A stretch of DNA of 64,000 bases from an uncultured Flavobacteriaceae bacterium (lineage in GTDB: Bacteria > Bacteroidota > Bacteroidia > Flavobacteriales > Flavobacteriaceae), in the NCBI GenBank assembly GCA_947486785.1, contig CANKUU010000004.1, positions 124,001-188,000 on the forward strand. The letters are read 5' to 3'. The notes under the pieces are model-generated. The model did not search any database. It was not told where the DNA came from and saw nothing but the letters and a program-made list of their open reading frames with translations. The number at the start of each line of letters is the position of its first letter. The first letter of the stretch is position 1. Shown here piece by piece: positions 1 through 64,000 of the stretch. The position numbers and the translations under genes were made by a program.

Positions 1-134
1 TAATGCTTTTATGCGATACCGTAGCTCAGTTACCCAATTCGGCAAGTGTGCTACCTATTAACGCGGTAACAAGTATTTTGGGTGCTCCGGTAGTTATATG
101 GGTTTTAATACGTAAAAAGAGAATGTTATTTTGA
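1..134 (+). CDS. FecCD/BtuC-type ABC transporter permease, C-terminal fragment
   Basis: Only the last 43 codons are in the window; codons are in frame from position 3 and the stop is TGA at 132-134. The tail reads DTVAQ, then LPINAVTSILGAPVVIW, then IRKKR, which is the typical C-terminus of the FecCD/BtuC permease family (a short helix, the ELPVG-like loop, the GAPFF-like last membrane segment and a basic cytoplasmic tail). Such permeases import iron-siderophore complexes, haem or cobalamin through the inner membrane. The stop overlaps the TTG start of the ATPase gene (TTGA), so the two are translationally coupled partners. The substrate cannot be read from this fragment. Confidence 0.85.
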   Translation, partial: MLLCDTVAQLPNSASVLPINAVTSILGAPVVIWVLIRKKRMLF

Positions 135-913
135 AACCTAACAACAGATATACCGCCCTTACTGTAAAAGATGTTTCTATAGGATATGAAAACACTAAAA
201 TTGTTAGCAATATTAATTTTAACGTATCACCAGGAGAGCTAACAGGAATAATAGGTGTTAATGGTATTGGAAAATCTACCTTATTACGAACATTAGCAGG
301 ATTACAACCTGTATTATCGGGCACTATATATCTAAATGGAAAGCATTTAAACAAATATAAATCTAAGAACCTTGCTTGCGTTTTAAGTCTTGTTTTAACC
401 GAGTCTGTTGCCACTAAGAATATGACTGTTTTGGAGTTGGTAACCCTAGGAAGGCAACCTTACACCAATTGGATTGGAAAACTATCAAAAAATGATACTA
501 TTAAAATAAATGAAGCCCTTGAACTGCTCCATTTAGAAGATTTAAAATTAAAAAAATGTTATCAACTTAGTGATGGGCAGCTACAACGGGTAATGATTGC
601 TCGTGCCTTAGCTCAAGACACATCAGTTATTCTTTTAGACGAGCCTACAACCCATCTTGATTTGTTTCATAAAGTTCAAATACTAAAACTATTAAAATCA
701 ATAGCTAAAGAAACACAGAAAGCAATACTATTTACGAGCCATGAGATTGAAATTATCATACAACTATGCGATAGTATTTTAGTGTTAAATGGTGATAAAA
801 ACAGCTTTGGATCACCAGCTAAGCTTAATGAAATAAAAGCTTTTGAAACACTTTTTCCGACAGATACGGTATCCTATGATCCTAAAACCGGAACCTTTAG
901 ACTTAAGAAGTAA
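131..913 (+). CDS. ABC transporter ATP-binding protein, FecE/HmuV/BtuD type
   Basis: A 260-residue ABC ATPase that would power the permease encoded just upstream. Walker A is GVNGIGKST (about residues 42-50), the Q-loop region follows, the signature is LSDGQLQR (about 146-153, one change from LSGGQ), Walker B is VILLDEP (about 164-170) and the switch histidine is in TSHE. Length and layout fit the iron-chelate/haem/cobalamin importer family. The TTG start overlaps the permease TGA by four bases; the next in-frame ATG lies inside the core domain, so the TTG start is preferred. The C-terminal 40 residues after the H-loop are those usual for FecE-like proteins. Substrate not determinable here. 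Confidence 0.92.
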   Translation: MKPNNRYTALTVKDVSIGYENTKIVSNINFNVSPGELTGIIGVNGIGKSTLLRTLAGLQPVLSGTIYLNGKHLNKYKSKNLACVLSLVLTESVATKNMTVLELVTLGRQPYTNWIGKLSKNDTIKINEALELLHLEDLKLKKCYQLSDGQLQRVMIARALAQDTSVILLDEPTTHLDLFHKVQILKLLKSIAKETQKAILFTSHEIEIIIQLCDSILVLNGDKNSFGSPAKLNEIKAFETLFPTDTVSYDPKTGTFRLKK

Positions 914-978
914 ATGCAAACCATATTCCTTTTTGACATGTAATCTTGTATCTTTACTTTGATAACAAACCTTTAAAA

Positions 979-2316
979 ATGAATGAATACTTAATATATT
1001 TTTTAGTTGTCCTAATTTGTTTAGCAATAGGCTATTTTCTGGGCAATTACATTGAAAAGCTTAAAACCAAATCGTTACAAAGTGCTTTGGAAGAACGTTG
1101 CCAGCAATTGACAAATAATTTAACGATTATGGAGCAAAAATTGAATGATCTTAAAGAACATAAAAATCAGTTGCAAAATGAAAAAGAGCAGCAGGGTAAT
1201 AAAATTGCTCGTTATCAAGCAGATATCGAAAATTTAGAACTGAAGAATAAAGATCAAAAAGAAGAGGTAGAAAAATTACAAGAAAAATTCACCAAGGAGT
1301 TCGAAAACCTTGCTAACAAAATTTTAGAAGAAAAAAGCCTAAAATTTACAGCACGTAATGAGAAAAACATAAAAGATATTCTTAGCCCTCTTAACGAAAA
1401 GATACAGCTGTTTGAAAAAAAAGTAGAAGAAAGTCAGAAAGAAAATATTAGCATTCATTCCGCATTAAAAGAGCAGCTGCTTAACCTGCAAAGCCAAAAT
1501 TTAAAAATAACACAAGAAGCAGAAAATTTAACCAAAGCGCTAAAAGGAGATAGCAAAATGCAAGGTAATTGGGGTGAACTTGTATTAGAGCGAGTATTAG
1601 AAAAGTCGGGGCTAGAGAAAGATAGAGAATATTTGGTGCAAAAGAGTTTCACCTTAGAAGATGGCTCAAGAGTATTACCAGATGTTATTATCAATCTACC
1701 AGATGGTAAAAAAATGATTGTAGATTCTAAAGTTTCACTAACGGATTATGAACGTTATGTAAATGCAGATAATGACGAGGAACAAACTCAATATTTAAAA
1801 AATCATATCAACTCTTTACGAAGACATGTAGACCAATTATCTGCCAAGAAATATGAGGATTTATATGCTATGGAAAGTCCAGATTTCGTACTACTATTTG
1901 TACCAATAGAGCCTGCATTTGCAATTGCCATAAATAATGACAACTCTTTATACAACAAAGCTTTTGAGCAGAATATCATTATCGTTACCCCCACTACCCT
2001 GCTAGCAACCCTGCGTACTATTGATAGCATGTGGAATAATGAGAAACAACAAAGGAATGCAATAGAAATAGCCCGACAAGCTGGCGCACTTTATGATAAA
2101 TTTGAGGGTTTTGTTGGAGATTTAACCAAAGTTGGAAAAAAAATGGATGAGGCCAAAAATGAATATAAAGGTGCTATGAATAAATTGGTTGAAGGTCGGG
2201 GTAACATCGTTTTTAGTATCGAAAAAATAAAAAAAATGGGTGCAAAAGCAAAAAAATCAATTCCTGATGCTTTTTTAAATCGAGCAAAAGAAGATAATTT
2301 TAAAGAATCAATTTAA
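979..2316 (+). CDS. rmuC: DNA recombination protein RmuC family
   Basis: About 445 residues: an N-terminal membrane anchor (residues 4-24), a long charged coiled coil (about 30-190), then the conserved RmuC nuclease-like domain, recognised by KGDSKMQGNWGELVLE, LPDVIINLPDGKKMIVDSK and FVPIEPAF. RmuC proteins are linked to limiting inversions at short repeats and are predicted PD-(D/E)XK-fold nucleases. An upstream in-frame TTG at 946 exists, but it sits at a TATCTTTA element (949-956) that looks like a Bacteroidota -7 promoter box, so the ATG at 979 is chosen. The next gene starts 4 bp after the stop, suggesting co-transcription with the two genes that follow. Confidence 0.9.
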   Translation: MNEYLIYFLVVLICLAIGYFLGNYIEKLKTKSLQSALEERCQQLTNNLTIMEQKLNDLKEHKNQLQNEKEQQGNKIARYQADIENLELKNKDQKEEVEKLQEKFTKEFENLANKILEEKSLKFTARNEKNIKDILSPLNEKIQLFEKKVEESQKENISIHSALKEQLLNLQSQNLKITQEAENLTKALKGDSKMQGNWGELVLERVLEKSGLEKDREYLVQKSFTLEDGSRVLPDVIINLPDGKKMIVDSKVSLTDYERYVNADNDEEQTQYLKNHINSLRRHVDQLSAKKYEDLYAMESPDFVLLFVPIEPAFAIAINNDNSLYNKAFEQNIIIVTPTTLLATLRTIDSMWNNEKQQRNAIEIARQAGALYDKFEGFVGDLTKVGKKMDEAKNEYKGAMNKLVEGRGNIVFSIEKIKKMGAKAKKSIPDAFLNRAKEDNFKESI

Positions 2317-2320
2317 ACTA

Positions 2321-2686
2321 ATGAAAAAAATATTTGGATTAGGAATCTTCGGTGTACTGCTAATTTTGTTAGCCTATTATGCCTTTATTTATTTTGTACC
2401 CTACAGTAAAGGTACCCGGTCGGGTGAGTTAATAAAGTTTAGCAACAAAGGCGTTATTATAAAAACGTGGGAAGGAGAAATCAGTCAAGGTATTTCTGGT
2501 GCACAAATTTTTACTTTTTCTGTTTTAGATAAAGACGAAAACGAGATTAAAAAACTAAAAGAATATCAAGGGCAGTATGTTAAACTAGACTATATAGAGC
2601 GATACACTACTTTTTTTTGGTTGGGCGATACTAAATATTTTATTACCAATGTGAGTAAAGAAAAATCACCTCATTTTAGAAATTAG
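2321..2686 (+). CDS. conserved small membrane-anchored protein, function unknown
   Basis: 121 residues with one N-terminal transmembrane segment (about residues 5-27), followed by a compact extracytoplasmic domain containing YSKGTRSGELIKFSNKG and WEGEISQG. I recognise the pattern as a protein common in Flavobacteriaceae but know no established function. There is no lipobox or sorting signal. It is 4 bp downstream of rmuC and its stop is 2 bp before the thioesterase ATG, so the three genes are probably one transcript. The order may simply be conserved without functional link. Confidence 0.7.
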   Translation: MKKIFGLGIFGVLLILLAYYAFIYFVPYSKGTRSGELIKFSNKGVIIKTWEGEISQGISGAQIFTFSVLDKDENEIKKLKEYQGQYVKLDYIERYTTFFWLGDTKYFITNVSKEKSPHFRN

Positions 2687-2688
2687 GT

Positions 2689-3234
2689 ATGAAAAAGTTT
2701 AAAACAGCTCGCGAATCGCGACTATCTATTACCGAACTTATGTTGCCTTCTCACTCAAATTTTGGAGGTAAAATACATGGAGGCCATATTTTAAGTCTTA
2801 TGGATCAAATCGCTTTTGCTTGCGCTTCAAAACACAGTCAAAAATACTGTGTAACAGCATCAGTAAATCGCGTAGATTTTAGAAGTCCTGTAGAGGTAGG
2901 TGAATTGCTTACCTTAAAAGCATCTATAAATTACACAGGTAAAACTTCAATGGTAGTAGGGGTTCGTGTAGAATCTCAAGATATAACCTCTGGAAAAAAA
3001 CGCCATTGTAATTCTTCTTATTTTACCATGGTAGCCAAAGATGAAAACGGTAATAGTACACCGGTGCCGGGTTTATTAGTTAAAGATGAAGAGGGTATTA
3101 GGCGATTTACCCGAAGTAAATTTCGAAAAGAAGCTGCGTTTAAACGTGATACTAAATTTGACGAAAACAACTTTGCTGCTAATACATATATTAAACTATT
3201 AACATCAGAAAATATCAAGATTGAGCTTACATGA
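2689..3234 (+). CDS. acyl-CoA thioesterase, hotdog fold (YciA/BACH type)
   Basis: 181 residues. It hydrolyses acyl-CoA to free acid and CoA in the cytosol. The hotdog core is recognised by GGKIHGGHILSLMDQIAFACA (long helix with the catalytic-region Asp), followed by VTASVNRVDFRSPVEVGE and the strand with SMVVGVRVESQD, as in the YciA/cytosolic acyl-CoA hydrolase family. The C-terminal 45 residues are charged and probably a helical extension. The 3' end overlaps the 3' end of the converging pgl gene by 8 bp. Chain-length preference cannot be inferred. Confidence 0.9.
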   Translation: MKKFKTARESRLSITELMLPSHSNFGGKIHGGHILSLMDQIAFACASKHSQKYCVTASVNRVDFRSPVEVGELLTLKASINYTGKTSMVVGVRVESQDITSGKKRHCNSSYFTMVAKDENGNSTPVPGLLVKDEEGIRRFTRSKFRKEAAFKRDTKFDENNFAANTYIKLLTSENIKIELT

Positions 3235-3946
3235 TTTTTAGAGCTGCTGATTCATCAAAAAACCAAATCAATTTACCAGAATTAGGCGAAACCAGGTTGG
3301 CTGGATACTTTTCATACTTCCCTTTTTTGTTGAAAATTTCATCTACTATTGGTGCTTTATTTTCTCCTGTAACTAAAAAGGTAACATTTTTAGCCCTATT
3401 AATAACTTTACCAGTTAAAGAAACTCGTTTTTGACCTGAATTAGGATGAGTAGCAACTTCACATAATTTTCGAGAATGCCAAAGTTCTATCTCATGGGGA
3501 AAAATAGAAGCCGTATGACCATCATCACCTAAACCTAAAATAATTAAATCAAAACTCGGCACACCGTCTGATGATTTTGGTAATTTTTTTAAAAGTAATT
3601 CTGCATAACGTCTTGCCTCGTAATCAGGTTCATTTTCTCCTTTTATCCTGTGAATGTTTTTCTTAGGTATAGTAATTTTTGAAATTAAATGATCTAATGT
3701 CATTTTATAATTGCTTTGATCATCTGTTGGAGGCACACAACGCTCATCTCCCCAATATAAATGTACCTTTTGCCAATTAATAGCATCATTAAAATTAGCA
3801 GCTAATTCATCAAAAACAATTTTAGGCGTGCTACCGCCTGATAATGCAATATGCACTTCTTGTTGATTTGAACCTATTAATGTTTTAAAATATTCAGAAA
3901 AATCTATTGCAACTTTGTGTTTAGATGGAGCTGTATGAATGGTCAT
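3227..3946 (-). CDS. pgl: 6-phosphogluconolactonase
   Basis: About 239 residues from the chosen ATG. Hydrolyses 6-phosphogluconolactone to 6-phosphogluconate, step two of the oxidative pentose-phosphate pathway. Diagnostic segments are ALSGGSTPK near the N-terminus, YWGDERCVPP, and LGLGDDGHTASIFP, all typical of the DevB/SOL-type lactonase. The frame is open upstream to 4021 and would overlap the zwf stop, but that extension is basic and non-conserved in appearance; starting at MTIHTAP (3946) leaves 59 bp after zwf. It lies directly downstream of zwf on the same strand, so the two sequential enzymes are probably co-expressed. It converges on the thioesterase with overlapping ends. Confidence 0.95.
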   Translation of the reverse strand: MTIHTAPSKHKVAIDFSEYFKTLIGSNQQEVHIALSGGSTPKIVFDELAANFNDAINWQKVHLYWGDERCVPPTDDQSNYKMTLDHLISKITIPKKNIHRIKGENEPDYEARRYAELLLKKLPKSSDGVPSFDLIILGLGDDGHTASIFPHEIELWHSRKLCEVATHPNSGQKRVSLTGKVINRAKNVTFLVTGENKAPIVDEIFNKKGKYEKYPANLVSPNSGKLIWFFDESAALKIM

Positions 3947-4005
3947 TTTAAGCTTTGATGTTGTTAAATTAATGTGATTTATATAGGTCTTACTTTTTAT
4001 AGCTT

Positions 4006-5538
4006 TTAATGAATAACACAAAAACCAGGATCGTCAGTTAAATTAGGTCCAGGGTTTCGCCAAGTGCCAGGCCCCTCAATTAAGTCATCCGCATTTTCAG
4101 GGCCCCATGCTCCTGCCGCATAGCCATAAACTCTCACATCTTTACCTTTTTTCCAATATTTAAGAATAGGGTCTACAAAATTCCATGCTGCTTCAACTTC
4201 ATCTGCCCGTGCATATAAAGTAGCATCACCTTGCATAGCATCTAATAATAAACGTTCATAAGCCTGCATTACATTAGTCTCTGCTAAACTAGAATAGTAA
4301 AAATCTAAATTGGCTCGCTCTACTTTAAATCCCTGACCAGGTACTTTAACACCAAATTTCACTAAAATGCCTTCATCTGGCTGAATTCGAATAATAAGCT
4401 TGTTATCCTTATTAAAGGCACCTGATTCTTTAAATATTTGATGGTGAGGTGCTTTAAAATGTATTACTACCTCTGTAACTTTAGTTGGCATCCGTTTTGC
4501 GGTACGCACATAAAATGGTACATCTTTCCAACGCCAATTATCTACAAAAAACTTAATCGCAGCATAAGTTTCTGTGGTGGAATTTGGATGTACCCCTTTT
4601 TCTTCTCTATACCCTTTAACCTCTTCACCGTTTACGGTTGAGCTTACATATTGCGCTCGAATGGTATGCTGATGCAGCTCTTTGTCATTACGCATAATTC
4701 GCAACGAGCGAAGAGCTTTAACTTTTTCATTTCTAATCTCTTGTGCATTAGCATCAATTGGTGGCTCCATCACAATTAAAGATACAATTTGTAATAAATG
4801 ATTTTGAAACATATCTCTCAAAGCCCCAGAACCATCGTAGTAACCGCCACGATCGCCCACACCACCATTCTCTGCATTTGTTATCTCTATTCGATCGATA
4901 TAATTTCGGTTCCAAAGGGGTTCAAATATGCTATTTGCAAAACGGGTAACTAAAAGATTTTGTACTGTTTCTTTACCCAAATAATGGTCTATTCTATAGA
5001 TTTGAGACTCTTTAAAATAGCGCTGCAATCCCTTATTTAATTGTTTTGCACTCTCTAAATCATAGCCAAAAGGCTTTTCAACTATTAAACGTTTAAAACC
5101 TACACCTCTAGATCTATTAAGTTCTTGTGCATATAAATTTTTTGCAATAGCCTCATATAAACTTGGTGGAGTAGACAAGTAAAACATATAGTTTTCATCT
5201 GTATGATGCTTACCATTTAACGAAGTAATTCTTTCTTCTAAAGCCTTGTAACTTGTATCATATTCTGTGCCCACATCTTCATAAAAAAACTTTTCTGCAA
5301 ACTCCTTTAACACATCTTGTTTTAAATTCGGCGCTGTTTTTAAATAGGAGCTCTCTGTAATCACCTTTTTACGAAATTCGTCGTCGCTCATATAACTGCG
5401 ACTAACCCCCAAAACAATAAAATTTTCTGGTAATTGATTTTCTTGAAAAAGCCGAAACAAAGCAGGTACTAATTTTCTTGCGGTTAAATCTCCTGATGCT
5501 CCAAAAATTATGAGCATTTGATTTTCTGTTTTTATCAT
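4006..5538 (-). CDS. zwf: glucose-6-phosphate 1-dehydrogenase
   Basis: 510 residues, full length. Oxidises glucose 6-phosphate to 6-phosphogluconolactone with NAD(P)+. The N-terminal nucleotide-binding motif GASGDLTARKL (about residues 13-23) and the active-site signature RIDHYLGKETVQN (about 183-195, with the substrate-binding His and Lys) are intact. The C-terminal half carries the beta+alpha domain with YVRTAKRMP and the ending WGPENADDLI typical of bacterial Zwf. It is followed by pgl on the same strand and is divergent from gnd, so all three oxidative pentose-phosphate genes are side by side. A promoter-like pair lies upstream at 5564-5594. Confidence 0.97.
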   Translation of the reverse strand: MIKTENQMLIIFGASGDLTARKLVPALFRLFQENQLPENFIVLGVSRSYMSDDEFRKKVITESSYLKTAPNLKQDVLKEFAEKFFYEDVGTEYDTSYKALEERITSLNGKHHTDENYMFYLSTPPSLYEAIAKNLYAQELNRSRGVGFKRLIVEKPFGYDLESAKQLNKGLQRYFKESQIYRIDHYLGKETVQNLLVTRFANSIFEPLWNRNYIDRIEITNAENGGVGDRGGYYDGSGALRDMFQNHLLQIVSLIVMEPPIDANAQEIRNEKVKALRSLRIMRNDKELHQHTIRAQYVSSTVNGEEVKGYREEKGVHPNSTTETYAAIKFFVDNWRWKDVPFYVRTAKRMPTKVTEVVIHFKAPHHQIFKESGAFNKDNKLIIRIQPDEGILVKFGVKVPGQGFKVERANLDFYYSSLAETNVMQAYERLLLDAMQGDATLYARADEVEAAWNFVDPILKYWKKGKDVRVYGYAAGAWGPENADDLIEGPGTWRNPGPNLTDDPGFCVIH

Positions 5539-5563
5539 ATAACGCTAAACTATTCTAAAATTT

Positions 5564-5594
5564 TAAATATAACTATCCTTTTGGAGTTTGCAAG
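5564..5594 (-). promoter_or_regulatory. candidate promoter for zwf-pgl (CTTG-N19-TATATTTA)
   Basis: On the minus strand a CTTG box is separated by 19 bases from TATATTTA, close to the Bacteroidota consensus TTTG-N19-TAnnTTTG with one mismatch in each box. It sits about 25 bp upstream of the zwf ATG in the 140-bp divergent region shared with gnd. Confidence 0.4.
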
Positions 5595-5678
5595 CCAAAA
5601 CACGATCAAAACCCAATAATTTAATTTATTTTTAACCACATAAATTTCTGCCAGAAATAATAACATTAAAAGCAACAA

Positions 5679-7088
5679 ATGAAAAGCACATTCGATTTTG
5701 GATTGATAGGTTTAGGTGTAATGGGACGTAATTTTATTCTAAATGTAGCCGATAATAATTTTAAGGCCTACGGTCATGATTTAGATGACAAAAAAGTTAA
5801 TGCTTTAAAAGAAGAGGGCAATAATCTTGAAAAAATTGATGCATCAACAAACATAGAAACCTTCGTTAATGCACTTTCTATGCCAAGAAAAATAATGCTA
5901 TTAGTACCCGCAGGAAAAATTGTAGACGCTGTAATAGATGATCTTCTACCCCTACTTGATAAAGATGACATTATTATAGATGGTGGTAATTCATTTTTTA
6001 CCGATACCGACCGCCGAGCAGATGCTCTGGCGGATAAAGGAATTCACTTTTTTGGAGCTGGTGTTTCGGGCGGAGCCAAAGGTGCACGCTTAGGGCCTAG
6101 TATTATGCCTGGGGGTAATCGAGAGGCATACAACAAAGTAAAACCTATTTTTGAAGCAGTTTCTGCAAAATATAAAGGAGAACCTTGTGTCGCTTATTTA
6201 GGGCCTAAATCGGCCGGAAATTATGTGAAAATGGTGCATAACGGAATCGAGTACGGACTAATGCAAATAACTTCTGAGATTTATGATCTGTTAAAAAAAG
6301 GTGGTGATTTTACCAATGAGCAACTGCATCAAACCTATGCGAAATGGAATACAGGACGTTTACAGTCATTTCTAGTGCAAATTACTTCTGAAATATTTGC
6401 TCAGAATGATCATCTTGAAGATGGAAAATTAATAGATAAAATTTTAGACAAAGCTAAACAAAAAGGTACGGGTAAGTGGACAAGTCAGAATGCTATGGAT
6501 TTAGGTATACCCGTACCATCTATAGATATTGCAGTAAGTATGAGAGAGCTGTCTGCTCTAAAAAATGAACGTATTATAGCCGCAAATCTTTACGAAAAAC
6601 CTAGTATTGAAAAAATTGATGCCGAAAAATTAGAAAAACTTGCCGAAGAAGCTATGTACTTCTCATTTGTTATCACATATGCTCAGGGCCTTAGTCAACT
6701 TGCAGATGCTTCAAAAGAATATGCCTATGACTTAGACCTTGAAATTGTGGCCAAAATTTGGCGAGCAGGATGCATTATAAGGGCAGAAATATTAACCGAT
6801 ATTGCAATTGCTTTTAGTGTAGATAAAGATTTACCTAATTTATTAGTATCTAAACAATTTGTTGATAAAATTAGGTCTGCTGTTTCATCCGCTAGGCAAT
6901 TGGTGGCCTATGGTGCAAAAAATGGTATTCCTTTACCGGGTCTTTCAAACTCACTAACTTATTTTGATGCCTATACCACAAACAAGTTGCCCTTAAATTT
7001 AATTCAAGCGCAGCGCGATTATTTCGGATCACATACCTATGAGCGTTTAGACAGAGATGGCATTTTTCATACCGAATGGAGTGATTAA
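5679..7088 (+). CDS. gnd: 6-phosphogluconate dehydrogenase, decarboxylating
   Basis: 469 residues, the usual length of the long-form NADP-dependent enzyme. Converts 6-phosphogluconate to ribulose 5-phosphate and CO2, the third oxidative pentose-phosphate step. The N-terminal dinucleotide fold has GLIGLGVMGRNF; the substrate-binding signature GVSGGAKGARLGPSIMPGG and the catalytic-region KMVHNGIEYGLMQ are intact; the C-terminal LIQAQRDYFGSHTYER is the conserved tail that reaches into the partner subunit. Divergent from zwf-pgl with about 140 bp between the starts, an arrangement that would allow shared regulation, although no operator is evident to me. Confidence 0.97.
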   Translation: MKSTFDFGLIGLGVMGRNFILNVADNNFKAYGHDLDDKKVNALKEEGNNLEKIDASTNIETFVNALSMPRKIMLLVPAGKIVDAVIDDLLPLLDKDDIIIDGGNSFFTDTDRRADALADKGIHFFGAGVSGGAKGARLGPSIMPGGNREAYNKVKPIFEAVSAKYKGEPCVAYLGPKSAGNYVKMVHNGIEYGLMQITSEIYDLLKKGGDFTNEQLHQTYAKWNTGRLQSFLVQITSEIFAQNDHLEDGKLIDKILDKAKQKGTGKWTSQNAMDLGIPVPSIDIAVSMRELSALKNERIIAANLYEKPSIEKIDAEKLEKLAEEAMYFSFVITYAQGLSQLADASKEYAYDLDLEIVAKIWRAGCIIRAEILTDIAIAFSVDKDLPNLLVSKQFVDKIRSAVSSARQLVAYGAKNGIPLPGLSNSLTYFDAYTTNKLPLNLIQAQRDYFGSHTYERLDRDGIFHTEWSD

Positions 7089-7167
7089 AGCAAAAGCTCC
7101 AAAAAATGTATGCCTTAGATTAGGGTATCACCTTCTAAAAAAGCAAACAAATACTTAACATTATTTT

Positions 7168-8223
7168 ATGTACACTAAAAAGAAATTTACTGCCCTTCAA
7201 ATGGCAATTTGGACTAGATTTGAGACTTTATATTTTTTTCTAATCATTATTACTTATTGTGCTTTACATTATTTTTTAGATATTTCTTGGATTAAAATTC
7301 CTTGGACTCCTCTCGCCTTAATTGGTACTGCTGTAGCATTTGTTATTGGTTTTCAAAACAATGCAGCGTATGATAGAATTTGGGAAGCTCGAAAGATTTG
7401 GGGAGGTATCGTTAACACTTCCAGAACCTTTGGTATGTTGCTTCAAGATATGATAACTAATGAATATGCCAAAACTGCTGTTGATAAAGAAGAACTAAAC
7501 ACTTTAATAAAAACAATCACTTATCGCCATATAGCTTGGATCACTGCATTGCGCCATGCTATGCGGGCACCAAAACCTTGGGAAACTAATGCACATCTAA
7601 AGTCTAATAGCGAATGGGGCTTACGACCCCCTGAAATGAATTCAAGCCTTGAGAATGATTTAGAACCATATATCTCTAAAGAAGATCTTAGTCATGTTTT
7701 ATCAAAGAACAATAAACAAACAGCACTTTTGTATTTACAATCGCATCAACTTAGAAAACTCAAAGAAAAGGGAGTTATTTGGGAGTTTTCTTTTTTAGAA
7801 TTAGAGTCTATATTACAAGAACTCTTTACGCTTCAAGGTAAAAGTGAACGCATAAAAAACTTTCCTTACCCAAGGCAATTTGCAACCTTAAACCATTTTT
7901 TTATGTGGATTTTTATTTTATTGTTGCCCTTGGCTTTAGTTCCTCAATTTGCAGAAATAGGAATTGATATTAAAACAAATCATCCAATTATAGGTGAATT
8001 ATTTATTTGGTTTACCGTCCCTTTTTATGTAGTTGTAGCGTGGGTTTTTCATACCATGGAGCGCATTGGCAGAACAGGAGAAAACCCGTTTGAAGGTACT
8101 GCTAATGATGTGCCAATTTCAACCATAGCAAGAGGAATAGAAATAGATTTAAGACAAAACTTAGGAGAATCAAATGAAACTATACCTAAGCAGTTTGAAG
8201 TAAAAATTAATACGCAATTTTAA
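7168..8223 (+). CDS. bestrophin-like anion channel family membrane protein (UPF0187)
   Basis: 351 residues. The early stretch has two hydrophobic segments followed by FVIGFQNNAAYDRIWEARK and GGIVNTSR, the signature of the bacterial bestrophin/UPF0187 family. A second pair of hydrophobic helices lies at about residues 240-300 and ends in VFHTMERIGRTGENPFEG, also typical. Bacterial bestrophin homologues form pentameric ion channels in the inner membrane; some conduct cations rather than anions, so selectivity is left open. It follows gnd by 79 bp on the same strand but has no evident functional link to it. Confidence 0.88.
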   Translation: MYTKKKFTALQMAIWTRFETLYFFLIIITYCALHYFLDISWIKIPWTPLALIGTAVAFVIGFQNNAAYDRIWEARKIWGGIVNTSRTFGMLLQDMITNEYAKTAVDKEELNTLIKTITYRHIAWITALRHAMRAPKPWETNAHLKSNSEWGLRPPEMNSSLENDLEPYISKEDLSHVLSKNNKQTALLYLQSHQLRKLKEKGVIWEFSFLELESILQELFTLQGKSERIKNFPYPRQFATLNHFFMWIFILLLPLALVPQFAEIGIDIKTNHPIIGELFIWFTVPFYVVVAWVFHTMERIGRTGENPFEGTANDVPISTIARGIEIDLRQNLGESNETIPKQFEVKINTQF

Positions 8224-9005
8224 ATCTAAACCCCTTATTGTGTATGTAATGCTTTACATTCAAAAAAATTGTGTTAAAAAAAAAGAAGTGAATCGCCCGT
8301 TTAATCAGGTTTTATTGGACTTATTTGAATAATGGAAAAAATAATCCTTAGAGTTTTAACGCCAAAAAAATCAGGTTAGTAGGCGCAGCAGCCAAATACG
8401 CTGCCTTTAAGTTATAAAGGTTCGCTTGCAAATACAATAGCCGTACCAATCATAAACCAAAGGGAAGGTTCGCACGCTTAGATGGTACATATGGTAAAGA
8501 AAAGAGCATTACCATCTCAAAAAGATAAAGGCCAGAACCAAGCAAGCGGAAATAGCATGAATATGCTTGGTTTACCTATTGCAAATACCCTCGATATTAG
8601 AAAGAGAAGGGCCAGAGATCTACAACAAGCAGCTTACTAAAAATTAAAAACCACGATAAGGGTTAACGGGTTAACTACCGCAACTAAATCAAGTTTTAAA
8701 TCCATAACATTGAAAAAAGGTCTTACAAAAACATAAAAAATGATCCGAAAATAAATTCAGAGGCATTTTTAATCCATCTTGTTTTTAAAAATTGGATTAC
8801 TAAGGAAAGTTCCAAATTAGAAGATATCCTTTTTTGAAAATTTAGACTTTATTTTTGTAATAGTCTCTTGTATGGTAGGAATGCATGAGTAACAAAACAG
8901 AAACTTCAAAAATGAATAAATTACTATTCTTTAAAATTTTAAAAAGCGAATCTTATCAGAAGCGTAAACTTTACCATCAAACATTAGTTTCACCAAAAAA
9001 GCATA
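8224..9005. other. 782-bp stretch without a convincing gene
   Basis: No reading frame in either strand resembles a protein I know. The densest part, about 8370-8640, has base composition and short open frames on the plus strand that look like decayed coding sequence, including a 52-codon ATG frame at 8482-8640 and an overlapping frame at about 8400-8530 reading HKPKGRFARLDGTYGKE. I cannot identify either. An isolated TATTTTTG box occurs near 8850 with no gene downstream in that direction. Confidence 0.5.
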
Positions 9006-9037
9006 AAAAAACCTCCTAAAATATTAGGAGGTTTTTT
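9006..9037 (-). terminator. intrinsic terminator, bidirectional in form
   Basis: Perfect 14-bp stem: the left arm at 9006-9019 (six A then CCTCCTAA) pairs with the right arm at 9024-9037 (TTAGGAGG then six T), with a 4-base loop. It lies 7 bp beyond the stop of the minus-strand glycosyltransferase, which it would terminate; the T-tracts on both strands would also stop transcripts from the left. Confidence 0.9.
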
Positions 9038-9043
9038 CTAAAA

Positions 9044-9832
9044 TTAAATATTATAAAAATTAAATTCCTTTTTAAAAGATTTTGTTATCAGCCAAATTCG
9101 ATACTTCATCAGTCTTTTAAATAATGTAGATATAAAATTAGCTTTCAATACCTTAGGCTCATTTACTAACTTAACCGAATGTTCTGCAGTCATAAAATGA
9201 TTTTCGCCGTTAATCATGCTATATAAAGCTCCTGCAAATGGTAAAGGTTTTAAACTATTTCCATCTGCTAACTCTTTTAGCTCATGATAGTAATACAACC
9301 AAGGGTCTCGGGTAAGTAGCTGTTCAAATAAATCAGTTCTAATAATAATACAAGAACCACATAGATTATTAAACGTTTTTCTGTTTAGCAGTAAATAATT
9401 TGTTCCTTCTTTATAGTAGTATCCTCGACTTATATACCAACCAGGAGCAGTTTTATCTTGCTTTGATACAAATTCAGTTATTCTATTGCTAATACAATCA
9501 TCTGCATCAACAACCATAACATAATCTGGATTATAGCTTTGCGCCTTTTTGTAGCCGAAAAGAATTTTATTCGCCTTGTCTGCCTCTTTTAACTGTCTGT
9601 TTTTATGCCAGTCATCTTCAACCAATTTAGGACGATCAAAATCAACAGATAAAAACTCTACTTTATCGTTTTCATATGTGATTTCTGGAAGCTCATGGCA
9701 GGCAACTACCACTCTAAAATCTTGGTTTTTCTGATTACAAATAGATTTTAAAGTTCGCTCAAACAGATTGGAAAACAAAGCCCAATCTGAAGCTAATTGA
9801 GAACTTTTTACTGGAACTATAAACACTAGCAT
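9044..9832 (-). CDS. glycosyltransferase, GT-A fold (family 2-like)
   Basis: 262 residues. The N-terminus FIVPVKSSQLASDW, the central DYVMVVDADDCIS (residues about 104-116, with the acidic DxD-type metal/nucleotide-sugar site) and LCGSCIIIRTDL resemble GT-A glycosyltransferases of the family 2 type that act on surface polysaccharides or glycoproteins. No membrane segment is obvious, so it is probably cytoplasmic or peripheral. It stands alone, flanked by a terminator and by gene-poor DNA, and is not part of a polysaccharide cluster in this window. The acceptor is unknown. Confidence 0.75.
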   Translation of the reverse strand: MLVFIVPVKSSQLASDWALFSNLFERTLKSICNQKNQDFRVVVACHELPEITYENDKVEFLSVDFDRPKLVEDDWHKNRQLKEADKANKILFGYKKAQSYNPDYVMVVDADDCISNRITEFVSKQDKTAPGWYISRGYYYKEGTNYLLLNRKTFNNLCGSCIIIRTDLFEQLLTRDPWLYYYHELKELADGNSLKPLPFAGALYSMINGENHFMTAEHSVKLVNEPKVLKANFISTLFKRLMKYRIWLITKSFKKEFNFYNI

Positions 9833-10145
9833 CCTTTATAAAATTTAATAATTAATATAAAACATTTTTTAATCTCACAAATTACTATCAAACATCTCAT
9901 CGATAGCTTAAAATTTAAAGCAACACAATCTATACTGATAGATTACTAGCTTTAAAGCACTTAAAGTATGGGACTAAAAAACTACTACTAAAAGTTTACT
10001 CAAATTAAACATGATACTACATGTGCTTAGACTTTTTACTACTCGGATTTTGCCACAGTATTAAAAAACTTTAAAGAACAAGCAAATCTTGTTGTTAACA
10101 TGCTTATTAAATATTCAACAATACCTAAACAGCTATTTTCACCCA
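9833..10145. other. 313-bp intergenic stretch
   Basis: Lies between the 3' end of carB and the 5' end of the glycosyltransferase, both on minus. I see no open frame, no strong hairpin with a T-tract and no perfect TAnnTTTG box. It presumably contains the carB terminator region and the glycosyltransferase promoter, but neither can be pinpointed. Confidence 0.5.
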
Positions 10146-12998
10146 TCATTTTGAAAGGTACATTTTTCTACGAGCATATAAATTATAAAACTCATCATCT
10201 TTTAAGCTATCTATAAATAAGATGCTTTCACCTGTACTTTTCATCTCAGGGCCCAAATTTTTATTTACATTCGGGAACTTGTTGAACGAGAATACAGGTT
10301 GCTTTATTGCATAACCATCTAACTTAGGCTTAAAATCAAAATCTTTAACCTTCTTCTCGCCTAGCATCACTTTGGTAGCATAATTAACATATGGCTCTTT
10401 ATATGCTTTTGCTATAAAAGGTACTGTTCTTGATGCCCTAGGGTTTGCTTCAATAATATACACCATATCGTTCTTAATAGCGAACTGAATATTAATTAGA
10501 CCAACCGTATTTAAAGCTAAGGCAATTTTTTTAGTATGATCTTTAATTTGCTGCATTACAAATTCGCCTAAATTAAAAGGAGGAAGTGTTGCGTTTGAGT
10601 CGCCCGAATGTATACCACAAGGCTCAATATGTTCCATAATTCCAATAATGTACACATCTTTACCGTCGCAAATAGCATCAGCCTCGGCTTCAATTGCACC
10701 ATCTAGATAATGATCTAAAAGTAATTTATTATTCGGTATTTTACGTAGTAAGTCCACTACATGCTCTTCAAGCTCTTCTTTATTTATAACAATTTTCATA
10801 CCCTGCCCACCTAAAACATAAGAAGGTCTTACCAAAAGTGGAAAATCTAGTTCATCAGCTAGTTCAAGTGCTTCGTCTGCGGTTTCTGCAACTCCAAATT
10901 GTGGAAAAGGAATATTATTTTGTTTTAGCATTTCAGAAAAACTACCGCGATCTTCGGCTAAATCAAGTGCTTCAAAGCTAGTACCAATAATTTTAATACC
11001 ATATTTCGACAATTTTTCTGCCAATTTTAAAGCTGTTTGCCCTCCTAATTGAACAATTACACCCTCGGGCTTTTCGTGTCGGATAATATCATATATATGT
11101 TCCCAGAAAACTGGCTCAAAATATAACTTATCAGCCGTATCAAAATCGGTAGAAACTGTTTCGGGGTTACAATTAATCATAATTGTTTCGTAACCACATT
11201 CTGCAGCAGCTAGTACCCCATGAACACAACAGTAGTCAAACTCTATACCTTGACCTATTCTGTTTGGTCCAGAACCTAAAACTACAACCTTTTTCTTGTC
11301 GGTAACAACACTATCATTTTCAACATATCGTACTCCATCTGCTGTTTCTATTTCAGATTCAAAAGTAGAATAATAGTAGGGTGTCATTGCCTTAAATTCT
11401 GCGGCACAAGTATCTACAAGTTTATATACCCTGTTAATTTTAAATTCTGTCCGTTTATTATAAACCTCACTCTCATAACAATCTAACATGTGAGCAATTT
11501 GTCTATCCGCAAAACCTTTTTGCTTAGCTTCTAGCAGTAGTTCTTTTGAAAGATTGGCGATGGTAAATAAAGATATCTCTTTTTCTAATTGATATAATTC
11601 TTCATATTGTCTTAAGAACCACATATCAATCTTTGTAATCTCATGAATTCGACTTAGAGGAATACCCATTTGAATGGCATCATAAATAACAAAAACACGA
11701 TCCCAACTGGCAGTAGTTAATTTACTAATAATTTGGTCATAATTTTTATATCCTTTTCCGTCAGCGCCTAATCCATTTCGCTTAATCTCTAAAGACTGGG
11801 TTGCTTTATGCAAGGCTTCTTGAAAAGAACGACCTATTCCCATCACCTCACCTACAGATTTCATTTGCAAGCCTAAAGATCTGTCTGATCCTTCAAATTT
11901 ATCAAAATTCCAACGTGGTATTTTTACAATTACATAATCTAAGGTAGGTTCAAATAACGCTGATGTTGATTTCGTAATTTGATTATCTAACTCATCTAAA
12001 TGATAGCCAATAGCCAATTTCGTGGCAATTTTTGCAATTGGATACCCTGTTGCTTTTGATGCTAATGCCGAAGATCGAGATACACGCGGATTAATTTCAA
12101 TAGCAATAATATCTTCATTCTCATCAGGACTTACCGCAAACTGTACGTTACACCCCCCTGCAAAATCACCAATACTTCGCATCATTTTAATCGCCATATC
12201 GCGCATCTTCTGAAACGTTTTATCCGATAGGGTCATCGCTGGGGCCACCGTAATAGAGTCTCCTGTATGAATACCCATTGGGTCCATATTTTCAATAGTA
12301 CAAATGATAACAACATTATCATTCTTATCACGAAGTAGCTCAAGTTCATATTCTTTCCAGCCCATTAGAGCTTTATCAATCATAACCTCGTGAATCGGAG
12401 AAATCTCTAAACCACGACTTAACAATTCATCAAAATCTTCAGCTTTATATACTATAGACGCTCCTGCACCTCCAAGGGTATACGAAGCTCTAATTACTAA
12501 CGGAAAACCAAACTCTTGCGCAATTTCTTTCCCTTTAAGAAAAGAAGTTGCAGTAGCTTGTGGTGCCATGCCTACACCAATTTTCAACATTAAATTTCTA
12601 AACTGCTCTCGATCTTCTGTAATATTTATAGCAGCAATATCTACACCGATTAACTCCACTTCAAAGTCTTCCCAAATTCCTTTCTCATCAGCTTCGATAC
12701 AAAGATTTAAGGCAGTTTGACCGCCCATAGTAGGCAAAACAGCATCAATTTGAGGGTGTAATTTTAATATTTCTATAATCGACTTGGTTGTCAATGGCTT
12801 TAGGTAGACATGATCTGCCATAGTGGGATCAGTCATAATCGTTGCGGGATTACTGTTAATAAGTATGGTTTCAATACCATCTTCACGTAATGACCGTAAC
12901 GATTGCGACCCTGCGTAATCAAACTCACATGCTTGACCTATAACAATTGGACCAGAACCAATAAGTAAAACCGATTTTAAATCTTTTCTTTTGGGCAT
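10146..12998 (-). CDS. carB: carbamoyl-phosphate synthase large subunit, lacking the MGS-like domain
   Basis: 950 residues against about 1,070 in enterobacterial CarB. It makes carbamoyl phosphate from bicarbonate, ammonia and two ATP for pyrimidine and arginine synthesis. Both ATP-grasp halves are present: the first with VLLIGSGPIVIGQACEFDYA, GGQTALNL and IEINPRVSRSSALASKATG; the second with VVLGSGPNRIGQGIEFDY, VQLGGQTALKLA and IIEANPRASRTVPF. The sequence ends shortly after NKNLGPEMKSTGE, so the C-terminal MGS-like allosteric domain that binds UMP, IMP or ornithine in the E. coli enzyme is absent. I believe this short form is normal in Flavobacteriia. The small subunit gene carA is not in the window. 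Confidence 0.96.
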   Translation of the reverse strand: MPKRKDLKSVLLIGSGPIVIGQACEFDYAGSQSLRSLREDGIETILINSNPATIMTDPTMADHVYLKPLTTKSIIEILKLHPQIDAVLPTMGGQTALNLCIEADEKGIWEDFEVELIGVDIAAINITEDREQFRNLMLKIGVGMAPQATATSFLKGKEIAQEFGFPLVIRASYTLGGAGASIVYKAEDFDELLSRGLEISPIHEVMIDKALMGWKEYELELLRDKNDNVVIICTIENMDPMGIHTGDSITVAPAMTLSDKTFQKMRDMAIKMMRSIGDFAGGCNVQFAVSPDENEDIIAIEINPRVSRSSALASKATGYPIAKIATKLAIGYHLDELDNQITKSTSALFEPTLDYVIVKIPRWNFDKFEGSDRSLGLQMKSVGEVMGIGRSFQEALHKATQSLEIKRNGLGADGKGYKNYDQIISKLTTASWDRVFVIYDAIQMGIPLSRIHEITKIDMWFLRQYEELYQLEKEISLFTIANLSKELLLEAKQKGFADRQIAHMLDCYESEVYNKRTEFKINRVYKLVDTCAAEFKAMTPYYYSTFESEIETADGVRYVENDSVVTDKKKVVVLGSGPNRIGQGIEFDYCCVHGVLAAAECGYETIMINCNPETVSTDFDTADKLYFEPVFWEHIYDIIRHEKPEGVIVQLGGQTALKLAEKLSKYGIKIIGTSFEALDLAEDRGSFSEMLKQNNIPFPQFGVAETADEALELADELDFPLLVRPSYVLGGQGMKIVINKEELEEHVVDLLRKIPNNKLLLDHYLDGAIEAEADAICDGKDVYIIGIMEHIEPCGIHSGDSNATLPPFNLGEFVMQQIKDHTKKIALALNTVGLINIQFAIKNDMVYIIEANPRASRTVPFIAKAYKEPYVNYATKVMLGEKKVKDFDFKPKLDGYAIKQPVFSFNKFPNVNKNLGPEMKSTGESILFIDSLKDDEFYNLYARRKMYLSK

Positions 12999-13053
12999 AT
13001 TCTTATAGATAATTTACTACTACAAATTAATATATAAAGTTTAAATAAGGGGC

Positions 13054-13089
13054 AAAAAAAAGGTGCTACTTTTAAAAAAGTAACACCTT
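13054..13089 (-). terminator. rpmH terminator
   Basis: Hairpin between rpmH and carB: AAGGTG at 13060-13065 pairs with CACCTT, and after one mismatch TACTTTT pairs with AAAAGTA, with a 2-base loop. On the minus strand it is followed by a run of seven T (13054-13060 as A on plus). It would end the rpmH transcript before carB, implying a separate carB promoter in 12999-13053. Confidence 0.75.
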
Positions 13090-13114
13090 CAATATTTTAA
13101 GAATATAAAATCAT

Positions 13115-13282
13115 TTATTTCTTGTGTCTTTGCTCTGAAGATACAGTTAACTTCTTTCTTCCTTTTGCTCTTCTTCTAGCAAGAACTTTCCTTCCACTTA
13201 CTGATGCCATACGCTCTCTGAAACCGTGTTTGTTTCTTCTTTTTCTTTTTGATGGCTGATATGTTCTCTTTTGACCTGGCAT
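13115..13282 (-). CDS. rpmH: 50S ribosomal protein L34
   Basis: 55 residues read directly from the minus strand; very basic and recognised by [17 protein letters not shown] and [16 protein letters not shown], the universal L34 core. It is a late-assembly protein of the large ribosomal subunit. The N-terminus reads MPGQKRTY instead of the usual MKRT or MPKRT, adding two to three residues. It has its own strong promoter (13338-13368) and terminator (13054-13089). It is not next to dnaA or rnpA here, so the origin-linked arrangement seen in many bacteria is not present, which is common in Bacteroidota. Confidence 0.97.
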
Positions 13283-13337
13283 TGTTAAATCCTTTTCTAA
13301 GTTTTAAGTAAAGCAGAACAACCTGCAAAACTGGCGG

Positions 13338-13368
13338 CAAATATACAAAGAGTTTTTGCTTTGACAAA
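13338..13368 (-). promoter_or_regulatory. rpmH promoter, perfect Bacteroidota consensus
   Basis: Minus strand: TTTG (13365-13368), 19-base spacer, TATATTTG (13338-13345). Both boxes match the Bacteroidota primary sigma consensus TTTG-N19-TAnnTTTG exactly, as expected for a strongly expressed ribosomal protein gene. It leaves a leader of roughly 50 bases before the ATG. Confidence 0.8.
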
Positions 13369-13425
13369 TACAAATGAAAAAATATTTTTTACTCAAATAC
13401 CTACTTCGCTCATAAAGGTTTTTAT

Positions 13426-13433
13426 TACTTTTG
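13426..13433 (+). promoter_or_regulatory. candidate -7 box (TACTTTTG) for the TPR membrane protein gene
   Basis: A perfect TAnnTTTG on the plus strand, 69 bases before the ATG at 13503 and back-to-back with the rpmH promoter. No TTTG box is seen at the expected distance upstream. The leader that follows contains repeated TTTGG and GGCCAAA words that could pair. Confidence 0.4.
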
Positions 13434-13502
13434 CTTTTGGCAGATTTGGTGCCGGAAAAAGTTAAAATTTTGGCCAAAAAATTTAAAAAATAAAAATAGA
13501 TA

Positions 13503-14018
13503 ATGTTTAATAAAATTTTTAAACTAATTATTGCAGGGTTAATTTTTGCATTTGCAATTTACCAATTTACGGAGCGTGAAATAGGAAATGGGATTTTTCT
13601 AATTTTTTTCGCCTTAATATTTATCTTCTTATACTTTAGAAATGAAATGATTTTACTTGCATTTTTGCGAATGCGTAAGCAAGACTTAATTGGAACACAA
13701 AAATGGTTGAGTAAAATTAGTAATCCGGAAACTGCTTTAACCTTAAAACAACAAGGCTACTATAATTATTTACACGGCATTATTTATTCGCAAACCAACC
13801 TTACTCAGGCAGAAAAATACTTTAAAAAAGCACTTAAATTTGGTTTGTCGATGGATTATGATTTGGCAATGGCTAAGCTTAGCCTTGCTGGCATTGCAAT
13901 GCAAAAACGTAGAAAAAGAGAAGCGACTAAGTTATTACAGGAAGCTAAAAAACTCGACTCTAATAATATGCTTACCGATCAGATAAAAGAAATGAACAAG
14001 CAGTTAAAGCGGATTTAG
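13503..14018 (+). CDS. membrane protein with TPR-like helices, function unknown
   Basis: 171 residues. Two hydrophobic segments (about residues 5-20 and 28-47) form a hairpin anchor, then a soluble helical domain with TPR-like features: GYYNYLHGIIYSQ, QAEKYFKKALKFGL and LSLAGIAMQKRRKREA, that is two to three helix pairs with the spacing of tetratricopeptide repeats. Such modules usually mediate protein-protein contacts. It is divergent from rpmH and has no co-directional neighbour close by. The frame starts at an ATG after a very A-rich leader. I know of no assigned role. Confidence 0.7.
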   Translation: MFNKIFKLIIAGLIFAFAIYQFTEREIGNGIFLIFFALIFIFLYFRNEMILLAFLRMRKQDLIGTQKWLSKISNPETALTLKQQGYYNYLHGIIYSQTNLTQAEKYFKKALKFGLSMDYDLAMAKLSLAGIAMQKRRKREATKLLQEAKKLDSNNMLTDQIKEMNKQLKRI

Positions 14019-14644
14019 TACCACCATAATTGGTTTAACGCTTTTAGCTAAAATTTTAAAATCTTTTTGGCTAAAAAAATAGGATACTAAAGTTTAGTAG
14101 CTAACCAAAAATCGTGAATAAAAGGAAAATGATGTGCCCTGCTACAGTTATTTTAGGGTTAAGAAACCTTCCAATTATTGGGTTAAGAAATATGCTGTTT
14201 TTTGGTAGGTTGTCATTGCTAAACTTTTAAATTTTAAGCTTCAACAAAAATTTACAAACTACCAGCGTTGTAGAGATGCTCTTTTTAAGTGCTAAAAAAG
14301 CCATAAATCTATACTTTCTACAACAACAAAAACACTCAATAAGGTAGGTTGGTTTAATGTTTCTTTATTTTTTATGCAATACTTGGGTTGGGTTTAAAAA
14401 TTAAAAAGTGAAAATCGCATTATTTTGAGCTTATTAAATTTAGGGATAACTTCTTAAATCAAATACACATCTTAAGGCAGATTAAGAGCCTAGTAAAGTC
14501 TTAATAGACGCAAGGCAACTTTTAAATTTTATACCGGTAGGGCAGCAAATATGCTGTATAGATTAAATTTATTATTAGAAAAAGGATAAAGATATTGCCT
14601 TTTAAAAACTGGGTCTCTACTATATTTTTGAAAAGAGCTTACAC
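14019..14644. other. 626-bp gene-poor stretch
   Basis: Lies between two convergent genes. I find no intact frame, no recognisable protein remnant and no strong terminator, only AT-rich sequence with many stops in all frames. The size is unusual for a convergent junction in this otherwise compact genome, so a decayed gene is possible. Confidence 0.45.
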
Positions 14645-15595
14645 CTATTTACTCATCTTGTAATACCCTTTTAAAGGGATGTCTATGGTGTATTTTTTAC
14701 TGGTTTTATTATTTAAATGTGGCTCTCGGAGCCAAGGATTATGTCGTTTTAAAATTTTGTAGTTGATATCATATTTTTCTGAAAAATCAGCAAAATTACT
14801 AACTGGAGTGTCTACTTCTACTTTAAACGTTGGAATAGATTCGTACAAATCTTCCTTTTTTATCTCAAAACCATATTTTTCTGGATGGCTCAAAATTTCT
14901 TTGATTGCCATAATTCGAAAAACATAACGTCCAGTTTCTTGCCCCAAAAGTAAATCGTAATAATTGCTAACTTTTTGAGAGCCTAAATACCTATCAATAG
15001 AACCTGTTCCAGCATTGTATGACGCTGCAGTTAAGGTCCAATTGCCATATTTTTTTTTATATTTATTTAAATATTTGCAAGCGACTTCAGTAGCCTTTTC
15101 AATGTGATAACGCTCATCGACATTGGAATTTATCTCCAAACCGTATTGCCTACCTGTTGCCTTCATAATTTGCCAAAAACCGCTAGCACCAGCTCCAGAA
15201 ACCACGTTATCTAGACCACTTTCAGCTACTGCTAAATACTTAAAATCATCAGGTATGCCATTTTTTGCCAGAATTGGCTCTATAATTGGAAAATATTTAT
15301 TCGCGCGCTTCATTAAAAGCAAAGCATTTGACTGCCAATAGGTATTTACTAAAAACTCTCTATCTATTCGTTCCCTAATTTCGGGATCATCTTGAGGAAC
15401 AATTTCACCTGCAAAGTTTAAATCTTTAGGAATTTCAATAGCTGAAATACGATAACCTTCAGAAACACTCTTTTTTAACACTTTGTTTTCTTTAGAAATA
15501 GTGTCTACCTCTTGTTTCGTTTGAACCGCAAATATTAGGGTGCTAATTACAAAAAAAACTCCTATCACCATTAAAACACTTTTCAAAAATTTCAT
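14645..15595 (-). CDS. lytic murein transglycosylase (MltD/SLT type)
   Basis: 316 residues with an N-terminal hydrophobic anchor or signal segment (about 5-23). The SLT domain covers about residues 100-240: IPDDFKYLAVAESGLDN contains the catalytic Glu of the AxESxL motif, followed by GASGFWQIMKATGRQYGL, the helix with ATEVACKYL and TLTAASYNAGTGSIDRYL. The enzyme cleaves the MurNAc-GlcNAc bond with formation of 1,6-anhydro ends, in the periplasm. The C-terminal part (FAEKYDINYKILKRHNPWL-like) resembles a degenerate LysM-type peptidoglycan-binding domain, matching the MltD layout. It stands alone between two gene-poor junctions. Confidence 0.9.
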   Translation of the reverse strand: MKFLKSVLMVIGVFFVISTLIFAVQTKQEVDTISKENKVLKKSVSEGYRISAIEIPKDLNFAGEIVPQDDPEIRERIDREFLVNTYWQSNALLLMKRANKYFPIIEPILAKNGIPDDFKYLAVAESGLDNVVSGAGASGFWQIMKATGRQYGLEINSNVDERYHIEKATEVACKYLNKYKKKYGNWTLTAASYNAGTGSIDRYLGSQKVSNYYDLLLGQETGRYVFRIMAIKEILSHPEKYGFEIKKEDLYESIPTFKVEVDTPVSNFADFSEKYDINYKILKRHNPWLREPHLNNKTSKKYTIDIPLKGYYKMSK

Positions 15596-15665
15596 TTATT
15601 TCTATTTTTTTAGCTTTCTCAAAAGTATATAACTCTTTTACATTTCTACTAAACTAATAACACAT

Positions 15666-16328
15666 TTATTGTAAAATAATTGCAGGAAGATGCTCATTAA
15701 ACCACCTCGAGCGATGAATTATCATGGTATGGGTACCATTCTTTACTCGAATACAATTTTTAATATTAGAAATTGGAAAAACCTTGTCTTTTTCGCCATG
15801 AATATGAACAGGCAACTCCAAGTTACTACTTTGTTTCCAATTTACTATTTGATCAATAGACCAATCTATATAATACTTATCTTTTACAGATAAGTATTCT
15901 TCATAGAGCTCTAAACGCTTGTTTATTGTTTCTCCAAAAGCATATTTAGCAAGTAGTTCTACATTATTAACCAAGCCAGTAGGCAGTAATTTGTGTATTT
16001 TAGTATATTTTGCCAAGCGCATACGTTTGGGTAATTGAGACTCATGTGTTATACTTGACACTACAATAACCTTAGTACAAGAAATATGCTTTGCAATTTC
16101 TTGTACTAGCAGGCCACCGAAAGAAACCCCTATCAAAACAGGGTTTTCATGAGGTATATTTTTTATCATTTCTAGAGCGTAGTCAGACAAAGTCATTCCT
16201 TTTTTTGGAATAAACCACGACAAAAGATGTTGCTCAAATTGAGCTTCAGGTAATTTAATATGCTTAAAAATAGATGAATTTGCAGCCATTCCTGGCATTA
16301 AATATACGTGCAACTTTGTAGCATTCAT
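15666..16328 (-). CDS. alpha/beta hydrolase
   Basis: 220 residues. The nucleophile elbow is GVSFGG (about residues 72-77, Ser nucleophile), preceded by YLMPGMAANSSIF, the usual strand-oxyanion turn of alpha/beta hydrolases; HIHGEKDKVFP near the C-terminus supplies the acid (Asp) and NGTHTMIIHRS the probable catalytic His. No signal peptide, so cytosolic. Substrate unknown; the fold includes esterases and lipases. The gene starts 159 bp from the divergent GNAT-like gene. Confidence 0.8.
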   Translation of the reverse strand: MNATKLHVYLMPGMAANSSIFKHIKLPEAQFEQHLLSWFIPKKGMTLSDYALEMIKNIPHENPVLIGVSFGGLLVQEIAKHISCTKVIVVSSITHESQLPKRMRLAKYTKIHKLLPTGLVNNVELLAKYAFGETINKRLELYEEYLSVKDKYYIDWSIDQIVNWKQSSNLELPVHIHGEKDKVFPISNIKNCIRVKNGTHTMIIHRSRWFNEHLPAIILQ

Positions 16329-16449
16329 GAATCGTAATGTTATATTATTCTAGGAAAAATGCATTTTTTTAACTAACTTTGTCAAGCTAAAAACTAACCC
16401 TTACGCCCTATTCAGTAAAAGTATACAAAATTACGATTTCAGAACCTCG

Positions 16450-16457
16450 TACTTTTG
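16450..16457 (+). promoter_or_regulatory. candidate -7 box (TACTTTTG) for the GNAT-like gene
   Basis: A perfect TAnnTTTG 29 bases upstream of the ATG at 16487. No clear TTTG is present 17-21 bases further upstream, so only the proximal box is supported. Confidence 0.5.
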
Positions 16458-16486
16458 TAGTAAGACCAACTTTAAAATCAAACTAT

Positions 16487-16780
16487 ATGAATGAAATTGA
16501 AATTAAAGACAACAGTTTCTTAAGACAATTTGAAACTAGTGTTGAAGGACAACTAGCTAAAATTGAGTACTCATCGCAAGAAAGAAAAGTTTTTTTAACT
16601 AAACTTGTAATTCCCGAGACGATTACTAAAGCAGAGTTCAAAGAAAATTTTATTAAATCTGTGTTGCACCATCTTCAAGAAAAAGATTTAAGAGTAGTTC
16701 CTACTAGTCCGCAAATCGCAGGTTTTCTTAGAAAAAATAGACAATATAAAGAAATGTTACCTGTTGGAATAAGAATATAA
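16487..16780 (+). CDS. small GNAT-like protein (COG2388/YidJ type), acetyl-CoA loop not conserved
   Basis: 97 residues, the length of the short GNAT family related to human NATD1. Matching features are GQLAKIEYSSQERKVFLTKL (first strands), the helix KSVLHHLQEKDLRVVP and AGFLRKNRQYKEML, where family members usually have aaylrrhPey. However, the segment where family members have RGRGIG, the pyrophosphate-binding loop for acetyl-CoA, reads ETITKAEFKENF and has no glycine. The fold assignment is good; catalysis is therefore doubtful. A -7 box lies upstream and a strong terminator downstream, so it is a single-gene transcript. Confidence 0.75.
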   Translation: MNEIEIKDNSFLRQFETSVEGQLAKIEYSSQERKVFLTKLVIPETITKAEFKENFIKSVLHHLQEKDLRVVPTSPQIAGFLRKNRQYKEMLPVGIRI

Positions 16781-16797
16781 CCAATACAACATCCTTT

Positions 16798-16830
16798 AAA
16801 AAAAGCCTCTTCATTGAAGAGGCTTTTTTT
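16798..16830 (+). terminator. intrinsic terminator after the GNAT-like gene
   Basis: Seven A plus GCCTCTT (16798-16811), a 5-base loop, then AAGAGGC plus seven T (16817-16830): a perfect 14-bp stem with a T-tract on both strands. Confidence 0.92.
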
Positions 16831-17613
16831 GTAAGGTATTTTTCGTGGTAATTCAATCTATTGATTTTCAGATATAGGAGTCTTATTTTTAGACAAACTA
16901 AAGTCCTAAAATGAATCTACAGCGCTAAAAACCGAGTATTGTGTTTGATACCAAGATTCAACATTTTACAGCACAGATTTTCTTGCACCTTACAAACAGA
17001 AGATTTCAAGCTTTTTTCAATCGTTTTTTAGCGGGTGATTTGGTTACAAATTACGCGGCCATACCATGGAATGATTTGGGATACCCCTTGGTTTGGTAGA
17101 ACAGGTCAATGGCACTATCGATTATCACTTCTTTCACGAGATTCTTATTGCGAATGAATGCCTTAGTAACGAATAGGATATTCAGCAAAATTCGGTGTAA
17201 ACTTACCTAAAAACTTGATATCGATAATCTACAGCAAGCTTTGGTGGGAATGCGTGGCGTGGAGTTTTCAAAGTACAGGAACATTATCAACTCTGTGCTA
17301 GCCTTATTTCGGGCCTTCTGGCCTATTGTTTGCTACCAAAAAAACCTGCGATAAGGGGTAACAAAACTACAAACCAACCATCTATGTTTTAATCAAACTT
17401 AGGGTATTATTTTTCTTTACATAATTCTATTCTGCGCTCAAGGTCGGATGTTTCCATCTCAATAGAAACGCTTACTACTTTTAGATTAAAATCAAATTTT
17501 AGGCTCAATCCTTATGTTTTGAGGTTGTAAAACACCCATTTGTTTGGGTAGAATTTTCCAAAAGAGACCCAAAAGTTTTGTCGCAGTCGCTTTAATATCT
17601 CTTTGCTAAACAT
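16831..17613. other. 783-bp stretch with decayed coding-like sequence
   Basis: No intact gene. On plus, about 16940-17090 holds an open stretch including FFNRFLAGDLVTNYAAIPW ending at TAG, and about 17215-17358 another open stretch in a shifted frame including LVGMRGVEFSKYR and ending FWPIVCYQ. GC content here is higher than in the flanking intergenic DNA, which suggests former coding sequence, perhaps of a mobile element, but I cannot name the family. The strand of the original gene is uncertain. Confidence 0.45.
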
Positions 17614-18285
17614 TTATAAAAAATATGCGATTAAAATTCCCGCCATAATGACAACTAATTTTCTAATGTTGAATTTGTGTCCTTCTGAACTTTCGAAAAG
17701 AATAACAGTTGAAATATGCAAAAAAACACCTATCACTAGCGCCGTAATAGTTGCATACTGCGTAGTTGAAAAATCAAAATAAACAGAAATATAGCTACCA
17801 AAAGGCGTCATTAAAGAGAAGAATAAAATAAATAAAACGGCCTTTTTTAGTTCTATTTTTGACTCTAATAGAAAAATACTGAGAATAACAGATATAGGAA
17901 TTTTATGAATTAGAATTCCAAAAATGATGGAGTCGTGATTATCTATTGGAAAGCCCTCAAGACATGAATGTAGACAAAGGCTAAAAAAAAGAAGCCAGGG
18001 AAACTTTCTTTCATTACTATTTATATGAACATGACCGTGCTCTGCGCCTTTAGAAAAAAACTCTAAAAAAATTTGTAGTAAAATACCTAGCATAATAAAA
18101 ACTCCAACCGTTTTTGCGTTTGAGTCTTCGTAGGCCGAAGGCAGAAGCTCAAAAACAGTTAAGGCCAATAAAAATGCTCCGCTAAACGCTAATAGTAGTT
18201 TAAAATTTTCTTTGTTTTTTGGTTTTACAATAAGAACAAAAAGAAAACTCAATAAAACCCCTAAAATAGGAAGGAGATATGTCAT
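17614..18285 (-). CDS. ZIP-family divalent metal transporter
   Basis: 223 residues and about seven hydrophobic helices. The cytoplasmic loop has a His cluster, EHGHVH (about residues 79-84), a usual metal-sensing feature. The metal-translocating helices are recognisable: HSCLEGFPI (compare HNxxEG in helix 4) and LIHKIPISVILSIFLL (compare HxxPEG in helix 5). These place it in the ZIP family, which imports zinc, iron or manganese across the inner membrane. In helix 5 the usual Glu after Pro is replaced (HKIPIS), so metal selectivity may differ from canonical ZupT. Divergent from the RNA methyltransferase gene. Confidence 0.87.
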   Translation of the reverse strand: MTYLLPILGVLLSFLFVLIVKPKNKENFKLLLAFSGAFLLALTVFELLPSAYEDSNAKTVGVFIMLGILLQIFLEFFSKGAEHGHVHINSNERKFPWLLFFSLCLHSCLEGFPIDNHDSIIFGILIHKIPISVILSIFLLESKIELKKAVLFILFFSLMTPFGSYISVYFDFSTTQYATITALVIGVFLHISTVILFESSEGHKFNIRKLVVIMAGILIAYFL

Positions 18286-18347
18286 GTAAAAAAGTTGAAA
18301 ATTTTAAGATCTCAAAATAGTGTTTATTCTGTGGCATAAAAATACTG

Positions 18348-18355
18348 TATTTTTG
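18348..18355 (+). promoter_or_regulatory. candidate -7 box (TATTTTTG) for the RlmL-like gene
   Basis: A perfect TAnnTTTG that ends 20 bases before the ATG at 18376. It lies in the 90-bp divergent region shared with the ZIP transporter gene. No strong TTTG partner box is seen upstream. Confidence 0.5.
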
Positions 18356-18375
18356 CAGTAATTATAAGCAAAGGC

Positions 18376-19557
18376 ATGAACAATAATTTTAAAATGGTAG
18401 CTAAAACCTTATTTGGTTTTGAAGAAATATTAGCAAAAGAAATACGTAACCTTGGCGGAGGTAATGTTGTGGAAGGGGTTAGAAGTGTATCTTTCGAAGG
18501 TGATTTAGGTTTTATGTATAAAGCCAATCTTTGTTTACGAACTGCAATTAAAATTATTAAACCTATTTATTCTTTTGCTGTTAAAAATGAAAATGAACTC
18601 TATAAAAAAATATATGCTTTTGACTGGAGTACTTACCTTTCTATTGACACTACGTTTGCCATAGACACTACCGTAAAGTCTGATATTTTTACGCATTCTT
18701 TATATGTTTCGCAGAAGGTTAAAGATGCAATCGTTGATAAATTTAGAGATACAGAGGGCAAACGACCCAGCGTAGATGTGAAGCACCCCGATATTAGAAT
18801 TAATATACATATTAAGAGAGATACATGTAATGTTTCCTTAGATAGCTCAGGTAGATCTTTACATCAAAGAGGCTATAGAATTGCAACTAATAAGGCCCCT
18901 ATAAATGAAGTTTTAGCAGCGGGACTTCTGTTGCATAGCGGTTGGAATGGTCAATGTGATTTTTTAGACCCCATGTGTGGTAGCGGAACCATGTTAACCG
19001 AAGCAGCCATGATTGCATGTAATATACCTGTTAATATTAATAGAAAAGAATTTGCCTTTGAAAAATGGGATGATTTTGATGAGGATTTGTTTGAGAAAAT
19101 AGTAGATAGTGCTCTTAAAAAGACTAGAGAATTTCATCATAGAATAGTAGGTTTTGATAAAGCCCCATCTGCAGTACGCAAATCGCTTGAAAATATTGAG
19201 AGTGCTAACCTTTCAGATTATATAACCGTAGAGCGTAAAAACTTTTTTGATACAGAAAAGTTTACTAAAAACCATTTGCATCTTGTTTTTAACCCACCAT
19301 ATGGCGAGCGTTTAGATAGGTCAGATATAGATTCTGATTTTAATGTCGAAGAATTTTATTCTGATATTGGTGATACTTTAAAACAAAAATACCCAGGTAC
19401 AGACGCTTGGTTCATTACTTCCAATTTAGAAGCACTCAAATATGTAGGATTGCGCCCTTCTCGTAAAATAAAAGTATTTAACAGTCAGTTAGAATCTAGA
19501 CTTGTTAAATATGTTATGTATGAGGGTAGTAAAAAGGCTTCAAAAAATTTAAACTAA
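18376..19557 (+). CDS. RNA guanine-N2 methyltransferase, THUMP + MTase (RlmL N-half/YpsC type)
   Basis: 393 residues. An N-terminal ferredoxin-like plus THUMP RNA-binding region (about 1-160) is followed by a Rossmann methyltransferase (about 165-390). SAM binding is shown by FLDPMCGSGTMLTEAAMIA and the catalytic motif is NPPYGERL, as in N2-guanine methyltransferases. The layout matches the N-terminal half of E. coli RlmL, which makes m2G2445 in 23S rRNA, and Gram-positive YpsC. It lacks the second methyltransferase (RlmK) half. The exact target nucleotide is an inference from the family. A terminator follows directly. Confidence 0.9.
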   Translation: MNNNFKMVAKTLFGFEEILAKEIRNLGGGNVVEGVRSVSFEGDLGFMYKANLCLRTAIKIIKPIYSFAVKNENELYKKIYAFDWSTYLSIDTTFAIDTTVKSDIFTHSLYVSQKVKDAIVDKFRDTEGKRPSVDVKHPDIRINIHIKRDTCNVSLDSSGRSLHQRGYRIATNKAPINEVLAAGLLLHSGWNGQCDFLDPMCGSGTMLTEAAMIACNIPVNINRKEFAFEKWDDFDEDLFEKIVDSALKKTREFHHRIVGFDKAPSAVRKSLENIESANLSDYITVERKNFFDTEKFTKNHLHLVFNPPYGERLDRSDIDSDFNVEEFYSDIGDTLKQKYPGTDAWFITSNLEALKYVGLRPSRKIKVFNSQLESRLVKYVMYEGSKKASKNLN

Positions 19558-19567
19558 TAACTACAAT

Positions 19568-19600
19568 AAAAAACAACATCTGCTAATGATGTTGTTTTTT
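19568..19600 (+). terminator. bidirectional intrinsic terminator between convergent genes
   Basis: Left arm six A then CAACATC (19568-19580), 7-base loop, right arm GATGTTG then six T (19588-19600): a perfect 13-bp stem. It serves the RlmL-like gene on plus and could also serve the giant gene whose stop is at 19640 on minus. Confidence 0.9.
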
Positions 19601-19639
19601 ATTCTTAATTGTAGTTAATAAATACTATCATTTTCGTCG

Positions 19640-22600
19640 CTACCGCACCAAGAGTTGTTCAACATGCTGTTGAAAGTCATCTGTAATAACAATAATGGAA
19701 TAAACCCCTTTGGATAAATGAGAGATATCCAATTCGTTTTTATTATTTGTAGAATAAAAAGCGTTTTGGTTAAATTCATTTATAGTTCTTCCAGACGAAT
19801 CTAAAATACTTATAGATAGTATTTTATAAGAATCATAAGTTTCAATAGTAATAATTTCCGAGGCAGGGTTAGGATAGATTTTTATTATTTGTATATCTAT
19901 TGACTTTTTTAAAGAAGCCTGTACTGGAAATTGTTGTGCAGTATTACTTGATAAAACATAACCAGGTATTACTTCTGCAGGTATTAAACCATCACCATCA
20001 CTCGGTTTTCTCCATCCTACCGCAAAATGATCACCACCAACGCCTTCTTTCATATACCCTTCAATATAATATGTTTTACCCTGTTCAAGATTGATACCTG
20101 CCGATTTTTGACTTGGATATTTATCCCATATTTTTGGATTTGTATGTCCATTATGAAATGCTATTGTTTCACTATTAGCCATATCTTCATTACTGCTAAG
20201 ATTGAATTTTACAAAATTGTCACCTGAAGCCCAAAAGTAGTATGTACCCGTTTCTGGAGCACAAAGGTAACCACTTACCCAAGCTCCATAATTATTACCA
20301 ACGTTTGTTGGTATTTCAAAACTATCTAGTTCTACTGTGCTTGACGGATTTTCAGGAAAGTTTGGAGCAATAAATAATTCAGAGAGCGTTATACCCGCGA
20401 TATTATCATACTTACGCATGGTAATTGATCCATTAGCTGTACAAACTTCTTCATTTTCAGAAAGTACAGTAATTCTTGATTCTGCTGAAAACCCTCCATC
20501 ATTTGACTGAACGGTAATGGTGGCATTTCCTTTTGATATAGCGGTAACAAGACCAAACCTATCTACAGTAGCTATATTAGTATTACTTGAAGACCACGTA
20601 ACCCTTTTGTTTGCAGCATTTGCAGGACTTATCTCAGCACTTAACTCAAATGTATTTCCTTCGTAAATCGATAATTGTCGCGGAGTTATAGCAACGGCAT
20701 TAACGCTGACTTCATATGGTATGTCTTTATTTGGTGAAAGTACATTGCCTGGTATTATTTCAAAAGGTTCAGTTCCATTTCCATGACTTGGTTTTCTCCA
20801 ACCTACGGATAAATGATCTCCTCCTACACCTTCTTTCATAAAGGCTTCTATATAATATGATTCACCCGCTACAAGATCAATACCTTCAGATTTTTGACTT
20901 TCATATCTTGTCCAAAGTCTAAGATTAGTATGCCCATTGTGAAAGGCTATTGTCGCTTTATTTGAGCTATTAGCTGAACTACTTAGGTTTAACCGAACAT
21001 GATCATCGCCAGATATCCAGAAATAGTAGGTGCCCGTTTCTGGAGCACATAGGTAACCGCTTACCCAAGCTCCGTAATTATCAGCTACATATGGCGGTAT
21101 TTCAAATTCTTCTAATTCTTTTGTTGAGGACGGATTGTTTGGAAAGTTAGAATCGGCAAACAAATTATCTAGTGATATGCCTAAAATTTGATCATACCTC
21201 CGCATAGTAATAACACCAGAAGCAGAACAATTTTCAGTTACTCTAGTCACAGAAATGTTAGCGGTATCAGTAAAATTCCCATCAGTTGTTGTTACCGTTA
21301 CTGTTGCCGTGCCTTCAGCTACTCCAGTTACTAATCCGTTAGAGCTTACGGTTGCAACATTTTCATCGCTTGATTGCCACGATAAAGAGGCGTCACTTGC
21401 ATCTGAAGGGCTAACTTCAGCGGTTAAGGTACTTGTCTCCCCTACTGTTATTCCAATAGTACTAGGGCTAAGGCTTACACCTGTTACTTCAATAATTGGT
21501 TGTGATACATTTATTGTGGTTTCGGCGGTATAAGCACCATCAGTTGTTGTTACCGTTACTGTTGCCGTGCCTTCGGCTATTCCAGTTACCAATCCGCTAG
21601 AACTTACCGTAGCAACATTTTCATCGCTTGATTGCCACGACAAAGAGGTGTCACTTGCATCTGAAGGGCTAACTTCAGCGGTTAAGGTACTTGTCTCTCC
21701 TACTGTTATTCCAATAGTACTAGGGCTAAGGCTTACACCTGTTACTTCAATAATTGGTTGTGATACATTTATTGTGGTTTCGGCCGTATAAGCACCATCA
21801 GTTGTTGTTACCGTTATTGTTACCGTGCCTTCGGCTACTGCAGTTACCAATCCGCTAGAGCTTACCGTAGCAACATTTTCATCGCTTGATTGCCATGATA
21901 AAGAGGTATCACTTGCATCTGAAGGGCTAACTTCAGCGGTTAAGGTACTTGTCTCTCCTACTGTTATTCCAATAGTACTAGGGCTAAGGCTTACACCTGT
22001 TACTTCAATAATTGGTTGTGATACATTTATTGTGGTTTCGGCCGTATAAGCACCATCAGTTGTTGTTACCGTTATTGTTACTGTGCCTTCGGCTACTGCA
22101 GTTACCAATCCGCTAGAGCTTACCGTAGCAACATTTTCATCGCTTGATTGCCATGATAAAGAGGTGTCACTTGCATTGCTTGGAATGACTTCAGCGGTTA
22201 AGGTACTTGTCTCTCCTACTGTTATTCCAATAGTACTTGGGCTAAGGCTTACACCTGTTACTTCAATAACTAGTTCTGATACATTTATTGTGGTTTCGGC
22301 TGTATAAGCACCATCAGTTGTTGTTACCGTTACTGTTGCCGTGCCTTCGGCTACTCCAGTTACCAATCCGCTAGAACTTACCGTAGCAACATTTTCATCG
22401 CTTGATTGCCACGATAAAGAGGTGTCACTTGCATCTGAAGGGCTAACTTCAGCGGTTAAGGTACTTGTCTCTCCTACTGTTATTCCAATAGTACTTGGGC
22501 TAAGGCTTACACCTGTTACTTCAATAACTAGTTCTGATACATTTATTGTGGTTTCTGCTGTATAAGCACCATCAGTTGTTGTTACCGTTACTATTGCCGT

Positions 22601-25600
22601 GCCTTCGGCTATTCCAGTTACCAATCCGCTAGAACTTACCGTAGCAACATTTTCATCGCTTGATTGCCACGATAAAGAGGTGTCACTTGCATCTGAAGGG
22701 CTAACTTCAGCGGTTAAGGTACTTGTCTCTCCTACTGTTATTCCAATAGTACTTGGGCTAAGGCTTACACCTGTTACTTCAATAACTAGTTCTGATACAT
22801 TTATTGTGGTTTCTGCTGTATAAGCACCATCAGTTGTTGTTACCGTTACTATTGCCGTGCCTTCGGCTATTCCAGTTACCAATCCGCTAGAGCTTACCGT
22901 AGCAACATTTTCATCGCTTGATTGCCACGATAAAGAGGTGTCACTTGCATCTGAAGGGCTAACTTCAGCGGTTAAGGTACTTGTCTCTCCTACTGTTATT
23001 CCAATAGTACTTGGGCTAAGGCTTACACCTGTTACTTCAATAACTAGTTCTGATACATTTATTGTGGTTTCTGCTGTATAAGCACCATCAGTTGTTGTTA
23101 CCGTTACTATTGCCGTGCCTTCGGCTATTCCAGTTACCAATCCGCTAGAACTTACCGTAGCAACATTTTCATCGCTTGATTGCCACGATAAAGAGGTATC
23201 ACTTGCATCTGAAGGGCTAACTTCAGCGGTTAAGGTACTTGTCTCTCCTACTGTTATCCCAATATTACTTGGGCTAAGGCTTACACCTGTTACTTCAATA
23301 ACTAGTTCTGATATATTTATTGTGGTTTCGGCGGTATAAGAACCATCAGTTGTTGTTACCGTTACTATTGCCGTGCCTTCGGCTATTCCAGTTACCAATC
23401 CGTTAGAGCTTACCGTAGCAACATTTTCATCGCTTGATTGCCATGATAAAGAGGTGTCACTTGCATCTGAAGGGCTAACTTCAGCGGTTAAGGTACTTGT
23501 CTCCCCTACTGTTATTCCAATATTACTTGGGCTAAGGCTTACACCTGTTACTTCAATAATTGGTTGTGATATATTTATTGTGGTTTCGGCGGTATAAGAA
23601 CCATCAGTTGTTGTTACCGTTACTGTTGCCGTGCCTTCGGCTATTCCAGTTACCAATCCGCTAGAGCTTACCGTAGCAACATTTTCATCGCTTGATTGCC
23701 ACGATAAAGAGGTATCACTTGCATCTGAAGGGCTAACTTCAGCGGTTAAGGTACTTGTCTCTCCTACTGTTATTCCAATAGTACTAGGGCTAAGGCTTAC
23801 ACCTGTTACTTCAATAATTGGTTGTGATACATTTATTGTGGTTTCGGCTGTATAAGCACCATCAGTTGTTGTTACCGTTACTGTTGCCGTGCCTTCGGCT
23901 ACTGCAGTTACCAATCCGCTAGAACTTACCGTTACAACATTTTCATCACTTGATTGCCATGATAAAGAGGTATCACTTGCATCTGAAGGGCTAACTTCAG
24001 CTGTTATTTGAGATGAACTGCTTATTTCTAAAGAAATTTCTTGAGGGTTTACAGAAACGCCCGTTACATTTACTATAGAATTGGTATCAAATGAATCGAA
24101 GGCGCTACATGGTATCACTTGAATAGGAGAATTTCCGTCACCATTACTTGGTTTACGCCACCCCACAGATAAATTGTCTCCGCCATTTGCTTCATTCATT
24201 AAGGCCTCTATATAGTAGTTTTGCCCTCCAACTAGTGATATTCCAGAAGATTTTTGTGTTGAATATTTATTCCATTCACCATCATGAGTCCAACTATTGT
24301 GATACGCAATTCTTGTAGCATTTGATTCGTTATCATCGGTACTTAAACTTAACTCAACATTGTCATCTCCAGTAATCCAAAAATAATATGTTCCTGTTTC
24401 AGGAGCTTTTAAAAGCCCTTTTACACGAACTCCATAATTATCGGCCACATTAATTGGAATACGAAACTCAGTTAATTGCGTTGTTGAAGTTGGTTGATTA
24501 GGAAATTTTTCTTCATTCTTTAGATTTGCTATAGATGTACCGGGTACATCATTATAAACTTCCATAATGATTTTGTCATCGCAGTCTTCAGGTGCTAACT
24601 GATTTATCCATTCATTAATTAATTGTACAGCTTTGGCATCAATTTTATTCTTCCCTATTGGCGGCATTTTAATTGCTGCCTCTGTACTATTCATTCTATG
24701 ATATAAAATAGAGGTAGAAACGTTGCCCGCATCTACAATTTTTTCATTTGGTATTCCTAAAGAAATATAAGGGGTTGCAGATAAAATACCTGTTTGTAAA
24801 ATATCCAAATTTAACCTTAGATCAAAATTACCTCTATTTCCTGTGCCTGATCTGTGGCAGTATGCACAATTTAAATCTAAATAAGACCTGGCTTTTTCAT
24901 CTAAACTAGCTGTTGCATCCGTTATTGATTTAGAGGTTAAAATATTATTTGTATCGTCATCGGAGATATTTTGGTTTAATATACCTAAGTGACTTAGTGT
25001 TACTAACTGGTTTGCCGTTCTTCCTGTTTTTGAATAGGTATAGTCTTTGTTTAAATACCTCGATTTTGTACCTAAAGTTCCGCCATTTGTAGAATTATGA
25101 CAACTGATACACTCAATAGCGCTGGGATAGCTCCAAGTTTGTTCACTTTGGTTACCATTTGCTTTTGTGATAGAAATTGATTCATCTAAGCCACTTCTCA
25201 ATAATACCGCATCGTTCTGTTCTTCATTCCACTTATACGTAACAAAATAGAATTTTCCGTCACTTCCTTTAATAGAAAATCTAGTTTCTAAGCGTTTTGT
25301 TTTTGTTGGGTCTCTTTCATCGATGGGTAATTCAAAGTGTTTTACTAGTACCGATCCAATGGGAAAATTCCAATCGTCAATATCATCGTAACTAATCTGT
25401 TCAGCAGCTGTGTCATGATTACCATCATTGGGTATTGCCATCCATCTCTTTTTTAGAGCACCATCAGACCAAAAAGACTCTACCAGATCATAAGGTATTA
25501 GTCCTTCAGAGGGTGATAATGTTAAAAGGTCATCGAAAGCACCTGTTTGCGATAAGAGCTCAGGGGTATTTCCAAGACCTTGATTTTTGGCAGTTAGCTT

Positions 25601-26947
25601 ATATAATGTAGAAACCCCTTGCTTTAAAATATATAGTTCACCCTGCTTGTCTTCTCCGAAAGAAATAATATTGGTAGAATTAAAATTACCATATTGCTCA
25701 TAACTACCCGTATTTATATCGACGACAAAAATCTCTTCTCCAGTACCGTAGTCTGCACAAATATATTTTCCTTGAAGTTCAGAAATTTCGTTTCCACGGT
25801 AAACGTAGCCACCAATGATTGAATTTGCAATTGATCTTGGAAAGGCAACCAATGGTTGCTCGTGAGGCATATTGTTATAAAGATTTGGAACACAGGATGT
25901 ATTTTGGTAGAAACCTTCATATAATGGCCACCCAAAATTTTTACCTTTATTTACTATATTAATTTCTTCGTGTCTTGATCCTCCAATTTCGCCAACATAC
26001 ATTTTACCCGTAGCTCTGTCTTTGGTCATTCTATGAGGGTTTCTATGACCCAAACTGTAATACTCTTCAAAATTTTCACCTTCGGCACTTAAAAATGGAT
26101 TGTCGTTGGGTATCCAATAACCATTTCCAGTTATTTCATCTGAAAATCCATGATCTTCTGGCATGGTTCTAACTGGGGGATGACTTTTTGTATTGTCCTT
26201 GTCTACATCCAATCGTAAAATTCCACCATCTAAATTATTTACGATATCTTGTGATTTTTTAAAGGCGGTTTGATCACCAGTTGTTAGGTATAAAAAGCCA
26301 TCATCACCAAATACGAGCCCACCACCTCTATGGGTTGTACCATACATGCGTATTTTGAGTAATATTTGTTCAGAAGATTCTTGAACATTTAAGGTGTTAG
26401 GGTCAGCTTCATATCTTGCAAGTATTAAAAAGTTACCCCAATATTCTTCGCTATCACAGCTTTGACCTGTATAATTGTTAGGAAAATCGTTATTATTTCT
26501 ATCTTTTGTGGTGTACCAAGTATAAAAATAATTTTTATCAGATATGCCAAATTGCGGATGTAAAGCCATACCTAAAAACCCTCCATCCCAAACAACCCCA
26601 ACTTTATTTGATAGGTCGAGCATCGTATGTTTTATAGATACATTAGGTTCTTTGTCAAACCAAAATATCTTACCGTCACGTTGCCCTACAATTATTTTAT
26701 TGGCATTTGGCACCTCATTAAATGTTAGTGGTGAAGAGAATTGAATATTCGGAAAAACAGGCACATAAGGTCTGCCCTCAGGCAATACAGAAGGAAAACT
26801 TCCGTTTAAATATGCACCTACTGGTTCTGCGGTATCTAAACCCGACCCTGCGAAGTAAGGTAAAGTGCTTAAAAGTAATATTGAGGAAAATGTAAGTGCT
26901 AATTTTCCGAATTTGTTTCGAACGAGTGTTTTAATTGCCATGATCAT
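19640..26947 (-). CDS. giant secreted PQQ-type sugar dehydrogenase / diheme cytochrome / PA14 / Big_2 protein with T9SS tail
   Basis: About 2,435 residues from the ATG at 26947 (another ATG at 26941; a TTG at 26968 is less likely). Approximate order: signal peptide (1-37); soluble PQQ-dependent sugar dehydrogenase propeller (55-455) with GGGLVFGDDGFLYLTTGDQ and YSLGHRNPHRM; an SO_2930-like cytochrome module (455-785) with haem c sites CISCH and CAYCH and MPPIGK; PA14-like domain (785-955) with GTYYFWITGDDNVELSL; eleven tandem Big_2 Ig-like repeats of 86 residues (960-1900); second PA14-like domain; a twelfth, divergent Big_2; third PA14-like domain; and a type A T9SS sorting domain with IYPNPA and KGVYSIIV. 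It is probably exported by Sec, haem-loaded in the periplasm and then attached to the cell surface. The substrate is unknown; PA14 domains often bind glycans. Confidence 0.88.
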   Translation of the reverse strand: MIMAIKTLVRNKFGKLALTFSSILLLSTLPYFAGSGLDTAEPVGAYLNGSFPSVLPEGRPYVPVFPNIQFSSPLTFNEVPNANKIIVGQRDGKIFWFDKEPNVSIKHTMLDLSNKVGVVWDGGFLGMALHPQFGISDKNYFYTWYTTKDRNNNDFPNNYTGQSCDSEEYWGNFLILARYEADPNTLNVQESSEQILLKIRMYGTTHRGGGLVFGDDGFLYLTTGDQTAFKKSQDIVNNLDGGILRLDVDKDNTKSHPPVRTMPEDHGFSDEITGNGYWIPNDNPFLSAEGENFEEYYSLGHRNPHRMTKDRATGKMYVGEIGGSRHEEINIVNKGKNFGWPLYEGFYQNTSCVPNLYNNMPHEQPLVAFPRSIANSIIGGYVYRGNEISELQGKYICADYGTGEEIFVVDINTGSYEQYGNFNSTNIISFGEDKQGELYILKQGVSTLYKLTAKNQGLGNTPELLSQTGAFDDLLTLSPSEGLIPYDLVESFWSDGALKKRWMAIPNDGNHDTAAEQISYDDIDDWNFPIGSVLVKHFELPIDERDPTKTKRLETRFSIKGSDGKFYFVTYKWNEEQNDAVLLRSGLDESISITKANGNQSEQTWSYPSAIECISCHNSTNGGTLGTKSRYLNKDYTYSKTGRTANQLVTLSHLGILNQNISDDDTNNILTSKSITDATASLDEKARSYLDLNCAYCHRSGTGNRGNFDLRLNLDILQTGILSATPYISLGIPNEKIVDAGNVSTSILYHRMNSTEAAIKMPPIGKNKIDAKAVQLINEWINQLAPEDCDDKIIMEVYNDVPGTSIANLKNEEKFPNQPTSTTQLTEFRIPINVADNYGVRVKGLLKAPETGTYYFWITGDDNVELSLSTDDNESNATRIAYHNSWTHDGEWNKYSTQKSSGISLVGGQNYYIEALMNEANGGDNLSVGWRKPSNGDGNSPIQVIPCSAFDSFDTNSIVNVTGVSVNPQEISLEISSSSQITAEVSPSDASDTSLSWQSSDENVVTVSSSGLVTAVAEGTATVTVTTTDGAYTAETTINVSQPIIEVTGVSLSPSTIGITVGETSTLTAEVSPSDASDTSLSWQSSDENVATVSSSGLVTGIAEGTATVTVTTTDGSYTAETTINISQPIIEVTGVSLSPSNIGITVGETSTLTAEVSPSDASDTSLSWQSSDENVATVSSNGLVTGIAEGTAIVTVTTTDGSYTAETTINISELVIEVTGVSLSPSNIGITVGETSTLTAEVSPSDASDTSLSWQSSDENVATVSSSGLVTGIAEGTAIVTVTTTDGAYTAETTINVSELVIEVTGVSLSPSTIGITVGETSTLTAEVSPSDASDTSLSWQSSDENVATVSSSGLVTGIAEGTAIVTVTTTDGAYTAETTINVSELVIEVTGVSLSPSTIGITVGETSTLTAEVSPSDASDTSLSWQSSDENVATVSSSGLVTGIAEGTAIVTVTTTDGAYTAETTINVSELVIEVTGVSLSPSTIGITVGETSTLTAEVSPSDASDTSLSWQSSDENVATVSSSGLVTGVAEGTATVTVTTTDGAYTAETTINVSELVIEVTGVSLSPSTIGITVGETSTLTAEVIPSNASDTSLSWQSSDENVATVSSSGLVTAVAEGTVTITVTTTDGAYTAETTINVSQPIIEVTGVSLSPSTIGITVGETSTLTAEVSPSDASDTSLSWQSSDENVATVSSSGLVTAVAEGTVTITVTTTDGAYTAETTINVSQPIIEVTGVSLSPSTIGITVGETSTLTAEVSPSDASDTSLSWQSSDENVATVSSSGLVTGIAEGTATVTVTTTDGAYTAETTINVSQPIIEVTGVSLSPSTIGITVGETSTLTAEVSPSDASDASLSWQSSDENVATVSSNGLVTGVAEGTATVTVTTTDGNFTDTANISVTRVTENCSASGVITMRRYDQILGISLDNLFADSNFPNNPSSTKELEEFEIPPYVADNYGAWVSGYLCAPETGTYYFWISGDDHVRLNLSSSANSSNKATIAFHNGHTNLRLWTRYESQKSEGIDLVAGESYYIEAFMKEGVGGDHLSVGWRKPSHGNGTEPFEIIPGNVLSPNKDIPYEVSVNAVAITPRQLSIYEGNTFELSAEISPANAANKRVTWSSSNTNIATVDRFGLVTAISKGNATITVQSNDGGFSAESRITVLSENEEVCTANGSITMRKYDNIAGITLSELFIAPNFPENPSSTVELDSFEIPTNVGNNYGAWVSGYLCAPETGTYYFWASGDNFVKFNLSSNEDMANSETIAFHNGHTNPKIWDKYPSQKSAGINLEQGKTYYIEGYMKEGVGGDHFAVGWRKPSDGDGLIPAEVIPGYVLSSNTAQQFPVQASLKKSIDIQIIKIYPNPASEIITIETYDSYKILSISILDSSGRTINEFNQNAFYSTNNKNELDISHLSKGVYSIIVITDDFQQHVEQLLVR
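21241..24080 (-). repeat. tandem array of eleven 258-bp units encoding Big_2 domains
   Basis: Eleven consecutive copies of a 258-bp unit (86 codons) inside the giant gene. The inner copies differ at only a few positions, many of them silent or alternating between a few residue choices (SQPIIE or SELVIE at the joint; GIAEGTA or AVAEGTV near the end). The first and last copies (gene order) are the most divergent. The phase is regular throughout, with no partial unit. Confidence 0.95.
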
Positions 26948-26972
26948 ATTGTGAGTATATTCGCACAATATG
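26945..26972. promoter_or_regulatory. inverted repeat at the start of the giant gene
   Basis: Nine-base arms CATATTGTG (26945-26953) and CACAATATG (26964-26972) separated by ten bases. It covers the bases just upstream of the ATG on minus and overlaps the outer ATG codon, so it could be an operator or an mRNA hairpin that controls initiation. Chance occurrence in AT-rich DNA cannot be excluded. Confidence 0.35.
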
Positions 26973-27070
26973 CATAGTATTATTAAGCTCTTATTCTAAT
27001 TTAGATATAAAGCTCAATTTATTCGATAAATGACACAAAATATTTAAGAGGTACTATTTAAGTGATTTCT

Positions 27071-27101
27071 ACGATTTTGAAATATAATTTTTCAAAATCG
27101 T
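27071..27101 (-). terminator. terminator-like hairpin after the DUF6048-like gene
   Basis: Perfect 12-bp stem ACGATTTTGAAA / TTTCAAAATCGT with a 7-base loop, 18 bp beyond the stop of the minus-strand gene ending at 27119. There is no T-tract after the stem, so it may stall, protect or stabilise the transcript instead of terminating it. Confidence 0.5.
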
Positions 27102-27118
27102 TTGGGTGGTAAAACCAG

Positions 27119-27856
27119 TTACTTTTTTATCTTTTTTTTATCCTTTTTATAAAACGGAAGAAAATAAGATAGTGTAAAATTATAACCTATTCCAAAATTA
27201 CTATTGTCGGTTACTTTATTAAAACCAGGAATATAAAGGTTTTTAAAATTTTCAGGTTTTTTCTGCAAAGCATTTATGAGAAAACCCATTCGAACGCTAG
27301 CTCCTAAATAAATGTTAGCGAACAATTCGGTTTTTATACCGAGAACAAACTCAATCCAAGATGCATTTAAATTATTAAACTCTTTACTACCAGAGCCTTG
27401 TGCAAAATTATCAGGATTCCAATATCGATTACTATCAAAAATGCGATAATTATTTAAAGTATGACTAAAAGTACTAAAAGCAAATCTAGCACCTACATAT
27501 ATTAAGTTTTGTTCACCATACCAGTTTTTATAAGTGTTGTAATCAAAACCTAATTTTAGGTAGCTACCAGAAGTTGTGAAATTATAAAGGTCTTCTTGTT
27601 GGATTTTCTTCTCATTACCTAATTCTACGGCCAACCAATGCTTCTGACTTATACGAAAGTCACCTACCAGTTCAATACCAGTATACCCTTCTTGAAAAGA
27701 GGATAATAGTGGTCTGCTTAAATCAATACCCACACGCAGGCCATAGGGCTGTTTATGCACTACTGTGTCTTTTGGGCTAGTATCTATTGGCTTAGTCTGG
27801 GCATTTGCCGTCAAAAAAAAGCAAAGTATACAAGTACTAATGAAATATTTTAACAT
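27119..27856 (-). CDS. outer-membrane beta-barrel-like protein (DUF6048-like)
   Basis: 245 residues with a signal peptide (cleavage probably after TANAQ, about residue 20). The rest alternates aromatic and polar residues with repeated short strands (YGLRVGIDLSRPLL, WLAVELGNEKK, YVGARFAFSTFS, LGASVRMGFLIN, FGIGYNFTLSYFLPFY), the pattern of a small outer-membrane beta-barrel. It overlaps the preceding lipoprotein gene by 20 bp. From memory this lipoprotein-barrel pair next to rlmD is conserved in Flavobacteriaceae as DUF6452 and DUF6048. A surface or envelope role is an inference. Confidence 0.72.
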   Translation of the reverse strand: MLKYFISTCILCFFLTANAQTKPIDTSPKDTVVHKQPYGLRVGIDLSRPLLSSFQEGYTGIELVGDFRISQKHWLAVELGNEKKIQQEDLYNFTTSGSYLKLGFDYNTYKNWYGEQNLIYVGARFAFSTFSHTLNNYRIFDSNRYWNPDNFAQGSGSKEFNNLNASWIEFVLGIKTELFANIYLGASVRMGFLINALQKKPENFKNLYIPGFNKVTDNSNFGIGYNFTLSYFLPFYKKDKKKIKK

Positions 27857-28355
27857 GTGCAGTTACTTCTTCTTCAAGTTTAATTGAAGGTTTTATAATT
27901 TCTATTCTTTGAATCCAGTTTTCGGCTGTTGTACTAAAGTTTGCGGTTAATTCATCATAATTTACTACGAAACCACAGGCTCTTGATTTAAAAATTTCTT
28001 TGGTTGTATACTCGAATATAAGACTATCAATAGTACCCGTTTCTTGACCGTTATCACTATCCGTAGAATTAATAATGAAAGAAAATTGGGTAGTGTTGTC
28101 ATTCGGTTTTAAAGGAATAGCAATAGAATCTAAAGTGCTAACACGATCGCTAAATGTATTAACAGGTTCCGTTTTACCTTCTCCAATAACTCTTAAACTA
28201 GGTACCATTTTAAATTCTTCGGGGTTTTCTACGTCATAAAATCGTATGATAAGTAATGGGGTGTCTTCATCTACGCAAATATCATCCTTTTCACAGGCCA
28301 AAAATATGCCGATACTAAACAGCAAAAAAATATCAATTATCTTAGGTATGTTCAT
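27837..28355 (-). CDS. lipoprotein (DUF6452-like)
   Basis: 172 residues. The N-terminus MNIPKIIDIFLLFSIGIFLAC is a lipoprotein signal with the lipobox Cys at about residue 21, followed by EKDDIC. The mature part has LLIIRFYDVENPEEFK and a run of beta strands with SIAIPLKPNDNTTQFSF, which looks like a small beta-sandwich. It is 4 bp downstream of rlmD and overlaps the following barrel gene by 20 bp, so the three genes form an operon. The pairing of a lipoprotein with a barrel suggests that the two products act together in the outer membrane, but no function is known to me. Confidence 0.75.
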   Translation of the reverse strand: MNIPKIIDIFLLFSIGIFLACEKDDICVDEDTPLLIIRFYDVENPEEFKMVPSLRVIGEGKTEPVNTFSDRVSTLDSIAIPLKPNDNTTQFSFIINSTDSDNGQETGTIDSLIFEYTTKEIFKSRACGFVVNYDELTANFSTTAENWIQRIEIIKPSIKLEEEVTAHVKIFH

Positions 28356-28359
28356 TTGC

Positions 28360-29769
28360 TTATATCTTTTCTAATAGTACAATATTTTCTACGTGAAAGG
28401 TTTGCGGAAACATGTCAACAGGTTGCACCTTTACAACCTTGTATACCTCTTTCATTAGAGCTAAATCTCTAGCTTGAGTTGCGCTATTGCAGCTCACATA
28501 AACAACTTTCTCCGGTGATATATTTAATATTTGCTGCACCACATCTTTGTGCATACCATCTCTCGGAGGATCTGTTATAATACAATCTGGTTTGCCATGT
28601 GTTGCAATGAATGCTTCATTGAATACATTCTTCATGTCACCTGCGTAGAATTCTACATTGCTAATATTATTATTTATTGCGTTTTCTTTTGCATCAGCTA
28701 TGGCTTGTGGAACTGATTCAATACCAATTACTTTTTTTGCCTTCTTTGAAATAAATTGGGCTATTGTTCCTGTGCCCGTATAGAGGTCAAAAACTAGTTC
28801 TTTTCCTGTTAAAGCCGCAAAATCTCGAGTAACTTTATACAATTCGTAGGCTTGCTCTGAATTTGTTTGATAAAAAGATTTTGCGTTAATTTTAAATTTT
28901 AAGCCTTCCATTTCTTCAAAAATATGATCTCTACCACTATGGCAAATGACTTCTTGATCGTAAATGGTATCATTTTGCTTCGTATTTAAAACATATAATA
29001 AAGCTGTAATTTCTGGAAATGTTTTTCTTAAGTAGTTCAAAAGTAAATCTCGTTTTTGAATATCATTTTCAAAAAATTGAACTAAAACCATTACTTCTCC
29101 TATTGACGATGTACGTATCATTAATGTACGCAACATGCCAAATTGATTTCTTGGATTAAAAAAAGAGATATTGTTTTCAGTAGCAAAATTTTTAGTTGCT
29201 AAACGTATGGCGTTTGAAGGGTCTGCTTGTAAATGACATTTTTCAATATCTAAAATTTTATCCCACATACCTGGAATATGAAACCCCAATGCATTTTTGT
29301 CATTAAAAATGATGTCTGATTGCAGCTCATCTAAAGTTAACCATCTACTATCTGAAAAAGAAAACTCCATTTTATTTCGATAGAAATATTGATTTTTAGA
29401 TCCTAAAATTGAAGAAATTGTTGGCAATTCTAAATGACCAATACGACGCAGGTTATTCTCGACCTCTCTCTGTTTATAAAACAATTGGTGTTCATAACCC
29501 ATATGTTGCCATTTACAGCCTCCACAGGTGCCAAAATGTTTACATTCTGGCGTAACACGCTTTTCTGATAAGGAGTGAAAATGTATGGCTGATCCTTCAA
29601 AGTAGCTTTTACGTTTTTTGGTAGTTTGTACATCAACGATATCACCCGGAACAGTATTAGTCATAAAAATCACCCTGCCATCTGGTGCTTTACCAATAGT
29701 TTTACCTTTTGCACCAGCATCGATTACCTCTATATTTTCAAAAATTTGTTTTCTACTCTTTTTACGCAT
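28360..29769 (-). CDS. rlmD: 23S rRNA (uracil-1939-C5)-methyltransferase
   Basis: About 469 residues from the ATG at 29769. An N-terminal TRAM-like RNA-binding domain contains GKTIGKAPDGRVIFMTN; the iron-sulphur cluster ligands are CKHFGTCGGCKW plus the later EKCHL; the methyltransferase domain has FDLYTGTGTIAQ (SAM site), DPPRDGMH and the catalytic nucleophile in VYVSCNSATQARDL. This is the RlmD/RumA/TrmA family, and the Fe-S motif favours rRNA methylation. Nine more codons are open upstream (MLSNSYFCL) but they lie across a perfect -7 promoter box, so the inner ATG is chosen. First gene of a three-gene operon. Confidence 0.93.
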   Translation of the reverse strand: MRKKSRKQIFENIEVIDAGAKGKTIGKAPDGRVIFMTNTVPGDIVDVQTTKKRKSYFEGSAIHFHSLSEKRVTPECKHFGTCGGCKWQHMGYEHQLFYKQREVENNLRRIGHLELPTISSILGSKNQYFYRNKMEFSFSDSRWLTLDELQSDIIFNDKNALGFHIPGMWDKILDIEKCHLQADPSNAIRLATKNFATENNISFFNPRNQFGMLRTLMIRTSSIGEVMVLVQFFENDIQKRDLLLNYLRKTFPEITALLYVLNTKQNDTIYDQEVICHSGRDHIFEEMEGLKFKINAKSFYQTNSEQAYELYKVTRDFAALTGKELVFDLYTGTGTIAQFISKKAKKVIGIESVPQAIADAKENAINNNISNVEFYAGDMKNVFNEAFIATHGKPDCIITDPPRDGMHKDVVQQILNISPEKVVYVSCNSATQARDLALMKEVYKVVKVQPVDMFPQTFHVENIVLLEKI

Positions 29770-29773
29770 TAGA

Positions 29774-29781
29774 CAAAAATA
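29774..29781 (-). promoter_or_regulatory. -7 box (TATTTTTG) four bases before the rlmD ATG
   Basis: A perfect TAnnTTTG on minus, separated from the chosen ATG (29767-29769) by exactly four bases. At this spacing transcription would start at or next to the A of the ATG, giving a leaderless message. The box also overlaps the longer open frame. Confidence 0.6.
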
Positions 29782-29796
29782 GGAATTGGATAGCAT

Positions 29797-30096
29797 TTAT
29801 TTGGTCTTGTTATTAAGTAAAAACAATTTTTAACTAGAAAGGGATAACAAAACTGGATAAAGATGTTAGAAAAGCCTTTTAATACCATAGCCTTCCCTAA
29901 AAAATAGAACAGCGTAAAATTCGAACTCATTAACTTTAAATTTTAACGATTACATAAAAAGAACAAAGTTTACATAAAGCCTTATTTTAAAGGCACTAAG
30001 AAAAAAAAAACAGGGAAAATCGGTTGGCGATATTTCTAGGGAACCGGGTAGCAACAAAAGACCATTTTACTATTAGTGCTAAAAATACATGATAGT
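29797..30096. other. intergenic stretch left of the IS3 remnant
   Basis: About 300 bp with no gene. It includes a run of ten or more A near 30001 and the words GGCGATATTTCTAGGGAACCGGG around 30025-30050, probably the left part of the decayed insertion element, but no terminal inverted repeat could be matched to the right side. Confidence 0.4.
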
Positions 30097-31061
30097 ATGA
30101 ATCAGCAGCAACTAAAACGTTTAAAGAAGCTTGAAGAAGAGAACAAATAACTGAAACAAATGTACTCAGATGTTCGCCTAAATAATAAAATATTAAAGAA
30201 CGTTTTGTGAAAAAAATCTAAAGCCTTCCGACAAGAGAATCCAAGCAAAATATCTCAACAAACACTATACGGTTCTCATCTTACCTGTTTGTAAACTTAT
30301 TGGTTTAAACAGATCCATGTGGTATTACCAAAACAAACGGGATGACAGCGAAGTCATCAACAGGCTAACTGAATTAACCGAATTATATTCGACGTTGGAT
30401 CTTGATGAGAACTTTTATAAGTTATGTGATAAGAGCCTAAAATGGAATCGAGAGCGGGTATTGTGTGTGTATCGCAATATAAAGCTGAGCCTTAGAAGTA
30501 AGCACAAAAAACCATTGGTAAACGTGTAAGGCAAACCCTTGTAAGCAGCTTCACAGCTGCATGAGTGTAGAGGTATGGACTTTATGAACGATACACTTAC
30601 CGATGGCGGAAAAGTAGATGTATTCTAAGTACTTGATACCAAGAACCGCGAAGTCATTGCCATTGAAGGCGTACTACCCTATCCAACAGAGGCGGTCACT
30701 AAAACCATGAAAAACCTAAAACAAAAGAGGGACTCCCAAATATATAAGAGGTGTTAATGGACCAAAATTTACCTTAAAAACATTTATGAACTGGTGTAAA
30801 AAGAACTTTATAGAAATCAAATATACCCAACCTGCAAAACAAATGCATAACAGATACATCGCACGGTTCAATCCCATTTTAGAGAAGACATATTTGGATG
30901 CTTATTATTTTTATGACGCATATCAGCTCAAAAAAATAAGCGATAACTGATGGAAAGACTATAATTTTAACAACCACATAAATCGCTGGGCAATAAATCA
31001 CCCAAAAGAATATATGCCCAGATTTGATGAAGAATTTAAATTCTTCATCAAATCGACCTAA
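30097..31061 (+). pseudogene. decayed IS3-family transposase (OrfA/OrfB remnant)
   Basis: A plus-strand stretch that reads in pieces as an IS3-type element: an OrfA-like leucine-zipper end (ATG at 30097, LKRLKKLEEENK then stop, LKQMYSDVRLNNKILKNVL), then OrfB parts including CDKSLKWNRERVLCVYRNIKLSLRSK, WGMDFMNDTLTDGGK-like DDE-core sequence around 30570-30630 (Asp in MDFMNDTL), and the C-terminal NHINRWAINHPKEYMPRFDEEF equivalent (compare LGNxSPxEY). At least six in-frame stops and several frameshifts make it non-functional. I could not identify clear terminal inverted repeats. Confidence 0.82.
31021..31054. repeat. 34-bp perfect palindrome at the end of the IS3 remnant
   Basis: GATTTGATGAAGAATTT at 31021-31037 is followed immediately by its exact reverse complement at 31038-31054, with no spacer. 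It ends 5 bp before the stop codon of the decayed transposase and overlaps codons for DEEFKFFIKS. Confidence 0.9.
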
Positions 31062-31194
31062 ACAACAATTATATGTATCAAATTTAGAGGAGCCCTAAAA
31101 TGGGGAAGGCTACACGGGCCATGCTCCCATTGTTTTTGTATTTACACACTTTGAGATAATGGTTCAAAATATGGTCGAGTTTAAGTCTAAAATT

Positions 31195-32916
31195 TTAATT
31201 GTCGACAACCCTAAATATCCATGTTTTACCTTTAAATTTCCCGTCAAAATTACTATCTCTAGCTTTTCTAGCTTCTCCAATAGTATTGTATCTAGCCAAA
31301 TACACATAATTATACCTATTAGAACTTCGGTAGAAAGATTTACCTTTAATTCCTAATTTGGCTAAATCTGCCATAAAAACATTAAAATATTTTTTAGTAC
31401 CAAAAACATTGGCTATTAAATAAAAACCTGACTCAAGACCCTCTGAATTAGACACTTCTTGATATTTCTCACCAGGTAGTGGTGTAACATCTTCTGCTCG
31501 GGCTGCGGCCTTCTCTTTGGCAATTTTGGCTTCATTAGCTGCCTTTTGTTCAGCTAATAATTTTGCTTCTTCTCTTAATTTATTTATCGAATCTTTGGTT
31601 CTAATTTCTAATGCTTTTCTAGCTGCAATTGCAGCTTCTTTTTTAGCATCATTTTCAATTTTAAGTTTAGCTAAACGTTGTTGATTTTCAACATTCTTCT
31701 TTTTAGCTGCTAGCGCTTTTTTATCTTTATTCCTATCCTTAGTAATTTTAGCCTTCTCTTTATCTCGTTTTTTCAATAAAGCAGCTTCCTCTTTACTAGC
31801 CTTATCGGCAATTGACTTATCTTGTCTAAGTTTTCTTTCTAGTTCTTTTTGTTTACTTGCTTCAATTTTTTGTTTCTTTTTGTCTGAGGCGTTTAATTTA
31901 GTGGTTTTTTTAGCTTCTCTTTGATCATCCCGAACTTCATCAGAGGTTCGCTCTTTTTGTTTTTTAACTCTTTTCTCAAATTCATTTGAAACTATTCTTC
32001 TTCTTTTACTAGGCTTTCCTATAAAGTACGATGCAATAAGCTCAAAAGAAGGATCATTTGAACTTAACGAGGAACTAATGCCAAATTCAACCAAAGCCCC
32101 TAGAGAAAATCTGTTAAATATGGTGCCCCCTGCCCCTGCTGAAATGCCGTAAAAATTGTTATATCCAACTTGTCCCCAATATTTTTGAGTACTAAATAAC
32201 GTATTTAATCCTAATTGATTTTTTTGATTTGGTATCGTTTTTACATATACTGAGGGGCGTATGTATGCGGTTTCATCAAAATTTAAAACTGAAAATTCAT
32301 ACGATGCCAAACCCATAAATATTTTATTAGAAGTACCAGCATTAGAGGTACTCTCTGTAAAATTATAGCTTACCAAATTTTCGGAAGCCAAGCTTACTGA
32401 GAAATTTTTATACTCCAAATTAATACCAGGTGCTACTTGCAAAATAAAATCGCTTGTTAACTCTGGCCCAGGAATTCCAGGTATAGGGTTTGAAGGAAAT
32501 CTCGTATCTGCCAATTCTTGCTTAAATGCAAATAAATTAAGACCGAAAGAAAGGCTTAGAAGATTATCGAATTGTAATTTATATGCATAGTTTAAAGCCA
32601 CACCTGTATCAAAAAAAACACCTGTATTATGCTCAAAAAAACCAACCCCTGCTGCAGAATTATCATTTAGAGCACGGGTATAATTTAAGAATAGCGTTGA
32701 AGGGTCTACATCAATATTTTGCCATTGCCAACGCGTCCATAAAGATATTGATTGCGGATTATTAAGGTTCAACGAAAATGCTGGGTTGTAAAGACTTGCA
32801 TTAAACTGCGTTAAATTATGTTGCCTTAAATCAGCGGGCACCAAAATATTTGCATCTTGTGAAAAACCAATAAAAGAGAATAAGCTTATAACAGCTAAAA
32901 AAATAGATTTAACCAT
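31195..32916 (-). CDS. PorP/SprF-family membrane protein with Lys/Ala coiled coil and SPOR-like C-terminus
   Basis: 573 residues. A signal peptide (to about residue 19, FIGFSQ) is followed by a PorP/SprF-type beta-barrel (about 20-310), recognised by PADLRQHNLTQFNASLYNPA and AGVGFFEHNTGVFFDTGVALNYAY. PorP/SprF proteins accompany type IX secretion and gliding. Residues about 315-480 are a highly charged Lys/Glu/Ala-rich helical region, probably a long coiled coil, and the last about 80 residues (GFYLIANVFGTKKYFNVFM, YVYLARYNTIGEARKARD) resemble a SPOR peptidoglycan-binding domain. The layout suggests an outer-membrane protein tethered to the cell wall. It stands alone, without gldKLMN or porV nearby. 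Confidence 0.85.
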   Translation of the reverse strand: MVKSIFLAVISLFSFIGFSQDANILVPADLRQHNLTQFNASLYNPAFSLNLNNPQSISLWTRWQWQNIDVDPSTLFLNYTRALNDNSAAGVGFFEHNTGVFFDTGVALNYAYKLQFDNLLSLSFGLNLFAFKQELADTRFPSNPIPGIPGPELTSDFILQVAPGINLEYKNFSVSLASENLVSYNFTESTSNAGTSNKIFMGLASYEFSVLNFDETAYIRPSVYVKTIPNQKNQLGLNTLFSTQKYWGQVGYNNFYGISAGAGGTIFNRFSLGALVEFGISSSLSSNDPSFELIASYFIGKPSKRRRIVSNEFEKRVKKQKERTSDEVRDDQREAKKTTKLNASDKKKQKIEASKQKELERKLRQDKSIADKASKEEAALLKKRDKEKAKITKDRNKDKKALAAKKKNVENQQRLAKLKIENDAKKEAAIAARKALEIRTKDSINKLREEAKLLAEQKAANEAKIAKEKAAARAEDVTPLPGEKYQEVSNSEGLESGFYLIANVFGTKKYFNVFMADLAKLGIKGKSFYRSSNRYNYVYLARYNTIGEARKARDSNFDGKFKGKTWIFRVVDN

Positions 32917-33010
32917 GGGAACAATAAAAAAAACAATTAGTAGAGCATACTATTTTAAACTAAATTTAGTTAGAGTAAGAGAAAGCTATCAACAATTTGA
33001 TAAATAACCT

Positions 33011-33565
33011 ATGTCGCTGCTAAAATCAATCTTTGTTTCATTTTTAATAGTATGCTTTATCGGATGCAATGATAAAACAAAAAAATCAGAAAGTACCCCA
33101 ACTGTTGCGGGTGTTTCTACGTTTTATTTTATTCGTCATGCCGAAAAAGATCGAAGTAATATGAACGAAAATGATCCTGAACTCAATCAAGATGGTCTTG
33201 GTAGAGCTATGCATTGGGCAGAAATTTTAAAAGATGTTCCTTTAAATGCCATATATAGCACAGACTACAAAAGAACAACAATGACTGCTGCACCAATATC
33301 AGTAAAAAAAGATATTGATATACAATATTATGACCCACGGATAATTGATGTGAACCAATTTAAACTTGACAATCAAAATAAAAATGTACTCATAGTAGGG
33401 CATAGCAATACAACACCCGATTTTGTAAATATGATGATCGGCGAAGAAAAATACCAAGCTATGGATGATTCTGATAACGGTAGCCTTTTTATTGTTCAGA
33501 TTGCCAACGGAGTACCCACAGCACAACGTTTACATTTTAATTGTAACTGCCCGAAACGTGACTAG
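33011..33565 (+). CDS. histidine phosphatase-family lipoprotein
   Basis: 184 residues. An N-terminal lipoprotein signal (FLIVCFIGC, Cys at about residue 19) precedes a phosphoglycerate-mutase-like domain: FYFIRHAEKD carries the catalytic RH(A) motif, LNQDGLGRAMHWAEIL the first conserved helix, IYSTDYKRTTMTAAPI the second Arg-containing loop, and LIVGHSNTTPDFVNMMIG the second catalytic His. The SixA-like short form is a phosphohydrolase; here lipid anchoring places it in the envelope. The substrate is unknown. Its 3' end overlaps that of the converging lipoprotein gene by 29 bp. Confidence 0.88.
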   Translation: MSLLKSIFVSFLIVCFIGCNDKTKKSESTPTVAGVSTFYFIRHAEKDRSNMNENDPELNQDGLGRAMHWAEILKDVPLNAIYSTDYKRTTMTAAPISVKKDIDIQYYDPRIIDVNQFKLDNQNKNVLIVGHSNTTPDFVNMMIGEEKYQAMDDSDNGSLFIVQIANGVPTAQRLHFNCNCPKRD

Positions 33566-34289
33566 TTATATTTTCGATTTCAATGGTGGACAATAATTTA
33601 AGTTCGTCATTTATATACAAACTATCAATCTGTAGAATATTCAATTTGTTGTGTTTTGGCTTTAAATTTTTATAGTCGACAAACCTAATTTCGTCTACGT
33701 AGCGCTCATTATAGGCTTCTCTAAAGCGCATTCCACCACCATTTGTATGATACTCGTAAGCTAAATAATCTACCTTAAATGTATCTTTATTAATCCAATA
33801 GAGATAGGTGTCATCAAAATCATCTCCACCATTTTTTTGGCTAAAGGAGATTTTTATCTTAAAATAGGCTTGTTTTTTAATTTCTATTTCACCCAAAAGC
33901 TCTTTTTGTACAGCAGGATCATTTAAGCCGTAAGGTAATTTAGAAAAGTAATGGACTGAGTTGACTGAATTGGCATAAATATGTGCAAGCGAATCTGGCA
34001 AAACCACGAGACTATCATTCTTGTATCGCTGTAATTTGCCTTTCGATAACACATCTAATAGTTTAACCGTATCGTTTTTTAGTAAACGAGTTAATATCTT
34101 TTGTTTTCCACGAGTTTCAGAGGTATATGTTTTTCCCCTAAAATCAAAAGAAATGGTTTTAAGTTCAAATAAATTTCCTCCGCTTACCGCAATGCTTTTG
34201 TCTACAATTTCTTGTACTGTTAGTTTCTTATCATATTGTTTACAAGACAAAACAAAAAGTACGATCATTAAAGCTACTATTTTTTGCAT
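33537..34289 (-). CDS. lipoprotein, DUF6503-like
   Basis: About 250 residues from the ATG at 34289, chosen because MQKIVALMIVLFVLSC is a clean lipoprotein signal; the frame is open 26 codons further but that part is not signal-like. The mature protein begins KQYDKKLTVQEIVDKSIAVSGG and contains ISFDFRGKTYTSETRGK and DTYLYWINKDTFKVDYLAYEY, a pattern I associate with DUF6503, an envelope family of unknown function with a LolA/MucB-like all-beta appearance. The conserved YLYWINK strand faces a possible ligand groove. Converges on the phosphatase gene and is divergent from smpB. Confidence 0.7.
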   Translation of the reverse strand: MQKIVALMIVLFVLSCKQYDKKLTVQEIVDKSIAVSGGNLFELKTISFDFRGKTYTSETRGKQKILTRLLKNDTVKLLDVLSKGKLQRYKNDSLVVLPDSLAHIYANSVNSVHYFSKLPYGLNDPAVQKELLGEIEIKKQAYFKIKISFSQKNGGDDFDDTYLYWINKDTFKVDYLAYEYHTNGGGMRFREAYNERYVDEIRFVDYKNLKPKHNKLNILQIDSLYINDELKLLSTIEIENITSHVSGSYN

Positions 34290-34386
34290 CCTAAATATTT
34301 TAATAGTTGTTCGAAAAAACGAATTATTCTTTACAGAAATCTTGCTCAATCTAAAGTTAAAATTCATTTTAAACCATTTTTGTCCC

Positions 34387-34394
34387 TATTTTTG
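34387..34394 (+). promoter_or_regulatory. -7 box (TATTTTTG) four bases before the smpB ATG
   Basis: A perfect TAnnTTTG followed by four bases and then the ATG at 34399. No TTTG box lies at the usual distance upstream. The geometry predicts a leaderless transcript, as at rlmD and bamD. Confidence 0.6.
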
Positions 34395-34398
34395 TAAT

Positions 34399-34863
34399 AT
34401 GCTTCAGAAAAACATTAATATAAAGAATAAAAGAGCTCGGTTTGAATATGAGCTACTTGACAAGTTTACTGCAGGTATTGTTTTAGGAGGAACTGAAATA
34501 AAGTCGATTCGTGAAAGTAAGGCATCTATTTCTGAAAGCTTTTGTGAATTTAATGAACGGGGCGAACTTTTTATTATTAACATGCAAATCGATGAATACT
34601 CGCATGCATCGCATTATAATCATAAACCAAAAGCAGAACGTAAACTTTTATTGAATAAACAAGAATTAAAAAAACTTCAAAAAGAGGTAAACGTATCTGG
34701 ACTTACTATTATTCCATTAAATCTTTTTTTAAATAATCGGGGTTTAGCAAAATTAAACATTGCGCTTGCTAAGGGCAAGAAGTTGTACGATAAGCGCGAA
34801 ACAATTAAAGATAGAGATAATAAGCGCAATTTAGACCGTATTAAAAAGAGCTTTAATAATTAA
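34399..34863 (+). CDS. smpB: SsrA-binding protein
   Basis: 154 residues. Binds tmRNA and delivers it to stalled ribosomes for trans-translation. The conserved core is present: NKRARFEYELLDKFTAGIVL, GGTEIKSIRESKASISESF, QIDEYSHASHYNHKPKAERKLLL, and the C-terminal basic tail KGKKLYDKRETIKDRDNKRNL that threads into the decoding site. The frame stays open far upstream (to 34021) but that part is antisense to the lipoprotein gene and shows no conservation; the ATG at 34399 gives the normal length and lies four bases after a -7 box. Confidence 0.97.
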   Translation: MLQKNINIKNKRARFEYELLDKFTAGIVLGGTEIKSIRESKASISESFCEFNERGELFIINMQIDEYSHASHYNHKPKAERKLLLNKQELKKLQKEVNVSGLTIIPLNLFLNNRGLAKLNIALAKGKKLYDKRETIKDRDNKRNLDRIKKSFNN

Positions 34864-34955
34864 AATGGCTGTTTTAACAAAAAAGATACGCCTCCTTTAA
34901 CTACTACCATTAAAACTTTTATGTCAAAACTAAAATACAGCCAAATTAGTCTTAG

Positions 34956-35615
34956 TTAATTTTTGTTTTTTAATAGGGGCACAAAACGAAAAGAGCCAAA
35001 CTCTTTTTTCTCAAATTCTGTAGCCGATTTACGAATAAAAATCGTCATTATTTGATCATCAATTCCCACCGGAATTACTAAACGCCCTCCTATCTTTAGC
35101 TGAGCCATTAAAGCTTTTGGCACATGAGGTGCGCCAGCAGTAACAATAATACCATCAAAAGGGGCTTCTTCTGGCAGGCCTTTATAACCATCTCCAAAAA
35201 TAACTTTTTTAGGACGATACCCCATTTTCTTAAAAAAAATGTTCGTTTTCTTAAAAAGTTCAAGCTGTCTTTCTATAGTAAATACCGTTGCACGAAGGCA
35301 TAGTAATACTGCCGTTTGATAGCCGCTACCCGTACCTATTTCTAAAATTTTTTGACCTGGTTTTAGATCTAAAAGTGCTGTTTGAAATGCGACCGTATAG
35401 GGCTGAGAAATAGTTTGTTGAGCTCCTATTGGAAAAGCTTTGTCTTGATAAGCATGGCCTTCAAAACTACTATCTATAAATAGGTGTCTAGGTACAACAC
35501 TAATCGCTTGTAAAACTTTTTTATTAGAAATACCCTTTTCGATAAGAGAATCAACTAATTTTTTCCGCATACCACGGTGCTTTAATGTATCTATCAAAGG
35601 TATAATTTTTGGCAC
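34956..35615 (-). CDS. pcm: protein-L-isoaspartate O-methyltransferase
   Basis: 219 residues from a GTG at 35615, but the start is uncertain. Methylates isoaspartyl residues in damaged proteins so that they can revert to aspartate. Motif I is LEIGTGSGYQTAVL, preceded by GAQQTISQPYTVAFQTALL and VVPRHLFIDSSF; motif II/post-I lies in FGDGYKGLPEEAPFDGIIVTAG. Related flavobacterial proteins begin near the DT-KH-G sequence, which would favour the in-frame TTG at 35597, yet that TTG falls inside a TACCTTTG box that resembles a promoter, in which case the ATG at 35570 would be first. The catalytic domain is unaffected. Confidence 0.9.
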   Translation of the reverse strand: MPKIIPLIDTLKHRGMRKKLVDSLIEKGISNKKVLQAISVVPRHLFIDSSFEGHAYQDKAFPIGAQQTISQPYTVAFQTALLDLKPGQKILEIGTGSGYQTAVLLCLRATVFTIERQLELFKKTNIFFKKMGYRPKKVIFGDGYKGLPEEAPFDGIIVTAGAPHVPKALMAQLKIGGRLVIPVGIDDQIMTIFIRKSATEFEKKEFGSFRFVPLLKNKN

Positions 35616-35780
35616 ACGAAGTTAAAACGTTCAAAAACAATTTACAAAAAATAAGAGCTGCAGTTTTTCCTTTTCTCATTTAAACCAATTCTTTTAGTAG
35701 AATTTACAATTCTAAGCAAGAGTACGAGATAAATCTTAAAACTTTTAAAGTTCTATTCTTATAAACTTCTAAAGTATGTT

Positions 35781-35788
35781 TATTTTTG
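35781..35788 (+). promoter_or_regulatory. candidate -7 box (TATTTTTG) for the oxidoreductase operon
   Basis: A perfect TAnnTTTG ending 15 bases before the ATG at 35804. The TTG inside the box is also a possible start of the longest open frame, which argues against that start. Confidence 0.5.
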
Positions 35789-35803
35789 AAAAAAACGAGA
35801 AAT

Positions 35804-36769
35804 ATGCTAAAGGTTGGTGTTTTAGGAGCAGGGCATTTAGGTAAAATTCATTTAAGACTACTAAATGAATCTGCTAGTTATAAACTAATAGGATTTTATG
35901 ATGCTGACGAAATTAATGCTAAAAAAGTGGCGAGTGAATTTGGATACAGCTATTTTGAGAACATTAACACGTTAATTGATGCCGTTGATGTTATTGATAT
36001 TGTTACCCCTACCCTCTCACATTTCGACTGCGCAAAAAAAGCAATTAAAAAAGGTAAACATATATTTATTGAAAAACCAATTACCAATACGCTTGCCGAA
36101 GCAGAGGAATTGCTTAAGCTAGAAAAAAAACATAATATAAAAGGGCAAGTAGGTCATGTAGAGCGTTTTAACCCTGCGTTTACTGCAGTAAGCAAACAAA
36201 TACAAAAACCAATGTTTATTGAAACACATCGCTTAGCAGAGTTCAATCCTCGAGGTACAGATGTGCCTGTTGTTTTAGATTTGATGATACATGACATTGA
36301 TGCTATTTTAAGCGTAGTACAATCAGAAGTAAAAAACATACAAGCCAGCGGCGTATCTGTTATTAGTAACTCTCCAGATATTGCCAACGCTAGAATTGAA
36401 TTTGAAAGTGGCTGTGTTGCTAATTTAACTGCTAGTAGAATTTCATTAAAAAACATGCGTAAATCTAGGTTTTTTCAAAAAGACGCCTATATTTCAATTG
36501 ATTTTCTAGAAAAAAAAGTGGAAGTTGTAAAAATGAAAGATGCTCCTGAAAATCCTGGCGATTTTGATATGATTTTACAAAATGCTGAAGGTATAAAAAA
36601 GCAAATTTATTTTGAAAATCCTGAGGTAGCAACAAACAATGCTATTTCAGATGAGTTAGCGTCTTTTGCAAACGCTATTAAAAATAACACCACCCCTGTA
36701 GTGAGCTTAAAACAAGGCACTCAAGCGCTAAAAGTCGCTTTACAAATTATTGATTGCTTTAAAAAATAG
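35804..36769 (+). CDS. Gfo/Idh/MocA-family oxidoreductase
   Basis: About 321 residues. The N-terminal dinucleotide-binding fold has GVLGAGHLGKIHLRLL, and the family motif is GKHIFIEKPITNTLAEAEEL with the conserved EKP Lys. The second domain has GHVERFNPAFTAV and LDLMIHDIDAILSVV, the HDID motif of the C-terminal domain being near the active site. Members oxidise or reduce sugars and cyclitols with NAD(P); the substrate is not evident. A longer start at the TTG at 35786 is rejected because it overlaps a -7 box. It is the first gene of the plus-strand run that continues to miaA, followed by hbd after 70 bp. Confidence 0.9.
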   Translation: MLKVGVLGAGHLGKIHLRLLNESASYKLIGFYDADEINAKKVASEFGYSYFENINTLIDAVDVIDIVTPTLSHFDCAKKAIKKGKHIFIEKPITNTLAEAEELLKLEKKHNIKGQVGHVERFNPAFTAVSKQIQKPMFIETHRLAEFNPRGTDVPVVLDLMIHDIDAILSVVQSEVKNIQASGVSVISNSPDIANARIEFESGCVANLTASRISLKNMRKSRFFQKDAYISIDFLEKKVEVVKMKDAPENPGDFDMILQNAEGIKKQIYFENPEVATNNAISDELASFANAIKNNTTPVVSLKQGTQALKVALQIIDCFKK

Positions 36770-36839
36770 CAAAATTTAGGGGTATTATAGGTAGTACTAC
36801 CTAAAACCATTTACAAATAAAAACTAAAATAATTTGGCC

Positions 36840-37727
36840 ATGAATAAAATAGCAGTTGTTGGTGCAGGCACTATGGGCAATGGTATCGCCCATGTTTTTG
36901 CCCTAAACGGATATCAAGTAAGTTTAATTGATATTTCTGAGACATCATTAAATAAAGGCTTAGCTACGATAGCAAAAAACCTTGATCGCATGGTGGTTAA
37001 GGAAAAAATTTCTGAAAATGACAAGAAGGCCACCTTAGACCATATTACCGGTTTTACTTCTATTAAAGATGGTGTTTCTGGTGTACATTTGGTAGTTGAG
37101 GCCGCTACAGAGCAACTAAATTTAAAATTGAACATTTTTAAAGAATTAGATCAATTTTGTTCTCAAGATGTTATTCTAGCTACTAATACCTCTTCTATCT
37201 CCATTACAGAAATTGCGGCTGCTACTGAGCGGCCCGATAAGGTAATAGGCATGCATTTTATGAACCCTGTACCTATTATGAAACTAGTTGAAATCATTAG
37301 AGGATATAGTACTTCTGATGAGACGACCAAAAAAATAATGAACCTCTCGCTAAAATTAGGAAAAACCCCAACCGAAGTAAATGACTACCCAGGTTTTGTG
37401 GCTAACCGCATACTTATGCCAATGATTAATGAAGCCATCGAGACTTTATACAATGGTGTTGCAGGTGTTAAAGAAATAGATAAGGTAATGATGCTAGGTA
37501 TGGCGCACCCCATGGGGCCTTTGCAACTCGCAGATTTTATTGGTTTAGATGTCTGCCTGTCTATATTAAATGTAATGTACGATGGTTTTAAAAAGCCAAA
37601 GTATGCACCTTGTCCTCTGCTCGTAAATATGGTAATGGCAGGCAAGTTAGGCATAAAAACAAACGAAGGATTCTACGATTATTCTCAAAATAGGAAAGCG
37701 GAAATTGTAGCTCAACAATTCAAATAA
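36840..37727 (+). CDS. hbd: 3-hydroxybutyryl-CoA dehydrogenase
   Basis: 295 residues. Interconverts (S)-3-hydroxybutyryl-CoA and acetoacetyl-CoA with NAD(P)H in fatty-acid or butyrate-type metabolism. The nucleotide-binding motif is VVGAGTMGNGIAHVFALNG; the family signature GMHFMNPVPIMKLVEIIRG contains the catalytic His; the C-terminal helical domain has NDYPGFVANRILMPMINEA and GMAHPMGPLQLADFIGLD. An in-frame TTG two codons earlier (36834) is possible, but the ATG at 36840 is preferred. The stop abuts the ATG of the DUF1015 gene with no gap, so the two are translationally coupled. Confidence 0.93.
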   Translation: MNKIAVVGAGTMGNGIAHVFALNGYQVSLIDISETSLNKGLATIAKNLDRMVVKEKISENDKKATLDHITGFTSIKDGVSGVHLVVEAATEQLNLKLNIFKELDQFCSQDVILATNTSSISITEIAAATERPDKVIGMHFMNPVPIMKLVEIIRGYSTSDETTKKIMNLSLKLGKTPTEVNDYPGFVANRILMPMINEAIETLYNGVAGVKEIDKVMMLGMAHPMGPLQLADFIGLDVCLSILNVMYDGFKKPKYAPCPLLVNMVMAGKLGIKTNEGFYDYSQNRKAEIVAQQFK

Positions 37728-38963
37728 ATGGCATCAATTAAACCTTTTAAAGCCATTAGACCAGCAAAAGATAAAGTCAGTTTTGTTGTTTCAAAATCGT
37801 ATCAAGATTATTCTCAAAAAGAATTAAATGCTGTACTAGATTACAACCCTTTTTCGTTTTTACACATCATCAACCCTGCATACAAATATTCGAAAAGTGT
37901 AAAAGGTGAAAAACGTTTTAAACTAGTCCAAAGTCGATATCTTCAATTTTTAGAAAATGATATCTTCTTGAAAGATGAAAAGGACAGCTTATACCTTTAC
38001 CAAATGCAAAGTAAAAGCAGAACATTTACTGGTATTTTCTGTGCTACTAGCATAAAAGAATATCAAGAAAACAGTATTAAAAAACACGAGAGTACAATTA
38101 AAAAAAGAGAGGAGCTATTTGCAGATTATTTAAATTTGGTAGGTTTTAATGCAGAACCGGTATTAATGACTTACGAAGATAACGACACCATTTCGGCTAT
38201 TTTTAACCAGCAAATGCAATTATCACCAGAATATTTATTTACGACAAAAGACGAAACCTCTCATAAATTTTGGTGTATTTCAGATGATAAAATTATAACA
38301 AAATTAGTTGCGGCTTTTGACCAAATTGACGCCCTTTATATAGCTGACGGACATCACAGAAGTGCTTCATCAAACTTACTTTCGAAAAGGGCTAAACAGA
38401 ATAATAAAGCACATACGGGGCAAGAGCCCTATAATTATTTTTTGAGTTATATCATTCCAGAATCAGAAATACGTATTTATGATTATAGTAGATTAATAAA
38501 GAAATTAAACGGTCTTAGCAAAAAAGAATTTGTTTTAAAACTTGAGAAATTCTATCATATTAAAAATAAAGGCCCTATCCCATACAAACCATCTAAAAAA
38601 CATAATTTCGGAATGTATTTAGAAGGTGAATTTTATTCGCTTTCGCTACGAAAAAAAATGTATAATTTTACAAATGCGCTTAGTAAACTAGATACTCATT
38701 TACTTTTTAAAACAATTTTAGAGCCAATTTTAGGCATAAAAGACTTGCAAAAAGAAGAACAAATTAAATACGGGTATGGCAAACACAATGTAATTAAGAT
38801 GAAAGAATACATTGATAAAGGTAAATATGCAGTAGGCTTTAGTTTAGTACCTGTTACCATTTCAGAAATTAAAGCTATTGCAAATGAGGGTTTAGTGATG
38901 CCACCCAAAAGCACGTACATAAAACCTAAATTAAGAAGTGGTCTTGCTATATATGAGTTGTAA
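37728..38963 (+). CDS. DUF1015-family protein
   Basis: 411 residues. The start FKAIRPAKDKVSFVVSKSYQDYS and the motif DALYIADGHHRSAS (about residues 200-213) are diagnostic for DUF1015, a widespread family of unknown function that in several genomes lies near serine or D-3-phosphoglycerate metabolism genes. The HH pair in GHHR is invariant and may be catalytic. Family members usually begin with a bounded N-terminal domain of the same kind, so the protein is full length. It begins directly at the hbd stop and is followed by 89 bp before yggS. Confidence 0.88.
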   Translation: MASIKPFKAIRPAKDKVSFVVSKSYQDYSQKELNAVLDYNPFSFLHIINPAYKYSKSVKGEKRFKLVQSRYLQFLENDIFLKDEKDSLYLYQMQSKSRTFTGIFCATSIKEYQENSIKKHESTIKKREELFADYLNLVGFNAEPVLMTYEDNDTISAIFNQQMQLSPEYLFTTKDETSHKFWCISDDKIITKLVAAFDQIDALYIADGHHRSASSNLLSKRAKQNNKAHTGQEPYNYFLSYIIPESEIRIYDYSRLIKKLNGLSKKEFVLKLEKFYHIKNKGPIPYKPSKKHNFGMYLEGEFYSLSLRKKMYNFTNALSKLDTHLLFKTILEPILGIKDLQKEEQIKYGYGKHNVIKMKEYIDKGKYAVGFSLVPVTISEIKAIANEGLVMPPKSTYIKPKLRSGLAIYEL

Positions 38964-39052
38964 CTTAAAGTTATAGAATATGAATTTGATATGCTTACAA
39001 ACAAATACTTTTTTAGTTTAGAAACATTGTAAACTACCACCAAAAAAATATT

Positions 39053-39715
39053 ATGTCGATTAAACAAAATTTGAAATTAATTAAGAAAACCCTGCCTGAT
39101 GAGGTTACACTTGTTGCGGTTTCAAAAACAAAGCCAAATGCAGATTTACAAGAAGCCTATGATGCAGGGCAACGTATTTTTGGTGAGAATAAAATTCAAG
39201 AAATGGCTCAAAAATGGGCCAGTTTACCTAAAGATATTGAATGGCATATGATTGGCCATGTACAGCGAAACAAAGTGAAATATATGGCCGAATTTGTATC
39301 TTTAATACATGGTGTAGACAGCTTACGCCTTTTGAAAGAAATAAACAAACAGGCAATTAAACACGATAGAACTATTCATTGCCTACTTCAAATACATATT
39401 GCTGAAGAAGACACCAAATTTGGCTTAAATGATATGGAGCTGAATGAGCTTGTTGATTCGGTAGAATTTAAAGCCCTAAAAAACATTAAAATACTCGGTT
39501 TAATGGGCATGGCTACATTTACTGATAATATGGATCAGGTTCGACGAGAGTTTAATAAATTAAACCAAATCTATTGTATGCTTCAAGAAAAAGTAAAGGA
39601 TTTATCTATACTATCAATGGGTATGAGTAATGATTATCAAATAGCAATTGAAGAAGGTAGTACAATGGTGCGCATTGGAAGTAGTATCTTTGGTGAAAGA
39701 AATAGGCGCAAATAG
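39053..39715 (+). CDS. yggS: pyridoxal phosphate homeostasis protein (YggS/PLPBP)
   Basis: 220 residues. Single-domain fold-type III PLP protein that buffers cellular pyridoxal phosphate. Key motifs are VTLVAVSKTKPNADLQEAY with the PLP-binding Lys, IFGENKIQEMAQKW, WHMIGHVQRNKVKYM, LMGMATFTDN and SMGMSNDYQIAIEEGSTMVR, ending in the conserved IGSSIFGER phosphate-binding strand. No catalytic activity is known for the family. It starts the tight cluster yggS - exonuclease - channel - miaA - gntK, with gaps of 1-4 bp and one overlap. Confidence 0.96.
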   Translation: MSIKQNLKLIKKTLPDEVTLVAVSKTKPNADLQEAYDAGQRIFGENKIQEMAQKWASLPKDIEWHMIGHVQRNKVKYMAEFVSLIHGVDSLRLLKEINKQAIKHDRTIHCLLQIHIAEEDTKFGLNDMELNELVDSVEFKALKNIKILGLMGMATFTDNMDQVRREFNKLNQIYCMLQEKVKDLSILSMGMSNDYQIAIEEGSTMVRIGSSIFGERNRRK

Positions 39716-39718
39716 TAG

Positions 39719-41092
39719 ATGTACACAATATTAGATATAGAGACTACCGGAGGAAAATTTAATGAAGAAGGAATAACAGAAATCGCTATTCACAAATTTG
39801 ATGGCCATCAAGTTGTTGACAAATTTATCTCTCTAGTTAACCCAGAAATAGAAATTCAACCCTTTGTAGTTAAGCTTACTGGTATCAACTCAAAAATGCT
39901 GCGAACAGCACCAAAATTTCACGAAGTAGCCAAACGAATTGTCGAAATAACTAAAGATACTGTAATTGTAGCTCATAACGCACAATTTGATTACCGCATA
40001 CTACGTACCGAATTTAGAAGGTTGGGATATAATTTTGAACGTAAAACGCTTTGTACCGTAGCACTTTCTCAGAGATTACTACCAGATGCTGAATCTTATA
40101 GTTTAGGTAAATTAGTTCGCTCTTTAGGTATTGCCGTAAGCGATAGGCATAGAGCAAACGGTGATGCATTAGCTACCTTAAAGTTATTTAAATTATTGCT
40201 TAATAAAGATTTAGACAAGTCGATCTTAAAAACAGTGGTTAAAGCAGAAACACTTGGTGAACTTTCTACAAGGCAGTTAGATATTATCGATGTTTTACCT
40301 TCAAAATTAGGAATGTATTACATGCACAATAAAGACGGGGATATTATTTTCTTGGGAAAAAGCAAAAACATAAAAAAAAGAGTTAATCAACACTTTACCC
40401 AAAGTGGTGATCGGGCTAGAAAATTACAAAAAGAGACTAAAAAGGTAACTTTTGAAAAAACAGGCAACGAATTGTTTGCGCTTTTAAAAGAATATGAAGA
40501 ATTACGTAGAAATAAACCAAAATTTAACCCTAAACCCAAATCTAGACTGTTTTCGTATGGTTTATACCAAACTGTAACAGAACAAGGTTATATTTATTTT
40601 TATACAGGTGCGATTAATGCAAAAGGAAGAACTGGCTTGGTAAGCACCTTTAGTAGCCATAATGGAGCTAAAAATACCTTGTATCAAATAACTAAAGACT
40701 TTCAACTTTGTGATAAATTAAACGGACTTTCTAAAGCAAAAACAAATTGTTCAAAATTCGAAGAAAATGAATGCTTCGGTGCCTGTATTCAAAAAGAACC
40801 TGTTTCAGCCTATAACCTTAGGGCCCATAGCGCTATTACCCTTTATTCGCCAAAGCAAGGTACATATCTAATCTCGGACAAAGGTAGAGAGATAGGCGAA
40901 TATTCCGCCATTTTTATTAAAAATGGAGTTCTTAAAGGCATCGGTTTTTATGATTTAAATCATCAAATAAATAATATTCATATCTTAGAATCATTAATTA
41001 CCCCTATGACTAGTGATGCAAATACAACGCATATTATACAATCATACTTGAGAAAACATTCTACTATTAAAATTATAGAACTAAATTCTTAA
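39719..41092 (+). CDS. DEDD exonuclease fused to a UvrC-type GIY-YIG endonuclease domain
   Basis: 457 residues. An N-terminal DnaQ-like 3'-5' exonuclease (about 1-165) has the DxE motif YTILDIETTGG, the second motif HNAQFDYRILRTEF, and HRANGDALATLKL with the last acidic residues. It is followed by a GIY-YIG domain (about 198-285) with KLGMYYMHNKDGDIIFLGKSKNIKKRVNQHF, in which the first motif reads GMYYM and LGKS instead of GVYxF and YIGK. The rest has a Cys cluster (CSKFEENECFGAC) like the UvrC Cys region. This exonuclease/UvrC-N fusion occurs in several phyla and is thought to act in repair, like the Cho endonuclease. Gap to yggS is 3 bp. Confidence 0.88.
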   Translation: MYTILDIETTGGKFNEEGITEIAIHKFDGHQVVDKFISLVNPEIEIQPFVVKLTGINSKMLRTAPKFHEVAKRIVEITKDTVIVAHNAQFDYRILRTEFRRLGYNFERKTLCTVALSQRLLPDAESYSLGKLVRSLGIAVSDRHRANGDALATLKLFKLLLNKDLDKSILKTVVKAETLGELSTRQLDIIDVLPSKLGMYYMHNKDGDIIFLGKSKNIKKRVNQHFTQSGDRARKLQKETKKVTFEKTGNELFALLKEYEELRRNKPKFNPKPKSRLFSYGLYQTVTEQGYIYFYTGAINAKGRTGLVSTFSSHNGAKNTLYQITKDFQLCDKLNGLSKAKTNCSKFEENECFGACIQKEPVSAYNLRAHSAITLYSPKQGTYLISDKGREIGEYSAIFIKNGVLKGIGFYDLNHQINNIHILESLITPMTSDANTTHIIQSYLRKHSTIKIIELNS

Positions 41093-41095
41093 AGC

Positions 41096-41929
41096 TTGAA
41101 AAAGAAAACAAATAATACCAACTGGAAGAGTAAACTTCATGAAGTTATTTATGAAGCAGACACCCCGATGGGTAAGTGGTTTGACATTATCTTATTCATT
41201 TTAATCATTGTTAGTGTAATTGTGGTAATGCTCGAAAGTGTTAAGGAGATTGAATGGAAATACCATAGAATTTTATTAACTCTTGAATGGATTATTACTA
41301 TCTTTTTTACGCTAGAATATATTGCACGTGTAATTAGCATAAAAAAACCTTTTAAATATATTTTTAGCTTCTACGGTATTATTGATTTTATCTCAACAAT
41401 ACCGTTGTACCTTTCTTATATTTTTGTTGGATCGCAGGTATTACTTGCGGTTAGAGCTTTTCGTCTCCTGCGGGTATTCAGAGTACTCAAGCTAGTTCAA
41501 TTTTTAGGCGAAGCATCGCAACTAAATAAAGCCTTAAAAGCGAGTCGCACCAAAATAGCAGTTTTCATATACACCGTACTTATTTTAGCCGTTATTATGG
41601 GCACTGTTATGTATTATATTGAAGATGATAGCGCGGGGTTCACAAGCATACCCAGAAGCATTTATTGGGCTATAGTAACTTTAACAACAGTAGGTTATGG
41701 CGATATAGCTCCGCAAACAAATTTGGGCCAACTTGTTGCCACTATTGTGATGATTTTGGGTTATGGCATTATAGCTGTACCCACCGGTATAGTTACCTCT
41801 GAATTTACTAGGCAAGAATCTAGTAAAAAAGACGAAGTTCATCTAAATACGCAAGCATGCCCATCATGCTCTATTGAAGGCCATAGAGATAATGCGTCAC
41901 ATTGCTTTAATTGCGGAAGCTCTTTATAG
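41096..41929 (+). CDS. voltage-gated potassium channel with C-terminal zinc ribbon
   Basis: 277 residues from a TTG start 3 bp after the preceding stop. Six transmembrane segments: S1-S3 at about 26-120; S4 with regularly spaced Arg, RAFRLLRVFRVLKLV; and the pore loop TLTTVGYGDIAP between S5 and S6, the K+ selectivity filter. The C-terminus has two CxxC pairs (CPSC and CFNC, 13 residues apart), a zinc ribbon that may fold the cytoplasmic end. It resembles bacterial Kv channels that conduct K+ on depolarisation. The next ATG in frame is at residue 25 and would remove the pre-S1 helix, so the TTG start is preferred. Confidence 0.92.
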   Translation: MKKKTNNTNWKSKLHEVIYEADTPMGKWFDIILFILIIVSVIVVMLESVKEIEWKYHRILLTLEWIITIFFTLEYIARVISIKKPFKYIFSFYGIIDFISTIPLYLSYIFVGSQVLLAVRAFRLLRVFRVLKLVQFLGEASQLNKALKASRTKIAVFIYTVLILAVIMGTVMYYIEDDSAGFTSIPRSIYWAIVTLTTVGYGDIAPQTNLGQLVATIVMILGYGIIAVPTGIVTSEFTRQESSKKDEVHLNTQACPSCSIEGHRDNASHCFNCGSSL

Positions 41930-41930
41930 C

Positions 41931-42845
41931 ATGAAAAAAATACTTTTAGCAGTAGTAGGTCCAACTGCAATAGGCAAGACCAGCTTATCAATTTCATTAG
42001 CAAATCATTTTAATACAGAAATCGTTTCTGCAGATTCGCGTCAATTTTTCAAGGAAATGCGAATTGGTACAGCAGTACCTAGTGCTCGTGAATTAAATGA
42101 TGCGCAACACCATTTAATTCAACATAAAAGTATTGTCGACAACTACTCTGTTGGAGCGTTTGAAAGAGAAGCTTTGCAACTGATAACTAATTTGCATCAA
42201 AAAAATGAAGTGATACTACTCGTTGGGGGTAGCGGACTATATATTAAGGCGGTCACTGAAGGTTTAGATTATTTTCCGAAAATTGACCCAAATATTCGCA
42301 GTTCATTATCAAAAAAGTATGAAGAAAAAGGCATAACTTATCTTCAAGAGCAACTAAAAAAACTTGATCCCACGTATTTCGAAAGAGTTGATTTAGCCAA
42401 CCCTCATCGAATTATTCGTGCTTTAGAGGTTTGTATAGGTTCTGGTGAATGCTACTCTAAATTTATTGGACAACCTAAAGCTCCAAGACCATTTAAAACT
42501 ATTACGCTAGGTTTAGATACGGATCGAAAAATAATTTACGATCGTATTAACGACAGGGTAGATATTATGATGAAAACAGGCTTACTAGACGAAGTAAAAA
42601 AACTATATCCCTTTAAAGATTTAAATGCGCTACAAACTGTTGGCTACCGAGAATTATTTAAATATTTAGATGGCACCTATGATTTAGATTTTGCAGTAGC
42701 TGAAATAAAAAAAAATACGAGAAGATTTGCAAAACGACAGCTTACTTGGTTTAAAAAAAATGAAGATACTATTTGGGTGCCATATGACAGCTCATTATCT
42801 ACTATACTAGAAACTGTTGAAGCTGAAATTAAAAAACATGAATAA
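41931..42845 (+). CDS. miaA: tRNA dimethylallyltransferase
   Basis: 304 residues from the ATG at 41931. Transfers a dimethylallyl group to N6 of A37 in tRNAs reading UNN codons. The P-loop is [14 protein letters not shown], followed by [19 protein letters not shown] and [18 protein letters not shown], the typical MiaA beginning, and by [19 protein letters not shown] and [15 protein letters not shown] further on. The frame is open 19 codons upstream, inside the channel gene, but the ATG one base after the channel stop is the natural start. Its last eight bases overlap the gntK start. Confidence 0.95.
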
Positions 42846-43389
42846 TACAAATACCTCAATATTTGTTGTAATGGGGGTTTCTGGATGTGGTAAAAGTACC
42901 ATTGGTAAATTATTAGCAAATACTTTAGCCGTACCTTTCTTTGATGCTGATGATTATCATCCCAAAGCAAAAATAAATAAAATGACTTCTGGTACCCCTT
43001 GAAATGATAAAGATCGAGCAGGTTGGCTAAAGCAACTTAATTGCCTTGCCGTAAAAAGCAAGCTTAAAGGAGCCGTAATTGCATGCTCTGCTTTAAAAGC
43101 TTCTTATCGTTTAGTATTAGCAGAACATACCAATCATCAAATGTGTTTTATTCATTTGCACGGTACTTTTGAAAAAATTTCGCAAAGATTAACGCAAATA
43201 AAAAATCATTTCATGTCTGTAAATCTATTACAGTCTCAATTTGATGCACTTGAAATACCTAAAAATACCATTCAAGTTTCGATAAAAAATTCCCCAGAAG
43301 AAATAATAATTTATATTCTAGTTCAATTGAGAATAAAAAAAAGCTTTAGCAAATTTGCTAAAGCTTTTTTTAAAAAATTCTATTGTTAA
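42838..43389 (+). pseudogene. gntK: gluconokinase, interrupted by an in-frame TGA
   Basis: The frame runs from the ATG at 42838 (overlapping the miaA stop) with an intact P-loop [16 protein letters not shown] and [16 protein letters not shown], but codon TGA at 43000-43002 cuts it in the middle of the conserved SGTP-x-NDxDRxxWL motif. The same frame then continues as NDKDRAGWLKQL, VIACSALKASYR and NHFMSVNLLQSQFDALE, all characteristic of gluconokinase, without a frameshift. The downstream stop (43389) lies beyond the terminator hairpin, so the original stop also seems lost. If inactive, gluconate cannot enter the pentose-phosphate pathway by this enzyme. An assembly error at one base is the main alternative. 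Confidence 0.88.
43336..43371 (+). terminator. perfect 36-bp palindromic terminator, bidirectional
   Basis: Seven A, GCTTTAGCAAA, then the exact reverse complement ending in seven T, with no unpaired centre. It lies inside the extended gntK frame and 15 bp beyond the stop of the response-regulator gene on minus, so it ends both converging operons. Confidence 0.93.
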
Positions 43390-44102
43390 GAGACTTCTTC
43401 GCTATTAACTACAAGTCTAAATCCTTCTCCATGTATATTTAAAATTTCAACATTATCATCTACCTTAAGGTACTTACGAAGTTTTGCAATGTACACATCC
43501 ATACTACGAGAGGTGAAATAATTGTCATCTCTCCATATTTTAGTTAGGGCTAACTCTCTGGGCATTAAATCATTCTCATGCAGCGCTAAAAGTCGTAACA
43601 ATTCGTTCTCCTTGGGTGATAATTTGATAGCCTCATTATCTTTATACTTTAGAAATCTGAGCTTTGAGTTTAAATGAAAGCCACCTATTTCAAATTCGAA
43701 CTTTCTACTGTCAGCCAAGGTATTTACTGATTTTCGTTGAAGAATAGCCTTAAGTTTCATTAATAAAACCTCAGAATCAAAAGGCTTATTTAAATAGTCA
43801 TCGGCCCCAGCTTTGTAACCTTTTAACACATCTTCTTTCATAGTCTTCGCCGTTAAAAAAACTATAGGCACATTTTCATTCTTTTCTCTAATTTCTTTCG
43901 CTAAGGTAAAGCCGTCTTTGTAAGGCATCATAACATCTAAAATACAAATATCATAGTTGTCTTTTTTGAACTTTTCAAAACCTTCCATGCCATTTTTTGC
44001 CAAGGTTACCTCAAAATCGTTCATAGTTAAATAATCTTTTAAGACTATTCCGAAATTTGGGTCATCTTCAACTAAAAGAATTTTCTTGTTTATTGTTTCC
44101 AT
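43386..44102 (-). CDS. OmpR-family response regulator (RprY-like)
   Basis: 238 residues. Receiver domain (about 1-120) with the acidic pair EDD, phospho-acceptor Asp in CILDVMMPYKDGFTLA, Thr in FLTAK and Lys in NKPFDSEVLLMKL; winged-helix DNA-binding domain (about 135-235) with LSPKENELLRLLALHEN, and the recognition region SRSMDVYIAKLRKYLK. It would be phosphorylated by the kinase encoded 5 bp upstream. The pair resembles RprXY of Bacteroides, but the regulon is not known from this window. It is the last gene of the minus-strand run that starts at fabI. Confidence 0.93.
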   Translation of the reverse strand: METINKKILLVEDDPNFGIVLKDYLTMNDFEVTLAKNGMEGFEKFKKDNYDICILDVMMPYKDGFTLAKEIREKNENVPIVFLTAKTMKEDVLKGYKAGADDYLNKPFDSEVLLMKLKAILQRKSVNTLADSRKFEFEIGGFHLNSKLRFLKYKDNEAIKLSPKENELLRLLALHENDLMPRELALTKIWRDDNYFTSRSMDVYIAKLRKYLKVDDNVEILNIHGEGFRLVVNSEEVS

Positions 44103-44107
44103 ATATT

Positions 44108-45685
44108 CTAAATTAATGGCAATTTAATGTAGAAAGTACTTCCTTTTCCTTTTTCACTTTCTGCATAAACCTCGCCTTGATGATCTTCTACTATTTTTTT
44201 AACGTAAGCAAGACCTAGGCCATGCCCTTTTACATTGTGTATATCTCCGGTATGTTCTCTATAGAACTTTTCAAATACTTTATTAACGACAGCTTTGCTC
44301 ATACCAGGACCTTGATCTTGAATTTTCAAAACAATGTTGTTCTTAACTAATTCTGTTGAAACATCAATTTTTGGTGAATCTATTGAATACTTAACTGCGT
44401 TATCTAGGATATTTACAATAACATTTGTAAAATGCATCTCGTTTGCTAAAACATCACATCTGGCAGCGCTCAAGTCAGCTTCAATATATCCGCCTCTATC
44501 GTCTACTATTAATTCTACATGTGTAATGGCATCATTTATTATGTCGTGTAAATCTACCCTATCCTTACTAATATCAAGCTGATTTTTTTCTAATTTTGAA
44601 ATTCTTAGTACATTTTCCACTTGGGCATGCATTCGCTTGTTTTCGTCTCGAATCATCTGCAAATACCTTAAAACTTTTTCTTTATCATCAATAACCTTAG
44701 GATTCTTAATTGCTTCTACCGCAAGATTAATGGTTGCAATGGGCGTTTTAAATTCGTGAGTCATATTGTTGATAAAATCCGTCTTTATCTCTGAAATCTG
44801 TTTTTGACGAATTAGTTGATAAATAGCACTTGAATATGATGCTATAATTATTAATGTAAACAGCAAAGATAAAATAGCCAAACTTAATATAGAGTCTATT
44901 AAAAATTGCTTTTTCTTTGGAAATGAAAGTAAAAGCGAAAAATTTGTATTCTCTTCACTATCCGTAAATATCGGTGCTTGATAAAGTCCTGTTTTCTTAT
45001 ATTTAAACCCCTTTGATTTTACTTTGGTTGGTAAGCCATTGCTATAAATACCATATTCATAATTGATATCAATTTTTCTATTTTCAAGCTCTCGGTTTAA
45101 GAGAAGTTGTATTTCTTGATTAGATACTCTCTTATGAATTGGTGTTTTTTTGGCTAATTCACTAAAAACATCTTGAAAAGCAGCTTTTTGAACAGCATTT
45201 AAACCCCCTATCTTTTCCATCTTTTGCATTGGCGTTAGGGCATACTGTTTGCCATCAAACCCATACTCCTCTTTTATAACCGTTGTCCTTCTTTTACTGG
45301 TAAAATTTTTAATTGTGGTTGTATCATCACTATTACTGTCAAATAGCGTGTAAGGTATGTTATAATCTTCTTCTAAAATACCATGCTCATAAAGTCGAAG
45401 TTCGTTAGAATCAACATCGCGGTAACCGAACATGATATTGGTTAGATTACCACCAACCAACTCACCAACACTATCTTTAAGATTTAAGTAGCGGTCGGTA
45501 TAATTTTTACGTTCTCTTGCCTCAATTTTATCGGTGACTTTATTTAAGGCTTCTGTAACAGCATTCGAAAATTGTTCTTCTTTATTTTCAACGGATTTCT
45601 TAATCCAATAAAACTGAACTGCAATTATTCCAATGAGTGAGAGGCTCATTAAAATCACCAAAAGCACAAATAACCTCTTATTCAT
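44108..45685 (-). CDS. sensor histidine kinase (RprX-like)
   Basis: 525 residues. Two membrane helices (about 5-25 and 265-290) enclose a periplasmic sensor of about 240 residues, followed directly by the kinase core: the H-box is MTHEFKTPIATINLAVEAI, the N-box is ANEMHFTNVIVNILDNAVKYS, G1/G2 are KIQDQGPGMS and KGHGLGLAYVKKIVEDHQG. No HAMP or PAS domain is evident. The sensor part begins with EQFSNAVTEALNKVTDKIE, as in RprX-type kinases of Bacteroidota. A TAATTTTG box lies seven bases before the ATG. The partner regulator follows after 5 bp. Confidence 0.92.
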   Translation of the reverse strand: MNKRLFVLLVILMSLSLIGIIAVQFYWIKKSVENKEEQFSNAVTEALNKVTDKIEARERKNYTDRYLNLKDSVGELVGGNLTNIMFGYRDVDSNELRLYEHGILEEDYNIPYTLFDSNSDDTTTIKNFTSKRRTTVIKEEYGFDGKQYALTPMQKMEKIGGLNAVQKAAFQDVFSELAKKTPIHKRVSNQEIQLLLNRELENRKIDINYEYGIYSNGLPTKVKSKGFKYKKTGLYQAPIFTDSEENTNFSLLLSFPKKKQFLIDSILSLAILSLLFTLIIIASYSSAIYQLIRQKQISEIKTDFINNMTHEFKTPIATINLAVEAIKNPKVIDDKEKVLRYLQMIRDENKRMHAQVENVLRISKLEKNQLDISKDRVDLHDIINDAITHVELIVDDRGGYIEADLSAARCDVLANEMHFTNVIVNILDNAVKYSIDSPKIDVSTELVKNNIVLKIQDQGPGMSKAVVNKVFEKFYREHTGDIHNVKGHGLGLAYVKKIVEDHQGEVYAESEKGKGSTFYIKLPLI

Positions 45686-45692
45686 CTTTAAA

Positions 45693-45700
45693 CAAAATTA
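45693..45700 (-). promoter_or_regulatory. -7 box (TAATTTTG) seven bases before the kinase ATG
   Basis: A perfect TAnnTTTG on minus, seven bases upstream of the ATG at 45685, which would leave a leader of about three bases. It offers an internal promoter for the two-component pair, separate from the fabI-coaE genes upstream. Confidence 0.45.
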
Positions 45701-45765
45701 AAGATTATAGTTATATCCAAATACACGTTTAACCAAACCTTAACAGAAATGTTAAAAAAACATAC

Positions 45766-46353
45766 TTAAGACCAATTCTTAACAAGAGTATTATGTACTT
45801 TACTTACTTTTTCTTTAGTTTTTGTTAGATCTGTATTTTCTATAAGATAGTCAGACAACGGTGCTTTTTTACTATCAGACAATTGATTTTTTATACGATC
45901 AATAATTGCTTTTTTAGAAATACCACTTCTTTTTATGACCCTATTGATTCGGTCTAGCTCTGGTGCGGTAACCAAAATTATTTTGTCATAAAAATCTTGT
46001 GCCGAATTCTCAAATATCAAAGCCGTCTCTTGAATGACATAGGGAGAATTTTGCTGTTTAGCCCACTCTAAAAAATGCTTTCTTACCGCGGGATGAACAA
46101 TTGCATTTAGTTGTTGAAGTAAAATTTTATTTTCAAAAATTTTCTCAGCAATATAATTTTTGTTTAACTCTTTGCTGTTATAAGCCTTTTCTCCTAAGAG
46201 CTCAATTATTGCGTTTTTTACTCTTTTTGATGACTTCATTAACTTTTGCGCCTCTACATCTGAATTGTAAACAGGCACGCCTAGCTCAATAAAAAACTGA
46301 GCAACGGTTGTTTTACCGCTTCCAATACCTCCTGTTAAACCGACAATAATCAT
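45766..46353 (-). CDS. coaE: dephospho-CoA kinase
   Basis: 195 residues. Phosphorylates the 3'-hydroxyl of dephospho-CoA, the last step of CoA synthesis. The P-loop is MIIVGLTGGIGSGKTTVAQ at the very start, followed by VPVYNSDVEAQKLM, AIVHPAVRKHFLEW and the lid region RINRVIKRSGISKKAIIDRI. The start overlaps the stop of the YbbR-like gene by four bases (ATGA), so the two are co-translated. CoaBC of the same pathway is encoded 6-7 kb away in the window. Confidence 0.96.
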   Translation of the reverse strand: MIIVGLTGGIGSGKTTVAQFFIELGVPVYNSDVEAQKLMKSSKRVKNAIIELLGEKAYNSKELNKNYIAEKIFENKILLQQLNAIVHPAVRKHFLEWAKQQNSPYVIQETALIFENSAQDFYDKIILVTAPELDRINRVIKRSGISKKAIIDRIKNQLSDSKKAPLSDYLIENTDLTKTKEKVSKVHNTLVKNWS

Positions 46354-47306
46354 TTTCGCTCTACAATATATTCCACCTCGGTATTTTCTAAATAAGCCCT
46401 AAAAAGATTTGTTGGCCTTTTACTTAGTTTCAATACCATTCTTTTAGCTGCACCTTCCTTTACTTGGTTGTAATCGGCTATTACTTTAAACGCAGAAATA
46501 TCTATTTCTTTTAAACTATCTAAAGTGCCCATACAAATAACAGCTACTTCTTTTGGAAAAGTTTTAATTACTATATTCTTTGGCAGATTTAAAATAGTAA
46601 TCGGAACTATGACTTTTTTTTCAGAAAATTTTGAAACTCTTCCACTAATAATTACCGATTGCGAAGAGAACGTCGCGTGTTTTAAATTTTCTGATTTAAT
46701 TAAGGCGCTTTTTTTAGAAAAATTAGACGTTAAATTCGTTAAAAATATTTCAGATGTTCTTACATAACTAAGTGTGTCGATTTTATTTTTAGGGCCTTTA
46801 ATTAGTATAGAATCTGGTTTAATATTCAAAACACCATCGAGCAGATAATTTTGTTCTAGGTTTATTTGAATATTTGGCTTTACAGGTACTTTTTTACTTG
46901 TCACTTCTTGAAAATCGAAAAAAATAGTGTCATTCATAACTTCAAGTAACTTCATTGAACCCGGTAACTGCTTTTCAATTTGTTTCCAATATTTTGTTTT
47001 AGGCAAAAAGTATTTAGTGTCTTTTTTTATGGCATTAGAGATATCAATATTTATATCTTTTTTAAATAAGCTCATTCCTAAAAACTGAAACCCTAAGGCA
47101 TCAAGCTTTATGCCTAATTTTGTGTGAGAGGCTTCAATCAGCATATAGTTATCCGGAAGATTTGTAAATTCTAAATTAAACTCTGTACCCCCTTCGAAGG
47201 TATTTGACAACTTGCTAATAAACCAAATTGAAGTTGAAATACACAAAAAAACCAGAAACAATTTGGCTTCTCGCTCTTTAAGCTTTTCTATAATCTTTTT
47301 TATCAC
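46350..47306 (-). CDS. YbbR-like domain protein (CdaR-type)
   Basis: 318 residues with one N-terminal membrane segment (about 16-31, FLVFLCISTSIWFISKL), then extracytoplasmic YbbR-like repeats: LPDNYMLIEASHTKLGIKL, KVPVKPNIQINLEQNYLLDG with PDSILIKGPKNKIDTL, and VPITILNLPKNIVIKTFP with EVAVICMGTLDSL. The repeated vPV/I...v.P..v.v.G pattern is typical of the family. In Firmicutes CdaR regulates the diadenylate cyclase; in Bacteroidota the role is unclear. No diadenylate cyclase gene is nearby. It lies between a glycosyltransferase and coaE in one tight operon. Confidence 0.85.
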   Translation of the reverse strand: MIKKIIEKLKEREAKLFLVFLCISTSIWFISKLSNTFEGGTEFNLEFTNLPDNYMLIEASHTKLGIKLDALGFQFLGMSLFKKDINIDISNAIKKDTKYFLPKTKYWKQIEKQLPGSMKLLEVMNDTIFFDFQEVTSKKVPVKPNIQINLEQNYLLDGVLNIKPDSILIKGPKNKIDTLSYVRTSEIFLTNLTSNFSKKSALIKSENLKHATFSSQSVIISGRVSKFSEKKVIVPITILNLPKNIVIKTFPKEVAVICMGTLDSLKEIDISAFKVIADYNQVKEGAAKRMVLKLSKRPTNLFRAYLENTEVEYIVERK

Positions 47307-47308
47307 CG

Positions 47309-48316
47309 CTATTTTTTATTAAAAAATAATTCAGGAAAAACTTCCTCGGGCTTTTTATTACTCAGAGCCAAGCATATGGTTGATTTTAAAAAACCATAAC
47401 CATATCCAAAAAATTGTATAGCTACTGCCACTAAAGATAATAATGCAATACCTAAACTTCTATTTTTTATTATGGAATCGATGAAAATTAAAATAAAATA
47501 CAATACAAACAAACACATTGGTTGCACAAAACCAACCATAAAAAAAATAAAAGCTAAAATAAATCCAAAACAAAACAAAGTAGGAAACCAATAGGTAAGT
47601 TTAGATGTACTAGGGTGCCAAATATTTAGGATAGGCCTTACCATACCAAATTTATTTACTTGGTTAAAAAACTTAGCCCAATTAATTCTTCTTTTATGAT
47701 AGACAAAGGCTTTGGAAATTAATTTAGTTTTATAGTTTTTTTGCCAAAGCCTAAAAGTTAAATCAGGATCTTCACCAGGATGAATATGCCCATAACCGCC
47801 AACATCTTGAAACGCGGTTTTAGAAATTCCCATATTAAAACTTCGTGGCTGAAATTTATCTAAGGCCTTTTCATTACCACGTATTCCACCTGTGGTAAGT
47901 ACCGCTGTCATAGCATAGTTAATTGCTTTTTGAACGCTAGTAAATGAGTCGTGAGCTGCATCTGGACCACCATAACAATGCACGAAATTCTCTGAAAGTG
48001 ACCTAGAAACTACCGCTAAATAATTCGAAGGTAACAAGCAATCGGAGTCTAAAATTATATAATAATTTCCTTGAGCTCGCCGCATGCCATAGTTTCTAGA
48101 ATCACCAGGGCCAGAATTTGGCTTTTTTAAATACAAAATATGTAGTTGATCTATAAAATCATCAATAATATGCTGAGATGATTGTGTTGAGCCGTCTTCA
48201 ATAATTACAATTTCATAGGGCGCTGTATAGTTTTGCTTAACAAAACTCATTAATAACTCTTTAATCTCTTCTGGGCGATTATATACGGGAATAATAAAAG
48301 AAAAATATAACTGCAT
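47309..48316 (-). CDS. glycosyltransferase family 2, membrane-associated
   Basis: 335 residues. The catalytic domain (about 1-230) begins FSFIIPVYNRPEEIKELL and has PYEIVIIEDGS (nucleotide-sugar strand), NSGPGDSRNYGMRRAQGNY, YIILDSDCLLP (DxD-type site) and GGYGHIHPGEDPDLTFRLW with the EDxxxxxR-like acceptor motif. Two to three hydrophobic helices follow (about 245-310), so it sits at the inner membrane. Such enzymes add sugars to lipid-linked or surface glycans. Two bases separate it from the YbbR-like gene, and fabI ends 45 bp upstream. Confidence 0.88.
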   Translation of the reverse strand: MQLYFSFIIPVYNRPEEIKELLMSFVKQNYTAPYEIVIIEDGSTQSSQHIIDDFIDQLHILYLKKPNSGPGDSRNYGMRRAQGNYYIILDSDCLLPSNYLAVVSRSLSENFVHCYGGPDAAHDSFTSVQKAINYAMTAVLTTGGIRGNEKALDKFQPRSFNMGISKTAFQDVGGYGHIHPGEDPDLTFRLWQKNYKTKLISKAFVYHKRRINWAKFFNQVNKFGMVRPILNIWHPSTSKLTYWFPTLFCFGFILAFIFFMVGFVQPMCLFVLYFILIFIDSIIKNRSLGIALLSLVAVAIQFFGYGYGFLKSTICLALSNKKPEEVFPELFFNKK

Positions 48317-48360
48317 TATGAGACTAAGATTAAATTAGCGTGAGCCTAATATGCTGATGC

Positions 48361-49173
48361 TTAATTAGAAAACTTTTCTATAATCTCTTGACTCACTCCT
48401 GTATTTGAAAAACCGCCGTCGTGAAAAAGATTTTGCATGGTAACCTTTTTGGTTAAATCTGAAAATAGCGTGATGGTATAATTTGCACAATCTTCGGCAG
48501 TAGCGTTACCTAATGGCGACATTTTTTCAGCGTAGCTTATAAAACCATCAAAACCTTTAACCCCTTGCCCTGCAGTTGTTGCAGTCGGTGATTGAGAAAT
48601 AGTATTTACACGTACATTTTTTTCTTTTCCGTAGAAATAACCAAAACTTCTTGCAACAGATTCAAGATAGGCTTTATTGTCTGCCATATCATTGTAATCT
48701 GGAAATGTACGTTGTGCAGCCATATACGTTAAAGCTACAATACTACCCCATTCATTCATTGCATCAGCCTTATACAGGCTTTGCATTACTTTGTGAAAAG
48801 ATAGTGCAGATACATCCCAACCTTTAGCCGTAAAATCGTATTTCTCATCAGTATACGCTCTTCCTTTTCTAACATTTACTGACATGCCAATAGAATGTAA
48901 AATAAAATCTAACTTACCACCGAGTAGCTCTACCGATTTACTAATTAAATTTTTTAAATCTTCTTCGCTTGTGGCGTCTGCAGCAATGATTTCTGAATTT
49001 GTTTGAGCTGCCAAATCTTTAATCTGCCCCATTCTCATTGCTATTGGCGCATTTGACAAAACAAAAATTCCGCCCTCTTCATGCACACGCTCTGCCGTTT
49101 TCCATGCTATCGAATTCGGATCTAATGCACCGAAAATTATTCCTCTTTTACCTTTTAATAAATTAAATGCCAT
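48361..49173 (-). CDS. fabI: enoyl-[acyl-carrier-protein] reductase (NADH)
   Basis: 270 residues. Reduces trans-2-enoyl-ACP in the last step of each fatty-acid elongation cycle. SDR fold with the divergent FabI nucleotide motif GKRGIIFGALDPNSIAWKTAE and HSIGMSVN; the catalytic Tyr and Lys are in YNDMADNKAYLES with the Y-x6-K spacing that marks FabI (classic SDRs have Y-x3-K); SQSPTATTAGQGVKGF is the substrate-loop region. It is the first gene of the minus-strand run towards the two-component pair and is separated from recN by about 130 bp. Confidence 0.95.
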   Translation of the reverse strand: MAFNLLKGKRGIIFGALDPNSIAWKTAERVHEEGGIFVLSNAPIAMRMGQIKDLAAQTNSEIIAADATSEEDLKNLISKSVELLGGKLDFILHSIGMSVNVRKGRAYTDEKYDFTAKGWDVSALSFHKVMQSLYKADAMNEWGSIVALTYMAAQRTFPDYNDMADNKAYLESVARSFGYFYGKEKNVRVNTISQSPTATTAGQGVKGFDGFISYAEKMSPLGNATAEDCANYTITLFSDLTKKVTMQNLFHDGGFSNTGVSQEIIEKFSN

Positions 49174-49303
49174 ATGATATAATTATTTTAAGAATTCAAA
49201 GGTATTAAAAAACTAAGTTCATCAGTTTCTATCGAAGCACTTAAAATGACATTAAAATTAACTTAAACTATTCTTCAGCTATTCAAATAAAAAAAATCAT
49301 CTT

Positions 49304-50956
49304 TTAATTCAATAATTGCCTTGCATGCGCTAAGGCTGAATCTGAAACGTCTTTTCCACCTAACATTTCCGCTAACTCTACAATTCTTTCTTCAACTGTT
49401 AATTGCTTCATTCTGGTATGAGTTACGCCGTTTTCATCAATTTTATAAACTTTAAAATGATGATCTCCTTTTGAAGCAACTTGCGGCAAATGGGTAATTG
49501 AAAATATTTGCATGGTTTTACTCATTGCCAACATAATATCTCCCATTTTATTTGAAATTTCTCCAGATACTCCGGTATCAATTTCATCGAACATTAAAGT
49601 AGGCAAGTGTTCGTATTTAGCCAAAATAGATTTAATTGAAAGCATAATTCTAGAAAGTTCGCCACCTGAAGCTACTTTTTTAAGCTCTCCATAGTCGGCA
49701 CCCTTATTGGCTGAAAACAAAAAAGTTAAGTCGTCAACACCATTTAGCTTAAAATCAGAGGCTCTTGTAATCTCTATTTTAAAAGAAGCATTTGCCATAC
49801 CCAAAACAACTAAACTTTCTTCAAGCTGTTTTTTTAATTGTGGCAGTATTTTTAATCTGCTGTCAGTAAGTTGTTTTGCCAAGTGTTGTAACTCTTGCTT
49901 CGTTTCTGAAAGTTCTTTCTCTTTTGCTTTAATATTCGCATCTAAATTTTCGGTAACACTAACCTTTTCTTCTAAATGGGCCTTTATGTCTAGTAAATCG
50001 CTAACGTTAGATACGTGATGTTTTTTTTGTAAATCAAAAAGTGTCTGTAATTTGGCACCTACTTCCTCTAATAATTGCGGATTAGCTTCTACATTATCTT
50101 GAAAAGACTGAAGCTCTACAGCAATATCGTCTAATTCTATAGATACCGATTGAATACGCTCACTAAGTAGCTTATACTGCGTACCAAAGTTTGATAATTT
50201 ACTAGATACAAGCTTTAACTCATTTAACAAGTTTAATATCCCTATCTGTTCGTCATTCAGTAATGTATGGCCTGTTGCAAGTTGCTCAATAATATTTTCA
50301 ACATTATTGAGCTGCTCGTACTGCTCTTCCAACTCTTCTTGCATACCTAATTTTAAGGTAGCACTTTCTAACTCTTGGAGTAGAAAACTATTATAATCGT
50401 GCTCTTTTGTTGCACTTTCTTGAGAATCTAAAAGATCAACAAGTTCTTTTGAAATAGTTTTATATGAAATTAATTGCTTTTCGTAATTTTTTAAAAGTGA
50501 TGAGTTATCCGCTAAAGCATCGACTACTTTTAACTGAAAATCGTTAGTGGCCAACTGCATGGTTTCATGTTGAGAGTGCACATCTATAAGTTGCTTACCT
50601 AACTGAGAAAGTATCGCCAGAGTTATTGGCGTGTCGTTAATAAACGCTCGAGATTTGCCACTAGGCAGTATTTCTCGTCGTATAATAGTAGCATCCTCAT
50701 AATCTAAATCATGAATTTTAAAAAAATCATTAAGCTTGTATTTAGCAATCTCAAATTCTGCCTCAATAATACACTTTTCATCATTTCTCCGTAGTGCATT
50801 TAAATCGGCTCTTTTTCCTAAAACTAAAGATAGCCCACCTAACAAAATAGACTTACCGGCACCTGTTTCACCTGTGATACTCGTAAAACCTTTTGTAAAC
50901 GAGACATTCAGTTCATCAATTAAAGCGTAATTTTTTATAGAAAGATTTCTTAGCAC
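49304..50956 (-). CDS. recN: DNA repair protein RecN
   Basis: 550 residues, an SMC-like ATPase for double-strand-break repair. The N-terminus LRNLSIKNYALIDELNVSF and Walker A GETGAGKSILLGGL are typical; a long coiled coil (about 165-380) contains the zipper turn; the C-terminal ATPase half has KKVASGGELSRIMLSIKSIL (signature) and LMFDEIDTGVSGEISNKMG (Walker B). The GTG start at 50956 is supported by alignment of MLRNLSIKNYAL with the usual RecN beginning. It is the last gene of the bamD operon, following the DUF4835 gene by 53 bp. Confidence 0.96.
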   Translation of the reverse strand: MLRNLSIKNYALIDELNVSFTKGFTSITGETGAGKSILLGGLSLVLGKRADLNALRRNDEKCIIEAEFEIAKYKLNDFFKIHDLDYEDATIIRREILPSGKSRAFINDTPITLAILSQLGKQLIDVHSQHETMQLATNDFQLKVVDALADNSSLLKNYEKQLISYKTISKELVDLLDSQESATKEHDYNSFLLQELESATLKLGMQEELEEQYEQLNNVENIIEQLATGHTLLNDEQIGILNLLNELKLVSSKLSNFGTQYKLLSERIQSVSIELDDIAVELQSFQDNVEANPQLLEEVGAKLQTLFDLQKKHHVSNVSDLLDIKAHLEEKVSVTENLDANIKAKEKELSETKQELQHLAKQLTDSRLKILPQLKKQLEESLVVLGMANASFKIEITRASDFKLNGVDDLTFLFSANKGADYGELKKVASGGELSRIMLSIKSILAKYEHLPTLMFDEIDTGVSGEISNKMGDIMLAMSKTMQIFSITHLPQVASKGDHHFKVYKIDENGVTHTRMKQLTVEERIVELAEMLGGKDVSDSALAHARQLLN

Positions 50957-51009
50957 TCTTTATGTTATTAGTGCCGTAAAGATAATTTATATTTTAGTTA
51001 TAATATAAA

Positions 51010-51897
51010 TCAATATTTAATATCGTTCCAAGTACTCGAATAATAAGGTGCAACCTTATTTAAAGTTTCTTTTAGTTTAACTATATCAACCTTTGGACCG
51101 TCTGAAAAAATGTTCTTTATTTCTTCAGATTTTGCATCAAAAAAGGTTTGAATCAAAAACGCATTCGGTCTGCGCTTTTGCATTGTTTCAAATAATTTAA
51201 AGGTGCCTGCTATTACTTGTTTACCAGTACTATTGTTATCGCCAATAATATCTAATCCTTTACGGTGATAATTATACATTGCTACGCGATACTCTCGATA
51301 GGTATTTGACAATAAATTATCTATTAGTTCGAAGCGACTTCTATTTTCTGAAGGGCTCCAGCCTGCAAAATTGGTGCCTTGAGCCTGTGTCGTAATTTTC
51401 TGAGCCACTCTAAAATGCTCTGTACCGCCCTCTAATCTAAAAGTATCGGCATCTAAACCGAGTATTATATTAATGTAATACGCTAAAACTCCAACCAAAT
51501 TAGAATCGTAAACATTTTCATTAAAAATTAAGGGTTGAAATTCAATATACTCAAAAGACAGGTTGTTATCTTTATAATTAAATATTGGCGTTTTGTAGGA
51601 GGTGTTAAAAACTGGACGTGACGATTGCAGTTGTAAAGTAGCATTGAATCTATTTGATTCATATTTTGTAATCGTTATAAATATTTGGGCATCTATACGC
51701 TCATTTTCTCGAAATGTTTTGGTTGACCATATTCCTTTATTAACAAAATCATTCAATGATCTTTCTAAAGTTTTAAATACAGGCAAATTACCCTGTGATA
51801 ATTGGTCTGAATTAACAGTAATTTTACAATTCAACTCTTGTGCTATTCCGAAAAAAGAAAAGAGACTAAAAATGCTTATTAATAAGATATTACGCAT
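51010..51897 (-). CDS. DUF4835-family secreted protein
   Basis: 295 residues with a signal peptide cleaved after about FFGIAQ (residue 19). The mature part starts ELNCKITVNSDQLSQGN and has LERSLNDFVNKGIWS, YYINIILGLDADTFRLEGG and FAGWSPSENRSRFELIDNLL, which identify DUF4835, a Bacteroidota periplasmic family of unknown function. It is found beside coaBC and recN in many Bacteroidota; here it overlaps the coaBC stop by 8 bp. Its constant position between CoA synthesis and DNA repair genes does not reveal its role; its place in a bamD operon makes an envelope function plausible. Confidence 0.87.
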   Translation of the reverse strand: MRNILLISIFSLFSFFGIAQELNCKITVNSDQLSQGNLPVFKTLERSLNDFVNKGIWSTKTFRENERIDAQIFITITKYESNRFNATLQLQSSRPVFNTSYKTPIFNYKDNNLSFEYIEFQPLIFNENVYDSNLVGVLAYYINIILGLDADTFRLEGGTEHFRVAQKITTQAQGTNFAGWSPSENRSRFELIDNLLSNTYREYRVAMYNYHRKGLDIIGDNNSTGKQVIAGTFKLFETMQKRRPNAFLIQTFFDAKSEEIKNIFSDGPKVDIVKLKETLNKVAPYYSSTWNDIKY

Positions 51898-53095
51898 TTA
51901 TTCTACTTATTATTTCTGAGATTATATCAGCTGCAACCGCGGCCTTACTTTTTAATTTAAACGCTTTAATGTTTGAATTCTTGTCTATAAAGGTTATTTT
52001 ATTCGTTGGCTTACCAAAACCCGCCCCTGAATCGTTTAAAGAATTTAATACTATTGCATCTAAATTTTTCTTTTTAAGCTTTCCTTTTGCATTTTTAAGC
52101 TCGTTCTCCGTTTCGAGTGCAAACCCCACTAAAAACTGATCCTTTTTCTGCTGGCCTAGCGATAAAAGAATGTCTTTATTTTTGACTAATTTAATCACCA
52201 AATCATCATCAGTTTTTTTTATTTTTTGCTCTGCAACTTTTTCAGGACGATAATCGGCAACTGCAGCAGCACATATAACAATATCAGAAATAAAATAACT
52301 GCGATGCGCAGCTTCATACATCTCATCTGCAGAAACTACGTTCACTAAATCGATTGAATCATGCTCAAGCTTTAACGCGGAAGGACCAGAAATCAAAATT
52401 ACACTTGCACCCAACCGAGCTGACTGTTTGGCTAATTCATAGCCCATGAGACCAGTAGAGTGGTTTCCAATAAAACGAACCGGATCAATAGCTTCAAAGG
52501 TTGGCCCTGCTGTTATCATCACTCTTTTTCCACTAAGCGGAAGATTTTTACCTAAATGTTGCTTTATAAAATGAAGAATATCTTCAGGCTCAGCCATGCG
52601 ACCTTCTCCATGTAAACCACTAGCTAATTCACCTGAAGTTGCTGGAATCATTAAATTACCAAAAGACTGCAACTTTTCAAATGAAGCACGAGATGATGGA
52701 TGCTGATACATATCTAAATCCATCGCTGGAGCAAAAAAAACAGGACATTTAGCAGAAAGATACGCAGCTAATAATAGATTATCACAAGAGCCGTTTGCCA
52801 TCTTAGACAAGGTATTTGCTGTAGCAGGTGCAATCAACATAATATCTGCCCATAGACCCAATTCTACATGATTATTCCAATCAACACTTTCATTATCTTC
52901 ATTAATAAATGACGATAGCACAGGGTTTTTAGAGAGCGTAGCTAAGGTAAGTGGAGAAACAAAAGAGCTGGCGCTTTCCGTTAAAATTACTTTAACATTT
53001 GCACCAGCTTTAATCAATAACCTAACAAGAAAGGTAGTTTTGTATGCGGCTATTCCCCCAGTAATTCCTAAAAGAACATTTAATCCGCTTACCAT
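51890..53095 (-). CDS. coaBC: bifunctional phosphopantothenoylcysteine decarboxylase / phosphopantothenate-cysteine ligase
   Basis: About 401 residues from the ATG at 53095, four bases after the rpoZ stop. The CoaC flavoprotein half has NVLLGITGGIAAYKTTFLVRLL, ADIMLIAPATANTLSKMANGSCDNLL with the substrate-binding Asn, and the FAPAMDLDMYQHPS segment with the PAM motif. The CoaB half has KRVMITAGPTFEAIDPVRFIGN, HSTGLMGYELA, AAAVADYRPEK and NKDIL. It makes 4'-phosphopantetheine for CoA in two steps. The longer frame to 53140 overlaps rpoZ and is rejected. CoaE is encoded in the neighbouring operon. Confidence 0.95.
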   Translation of the reverse strand: MVSGLNVLLGITGGIAAYKTTFLVRLLIKAGANVKVILTESASSFVSPLTLATLSKNPVLSSFINEDNESVDWNNHVELGLWADIMLIAPATANTLSKMANGSCDNLLLAAYLSAKCPVFFAPAMDLDMYQHPSSRASFEKLQSFGNLMIPATSGELASGLHGEGRMAEPEDILHFIKQHLGKNLPLSGKRVMITAGPTFEAIDPVRFIGNHSTGLMGYELAKQSARLGASVILISGPSALKLEHDSIDLVNVVSADEMYEAAHRSYFISDIVICAAAVADYRPEKVAEQKIKKTDDDLVIKLVKNKDILLSLGQQKKDQFLVGFALETENELKNAKGKLKKKNLDAIVLNSLNDSGAGFGKPTNKITFIDKNSNIKAFKLKSKAAVAADIISEIISRINA

Positions 53096-53099
53096 ACTT

Positions 53100-53432
53100 T
53101 TAGGCGTCTTTATCTGTATTTCTGTAGTAAATTTTATCATTCAACCACTCTTCAACTGCTAAGGCGTGTGGCTTTGGTAACTTTTCATAAAACTTAGAAA
53201 CCTCAATTTGCTCTTTGTTCTCAAAAACCTCTTCGAGACTATCGCTGTACGTAGCAAACTCTTCTAACTTTTCTAAAAGCTCTTTCTTAATATCACCGTT
53301 TATCTGAACAGCTCTTTTTGCCGCTATAGAAATCGCCTCATAAATATTTTCGGTCGGCGCATCAAACTCATTCTTGTTAATGGTTGTGGTAGAAACTGGA
53401 GCGTTTGAGTTTTTTAAATCGTTCATGTTCAT
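53100..53432 (-). CDS. rpoZ: RNA polymerase omega-like subunit (Bacteroidota type)
   Basis: 110 residues. The conserved part is TENIYEAISIAAKRAVQIN, the omega helix that embraces the C-terminal tail of beta-prime, followed by the acidic stretch KKELLEKLEEFATYSDSLEE and the ending PHALAVEEWLNDKIYYRN that is particular to the Bacteroidota form. Its position between bamD and coaBC matches the usual order in the phylum. Omega assists RNA polymerase assembly. It is 11 bp downstream of bamD and 4 bp upstream of the coaBC ATG. Confidence 0.87.
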   Translation of the reverse strand: MNMNDLKNSNAPVSTTTINKNEFDAPTENIYEAISIAAKRAVQINGDIKKELLEKLEEFATYSDSLEEVFENKEQIEVSKFYEKLPKPHALAVEEWLNDKIYYRNTDKDA

Positions 53433-53443
53433 AATGATGCTTG

Positions 53444-54292
53444 TTATTTAGTTAATGTAGTATTCGCATCTACATTTGTATATTTTTCTAATTCTTTATT
53501 AATTTTTTCAAGTAATATATCTGCCTTACTTAAATATGTGGTTTCAGGATAATTTTTTAAAAGAACTTGATAAGCTTGTTTCGCGGCTTCAAGTCGGGGC
53601 TTTTTAAGAGACTCATAGCTATTCATTGCCAAATTCGTCATAGCAGCTACCTTCAAATAAAATGCTTCTTCTCTATAAATCGAACCAGGAAAATCTGATG
53701 TGAAATTATTTAACGATGCAACCGCTGATCGTAACACGTCATAATTAAACTGACCTATTTTATTAAACTGTTTTGCTATTTCAAACGCTTTTCGTTCCTT
53801 TTTTGTTGTAAGGTCTTTTGCCATTTCATTTGCAGCAGCAAAAAATTCTGAATCTGGATAAAGATTAATAAAGCCCTGAAGCTTAGCCAAAGCCTTATCG
53901 GTATCTGTTTGGTCAAGTGAATAATTTGGAGAAAGCATATAATAACTTTTTGCTCCGTAAAAAGAGGCTTCAATCACCTTATCACTTTTTGGATAAGATT
54001 TAATAAAGCGTTCAAATTGATACCCGGCCGTGCTGTAATTTTGTTTTTGAAAATAACTATTTGCCAAGAAAAACATTACACGCTCACCTTGAGGTTTACC
54101 TACATATTTTGGGGCAATTTGCTCGAACAAACGCAGCGCTCGTTTGAAGTCTTTTTCCTCATAAAATTTTTGAGCTAAATTATACTTTTCCTTTACATCC
54201 TCGTTTTTGAGTACCTTTTGATATTCACTACAAGAATCGAGCACTAAAGCCAAAAATAAAAAAGGGATAAACTGTTTGATTTTAAAAAACAT
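53444..54292 (-). CDS. bamD: outer-membrane assembly lipoprotein BamD
   Basis: 282 residues. Lipoprotein signal FLFLALVLDSC with the Cys at about residue 21. The mature part is a series of TPR-like helices: YNLAQKFYEEKDFKRALRLF, YFLANSYFQKQNYSTAGYQFE, RFIKSYPKSDKVIEASFYGA and DKALAKLQGFINLYPDSEF, the BamD/YfiO pattern. It acts with BamA to insert beta-barrel proteins into the outer membrane. It heads the operon bamD-rpoZ-coaBC-DUF4835-recN. A TAATTTTG box ends four bases before the ATG, suggesting a leaderless message. Confidence 0.93.
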   Translation of the reverse strand: MFFKIKQFIPFLFLALVLDSCSEYQKVLKNEDVKEKYNLAQKFYEEKDFKRALRLFEQIAPKYVGKPQGERVMFFLANSYFQKQNYSTAGYQFERFIKSYPKSDKVIEASFYGAKSYYMLSPNYSLDQTDTDKALAKLQGFINLYPDSEFFAAANEMAKDLTTKKERKAFEIAKQFNKIGQFNYDVLRSAVASLNNFTSDFPGSIYREEAFYLKVAAMTNLAMNSYESLKKPRLEAAKQAYQVLLKNYPETTYLSKADILLEKINKELEKYTNVDANTTLTK

Positions 54293-54296
54293 CTTG

Positions 54297-54304
54297 CAAA
54301 ATTA
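54297..54304 (-). promoter_or_regulatory. -7 box (TAATTTTG) four bases before the bamD ATG
   Basis: A perfect TAnnTTTG on minus separated from the ATG (54290-54292) by four bases, the same geometry as at rlmD and smpB. No TTTG box is evident at 19 bases further upstream. Confidence 0.6.
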
Positions 54305-55106
54305 ATGATTATCAATGGATATAAAAAACATTTTTAATGACGAAAATAGTTATGTAAATTTCTTTGAACAATTCTTTTGGGTAAGTTTTAACTCTTTACA
54401 ACAAAACTAATATAGGCTCAATTAACGTACAAGGTTAAAAAAACACCATTTTTAAGCTTTAGTGCTATGTTAATCCCCCTTCTATTTAGCACTTGCTATA
54501 CTTTTTAAGAAGTAAATCTACTTCAAATACTAACCCGTTTCCTTTAAAAAAAATGAACTATTAACATAATTTTGAAAGTCTTATACCTCTATTTATTTTT
54601 AACTTCAATTAAAACACCTATTTGTAACATAGATAATGCCTACTTTAAACAAATTGCATTCTTAAAATGGCAAACAAAATAGTTAATTTAAATCGTTAGA
54701 TTATTGCCAAAAATCGGACAACAAGGCTTCGAAATTTGCCATTATTTATTTTACTCATGTTAAAATTTCTAAAGCGTTTTTAAATTTTAGTATGCTATTA
54801 GCACAATAGAGTACCGAAGAAGGCTCGCTTCTACTTTTTTTGTTTAGCCAAACTAATTATATCACATAAATACCTCATCTAGTTCTAAGAGTAGCGTATC
54901 CTAATTACAAAAAACTTAATGGATAAACTTATGCTAGAATAGGGTTTTAAATAAAATTGTAGCAAAGTGGTAAAATGATACCTTTTATTAGCACTTTAGA
55001 AACACTAAATGGTTATTAATCTAGGCATTACAACTGTAATCAGAATAGCTAAACTCGTTTTAAAAGCTTATCAATAACCAACCAAAACCCACCATCTCTT
55101 TGTTTA
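54305..55106. other. 802-bp gene-poor stretch
   Basis: No frame in either strand of convincing length or composition, no strong hairpin with a T-tract and no recognisable protein remnant. It separates the start of the bamD operon from the 3' end of the DUF6913-like gene. Sequence is uniformly AT-rich with many stops, more like long-decayed DNA than a regulatory region. Confidence 0.45.
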
Positions 55107-55640
55107 TTAGTCTATCTCATTCAAAATTTTTAAATATTTTTTTAATTCGTTTTTGAAGATTTTAAAGCCTGTTAAAGGTGTAACAAAAATTAAGTCATTA
55201 TACTTCGAATCAAGTTCATTAAAACCAACTCTAATTCTTGCTTTAGTCCGCACAGTCATTATTTCTAATAGTAGATTATCTTCGTTATAATAATTCACCA
55301 ACAGATCATATTCTCTGCTTAAAAACTCTTGCACATAGCTATTGTCAATTTCTCCTCTCCAACCCAAATCTCTATCCGAAAAAACTGGGGTTGCGTACGG
55401 TGAATTTTTGTCATAATCGCTTTTGTATCCAATAACTTTTACCGCATTTGGTCGAAGATTAAACGCTTCTATAAACTCATAAAAAAGGGTGGCATTATCA
55501 AACTTATCTAAATCTACTAAACAGGCAACAGCGCTTATTTTTGGTTCTCTAGAAAGTGGCGCTATTGGCTTTTGTAATTCAGTTTTTAAAAACTTAAGGG
55601 CTGATTTACGCTTAAACTTATCTTTAATTTTGTTAAACAT
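55107..55640 (-). CDS. DUF6913-like protein
   Basis: About 177 residues from the ATG at 55640; the upstream in-frame ATG at 55661 lies in a -7 box and is rejected. The protein begins MFNKIKDKFKRKSALKFL (basic amphipathic helix), then ISAVACLVDLDKFDNATLFYEF, VKVIGYKSDY, and the ending LIFVTPLTGFKIFKNELKKY. It has alternating strands and helices like a small Rossmann-type fold with no obvious catalytic motif. I associate it with DUF6913, found in Flavobacteriaceae next to 5'-nucleotidase and metallophosphatase genes; here the adjacent divergent gene is a 5'-nucleotidase pseudogene, which agrees with that context. Confidence 0.72.
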   Translation of the reverse strand: MFNKIKDKFKRKSALKFLKTELQKPIAPLSREPKISAVACLVDLDKFDNATLFYEFIEAFNLRPNAVKVIGYKSDYDKNSPYATPVFSDRDLGWRGEIDNSYVQEFLSREYDLLVNYYNEDNLLLEIMTVRTKARIRVGFNELDSKYNDLIFVTPLTGFKIFKNELKKYLKILNEID

Positions 55641-55658
55641 GTATTTTTTACCTTTAAA

Positions 55659-55666
55659 CAAATATA
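55659..55666 (-). promoter_or_regulatory. -7 box (TATATTTG) for the DUF6913-like gene
   Basis: A perfect TAnnTTTG on minus, 18 bases upstream of the ATG at 55640, in the short divergent region shared with the 5'-nucleotidase pseudogene. No matching TTTG partner at the usual distance. Confidence 0.5.
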
Positions 55667-55709
55667 AAGAATATCAAGGCATATAATAACTGTAAGATAC
55701 ATAAGGATT

Positions 55710-56300
55710 ATGATTTTAAAAATAAAACCGGTTATAATACTAGCAATAATTGTTACACTTTTCGGATGCCAAGAGAAACTAGCGTCCAAAAAAATAAAAT
55801 GAATTTAAATTAGCCTTGCTAGTACTTTTAGGTAAATTGAGGGTATAAATTCATTTATAAAACTTTTTTGCAAACCATTAAATAAAGTGCTAGAAAGCAC
55901 ACTATTCTATGCGCCAAAAACGATAAATTAACCAGATGGGAAATACAATTTATTTGCAAGTAATTGGCTTGCTGATATTGTTTTGTCAGAAGCAAGCCCA
56001 ATATTTAAAAAGCATATTGGAAAAAATATTGATTTTGTACTATTAAACTATAGTGGAATTCGCTCGATTGTTACAAAAGAAAATTTTTCTACACGAACGC
56101 TTTATAAAATTATGCCTCTTGAAAATTAATTAATAGTTGCCAAATTAACAGGAACTACTGTTTTTGATTTAGTGCATTTTTTAATTCAAAAAAAGAAGTC
56201 TCCCCCCTTTTTAATACTGCAAAATTGTATTGAATACAAAAAAATGAAAATAATTAGAGGGCAATGGCATAAGCTAACGTATGATAGCAAAATAAAATAA
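55710..56300 (+). pseudogene. 5'-nucleotidase C-terminal-domain lipoprotein, decayed
   Basis: One plus-strand frame from the ATG at 55710 shows a complete lipoprotein signal (VIILAIIVTLFGCQEK), then after several stops VLESTLFYAPKT, NLFASNWLADIVLSEASP, IDFVLLNYSGIRSIVTKENF, RTLYKIMPLEN, and IVAKLTGTTVFDLVHFL. These match the 5_nucleotid_C domain (compare NLxADAL, DxalxNxGGIR, MPFENxLVVxELTG). The frame is broken by TGA at 55800 and TAA at 55806, 55833, 55929 and 56127, without a frameshift that I can find. The downstream end lacks the normal C-terminus. It is divergent from the DUF6913-like gene and would have encoded a periplasmic nucleotidase. Confidence 0.85.
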
Positions 56301-56667
56301 CAACATGTAAATAAATCACTCGTTTCTAACCGAGCACAAAGTCATCATCATACAAAATAAAAATGCTTAAATGCCACGTTTAATGGTACCCTAATGATAG
56401 TAATATTTGAAATCAAAAAAAACAAGATGTGTTTTTCTACTTTTCAGGCTTAAAAAGGATAAACTTATGCCTACTTGATAACAATGCCTACCAATGCTCC
56501 ATCAAATAAAAACTGAGTCAATACAGTTCATAAAATATCTTAAGTTGAGTCGAAAAACGAATATTTAACCTTAAATATAATTCCAAATCGCTTCGTAGAA
56601 AAAACCTAGTTCTACGATGTAAAAACCTCTACGTTTCGTATTTTCTTTTTTACGTATAAAATAACGA
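56301..56667. other. 367-bp stretch between the nucleotidase pseudogene and the ThuA gene
   Basis: No gene and no identifiable remnant. In related genomes a metallophosphatase gene often follows the 5'-nucleotidase gene; I could not find traces of it here. No strong terminator is visible for the large minus-strand gene that ends at 56668. Confidence 0.4.
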
Positions 56668-59600
56668 TTAGTTAAAGGTCGCGTTTACTAGTGCTATTGT
56701 TGCTGGATCTTTATCTTCTTCAACCGTCGCGAGAATAAAAATATCGTTCTTACCCTTGATTTTTTTCAGTAATGGGATCGCAATAACTTGACCTATCGAA
56801 CCTTTAGATTGCGGGGACAAAGAACCATTACCTATAAGCTCTCCATTGGGCGAATTTAGTCGTACTTCAAAATTATATGCAACCTGAGGTGCTTCTTTCC
56901 ACCCAGCTGCTAATGTAATAGTATTTATGGTCGTTAGGTCAATCGCATCAAGTTCAAACCAACCTCGAGTGCTTTGTAATAGTAGCAAATCTCTTCCGTC
57001 ATAGGTGACAGGTGACATACCATCTGTTTTTGTTTGTTTTGAAAAATTTACAATATTGCTTGCAAGGGTAATCGAGGTAGAACCCGTTAACGGAATGGTT
57101 CCCTCAGCACCATTATCTGTGTAGCTTGCCGTTAAAACCATTATTTTATTAGGCGAATCTGCTGCTACATTAATCACTCCTTTTGTCGGTAATGAGGGTT
57201 TTATATTACCGTTTCCATTCAAAGACATAATGTAAGATACGATTTGCCTTGTTTCATCTGGTGTTATATTAGGATGTGCCGCCATCATCACTTCTCCCCA
57301 AACGCCACTACCTCCAACTTTAATTTTATTCTGAAGATAACTCATCGCATTTTTGTCATCTTTATATTTCTTTGCTATGGCCATGTAGTTTGGACCTATA
57401 GAAGCTTCGGACTCTTTATGACAGGCTTTGCAATCCATTGCTTGGGTTAGTGCTTTTCCTGTGATAGCTTCGGATACTTGTTGATGCCCTAAAGACATAG
57501 TAACCTTATCTAATCCCTCTAAATAATCGACAGAAACAAAAACATTATTTAAGTCAATACTGGTAGTTTCTTCATCTGATACAGATACCTCATACTTTAC
57601 CTCTTGCCCGGGCATGTAAAAAGATGTGTTGCCTCCAACCAAATCCACAGTCACCTTAGGCCTAGAATTACCTGCAATTATAGTTTCAACATTACTCTTT
57701 GCAGTTTCTCCTTTTTCATCTTTTACCGATACCACTATTTTATAATCCCCGGGTGTTGTATAGGTATAGCTGATTTCTGGCTCAGTTGTTTCTTTTGTTT
57801 CTCCGTTGCCAAAATCCCAAACGTAACGCATCGGATCTTTCTCACGATCAATTGCCTCTACCTGTGCCTTGATGGCTAATGGAAGTTTCCCCGAAGTATG
57901 ATCAACTTGAAAGCTTTCTATTACAGGAGGGCGATTTCCACCATTAAAATCAACAAAACTCAACGCTGCATTCTTGTTTGCAGAAAACCAACCACTACCA
58001 TACTCTAATAAGTATAATCTACCATCGGGCGACATTTCCATATCTATTAAATTATTAACCTTAATATCAGAAGCGAAAGGTTCCATTTTATTAAAGCTAC
58101 CATCTTCAAAAAGGTGTATTGCCCTCATCCAACCCCTCATCCAATCATAGATAATTACCTTACCATCATAATAGCTTGGCAATCCACCACCATTAGGGTA
58201 CTGATCAGAGTAATAGGTTGGCCCCGCCATAGCATTTCGACCACCACTACCTACTTGAGGAAAATCTGAGGTTTCTGCATACGGATAAAACACATAGGCA
58301 GGCTGGGCTGGAGGCAGCTCTTTTAAACCTGTATTATTTTTAGAATTGTTAATCGGTTTTTTAGGGTCGAAGGCTGTACCACTTTCACCCGTTGCGTAAT
58401 TGTATGCAACATAAGGTTTATTATCTGCAATAAAAAAAGGCCATCCAAAATTACCCGCTTCACGAGCTTGATTCATTTCATCATAGCCTCTTGGTCCACG
58501 TGTTTCGATTTGATCATTTTGTGCATCAGGACCAACATCACCCCAATACACATAGCCCTTCTTAGAATCTACAGAAATACGATACGGATTTCGATGCCCC
58601 ATGGTATATATTTCGGGGCGGGTTTTAGCGGTACCCACAGGAAATAAATTTCCCTCAGGAATTTCATAACTACCATCTTCATTAATTCGGATGCGAAGTA
58701 TTTTTCCGCGTAGATCATTTGTGTTGCCTGAAGATCTACTTGCATCATACTGCTCTTTCCCTGGCAAATCATTCAAAGGAGCAAAACCATTATTTACATA
58801 TTTAGCGGTTTTATCATCGAAAGGGGTAGAATTATCTCCTGTAGAAAGGTAAAGCAGTCCATCACCACCAAACGCAATAGATCCGCCTGTATGACAACAA
58901 ATTTCTCTTTGCGAATTTACATCCAAAATCTGTTGCTCAGAAGCCATATCAAAATTACCGTCAAAATACTTAAAGCGCGATAAACGATTTACTTCTTTTT
59001 CACCTGTAGGGGCATAAAATACATAAATCCAATGATTAGAGTTATAATTTGGATCTTTTTGAATTCCCATTAAGCCCTCCTCTGCATTTACCCCGGGTGT
59101 ATTTAAGGTTTTATGATAAACAGATAATTTTGCAACCTCTGAAATTTCTTTAGTGTCTGCATTATACCTTAAAATTTCGCCTCTTCGCTGTCCAATTAAA
59201 ACATCATTATTTGGTAGAATTGTCATTTCTGTTGGCTCAAAAAAGACTCCTTCTTTTAACACAATTTTCGAAAACCGATCTGAGTCGGGTGGTATCTGTG
59301 AGGTAGCCTTAGAATAATCTAAAATTAAATTATTGCCAATTGCAAATTGAATACCCCCTAACAAATGTTTTAAAAAAGCATCCTCTTTGTAACTGGCATC
59401 GGTATGGCCTGCCCCAGTATAGAAGGCTCTACCCCCATCAAAATCATGATACCAGGCAATGGGATGCTCATCACCATTTTCTCCGCCCTGGTAGGTTGCT
59501 TCATCAACTGTTATTAAAACATTTACATTTTTATTTAGTTTTTTGTAATTATAAATTTCATCTGATCTATGCCATATTTTATTTTCAAAATGCTTGGTGG

Positions 59601-60063
59601 CGGCAAAACTAGCATCTTCAATTATAAAATCGGCCTCAGGTGTCCCTTGCGGATGGCTTAAAAACTGCGCTCCAACTAACTTGGTATACCATCCCCAATC
59701 ATATTCTGTATCTGCCGCTGCATGAACGCCTACAAAACCGCCCCCTGCTTGAATATATCGCTCAAAAGCGGCTTCCTCTTTATGATCTAGCACGTTATTG
59801 GTTGTATTTAAAAAAATAACCGCTGAATACTGTTTTAGATTATCCTCGTTAAAAAGAGCTGCGTTTTTTGTGGTATCTACCTTAAAACCATTTTCTAAAC
59901 CAAGTTTTTGAATAGCTTCTATGCCCTTTGGTATAGACGCATGATTAAACCCCATTGTTTTTGAGAACACTAAAACTTTAGGCGTACCATCTCTTTTATT
60001 GTCTGAGCAGCTTGTTAATGAACATAAAAAGCTAAATACAAATACAAACAGTACATTCTTCAT
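56668..60063 (-). CDS. ThuA / PQQ-type sugar dehydrogenase / PKD / cytochrome c lipoprotein
   Basis: 1,131 residues. Lipoprotein signal (FSFLCSLTSC, Cys at about residue 19). Approximate order: ThuA-like domain (28-235) with VLVFSKTMGFNHASIPKGIEA and GGGFVGVHAAADTEYDWGWY; soluble PQQ-dependent sugar dehydrogenase propeller (255-690) with VLIGQRRGEILRY, GVNAEEGLMGIQ, GGDGLLYLSTGDN and MGHRNPYRISVDS; PKD domain (705-800) with YVWDFGNGE and YTTPGDYKIVVSV; a c-type cytochrome domain (850-970) with CKACH and a distal Met in MMAAHPNIT; and a C-terminal carbohydrate-binding-like domain (985-1131) with NIMVLTASYTDNGAEG-like strands and WFELDAIDL. It is probably anchored to the outer membrane, oxidising a sugar and passing electrons to haem. 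Confidence 0.9.
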   Translation of the reverse strand: MKNVLFVFVFSFLCSLTSCSDNKRDGTPKVLVFSKTMGFNHASIPKGIEAIQKLGLENGFKVDTTKNAALFNEDNLKQYSAVIFLNTTNNVLDHKEEAAFERYIQAGGGFVGVHAAADTEYDWGWYTKLVGAQFLSHPQGTPEADFIIEDASFAATKHFENKIWHRSDEIYNYKKLNKNVNVLITVDEATYQGGENGDEHPIAWYHDFDGGRAFYTGAGHTDASYKEDAFLKHLLGGIQFAIGNNLILDYSKATSQIPPDSDRFSKIVLKEGVFFEPTEMTILPNNDVLIGQRRGEILRYNADTKEISEVAKLSVYHKTLNTPGVNAEEGLMGIQKDPNYNSNHWIYVFYAPTGEKEVNRLSRFKYFDGNFDMASEQQILDVNSQREICCHTGGSIAFGGDGLLYLSTGDNSTPFDDKTAKYVNNGFAPLNDLPGKEQYDASRSSGNTNDLRGKILRIRINEDGSYEIPEGNLFPVGTAKTRPEIYTMGHRNPYRISVDSKKGYVYWGDVGPDAQNDQIETRGPRGYDEMNQAREAGNFGWPFFIADNKPYVAYNYATGESGTAFDPKKPINNSKNNTGLKELPPAQPAYVFYPYAETSDFPQVGSGGRNAMAGPTYYSDQYPNGGGLPSYYDGKVIIYDWMRGWMRAIHLFEDGSFNKMEPFASDIKVNNLIDMEMSPDGRLYLLEYGSGWFSANKNAALSFVDFNGGNRPPVIESFQVDHTSGKLPLAIKAQVEAIDREKDPMRYVWDFGNGETKETTEPEISYTYTTPGDYKIVVSVKDEKGETAKSNVETIIAGNSRPKVTVDLVGGNTSFYMPGQEVKYEVSVSDEETTSIDLNNVFVSVDYLEGLDKVTMSLGHQQVSEAITGKALTQAMDCKACHKESEASIGPNYMAIAKKYKDDKNAMSYLQNKIKVGGSGVWGEVMMAAHPNITPDETRQIVSYIMSLNGNGNIKPSLPTKGVINVAADSPNKIMVLTASYTDNGAEGTIPLTGSTSITLASNIVNFSKQTKTDGMSPVTYDGRDLLLLQSTRGWFELDAIDLTTINTITLAAGWKEAPQVAYNFEVRLNSPNGELIGNGSLSPQSKGSIGQVIAIPLLKKIKGKNDIFILATVEEDKDPATIALVNATFN

Positions 60064-60239
60064 AAAATTTGATTTTTAAAATTATTATCGAAAAGATATT
60101 AAGCTTTGGATAAAAGTAGATGGTTTTCAACGTGTTTGTATAAACTTAGTAAGGGAATTGTATGCTATTAGTTTCACTTTAAAAACTTCTTTGCAAGTAC
60201 AAAACAGCTTTTGGTTTGGGCTTTCAACCCTTATTAAGT

Positions 60240-60803
60240 TTATACCGTGTTGGCGGTAGTTATTTTGGCAAATCTATTCGGGTCTTCTTTTTCTTTTCTA
60301 ATTCTTTCCTTTTCGATTTCTAATCGTTTCTTTTCTTCATAACTAATCTCACTTTGAGTTTCTATCTTTTTTTCGTTCATTATAGAATTTGATTTTCTAT
60401 TGGATGTCTTTTGAGGTTTCGATACAGGTGTTTTTTTTAAGAAAGGAATAACTATAAATACTAGTAATATGATTGAAGAAATAATTCCAAATAACATTGA
60501 ATTTTGAAATAAAATTATTATTCCTAGTATGGAAAAAATTACTCCCCAATACTGCATAGGAATCCAAAAAAGAGTATGGTTATTTCTAATTTTTAGCCTT
60601 TGACCTGATTTTTCATCAATTACTATTCGTTCATTTTGTAAGTTCCATTTTTTTCCAAAAAACCAACTGAAAATTCCAGTGACAAAAAAGGCTATGACAG
60701 ATCCATAATCTGAATACTCATCTGGCAATACTGAAACACATAAAAAAAGTGTTACTACTAAAACAATTATTGATAGAAAACCTCTACCCGACCATACAAT
60801 CAT
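60240..60803 (-). CDS. membrane protein with four helices and a charged tail, function unknown
   Basis: 187 residues. Hydrophobic helices at about 8-26 and 34-48, then a short soluble loop (WNLQNERIVIDEKSGQRLKIR), then two more at about 77-100 and 103-123, followed by a Lys/Glu-rich cytoplasmic tail ending in SYEEKKRLEIEKERIRKEKEDP. I do not recognise a family with a known function. The loop reading IDEKSGQRL is reminiscent of small membrane proteins that carry a zinc-ribbon, but no Cys pairs are present. It has no close co-directional neighbour and lies between gene-poor flanks. Confidence 0.65.
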   Translation of the reverse strand: MIVWSGRGFLSIIVLVVTLFLCVSVLPDEYSDYGSVIAFFVTGIFSWFFGKKWNLQNERIVIDEKSGQRLKIRNNHTLFWIPMQYWGVIFSILGIIILFQNSMLFGIISSIILLVFIVIPFLKKTPVSKPQKTSNRKSNSIMNEKKIETQSEISYEEKKRLEIEKERIRKEKEDPNRFAKITTANTV

Positions 60804-61317
60804 TTATTTTTATTTTAAGATAAGGCTTACTTCTGTTTTTAGTCTTTTTTCAGCTTGTTCAGACTTTTATTTCTGGACGGGTCATAATTACCGCCAATAG
60901 ATAAATATAAGTATTGATCCGTAAATAAAGCTAAACATTAAGCTTAAATCTTAATTTTAATTGCTGTACATATATATTCCTCTGCTTAAAAACAGAAGTT
61001 TTCTTCTTTGTTATAAACAACACTATTTTGATAGGTGTGGCTTCTGAAAAATAAATAAAAAGACCTAAAACCTAAACCAATTATTTAAATCGTTAATTAT
61101 TAAACGAAAGAACGGGTAAAAAAGAAACTGTAAAAGATGCTTTTGGCTGCAAATACATGATGGCGTTAAAACATTGAGGCTTACAACTACGTTTTGCAAC
61201 TGCTTTTTTAAAAATAATTTTAAAGTAGTGCGTTGTTGTATTCTAAAAATTTGGGCGCTCAAAAAATTTAAAGTTTTTGTCATTTTCTCCTCCCATTTAC
61301 CCAAATCTATATTGTTA
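60804..61317. other. intergenic stretch upstream of the CDP-alcohol phosphatidyltransferase promoter
   Basis: No convincing gene in about 510 bp. Short frames on both strands near 61065-61304 and 61174-61440 lack conservation and contain Cys- and Phe-rich low-complexity translation typical of non-coding AT-rich DNA. No terminator-like hairpin with a T-tract was found. Confidence 0.5.
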
Positions 61318-61347
61318 TTTGATATAATTGAAAAACTATTATCTTTG
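61318..61347 (+). promoter_or_regulatory. promoter for the CDP-alcohol phosphatidyltransferase gene (TTTG-N18-TATCTTTG)
   Basis: TTTG at 61318-61321, 18-base spacer, TATCTTTG at 61340-61347, a near-perfect Bacteroidota promoter. It leaves a leader of about 60 bases before the ATG at 61415, in which GCGATC (61371-61376) and GATCGC (61403-61408) could pair and place a stem next to the start codon. Confidence 0.72.
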
Positions 61348-61414
61348 CATTGGTTTGTGAGGTGTACTAGGCGATCGTGTTTCCGATACTTGTTTTCCTC
61401 AAGATCGCTCCCCT

Positions 61415-62179
61415 ATGTCCAAATTACCCAAGGAAAATAGATTCTTGGACTTATCTGATTACGGAAGACCAGTAGCAGTTGTTATTGCAAATTCTCTTAA
61501 GAATACTTCCTTTACGCCTATACATGTAACCTTAGCATTTATAGCGTCGGGACTTATTGCCATAGCCTGTATGTTAAACCACTTTTATTGGGCTACCACA
61601 TTTTTTCTCATTTTAAAGTCGGTTTTAGATGCTGCTGACGGAGAGTTAGCTCGAGTTAAAAATACACCCTCGTATACGGGCAGATACCTTGATTCGGTCT
61701 CTGACATTATATTAAACCTTTTGATCTTAATAACTATTTGGTATATAACCGATGGTTACATTTTGTATACCATTTTAGCTTTCTTTGGTATTCAACTTCA
61801 AGGGACTTTGTATAATTACTATTATGTAATCCTTAGAAATAATCACCAAGGCGATACCACTAGTCGTATTTTTGAAAATGAAACTCCAATCGCTTTAGAA
61901 GGAGAAAATCAAAAAAATGTCAATATTCTTTTTAGGCTGTATAAAATATTTTACGGGGTTTTTGATAAAATCATTTACCATTTAGATCGAAAAGCTGTTA
62001 CCGCCAAAAACTTTCCTAATTGGTTTATGACAGCGGTTTCTACTTTTGGACTAGGATTTCAATTATTGATTATTGGTCTAATGCTAGCATTAAACTTAAA
62101 GCTCTATATTATTCCTTTTTTTATAGGGTATACCTCCTTAATTTTTGTGTTTATTGTAATTAGGAAATGGATTAACTAG
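61415..62179 (+). CDS. CDP-alcohol phosphatidyltransferase family membrane protein
   Basis: 254 residues and about six hydrophobic helices. The catalytic motif DAADGELARVK, then GRYLDSVSDI, gives the full D-x2-D-G-x2-A-R-x8-G-x3-D-x3-D signature (about residues 72-98) of enzymes that move a phospho-alcohol from a CDP-alcohol to an acceptor. Known members make phosphatidylglycerol phosphate, phosphatidylserine, phosphatidylinositol or cardiolipin; the acceptor cannot be told here. It starts at an ATG 67 bases after a clear promoter and is followed after 21 bp by the amidohydrolase gene, which may be co-transcribed. Confidence 0.9.
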   Translation: MSKLPKENRFLDLSDYGRPVAVVIANSLKNTSFTPIHVTLAFIASGLIAIACMLNHFYWATTFFLILKSVLDAADGELARVKNTPSYTGRYLDSVSDIILNLLILITIWYITDGYILYTILAFFGIQLQGTLYNYYYVILRNNHQGDTTSRIFENETPIALEGENQKNVNILFRLYKIFYGVFDKIIYHLDRKAVTAKNFPNWFMTAVSTFGLGFQLLIIGLMLALNLKLYIIPFFIGYTSLIFVFIVIRKWIN

Positions 62180-62200
62180 TAATTTTATTTAAATTGCGAA

Positions 62201-63616
62201 ATGCGATTTATACAAGTTACTCTTCTCTTTACAATTCTAAACCTAAGTTGTTCTACTAAAGAAAAAGAACAATTTGATCTAGTAATTTTAAACGGAAATA
62301 TTATCCATTTAGAAACTGGAACTATCGATTCTACCAAAACTATTTTTATTTCAGACGGAAAAATTAAAAAAATAGAGCAGTCAGAACATGCTCCTAGCTA
62401 TAGCAGTAAAAAAACGGTTGATGTTAAAGGAAAATTTGTTTTGCCAGGCTTTTGGGACAATCATACACACTTTAGAGGTGGAGATAGCCTGATTAAGAAC
62501 AACAAAAACTTCCTAAAGCTATTTATTGCAAACGGAATAACTACGGTCCGAGATGCAGGTGGTGATTTAACTAGCGCTGTAATCAAATGGAACAATGAAG
62601 TATCTGCGGGTGAACTAGTAGGGCCAAACATTTACACCTCAGGACCAAAAATTGATGGTAAAAATGCTACTTGGGCTGGCTCTTTAGAAGTGGACTCTGA
62701 TTTAGATATACAAAAAGCTTTAGATTCTCTTGAAAACATACCCACCGATTATGTAAAAATCTACGACAGCAAAATTTCTGGAAAATTATATCTAAAAACA
62801 ATTATTGAAGCAGAAAAGCGAAATTTAATAACTTCTGGTCATATGCCTTTTACCGTAAGTTTAGATGAAACAGTAGCATCAGGTATTGACGCTATTGAAC
62901 ACCTTTATTATGTAATGAAAGGTTGCGCCTCAAATGAAAAGGAAGTAACGAAAAAATTACAAACAAGAGAAATTGGTTTTTGGGACGCTATGCCCCTGCT
63001 TATGAGTCATTATCAAGATTCAACAGCACGTAATACTTTTGAAAATCTAAAAAAGAACAAGGTATTTGTTGTTCCAACGCTTCATATTGGTGATGTTCTT
63101 AGCCATCTCGACGAGGTTGATCATTCTAACGATCACTATTTAAAATACATGGGAACAGGCATAATAAAAACCTATGAGGGTAGAATTACTAAGGCAGCAT
63201 TAGCAGATAAAAAGGAAATTCAAGATCGTAAAGATCTCGAAGTATTTTTTAGTAAATTAACCAAAGCGCTCGACCAATACGGTGTGTTGTTATTGGCAGG
63301 CTCAGATAGCGGTGCCTTTAACTCCTACACTTATCCAGGCATCTCACTCCATAAAGAATTACAAGAAATGGTTGCAAGCGGTATTTCTCCGTTAAATGCT
63401 CTAAAAACTTCAGCATATAACGGATCAAAATTTTTACAAAAAGATAGCGATTATGGTACAATTGCCAATAAAAAGGCAGCTGATTTGGTTATTTTGAATG
63501 CTAATCCTCTTGAAAATATTGAGCATACAGAAGATATATTTTCGGTAGTTAAAGCAGGTAAAATTTATTCTAGAGAAGATCTAAAAACGCTCTTGAAAAA
63601 CGCTGTTCAAAATTAG
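62201..63616 (+). CDS. amidohydrolase-family lipoprotein
   Basis: 471 residues. A lipoprotein signal (FTILNLSC, Cys at about residue 17) precedes a metal-dependent amidohydrolase: VLPGFWDNHTHFRGG contains the HxH metal pair, GITTVRDAGGD the typical strand, NLITSGHMPF and DAIEHLYYV the later His ligands, and LLLAGSDSGAF the catalytic Asp. The C-terminal ADLVILNANPLENI closes the small composite domain, as in imidazolonepropionase-like and dipeptidase-like members. The lipid anchor puts it in the periplasm or outer membrane. The substrate (imide, peptide or cyclic amide) is unknown. Confidence 0.88.
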   Translation: MRFIQVTLLFTILNLSCSTKEKEQFDLVILNGNIIHLETGTIDSTKTIFISDGKIKKIEQSEHAPSYSSKKTVDVKGKFVLPGFWDNHTHFRGGDSLIKNNKNFLKLFIANGITTVRDAGGDLTSAVIKWNNEVSAGELVGPNIYTSGPKIDGKNATWAGSLEVDSDLDIQKALDSLENIPTDYVKIYDSKISGKLYLKTIIEAEKRNLITSGHMPFTVSLDETVASGIDAIEHLYYVMKGCASNEKEVTKKLQTREIGFWDAMPLLMSHYQDSTARNTFENLKKNKVFVVPTLHIGDVLSHLDEVDHSNDHYLKYMGTGIIKTYEGRITKAALADKKEIQDRKDLEVFFSKLTKALDQYGVLLLAGSDSGAFNSYTYPGISLHKELQEMVASGISPLNALKTSAYNGSKFLQKDSDYGTIANKKAADLVILNANPLENIEHTEDIFSVVKAGKIYSREDLKTLLKNAVQN

Positions 63617-64000
63617 CACCACAAAAGAGGTTAAACCTTTAGTTTCTGTTTTACTTTTTTTTAAATCAACGCCCAAACACAAGGTACATCTAAACTCAAA
63701 GGAGTATTAGATCGCATTAAATTACAATTTGATGTTTTTATCGATAAATTTTCAACTATTCAATTCACCCAGATCACAAGATATGTAGCCTAAAAATTGA
63801 TAAAAATAATTTTGTAAACGCATCAAAAGTAATTTTCTAATTACCAACAAAATTTGGATTTTGATTTTAATTCAGAGGTTGAATCTACCAAGGTCTTAAA
63901 TCATCAATGTGATTTTTTTTCGCGTTTTAGCTTATTTTAGTAATAAATAAACCTAACTATATCCATATTATTTTCAGGAAAACGTAATCTATTTTAAGTG
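63617..64000. other. right-hand end of the window, no gene seen
   Basis: 384 bp without an open frame of note. The first 50 bases contain a weak AGGTT/AACCT hairpin followed by a T-run (about 63628-63661), which may terminate the amidohydrolase transcript. The rest shows nothing I can interpret, though a gene beginning just outside the window is possible. Confidence 0.45.

Follow-up and report, generated by a model that had tools for sequence, protein, structure and literature searches.

A recurrent propeller–dihaem fusion with Ig-like repeats and a T9SS sorting tail in Flavobacteriaceae

What might a bacterium do with a protein that joins a dehydrogenase-type propeller, a dihaem domain, three PA14 domains, a long array of Ig-like repeats and a T9SS sorting tail in one chain? 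The question is raised by a single frame in an uncultured Flavobacteriaceae bacterium (assembly GCA_947486785.1), located in a stretch of 64,000 nucleotides of contig CANKUU010000004.1 (positions 124,001 to 188,000) that is referred to here as the window. The original prediction, made from the letters of this stretch, described the product as a cell-surface sugar oxidase that uses PQQ and possesses its own electron relay. Comparison of 15 fused proteins from 12 genomes, the window's included, established that the finding is real, recurrent and uncharacterised in the literature searched, and that the first reading was right in outline, though too firm on PQQ and on the relay.

Gene model and recurrence of the fused core

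The minus-strand frame 19640..26968 is unbroken and encodes 2442 aa when counted from a TTG start, with in-frame ATGs at 26947 and 26941, the former being the start used earlier. From the N-terminus, it reads as a GSDH propeller, a two-CxxCH SO2930-type domain, PA14, eleven tandem Big_2 repeats, PA14, Big_2, PA14 and a T9SS tail (Table 1). Pfam matches to GSDH (137.8 bits, gathering cut-off 25), PA14 (three stretches), Big_2 (twelve) and Por_Secre_tail (PF18962, 46.8 bits) were all above cut-off. The NCBIfam model TIGR04183 was passed as well (31.9 bits, cut-off 23), while TIGR03806, the SO2930 model, gave a full-length match (model positions 2–314) of 231.9 bits, below its curated cut-off of 313.3, and the PQQ dehydrogenase model TIGR03606 scored 71.1 bits, far below 434.55. 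The domain list and order first proposed are borne out by these searches, with the SO2930 domain under its curated cut-off.

Table 1. Features of the fused protein and their positions in the window
Feature	Position	Strand	Basis or remark
Whole coding frame	19640..26947	-	Starts at ATG 26947; mechanical ORF starts at TTG 26968
N-terminal signal-like segment: basic residues, then hydrophobic run (KLALTFSSILLLSTLPYFA)	26852..26947	-	Read off translation
GSDH/HHIP-like six-bladed-type propeller, residues 40-468	25565..26851	-	Pfam, profile, fold search, alignment
SO2930-type dihaem domain, residues 469-801	24566..25564	-	NCBIfam, CxxCH motifs
Haem site 1, CISCH, residues 620-624	25097..25111	-	CxxCH here in 51/51 SO2930 rows
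Haem site 2, CAYCH, residues 701-705	24854..24868	-	CxxCH here in 51/51 SO2930 rows
Met768 of MPP, sole invariant Met in 51 rows	24665..24667	-	Alignment
PA14 domain 1, residues 800-956, adjacent Asp pair GDD	24101..24571	-	Pfam
Eleven tandem Big_2 Ig-like repeats, 86 aa each, residues 968-1913	21230..24067	-	Pfam, repeat search
PA14 domain 2, residues 1919-2073, adjacent Asp pair GDD	20750..21214	-	Pfam
Twelfth Big_2 repeat, residues 2089-2170	20459..20704	-	Pfam
PA14 domain 3, residues 2181-2335, GDN replacing GDD	19964..20428	-	Pfam
T9SS type A sorting tail (IYPNPA)	19664..19879	-	Por_Secre_tail and TIGR04183 above cut-off

An assembly artefact, whether a faulty join of two genes or a spurious repeat array, would find its footing in an assembly of 136 contigs and in the longest exact repeat of the array, which measures 305 bases. 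However, the window contains no N, and both the core fusion and the module order recur in other assemblies. The joining of two genes, which the original prediction had named as its own refutation, did not occur: propeller and dihaem domain are also fused in 14 other proteins from 11 other genomes, which rules out such an error for the core. The artefact reading is scarcely credible overall, and the sole part left to it is the copy number of the Ig units, which may be inaccurate should the assembly depend on short reads.

When named genome contigs were scanned with the propeller–dihaem part, four loci encoding five fused proteins came up: one in an uncultured Flavobacteriaceae bacterium, a tandem pair in Maribacter algarum, and one each in Euzebyella marina and Maribacter thermophilus. 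Propeller and dihaem domain in one frame were verified in 8/199 genomes of the window's family (G and L numbers are our handles for genomes and loci). One of these eight, G172, encodes a protein identical to the 1562-aa protein of Euzebyella marina, which places the window and Euzebyella in one family; G106, which is not among the eight, has a frame cut by the contig end just ahead of the dihaem domain. Across 395 genomes of the phylum, with two candidates scored per genome, a match to the whole core was listed in three: the window's genome, G157 and G444, the last belonging to a family other than the window's and holding two copies. Core identity to the window protein ranges from 38 to 79% across the 13 proteins aligned.

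Phylogenetic trees set the fused proteins apart. Among 53 SO2930 domains, 16 of the fused type (that of G106 presumed fused) and the dihaem domain of G066 separate from 36 others on a branch supported at 100/100; among 26 propellers, the 15 fused ones fall on one side at 94/92, a split present in 92% of bootstrap trees. The placement of the very long branches L007 and L009 is unsure. The pattern is consistent with a single fusion event, after which the protein spread, exchanged modules and once lost the propeller. The tandem paralogues of Maribacter algarum (L012 1538-13856) lie in different subclades, the first having ricin-B where the second has PA14.

Exchanged modules and the Ig-like array

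The core is conserved, and the modules downstream of it are swapped. PA14 and Big_2 follow the core in several of the fused proteins; ricin-B with PKD is found in Maribacter thermophilus and in one of the two G164 proteins, and malectin in the second, while G189 combines F5/8C with PA14 and Big_2, and G140 has ricin-B with NPCBM. Altogether, carbohydrate-binding-type modules (PA14, ricin-B, malectin, F5/8C, NPCBM) occur in 11/15 fused proteins; the remaining four (L046, L050 and the two of G444) gave no Pfam match of this type at the thresholds used. The smallest form, the complete G444 protein L073, has 881 aa and consists of leader, propeller, dihaem domain and T9SS tail, whereas its companion L072 begins at a contig end and has a stretch without domain match ahead of the tail.

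No description of the full layout was found in the literature searched, in line with the initial remark that no characterised example was known. The layout is not unique, however, as the window's order of PA14, Big_2 array, PA14, Big_2 and PA14 recurs in L048, with seven array units, and in L011, with one, compared with eleven here; the second Maribacter algarum protein has three Big_2 units and a fourth PA14 domain. This series of 1, 3, 7 and 11 Ig units is a natural set for asking what effect stalk length has.

At the DNA level, the window array has a period of 258, 10.6 copies and 96% matches, and Big_2 units 2–10 share 91–100% identity. Nine of the twelve window units match a sister unit at 96–100%, as do four of eight in L048 at 96% or above. 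Between these two proteins, the core is 79% identical, whereas the Big_2 units are just 35–59% alike, and no window unit has a match above 62% in the four other proteins compared; in the same comparison, the Maribacter algarum pair shows up to 72% between its two paralogues. High identity within and low identity between proteins therefore mean that the window and L048 arrays underwent separate expansion or homogenisation at the same place.

A reading that puts these modules first would make the protein mainly a fibrillar adhesin acting through its PA14 domains and Ig array, with the redox core as a passenger, modifying or sensing whatever glycan is bound. We know of no redox core in RTX adhesins. 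The giant RTX adhesin of Marinomonas primoryensis offers a precedent for the remaining parts, as it carries a PA14 lectin with an adjacent Asp pair (accessible text of PMC8092209) and a long Ig-like repeat region (PMC4083281, as excerpted); it differs in using type I secretion (PMC6650083, as excerpted). The place of the adjacent Asp pair, which as DcisD serves calcium and sugar in PA14 lectins, reads Asp-Asp in PA14-1 and PA14-2 of the window protein and Asp-Asn in PA14-3. The array units also diverge far more among relatives than the core does, a further point in favour of this reading. Against this reading, the two G444 proteins have core and T9SS tail with no PA14 or Big_2 match, and, because these and the L046 and L050 proteins keep the core without a carbohydrate-binding-type match at the thresholds used, it is the core that defines the protein family. 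We regard a primary adhesin as improbable.

The propeller pocket and the dihaem domain

Whether the propeller uses PQQ depends on residues that are named here after sGDH, following the printed chain numbering of the solved enzymes, with 26 propellers aligned. In sGDH, Arg228 and Asn229 belong to the catalytic side of the PQQ site, and the basic residues Lys377, Arg406 and Arg408 hold the PQQ carboxylates. His144 is catalytic, and Lys377 and Arg408 contact PQQ, according to the available text of PMC6881789. In the alignment, the place of catalytic His144 is kept in 15/15 fused propellers, that of Arg228 (the Arg of an RNP motif) in 15/15 and that of Asn229 in 13/15, while the places of Lys377, Arg406 and Arg408 hold a basic residue in 0/15. 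The window propeller itself retains His213, Arg309 and Asn310, and has Gly, Asn433 and Ile435 at the three basic positions.

The C-terminal Arg-x-Arg motif is present in five solved enzymes and in L007, the classic ASD that the window's genome also encodes. It is absent from all 15 fused propellers, from the eight stand-alone HIPL-type propellers aligned (8/8) and from the genome's two other large GSDH proteins; the stand-alone propeller L066 has one Arg, a single column ahead of the Arg-x-Arg position. Basic residues peculiar to the fused set, by comparison with ASD, are Arg313 (15/15), Arg391 (14/15) and Lys401 (14/15), and these might take over cofactor contacts. Arg391 was considered as an occupant of the Lys377 place and ruled out, as chain numbering and a column check put Lys377 elsewhere.

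Structural relatives fall into two groups. A profile of 13 cores, compared with solved structures, retrieved HHIP first (3.1e-22), then the sugar dehydrogenases 3a9g and 2g8s, with sGDH at 7e-14; Foldseek, run with a weak core model (mean pLDDT 58.3, six sequences), returned the same groups, HHIP being the closest and the PQQ enzymes the other. With the soluble PQQ sugar dehydrogenases (Acinetobacter sGDH; Asd of E. coli, 2g8s, and of Pyrobaculum, 3a9g), the window protein shares the Pfam GSDH family, the catalytic His, Arg228 and, for the most part, Asn229, but it differs from them in the missing basic residues, in its sub-threshold TIGR03606 score and in being fused to dihaem, lectin-type, Ig and T9SS parts. 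With HHIP it has the motifs GGxVYRG and FGEDxxGExY in common; HHIP, in contrast, has no haem domain and shows HDP, in a weak alignment, where the window protein has RNP.

The claim that the protein oxidises aldoses with PQQ is not supported in the form first given, and a PQQ reading has partial support: the catalytic His and the Arg are kept throughout, whereas none of the three basic contacts is retained and the best solved relative is HHIP. PQQ may still be used in the changed pocket: CcSDH, which lacks several of the usual PQQ residues, is PQQ-dependent (PMC4133262, text available in part). PqqE matches stayed below cut-off in 11/11 genomes searched (that of L011 left out), and also in the 14 control genomes, so that this search had no positive control; PQQ might be scavenged. 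For the window propeller, a PQQ label is thus putative, and the first reading was too firm here. A genuine surface oxidoreductase of this kind would test whether HIPL-type propellers, which match GSDH but lack the basic PQQ contacts, make any use of PQQ.

The dihaem domain rests on the two CxxCH sites, which it shares with SO2930 cytochromes along the full length of the model. Some match to TIGR03806 occurs in 89/199 genomes of the window's family, above the curated cut-off in 7/199. SO2930 itself is a predicted outer-membrane or extracellular cytochrome of Shewanella (PMC4837345, as excerpted). Non-fused SO2930 domains among the matches listed are mostly in frames of about 330–560 aa, and the 36 included in the tree are separate from the fused set. 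Beyond CxxCH, no His is invariant in the 51 SO2930 rows and Met768 is the only invariant Met; because of this, one haem has an obvious candidate ligand, Met768 being the likely sixth ligand, and the other has none. No PDB chain matched the domain by sequence at E 1, and the dihaem model, too weak at a pLDDT of 51.7, gave 0 matches at E 0.001 in a fold search. In the genome G066, the related dihaem protein (L052 6541-8590) has a similar leader, no propeller in any frame, and PKD and FG-GAP following, in a frame that reaches the contig end.

Elsewhere, at L054 3125-7796 (G029), an ASPIC/UnbV FG-GAP protein with a T9SS tail is encoded between two stand-alone SO2930 genes and is a possible partner for this cytochrome family.

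These observations bear on a rival in which the propeller is a non-enzymatic, HHIP-like binding module and the activity resides in the dihaem domain, which would either exchange electrons or act as a haem enzyme, one of its haems being open or unusually ligated. It would account for the loss of all three basic PQQ contacts checked in 15/15 fused propellers, for HHIP as the top PDB match, for the protein of G066, which sits in the fused clade and keeps the dihaem part without a propeller, for a single invariant Met that leaves the sixth ligand of one haem not evident, and for PqqE above cut-off in 0/11 genomes searched. It accounts less well for the PQQ-side His and Arg kept in 15/15 and the Asn in 13/15, at a place where HHIP has HDP for RNP by weak alignment, and CcSDH demonstrates that PQQ sites can vary (PMC4133262, in its available part). 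We consider a non-enzymatic propeller doubtful, though a serious contender.

Export, geometry and the proposed mechanism

Export by the T9SS is supported in principle. A T9SS-tail match is present in 15/15 fused proteins and exceeds a Pfam or NCBIfam cut-off in 13; below it are the tails of Maribacter thermophilus (22.5 against 23) and of the longer G164 protein (17.6 against 23). The window's genome encodes SprA (2836.2 bits) and has 17 T9SS-tail matches. A partial match to ResB in a 1073-aa frame of this genome (34.2 bits against a cut-off of 24.6; model positions 195–270 of 486), the only one, marks a candidate haem-attachment protein. At window positions 31195-32916 (-), a few genes upstream of the fused gene, lies a gene for a T9SS membrane protein of PorP/SprF type that has a long extension at its C-terminus.

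An Ig domain measures ~4 nm, so the eleven array units by themselves would reach about 40 nm in extended form. The sorting tail sits at the C-terminal end, and the N-terminal redox core should therefore form the outer tip, with the haems beyond the stalk. This geometry splits the proposal that the protein has its own electron relay: transfer from propeller to haem is plausible, whereas direct transfer back to the cell along the stalk is unlikely, and the electrons would need acceptors outside the cell, or else surface proteins nearby that can be reached by bending. The acceptor is probably extracellular because the stretch between haems and tail exceeds 1,600 residues and has no haem site.

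The reading that we favour, tentatively, is a T9SS-exported, surface-held, glycan-anchored dihaem oxidoreductase with a putative cofactor. After Sec export, the haems would be attached in the periplasm; the T9SS would then carry the protein over the outer membrane, where the tail is expected to be cleaved off and the C-terminus anchored on the cell surface. The PA14 domains may bind target glycans on an alga, a polysaccharide or another cell, with the Ig array setting the reach. At the outer tip, the propeller would oxidise a sugar or alcohol group, using PQQ or a like cofactor in its changed pocket, and electrons would pass from it to the two adjacent haems and on to an acceptor outside the cell. 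Counted against this oxidoreductase are the missing basic PQQ contacts, the likeness to HHIP, the sub-threshold PqqE matches, the G066 protein, the scarcity of invariant ligands and the want of a shared operon partner. If real, it would mean that Bacteroidota can put electron-transferring oxidoreductases on glycan-binding stalks.

The closest known plan is that of modular extracellular dehydrogenase–cytochrome fusions such as CcPDH of Coprinopsis cinerea, a PQQ dehydrogenase–cytochrome–CBM protein (AA8-AA12-CBM1; PMC5960967, text available in part); the window protein is a variant of this plan, bacterial, c-type and with a T9SS tail. CcPDH and CcSDH are fungal, have a haem b AA8 domain, and lack an Ig array or T9SS tail; their AA12 domain keeps Arg621, described in the accessible text as conserved in bacterial enzymes, which would be the equivalent of sGDH Arg406. 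As to a haem b AA8 domain, the 12 families listed by Pfam include none of cytochrome type, and the haem part of the window protein is c-type with CxxCH. Sorbosone dehydrogenases, considered as haem-bearing precedents, were dropped, as their haem content found no confirmation in the portions of the literature available.

This likeness invites a reading as a bacterial counterpart of CDH or CcPDH, whose dehydrogenase–cytochrome pair would feed electrons to lytic polysaccharide monooxygenases (LPMOs). The plan of dehydrogenase, cytochrome and carbohydrate-binding module is indeed shared with CcPDH (PMC5960967) and Cbp2D of Cellvibrio japonicus (PMC8981238), both by their available text; Cbp2D can feed an LPMO via its X183 domain, and no GSDH propeller is among the domains named for it in that excerpt. 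Yet LPMO_10 (PF03067) was found in 0/11 genomes carrying the core or the dihaem part (that of L011 left out), while a control genome matched, and an LPMO partner was set aside on this count; we hold electron delivery to LPMOs to be very improbable.

A bolder reading would recognise a class of extracellular haem oxidoreductases displayed by the T9SS. In it, an HHIP-type propeller that lacks the classic basic PQQ contacts would work with a possibly catalytic dihaem module, both standing tens of nanometres out on a stalk whose length varies by rapid lineage-specific repeat expansion, and electrons would move to or from outside partners. The literature searched contained no description of T9SS-exported cell-surface oxidoreductases with built-in c-type haems. 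Such a class is speculative, and we give it a small chance.

Gene context differs among the copies. That of the window has an RlmL-type methyltransferase gene on one side and DUF6048/DUF6452 genes on the other; the copies of Maribacter, Euzebyella and the uncultured bacterium have ORFs resembling a GH13/GH31 and MFS set nearby, and those of G075 and G184 follow ORFs whose sizes suggest a trp operon, both labelled by eye. No operon partner or context common to all lineages was seen among the copies examined, and for that reason no operon argument is made. Upstream of the fused gene, at window positions 27119-28355 (-), the DUF6048 and DUF6452 genes overlap and adjoin RlmD.

The window contains a second GSDH–cytochrome fusion at 56668-60063 (-), of 1131 aa, comprising ThuA, GSDH, PKD and a one-haem cytochrome c domain, likewise without the Arg-x-Arg motif. 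On another contig of the same genome, L006 6064-13029 encodes a GSDH protein of 2321 aa that matches CBM6, malectin (three stretches), FG-GAP and PKD and has a T9SS tail, adjoining ORFs that resemble exopolysaccharide genes by eye.
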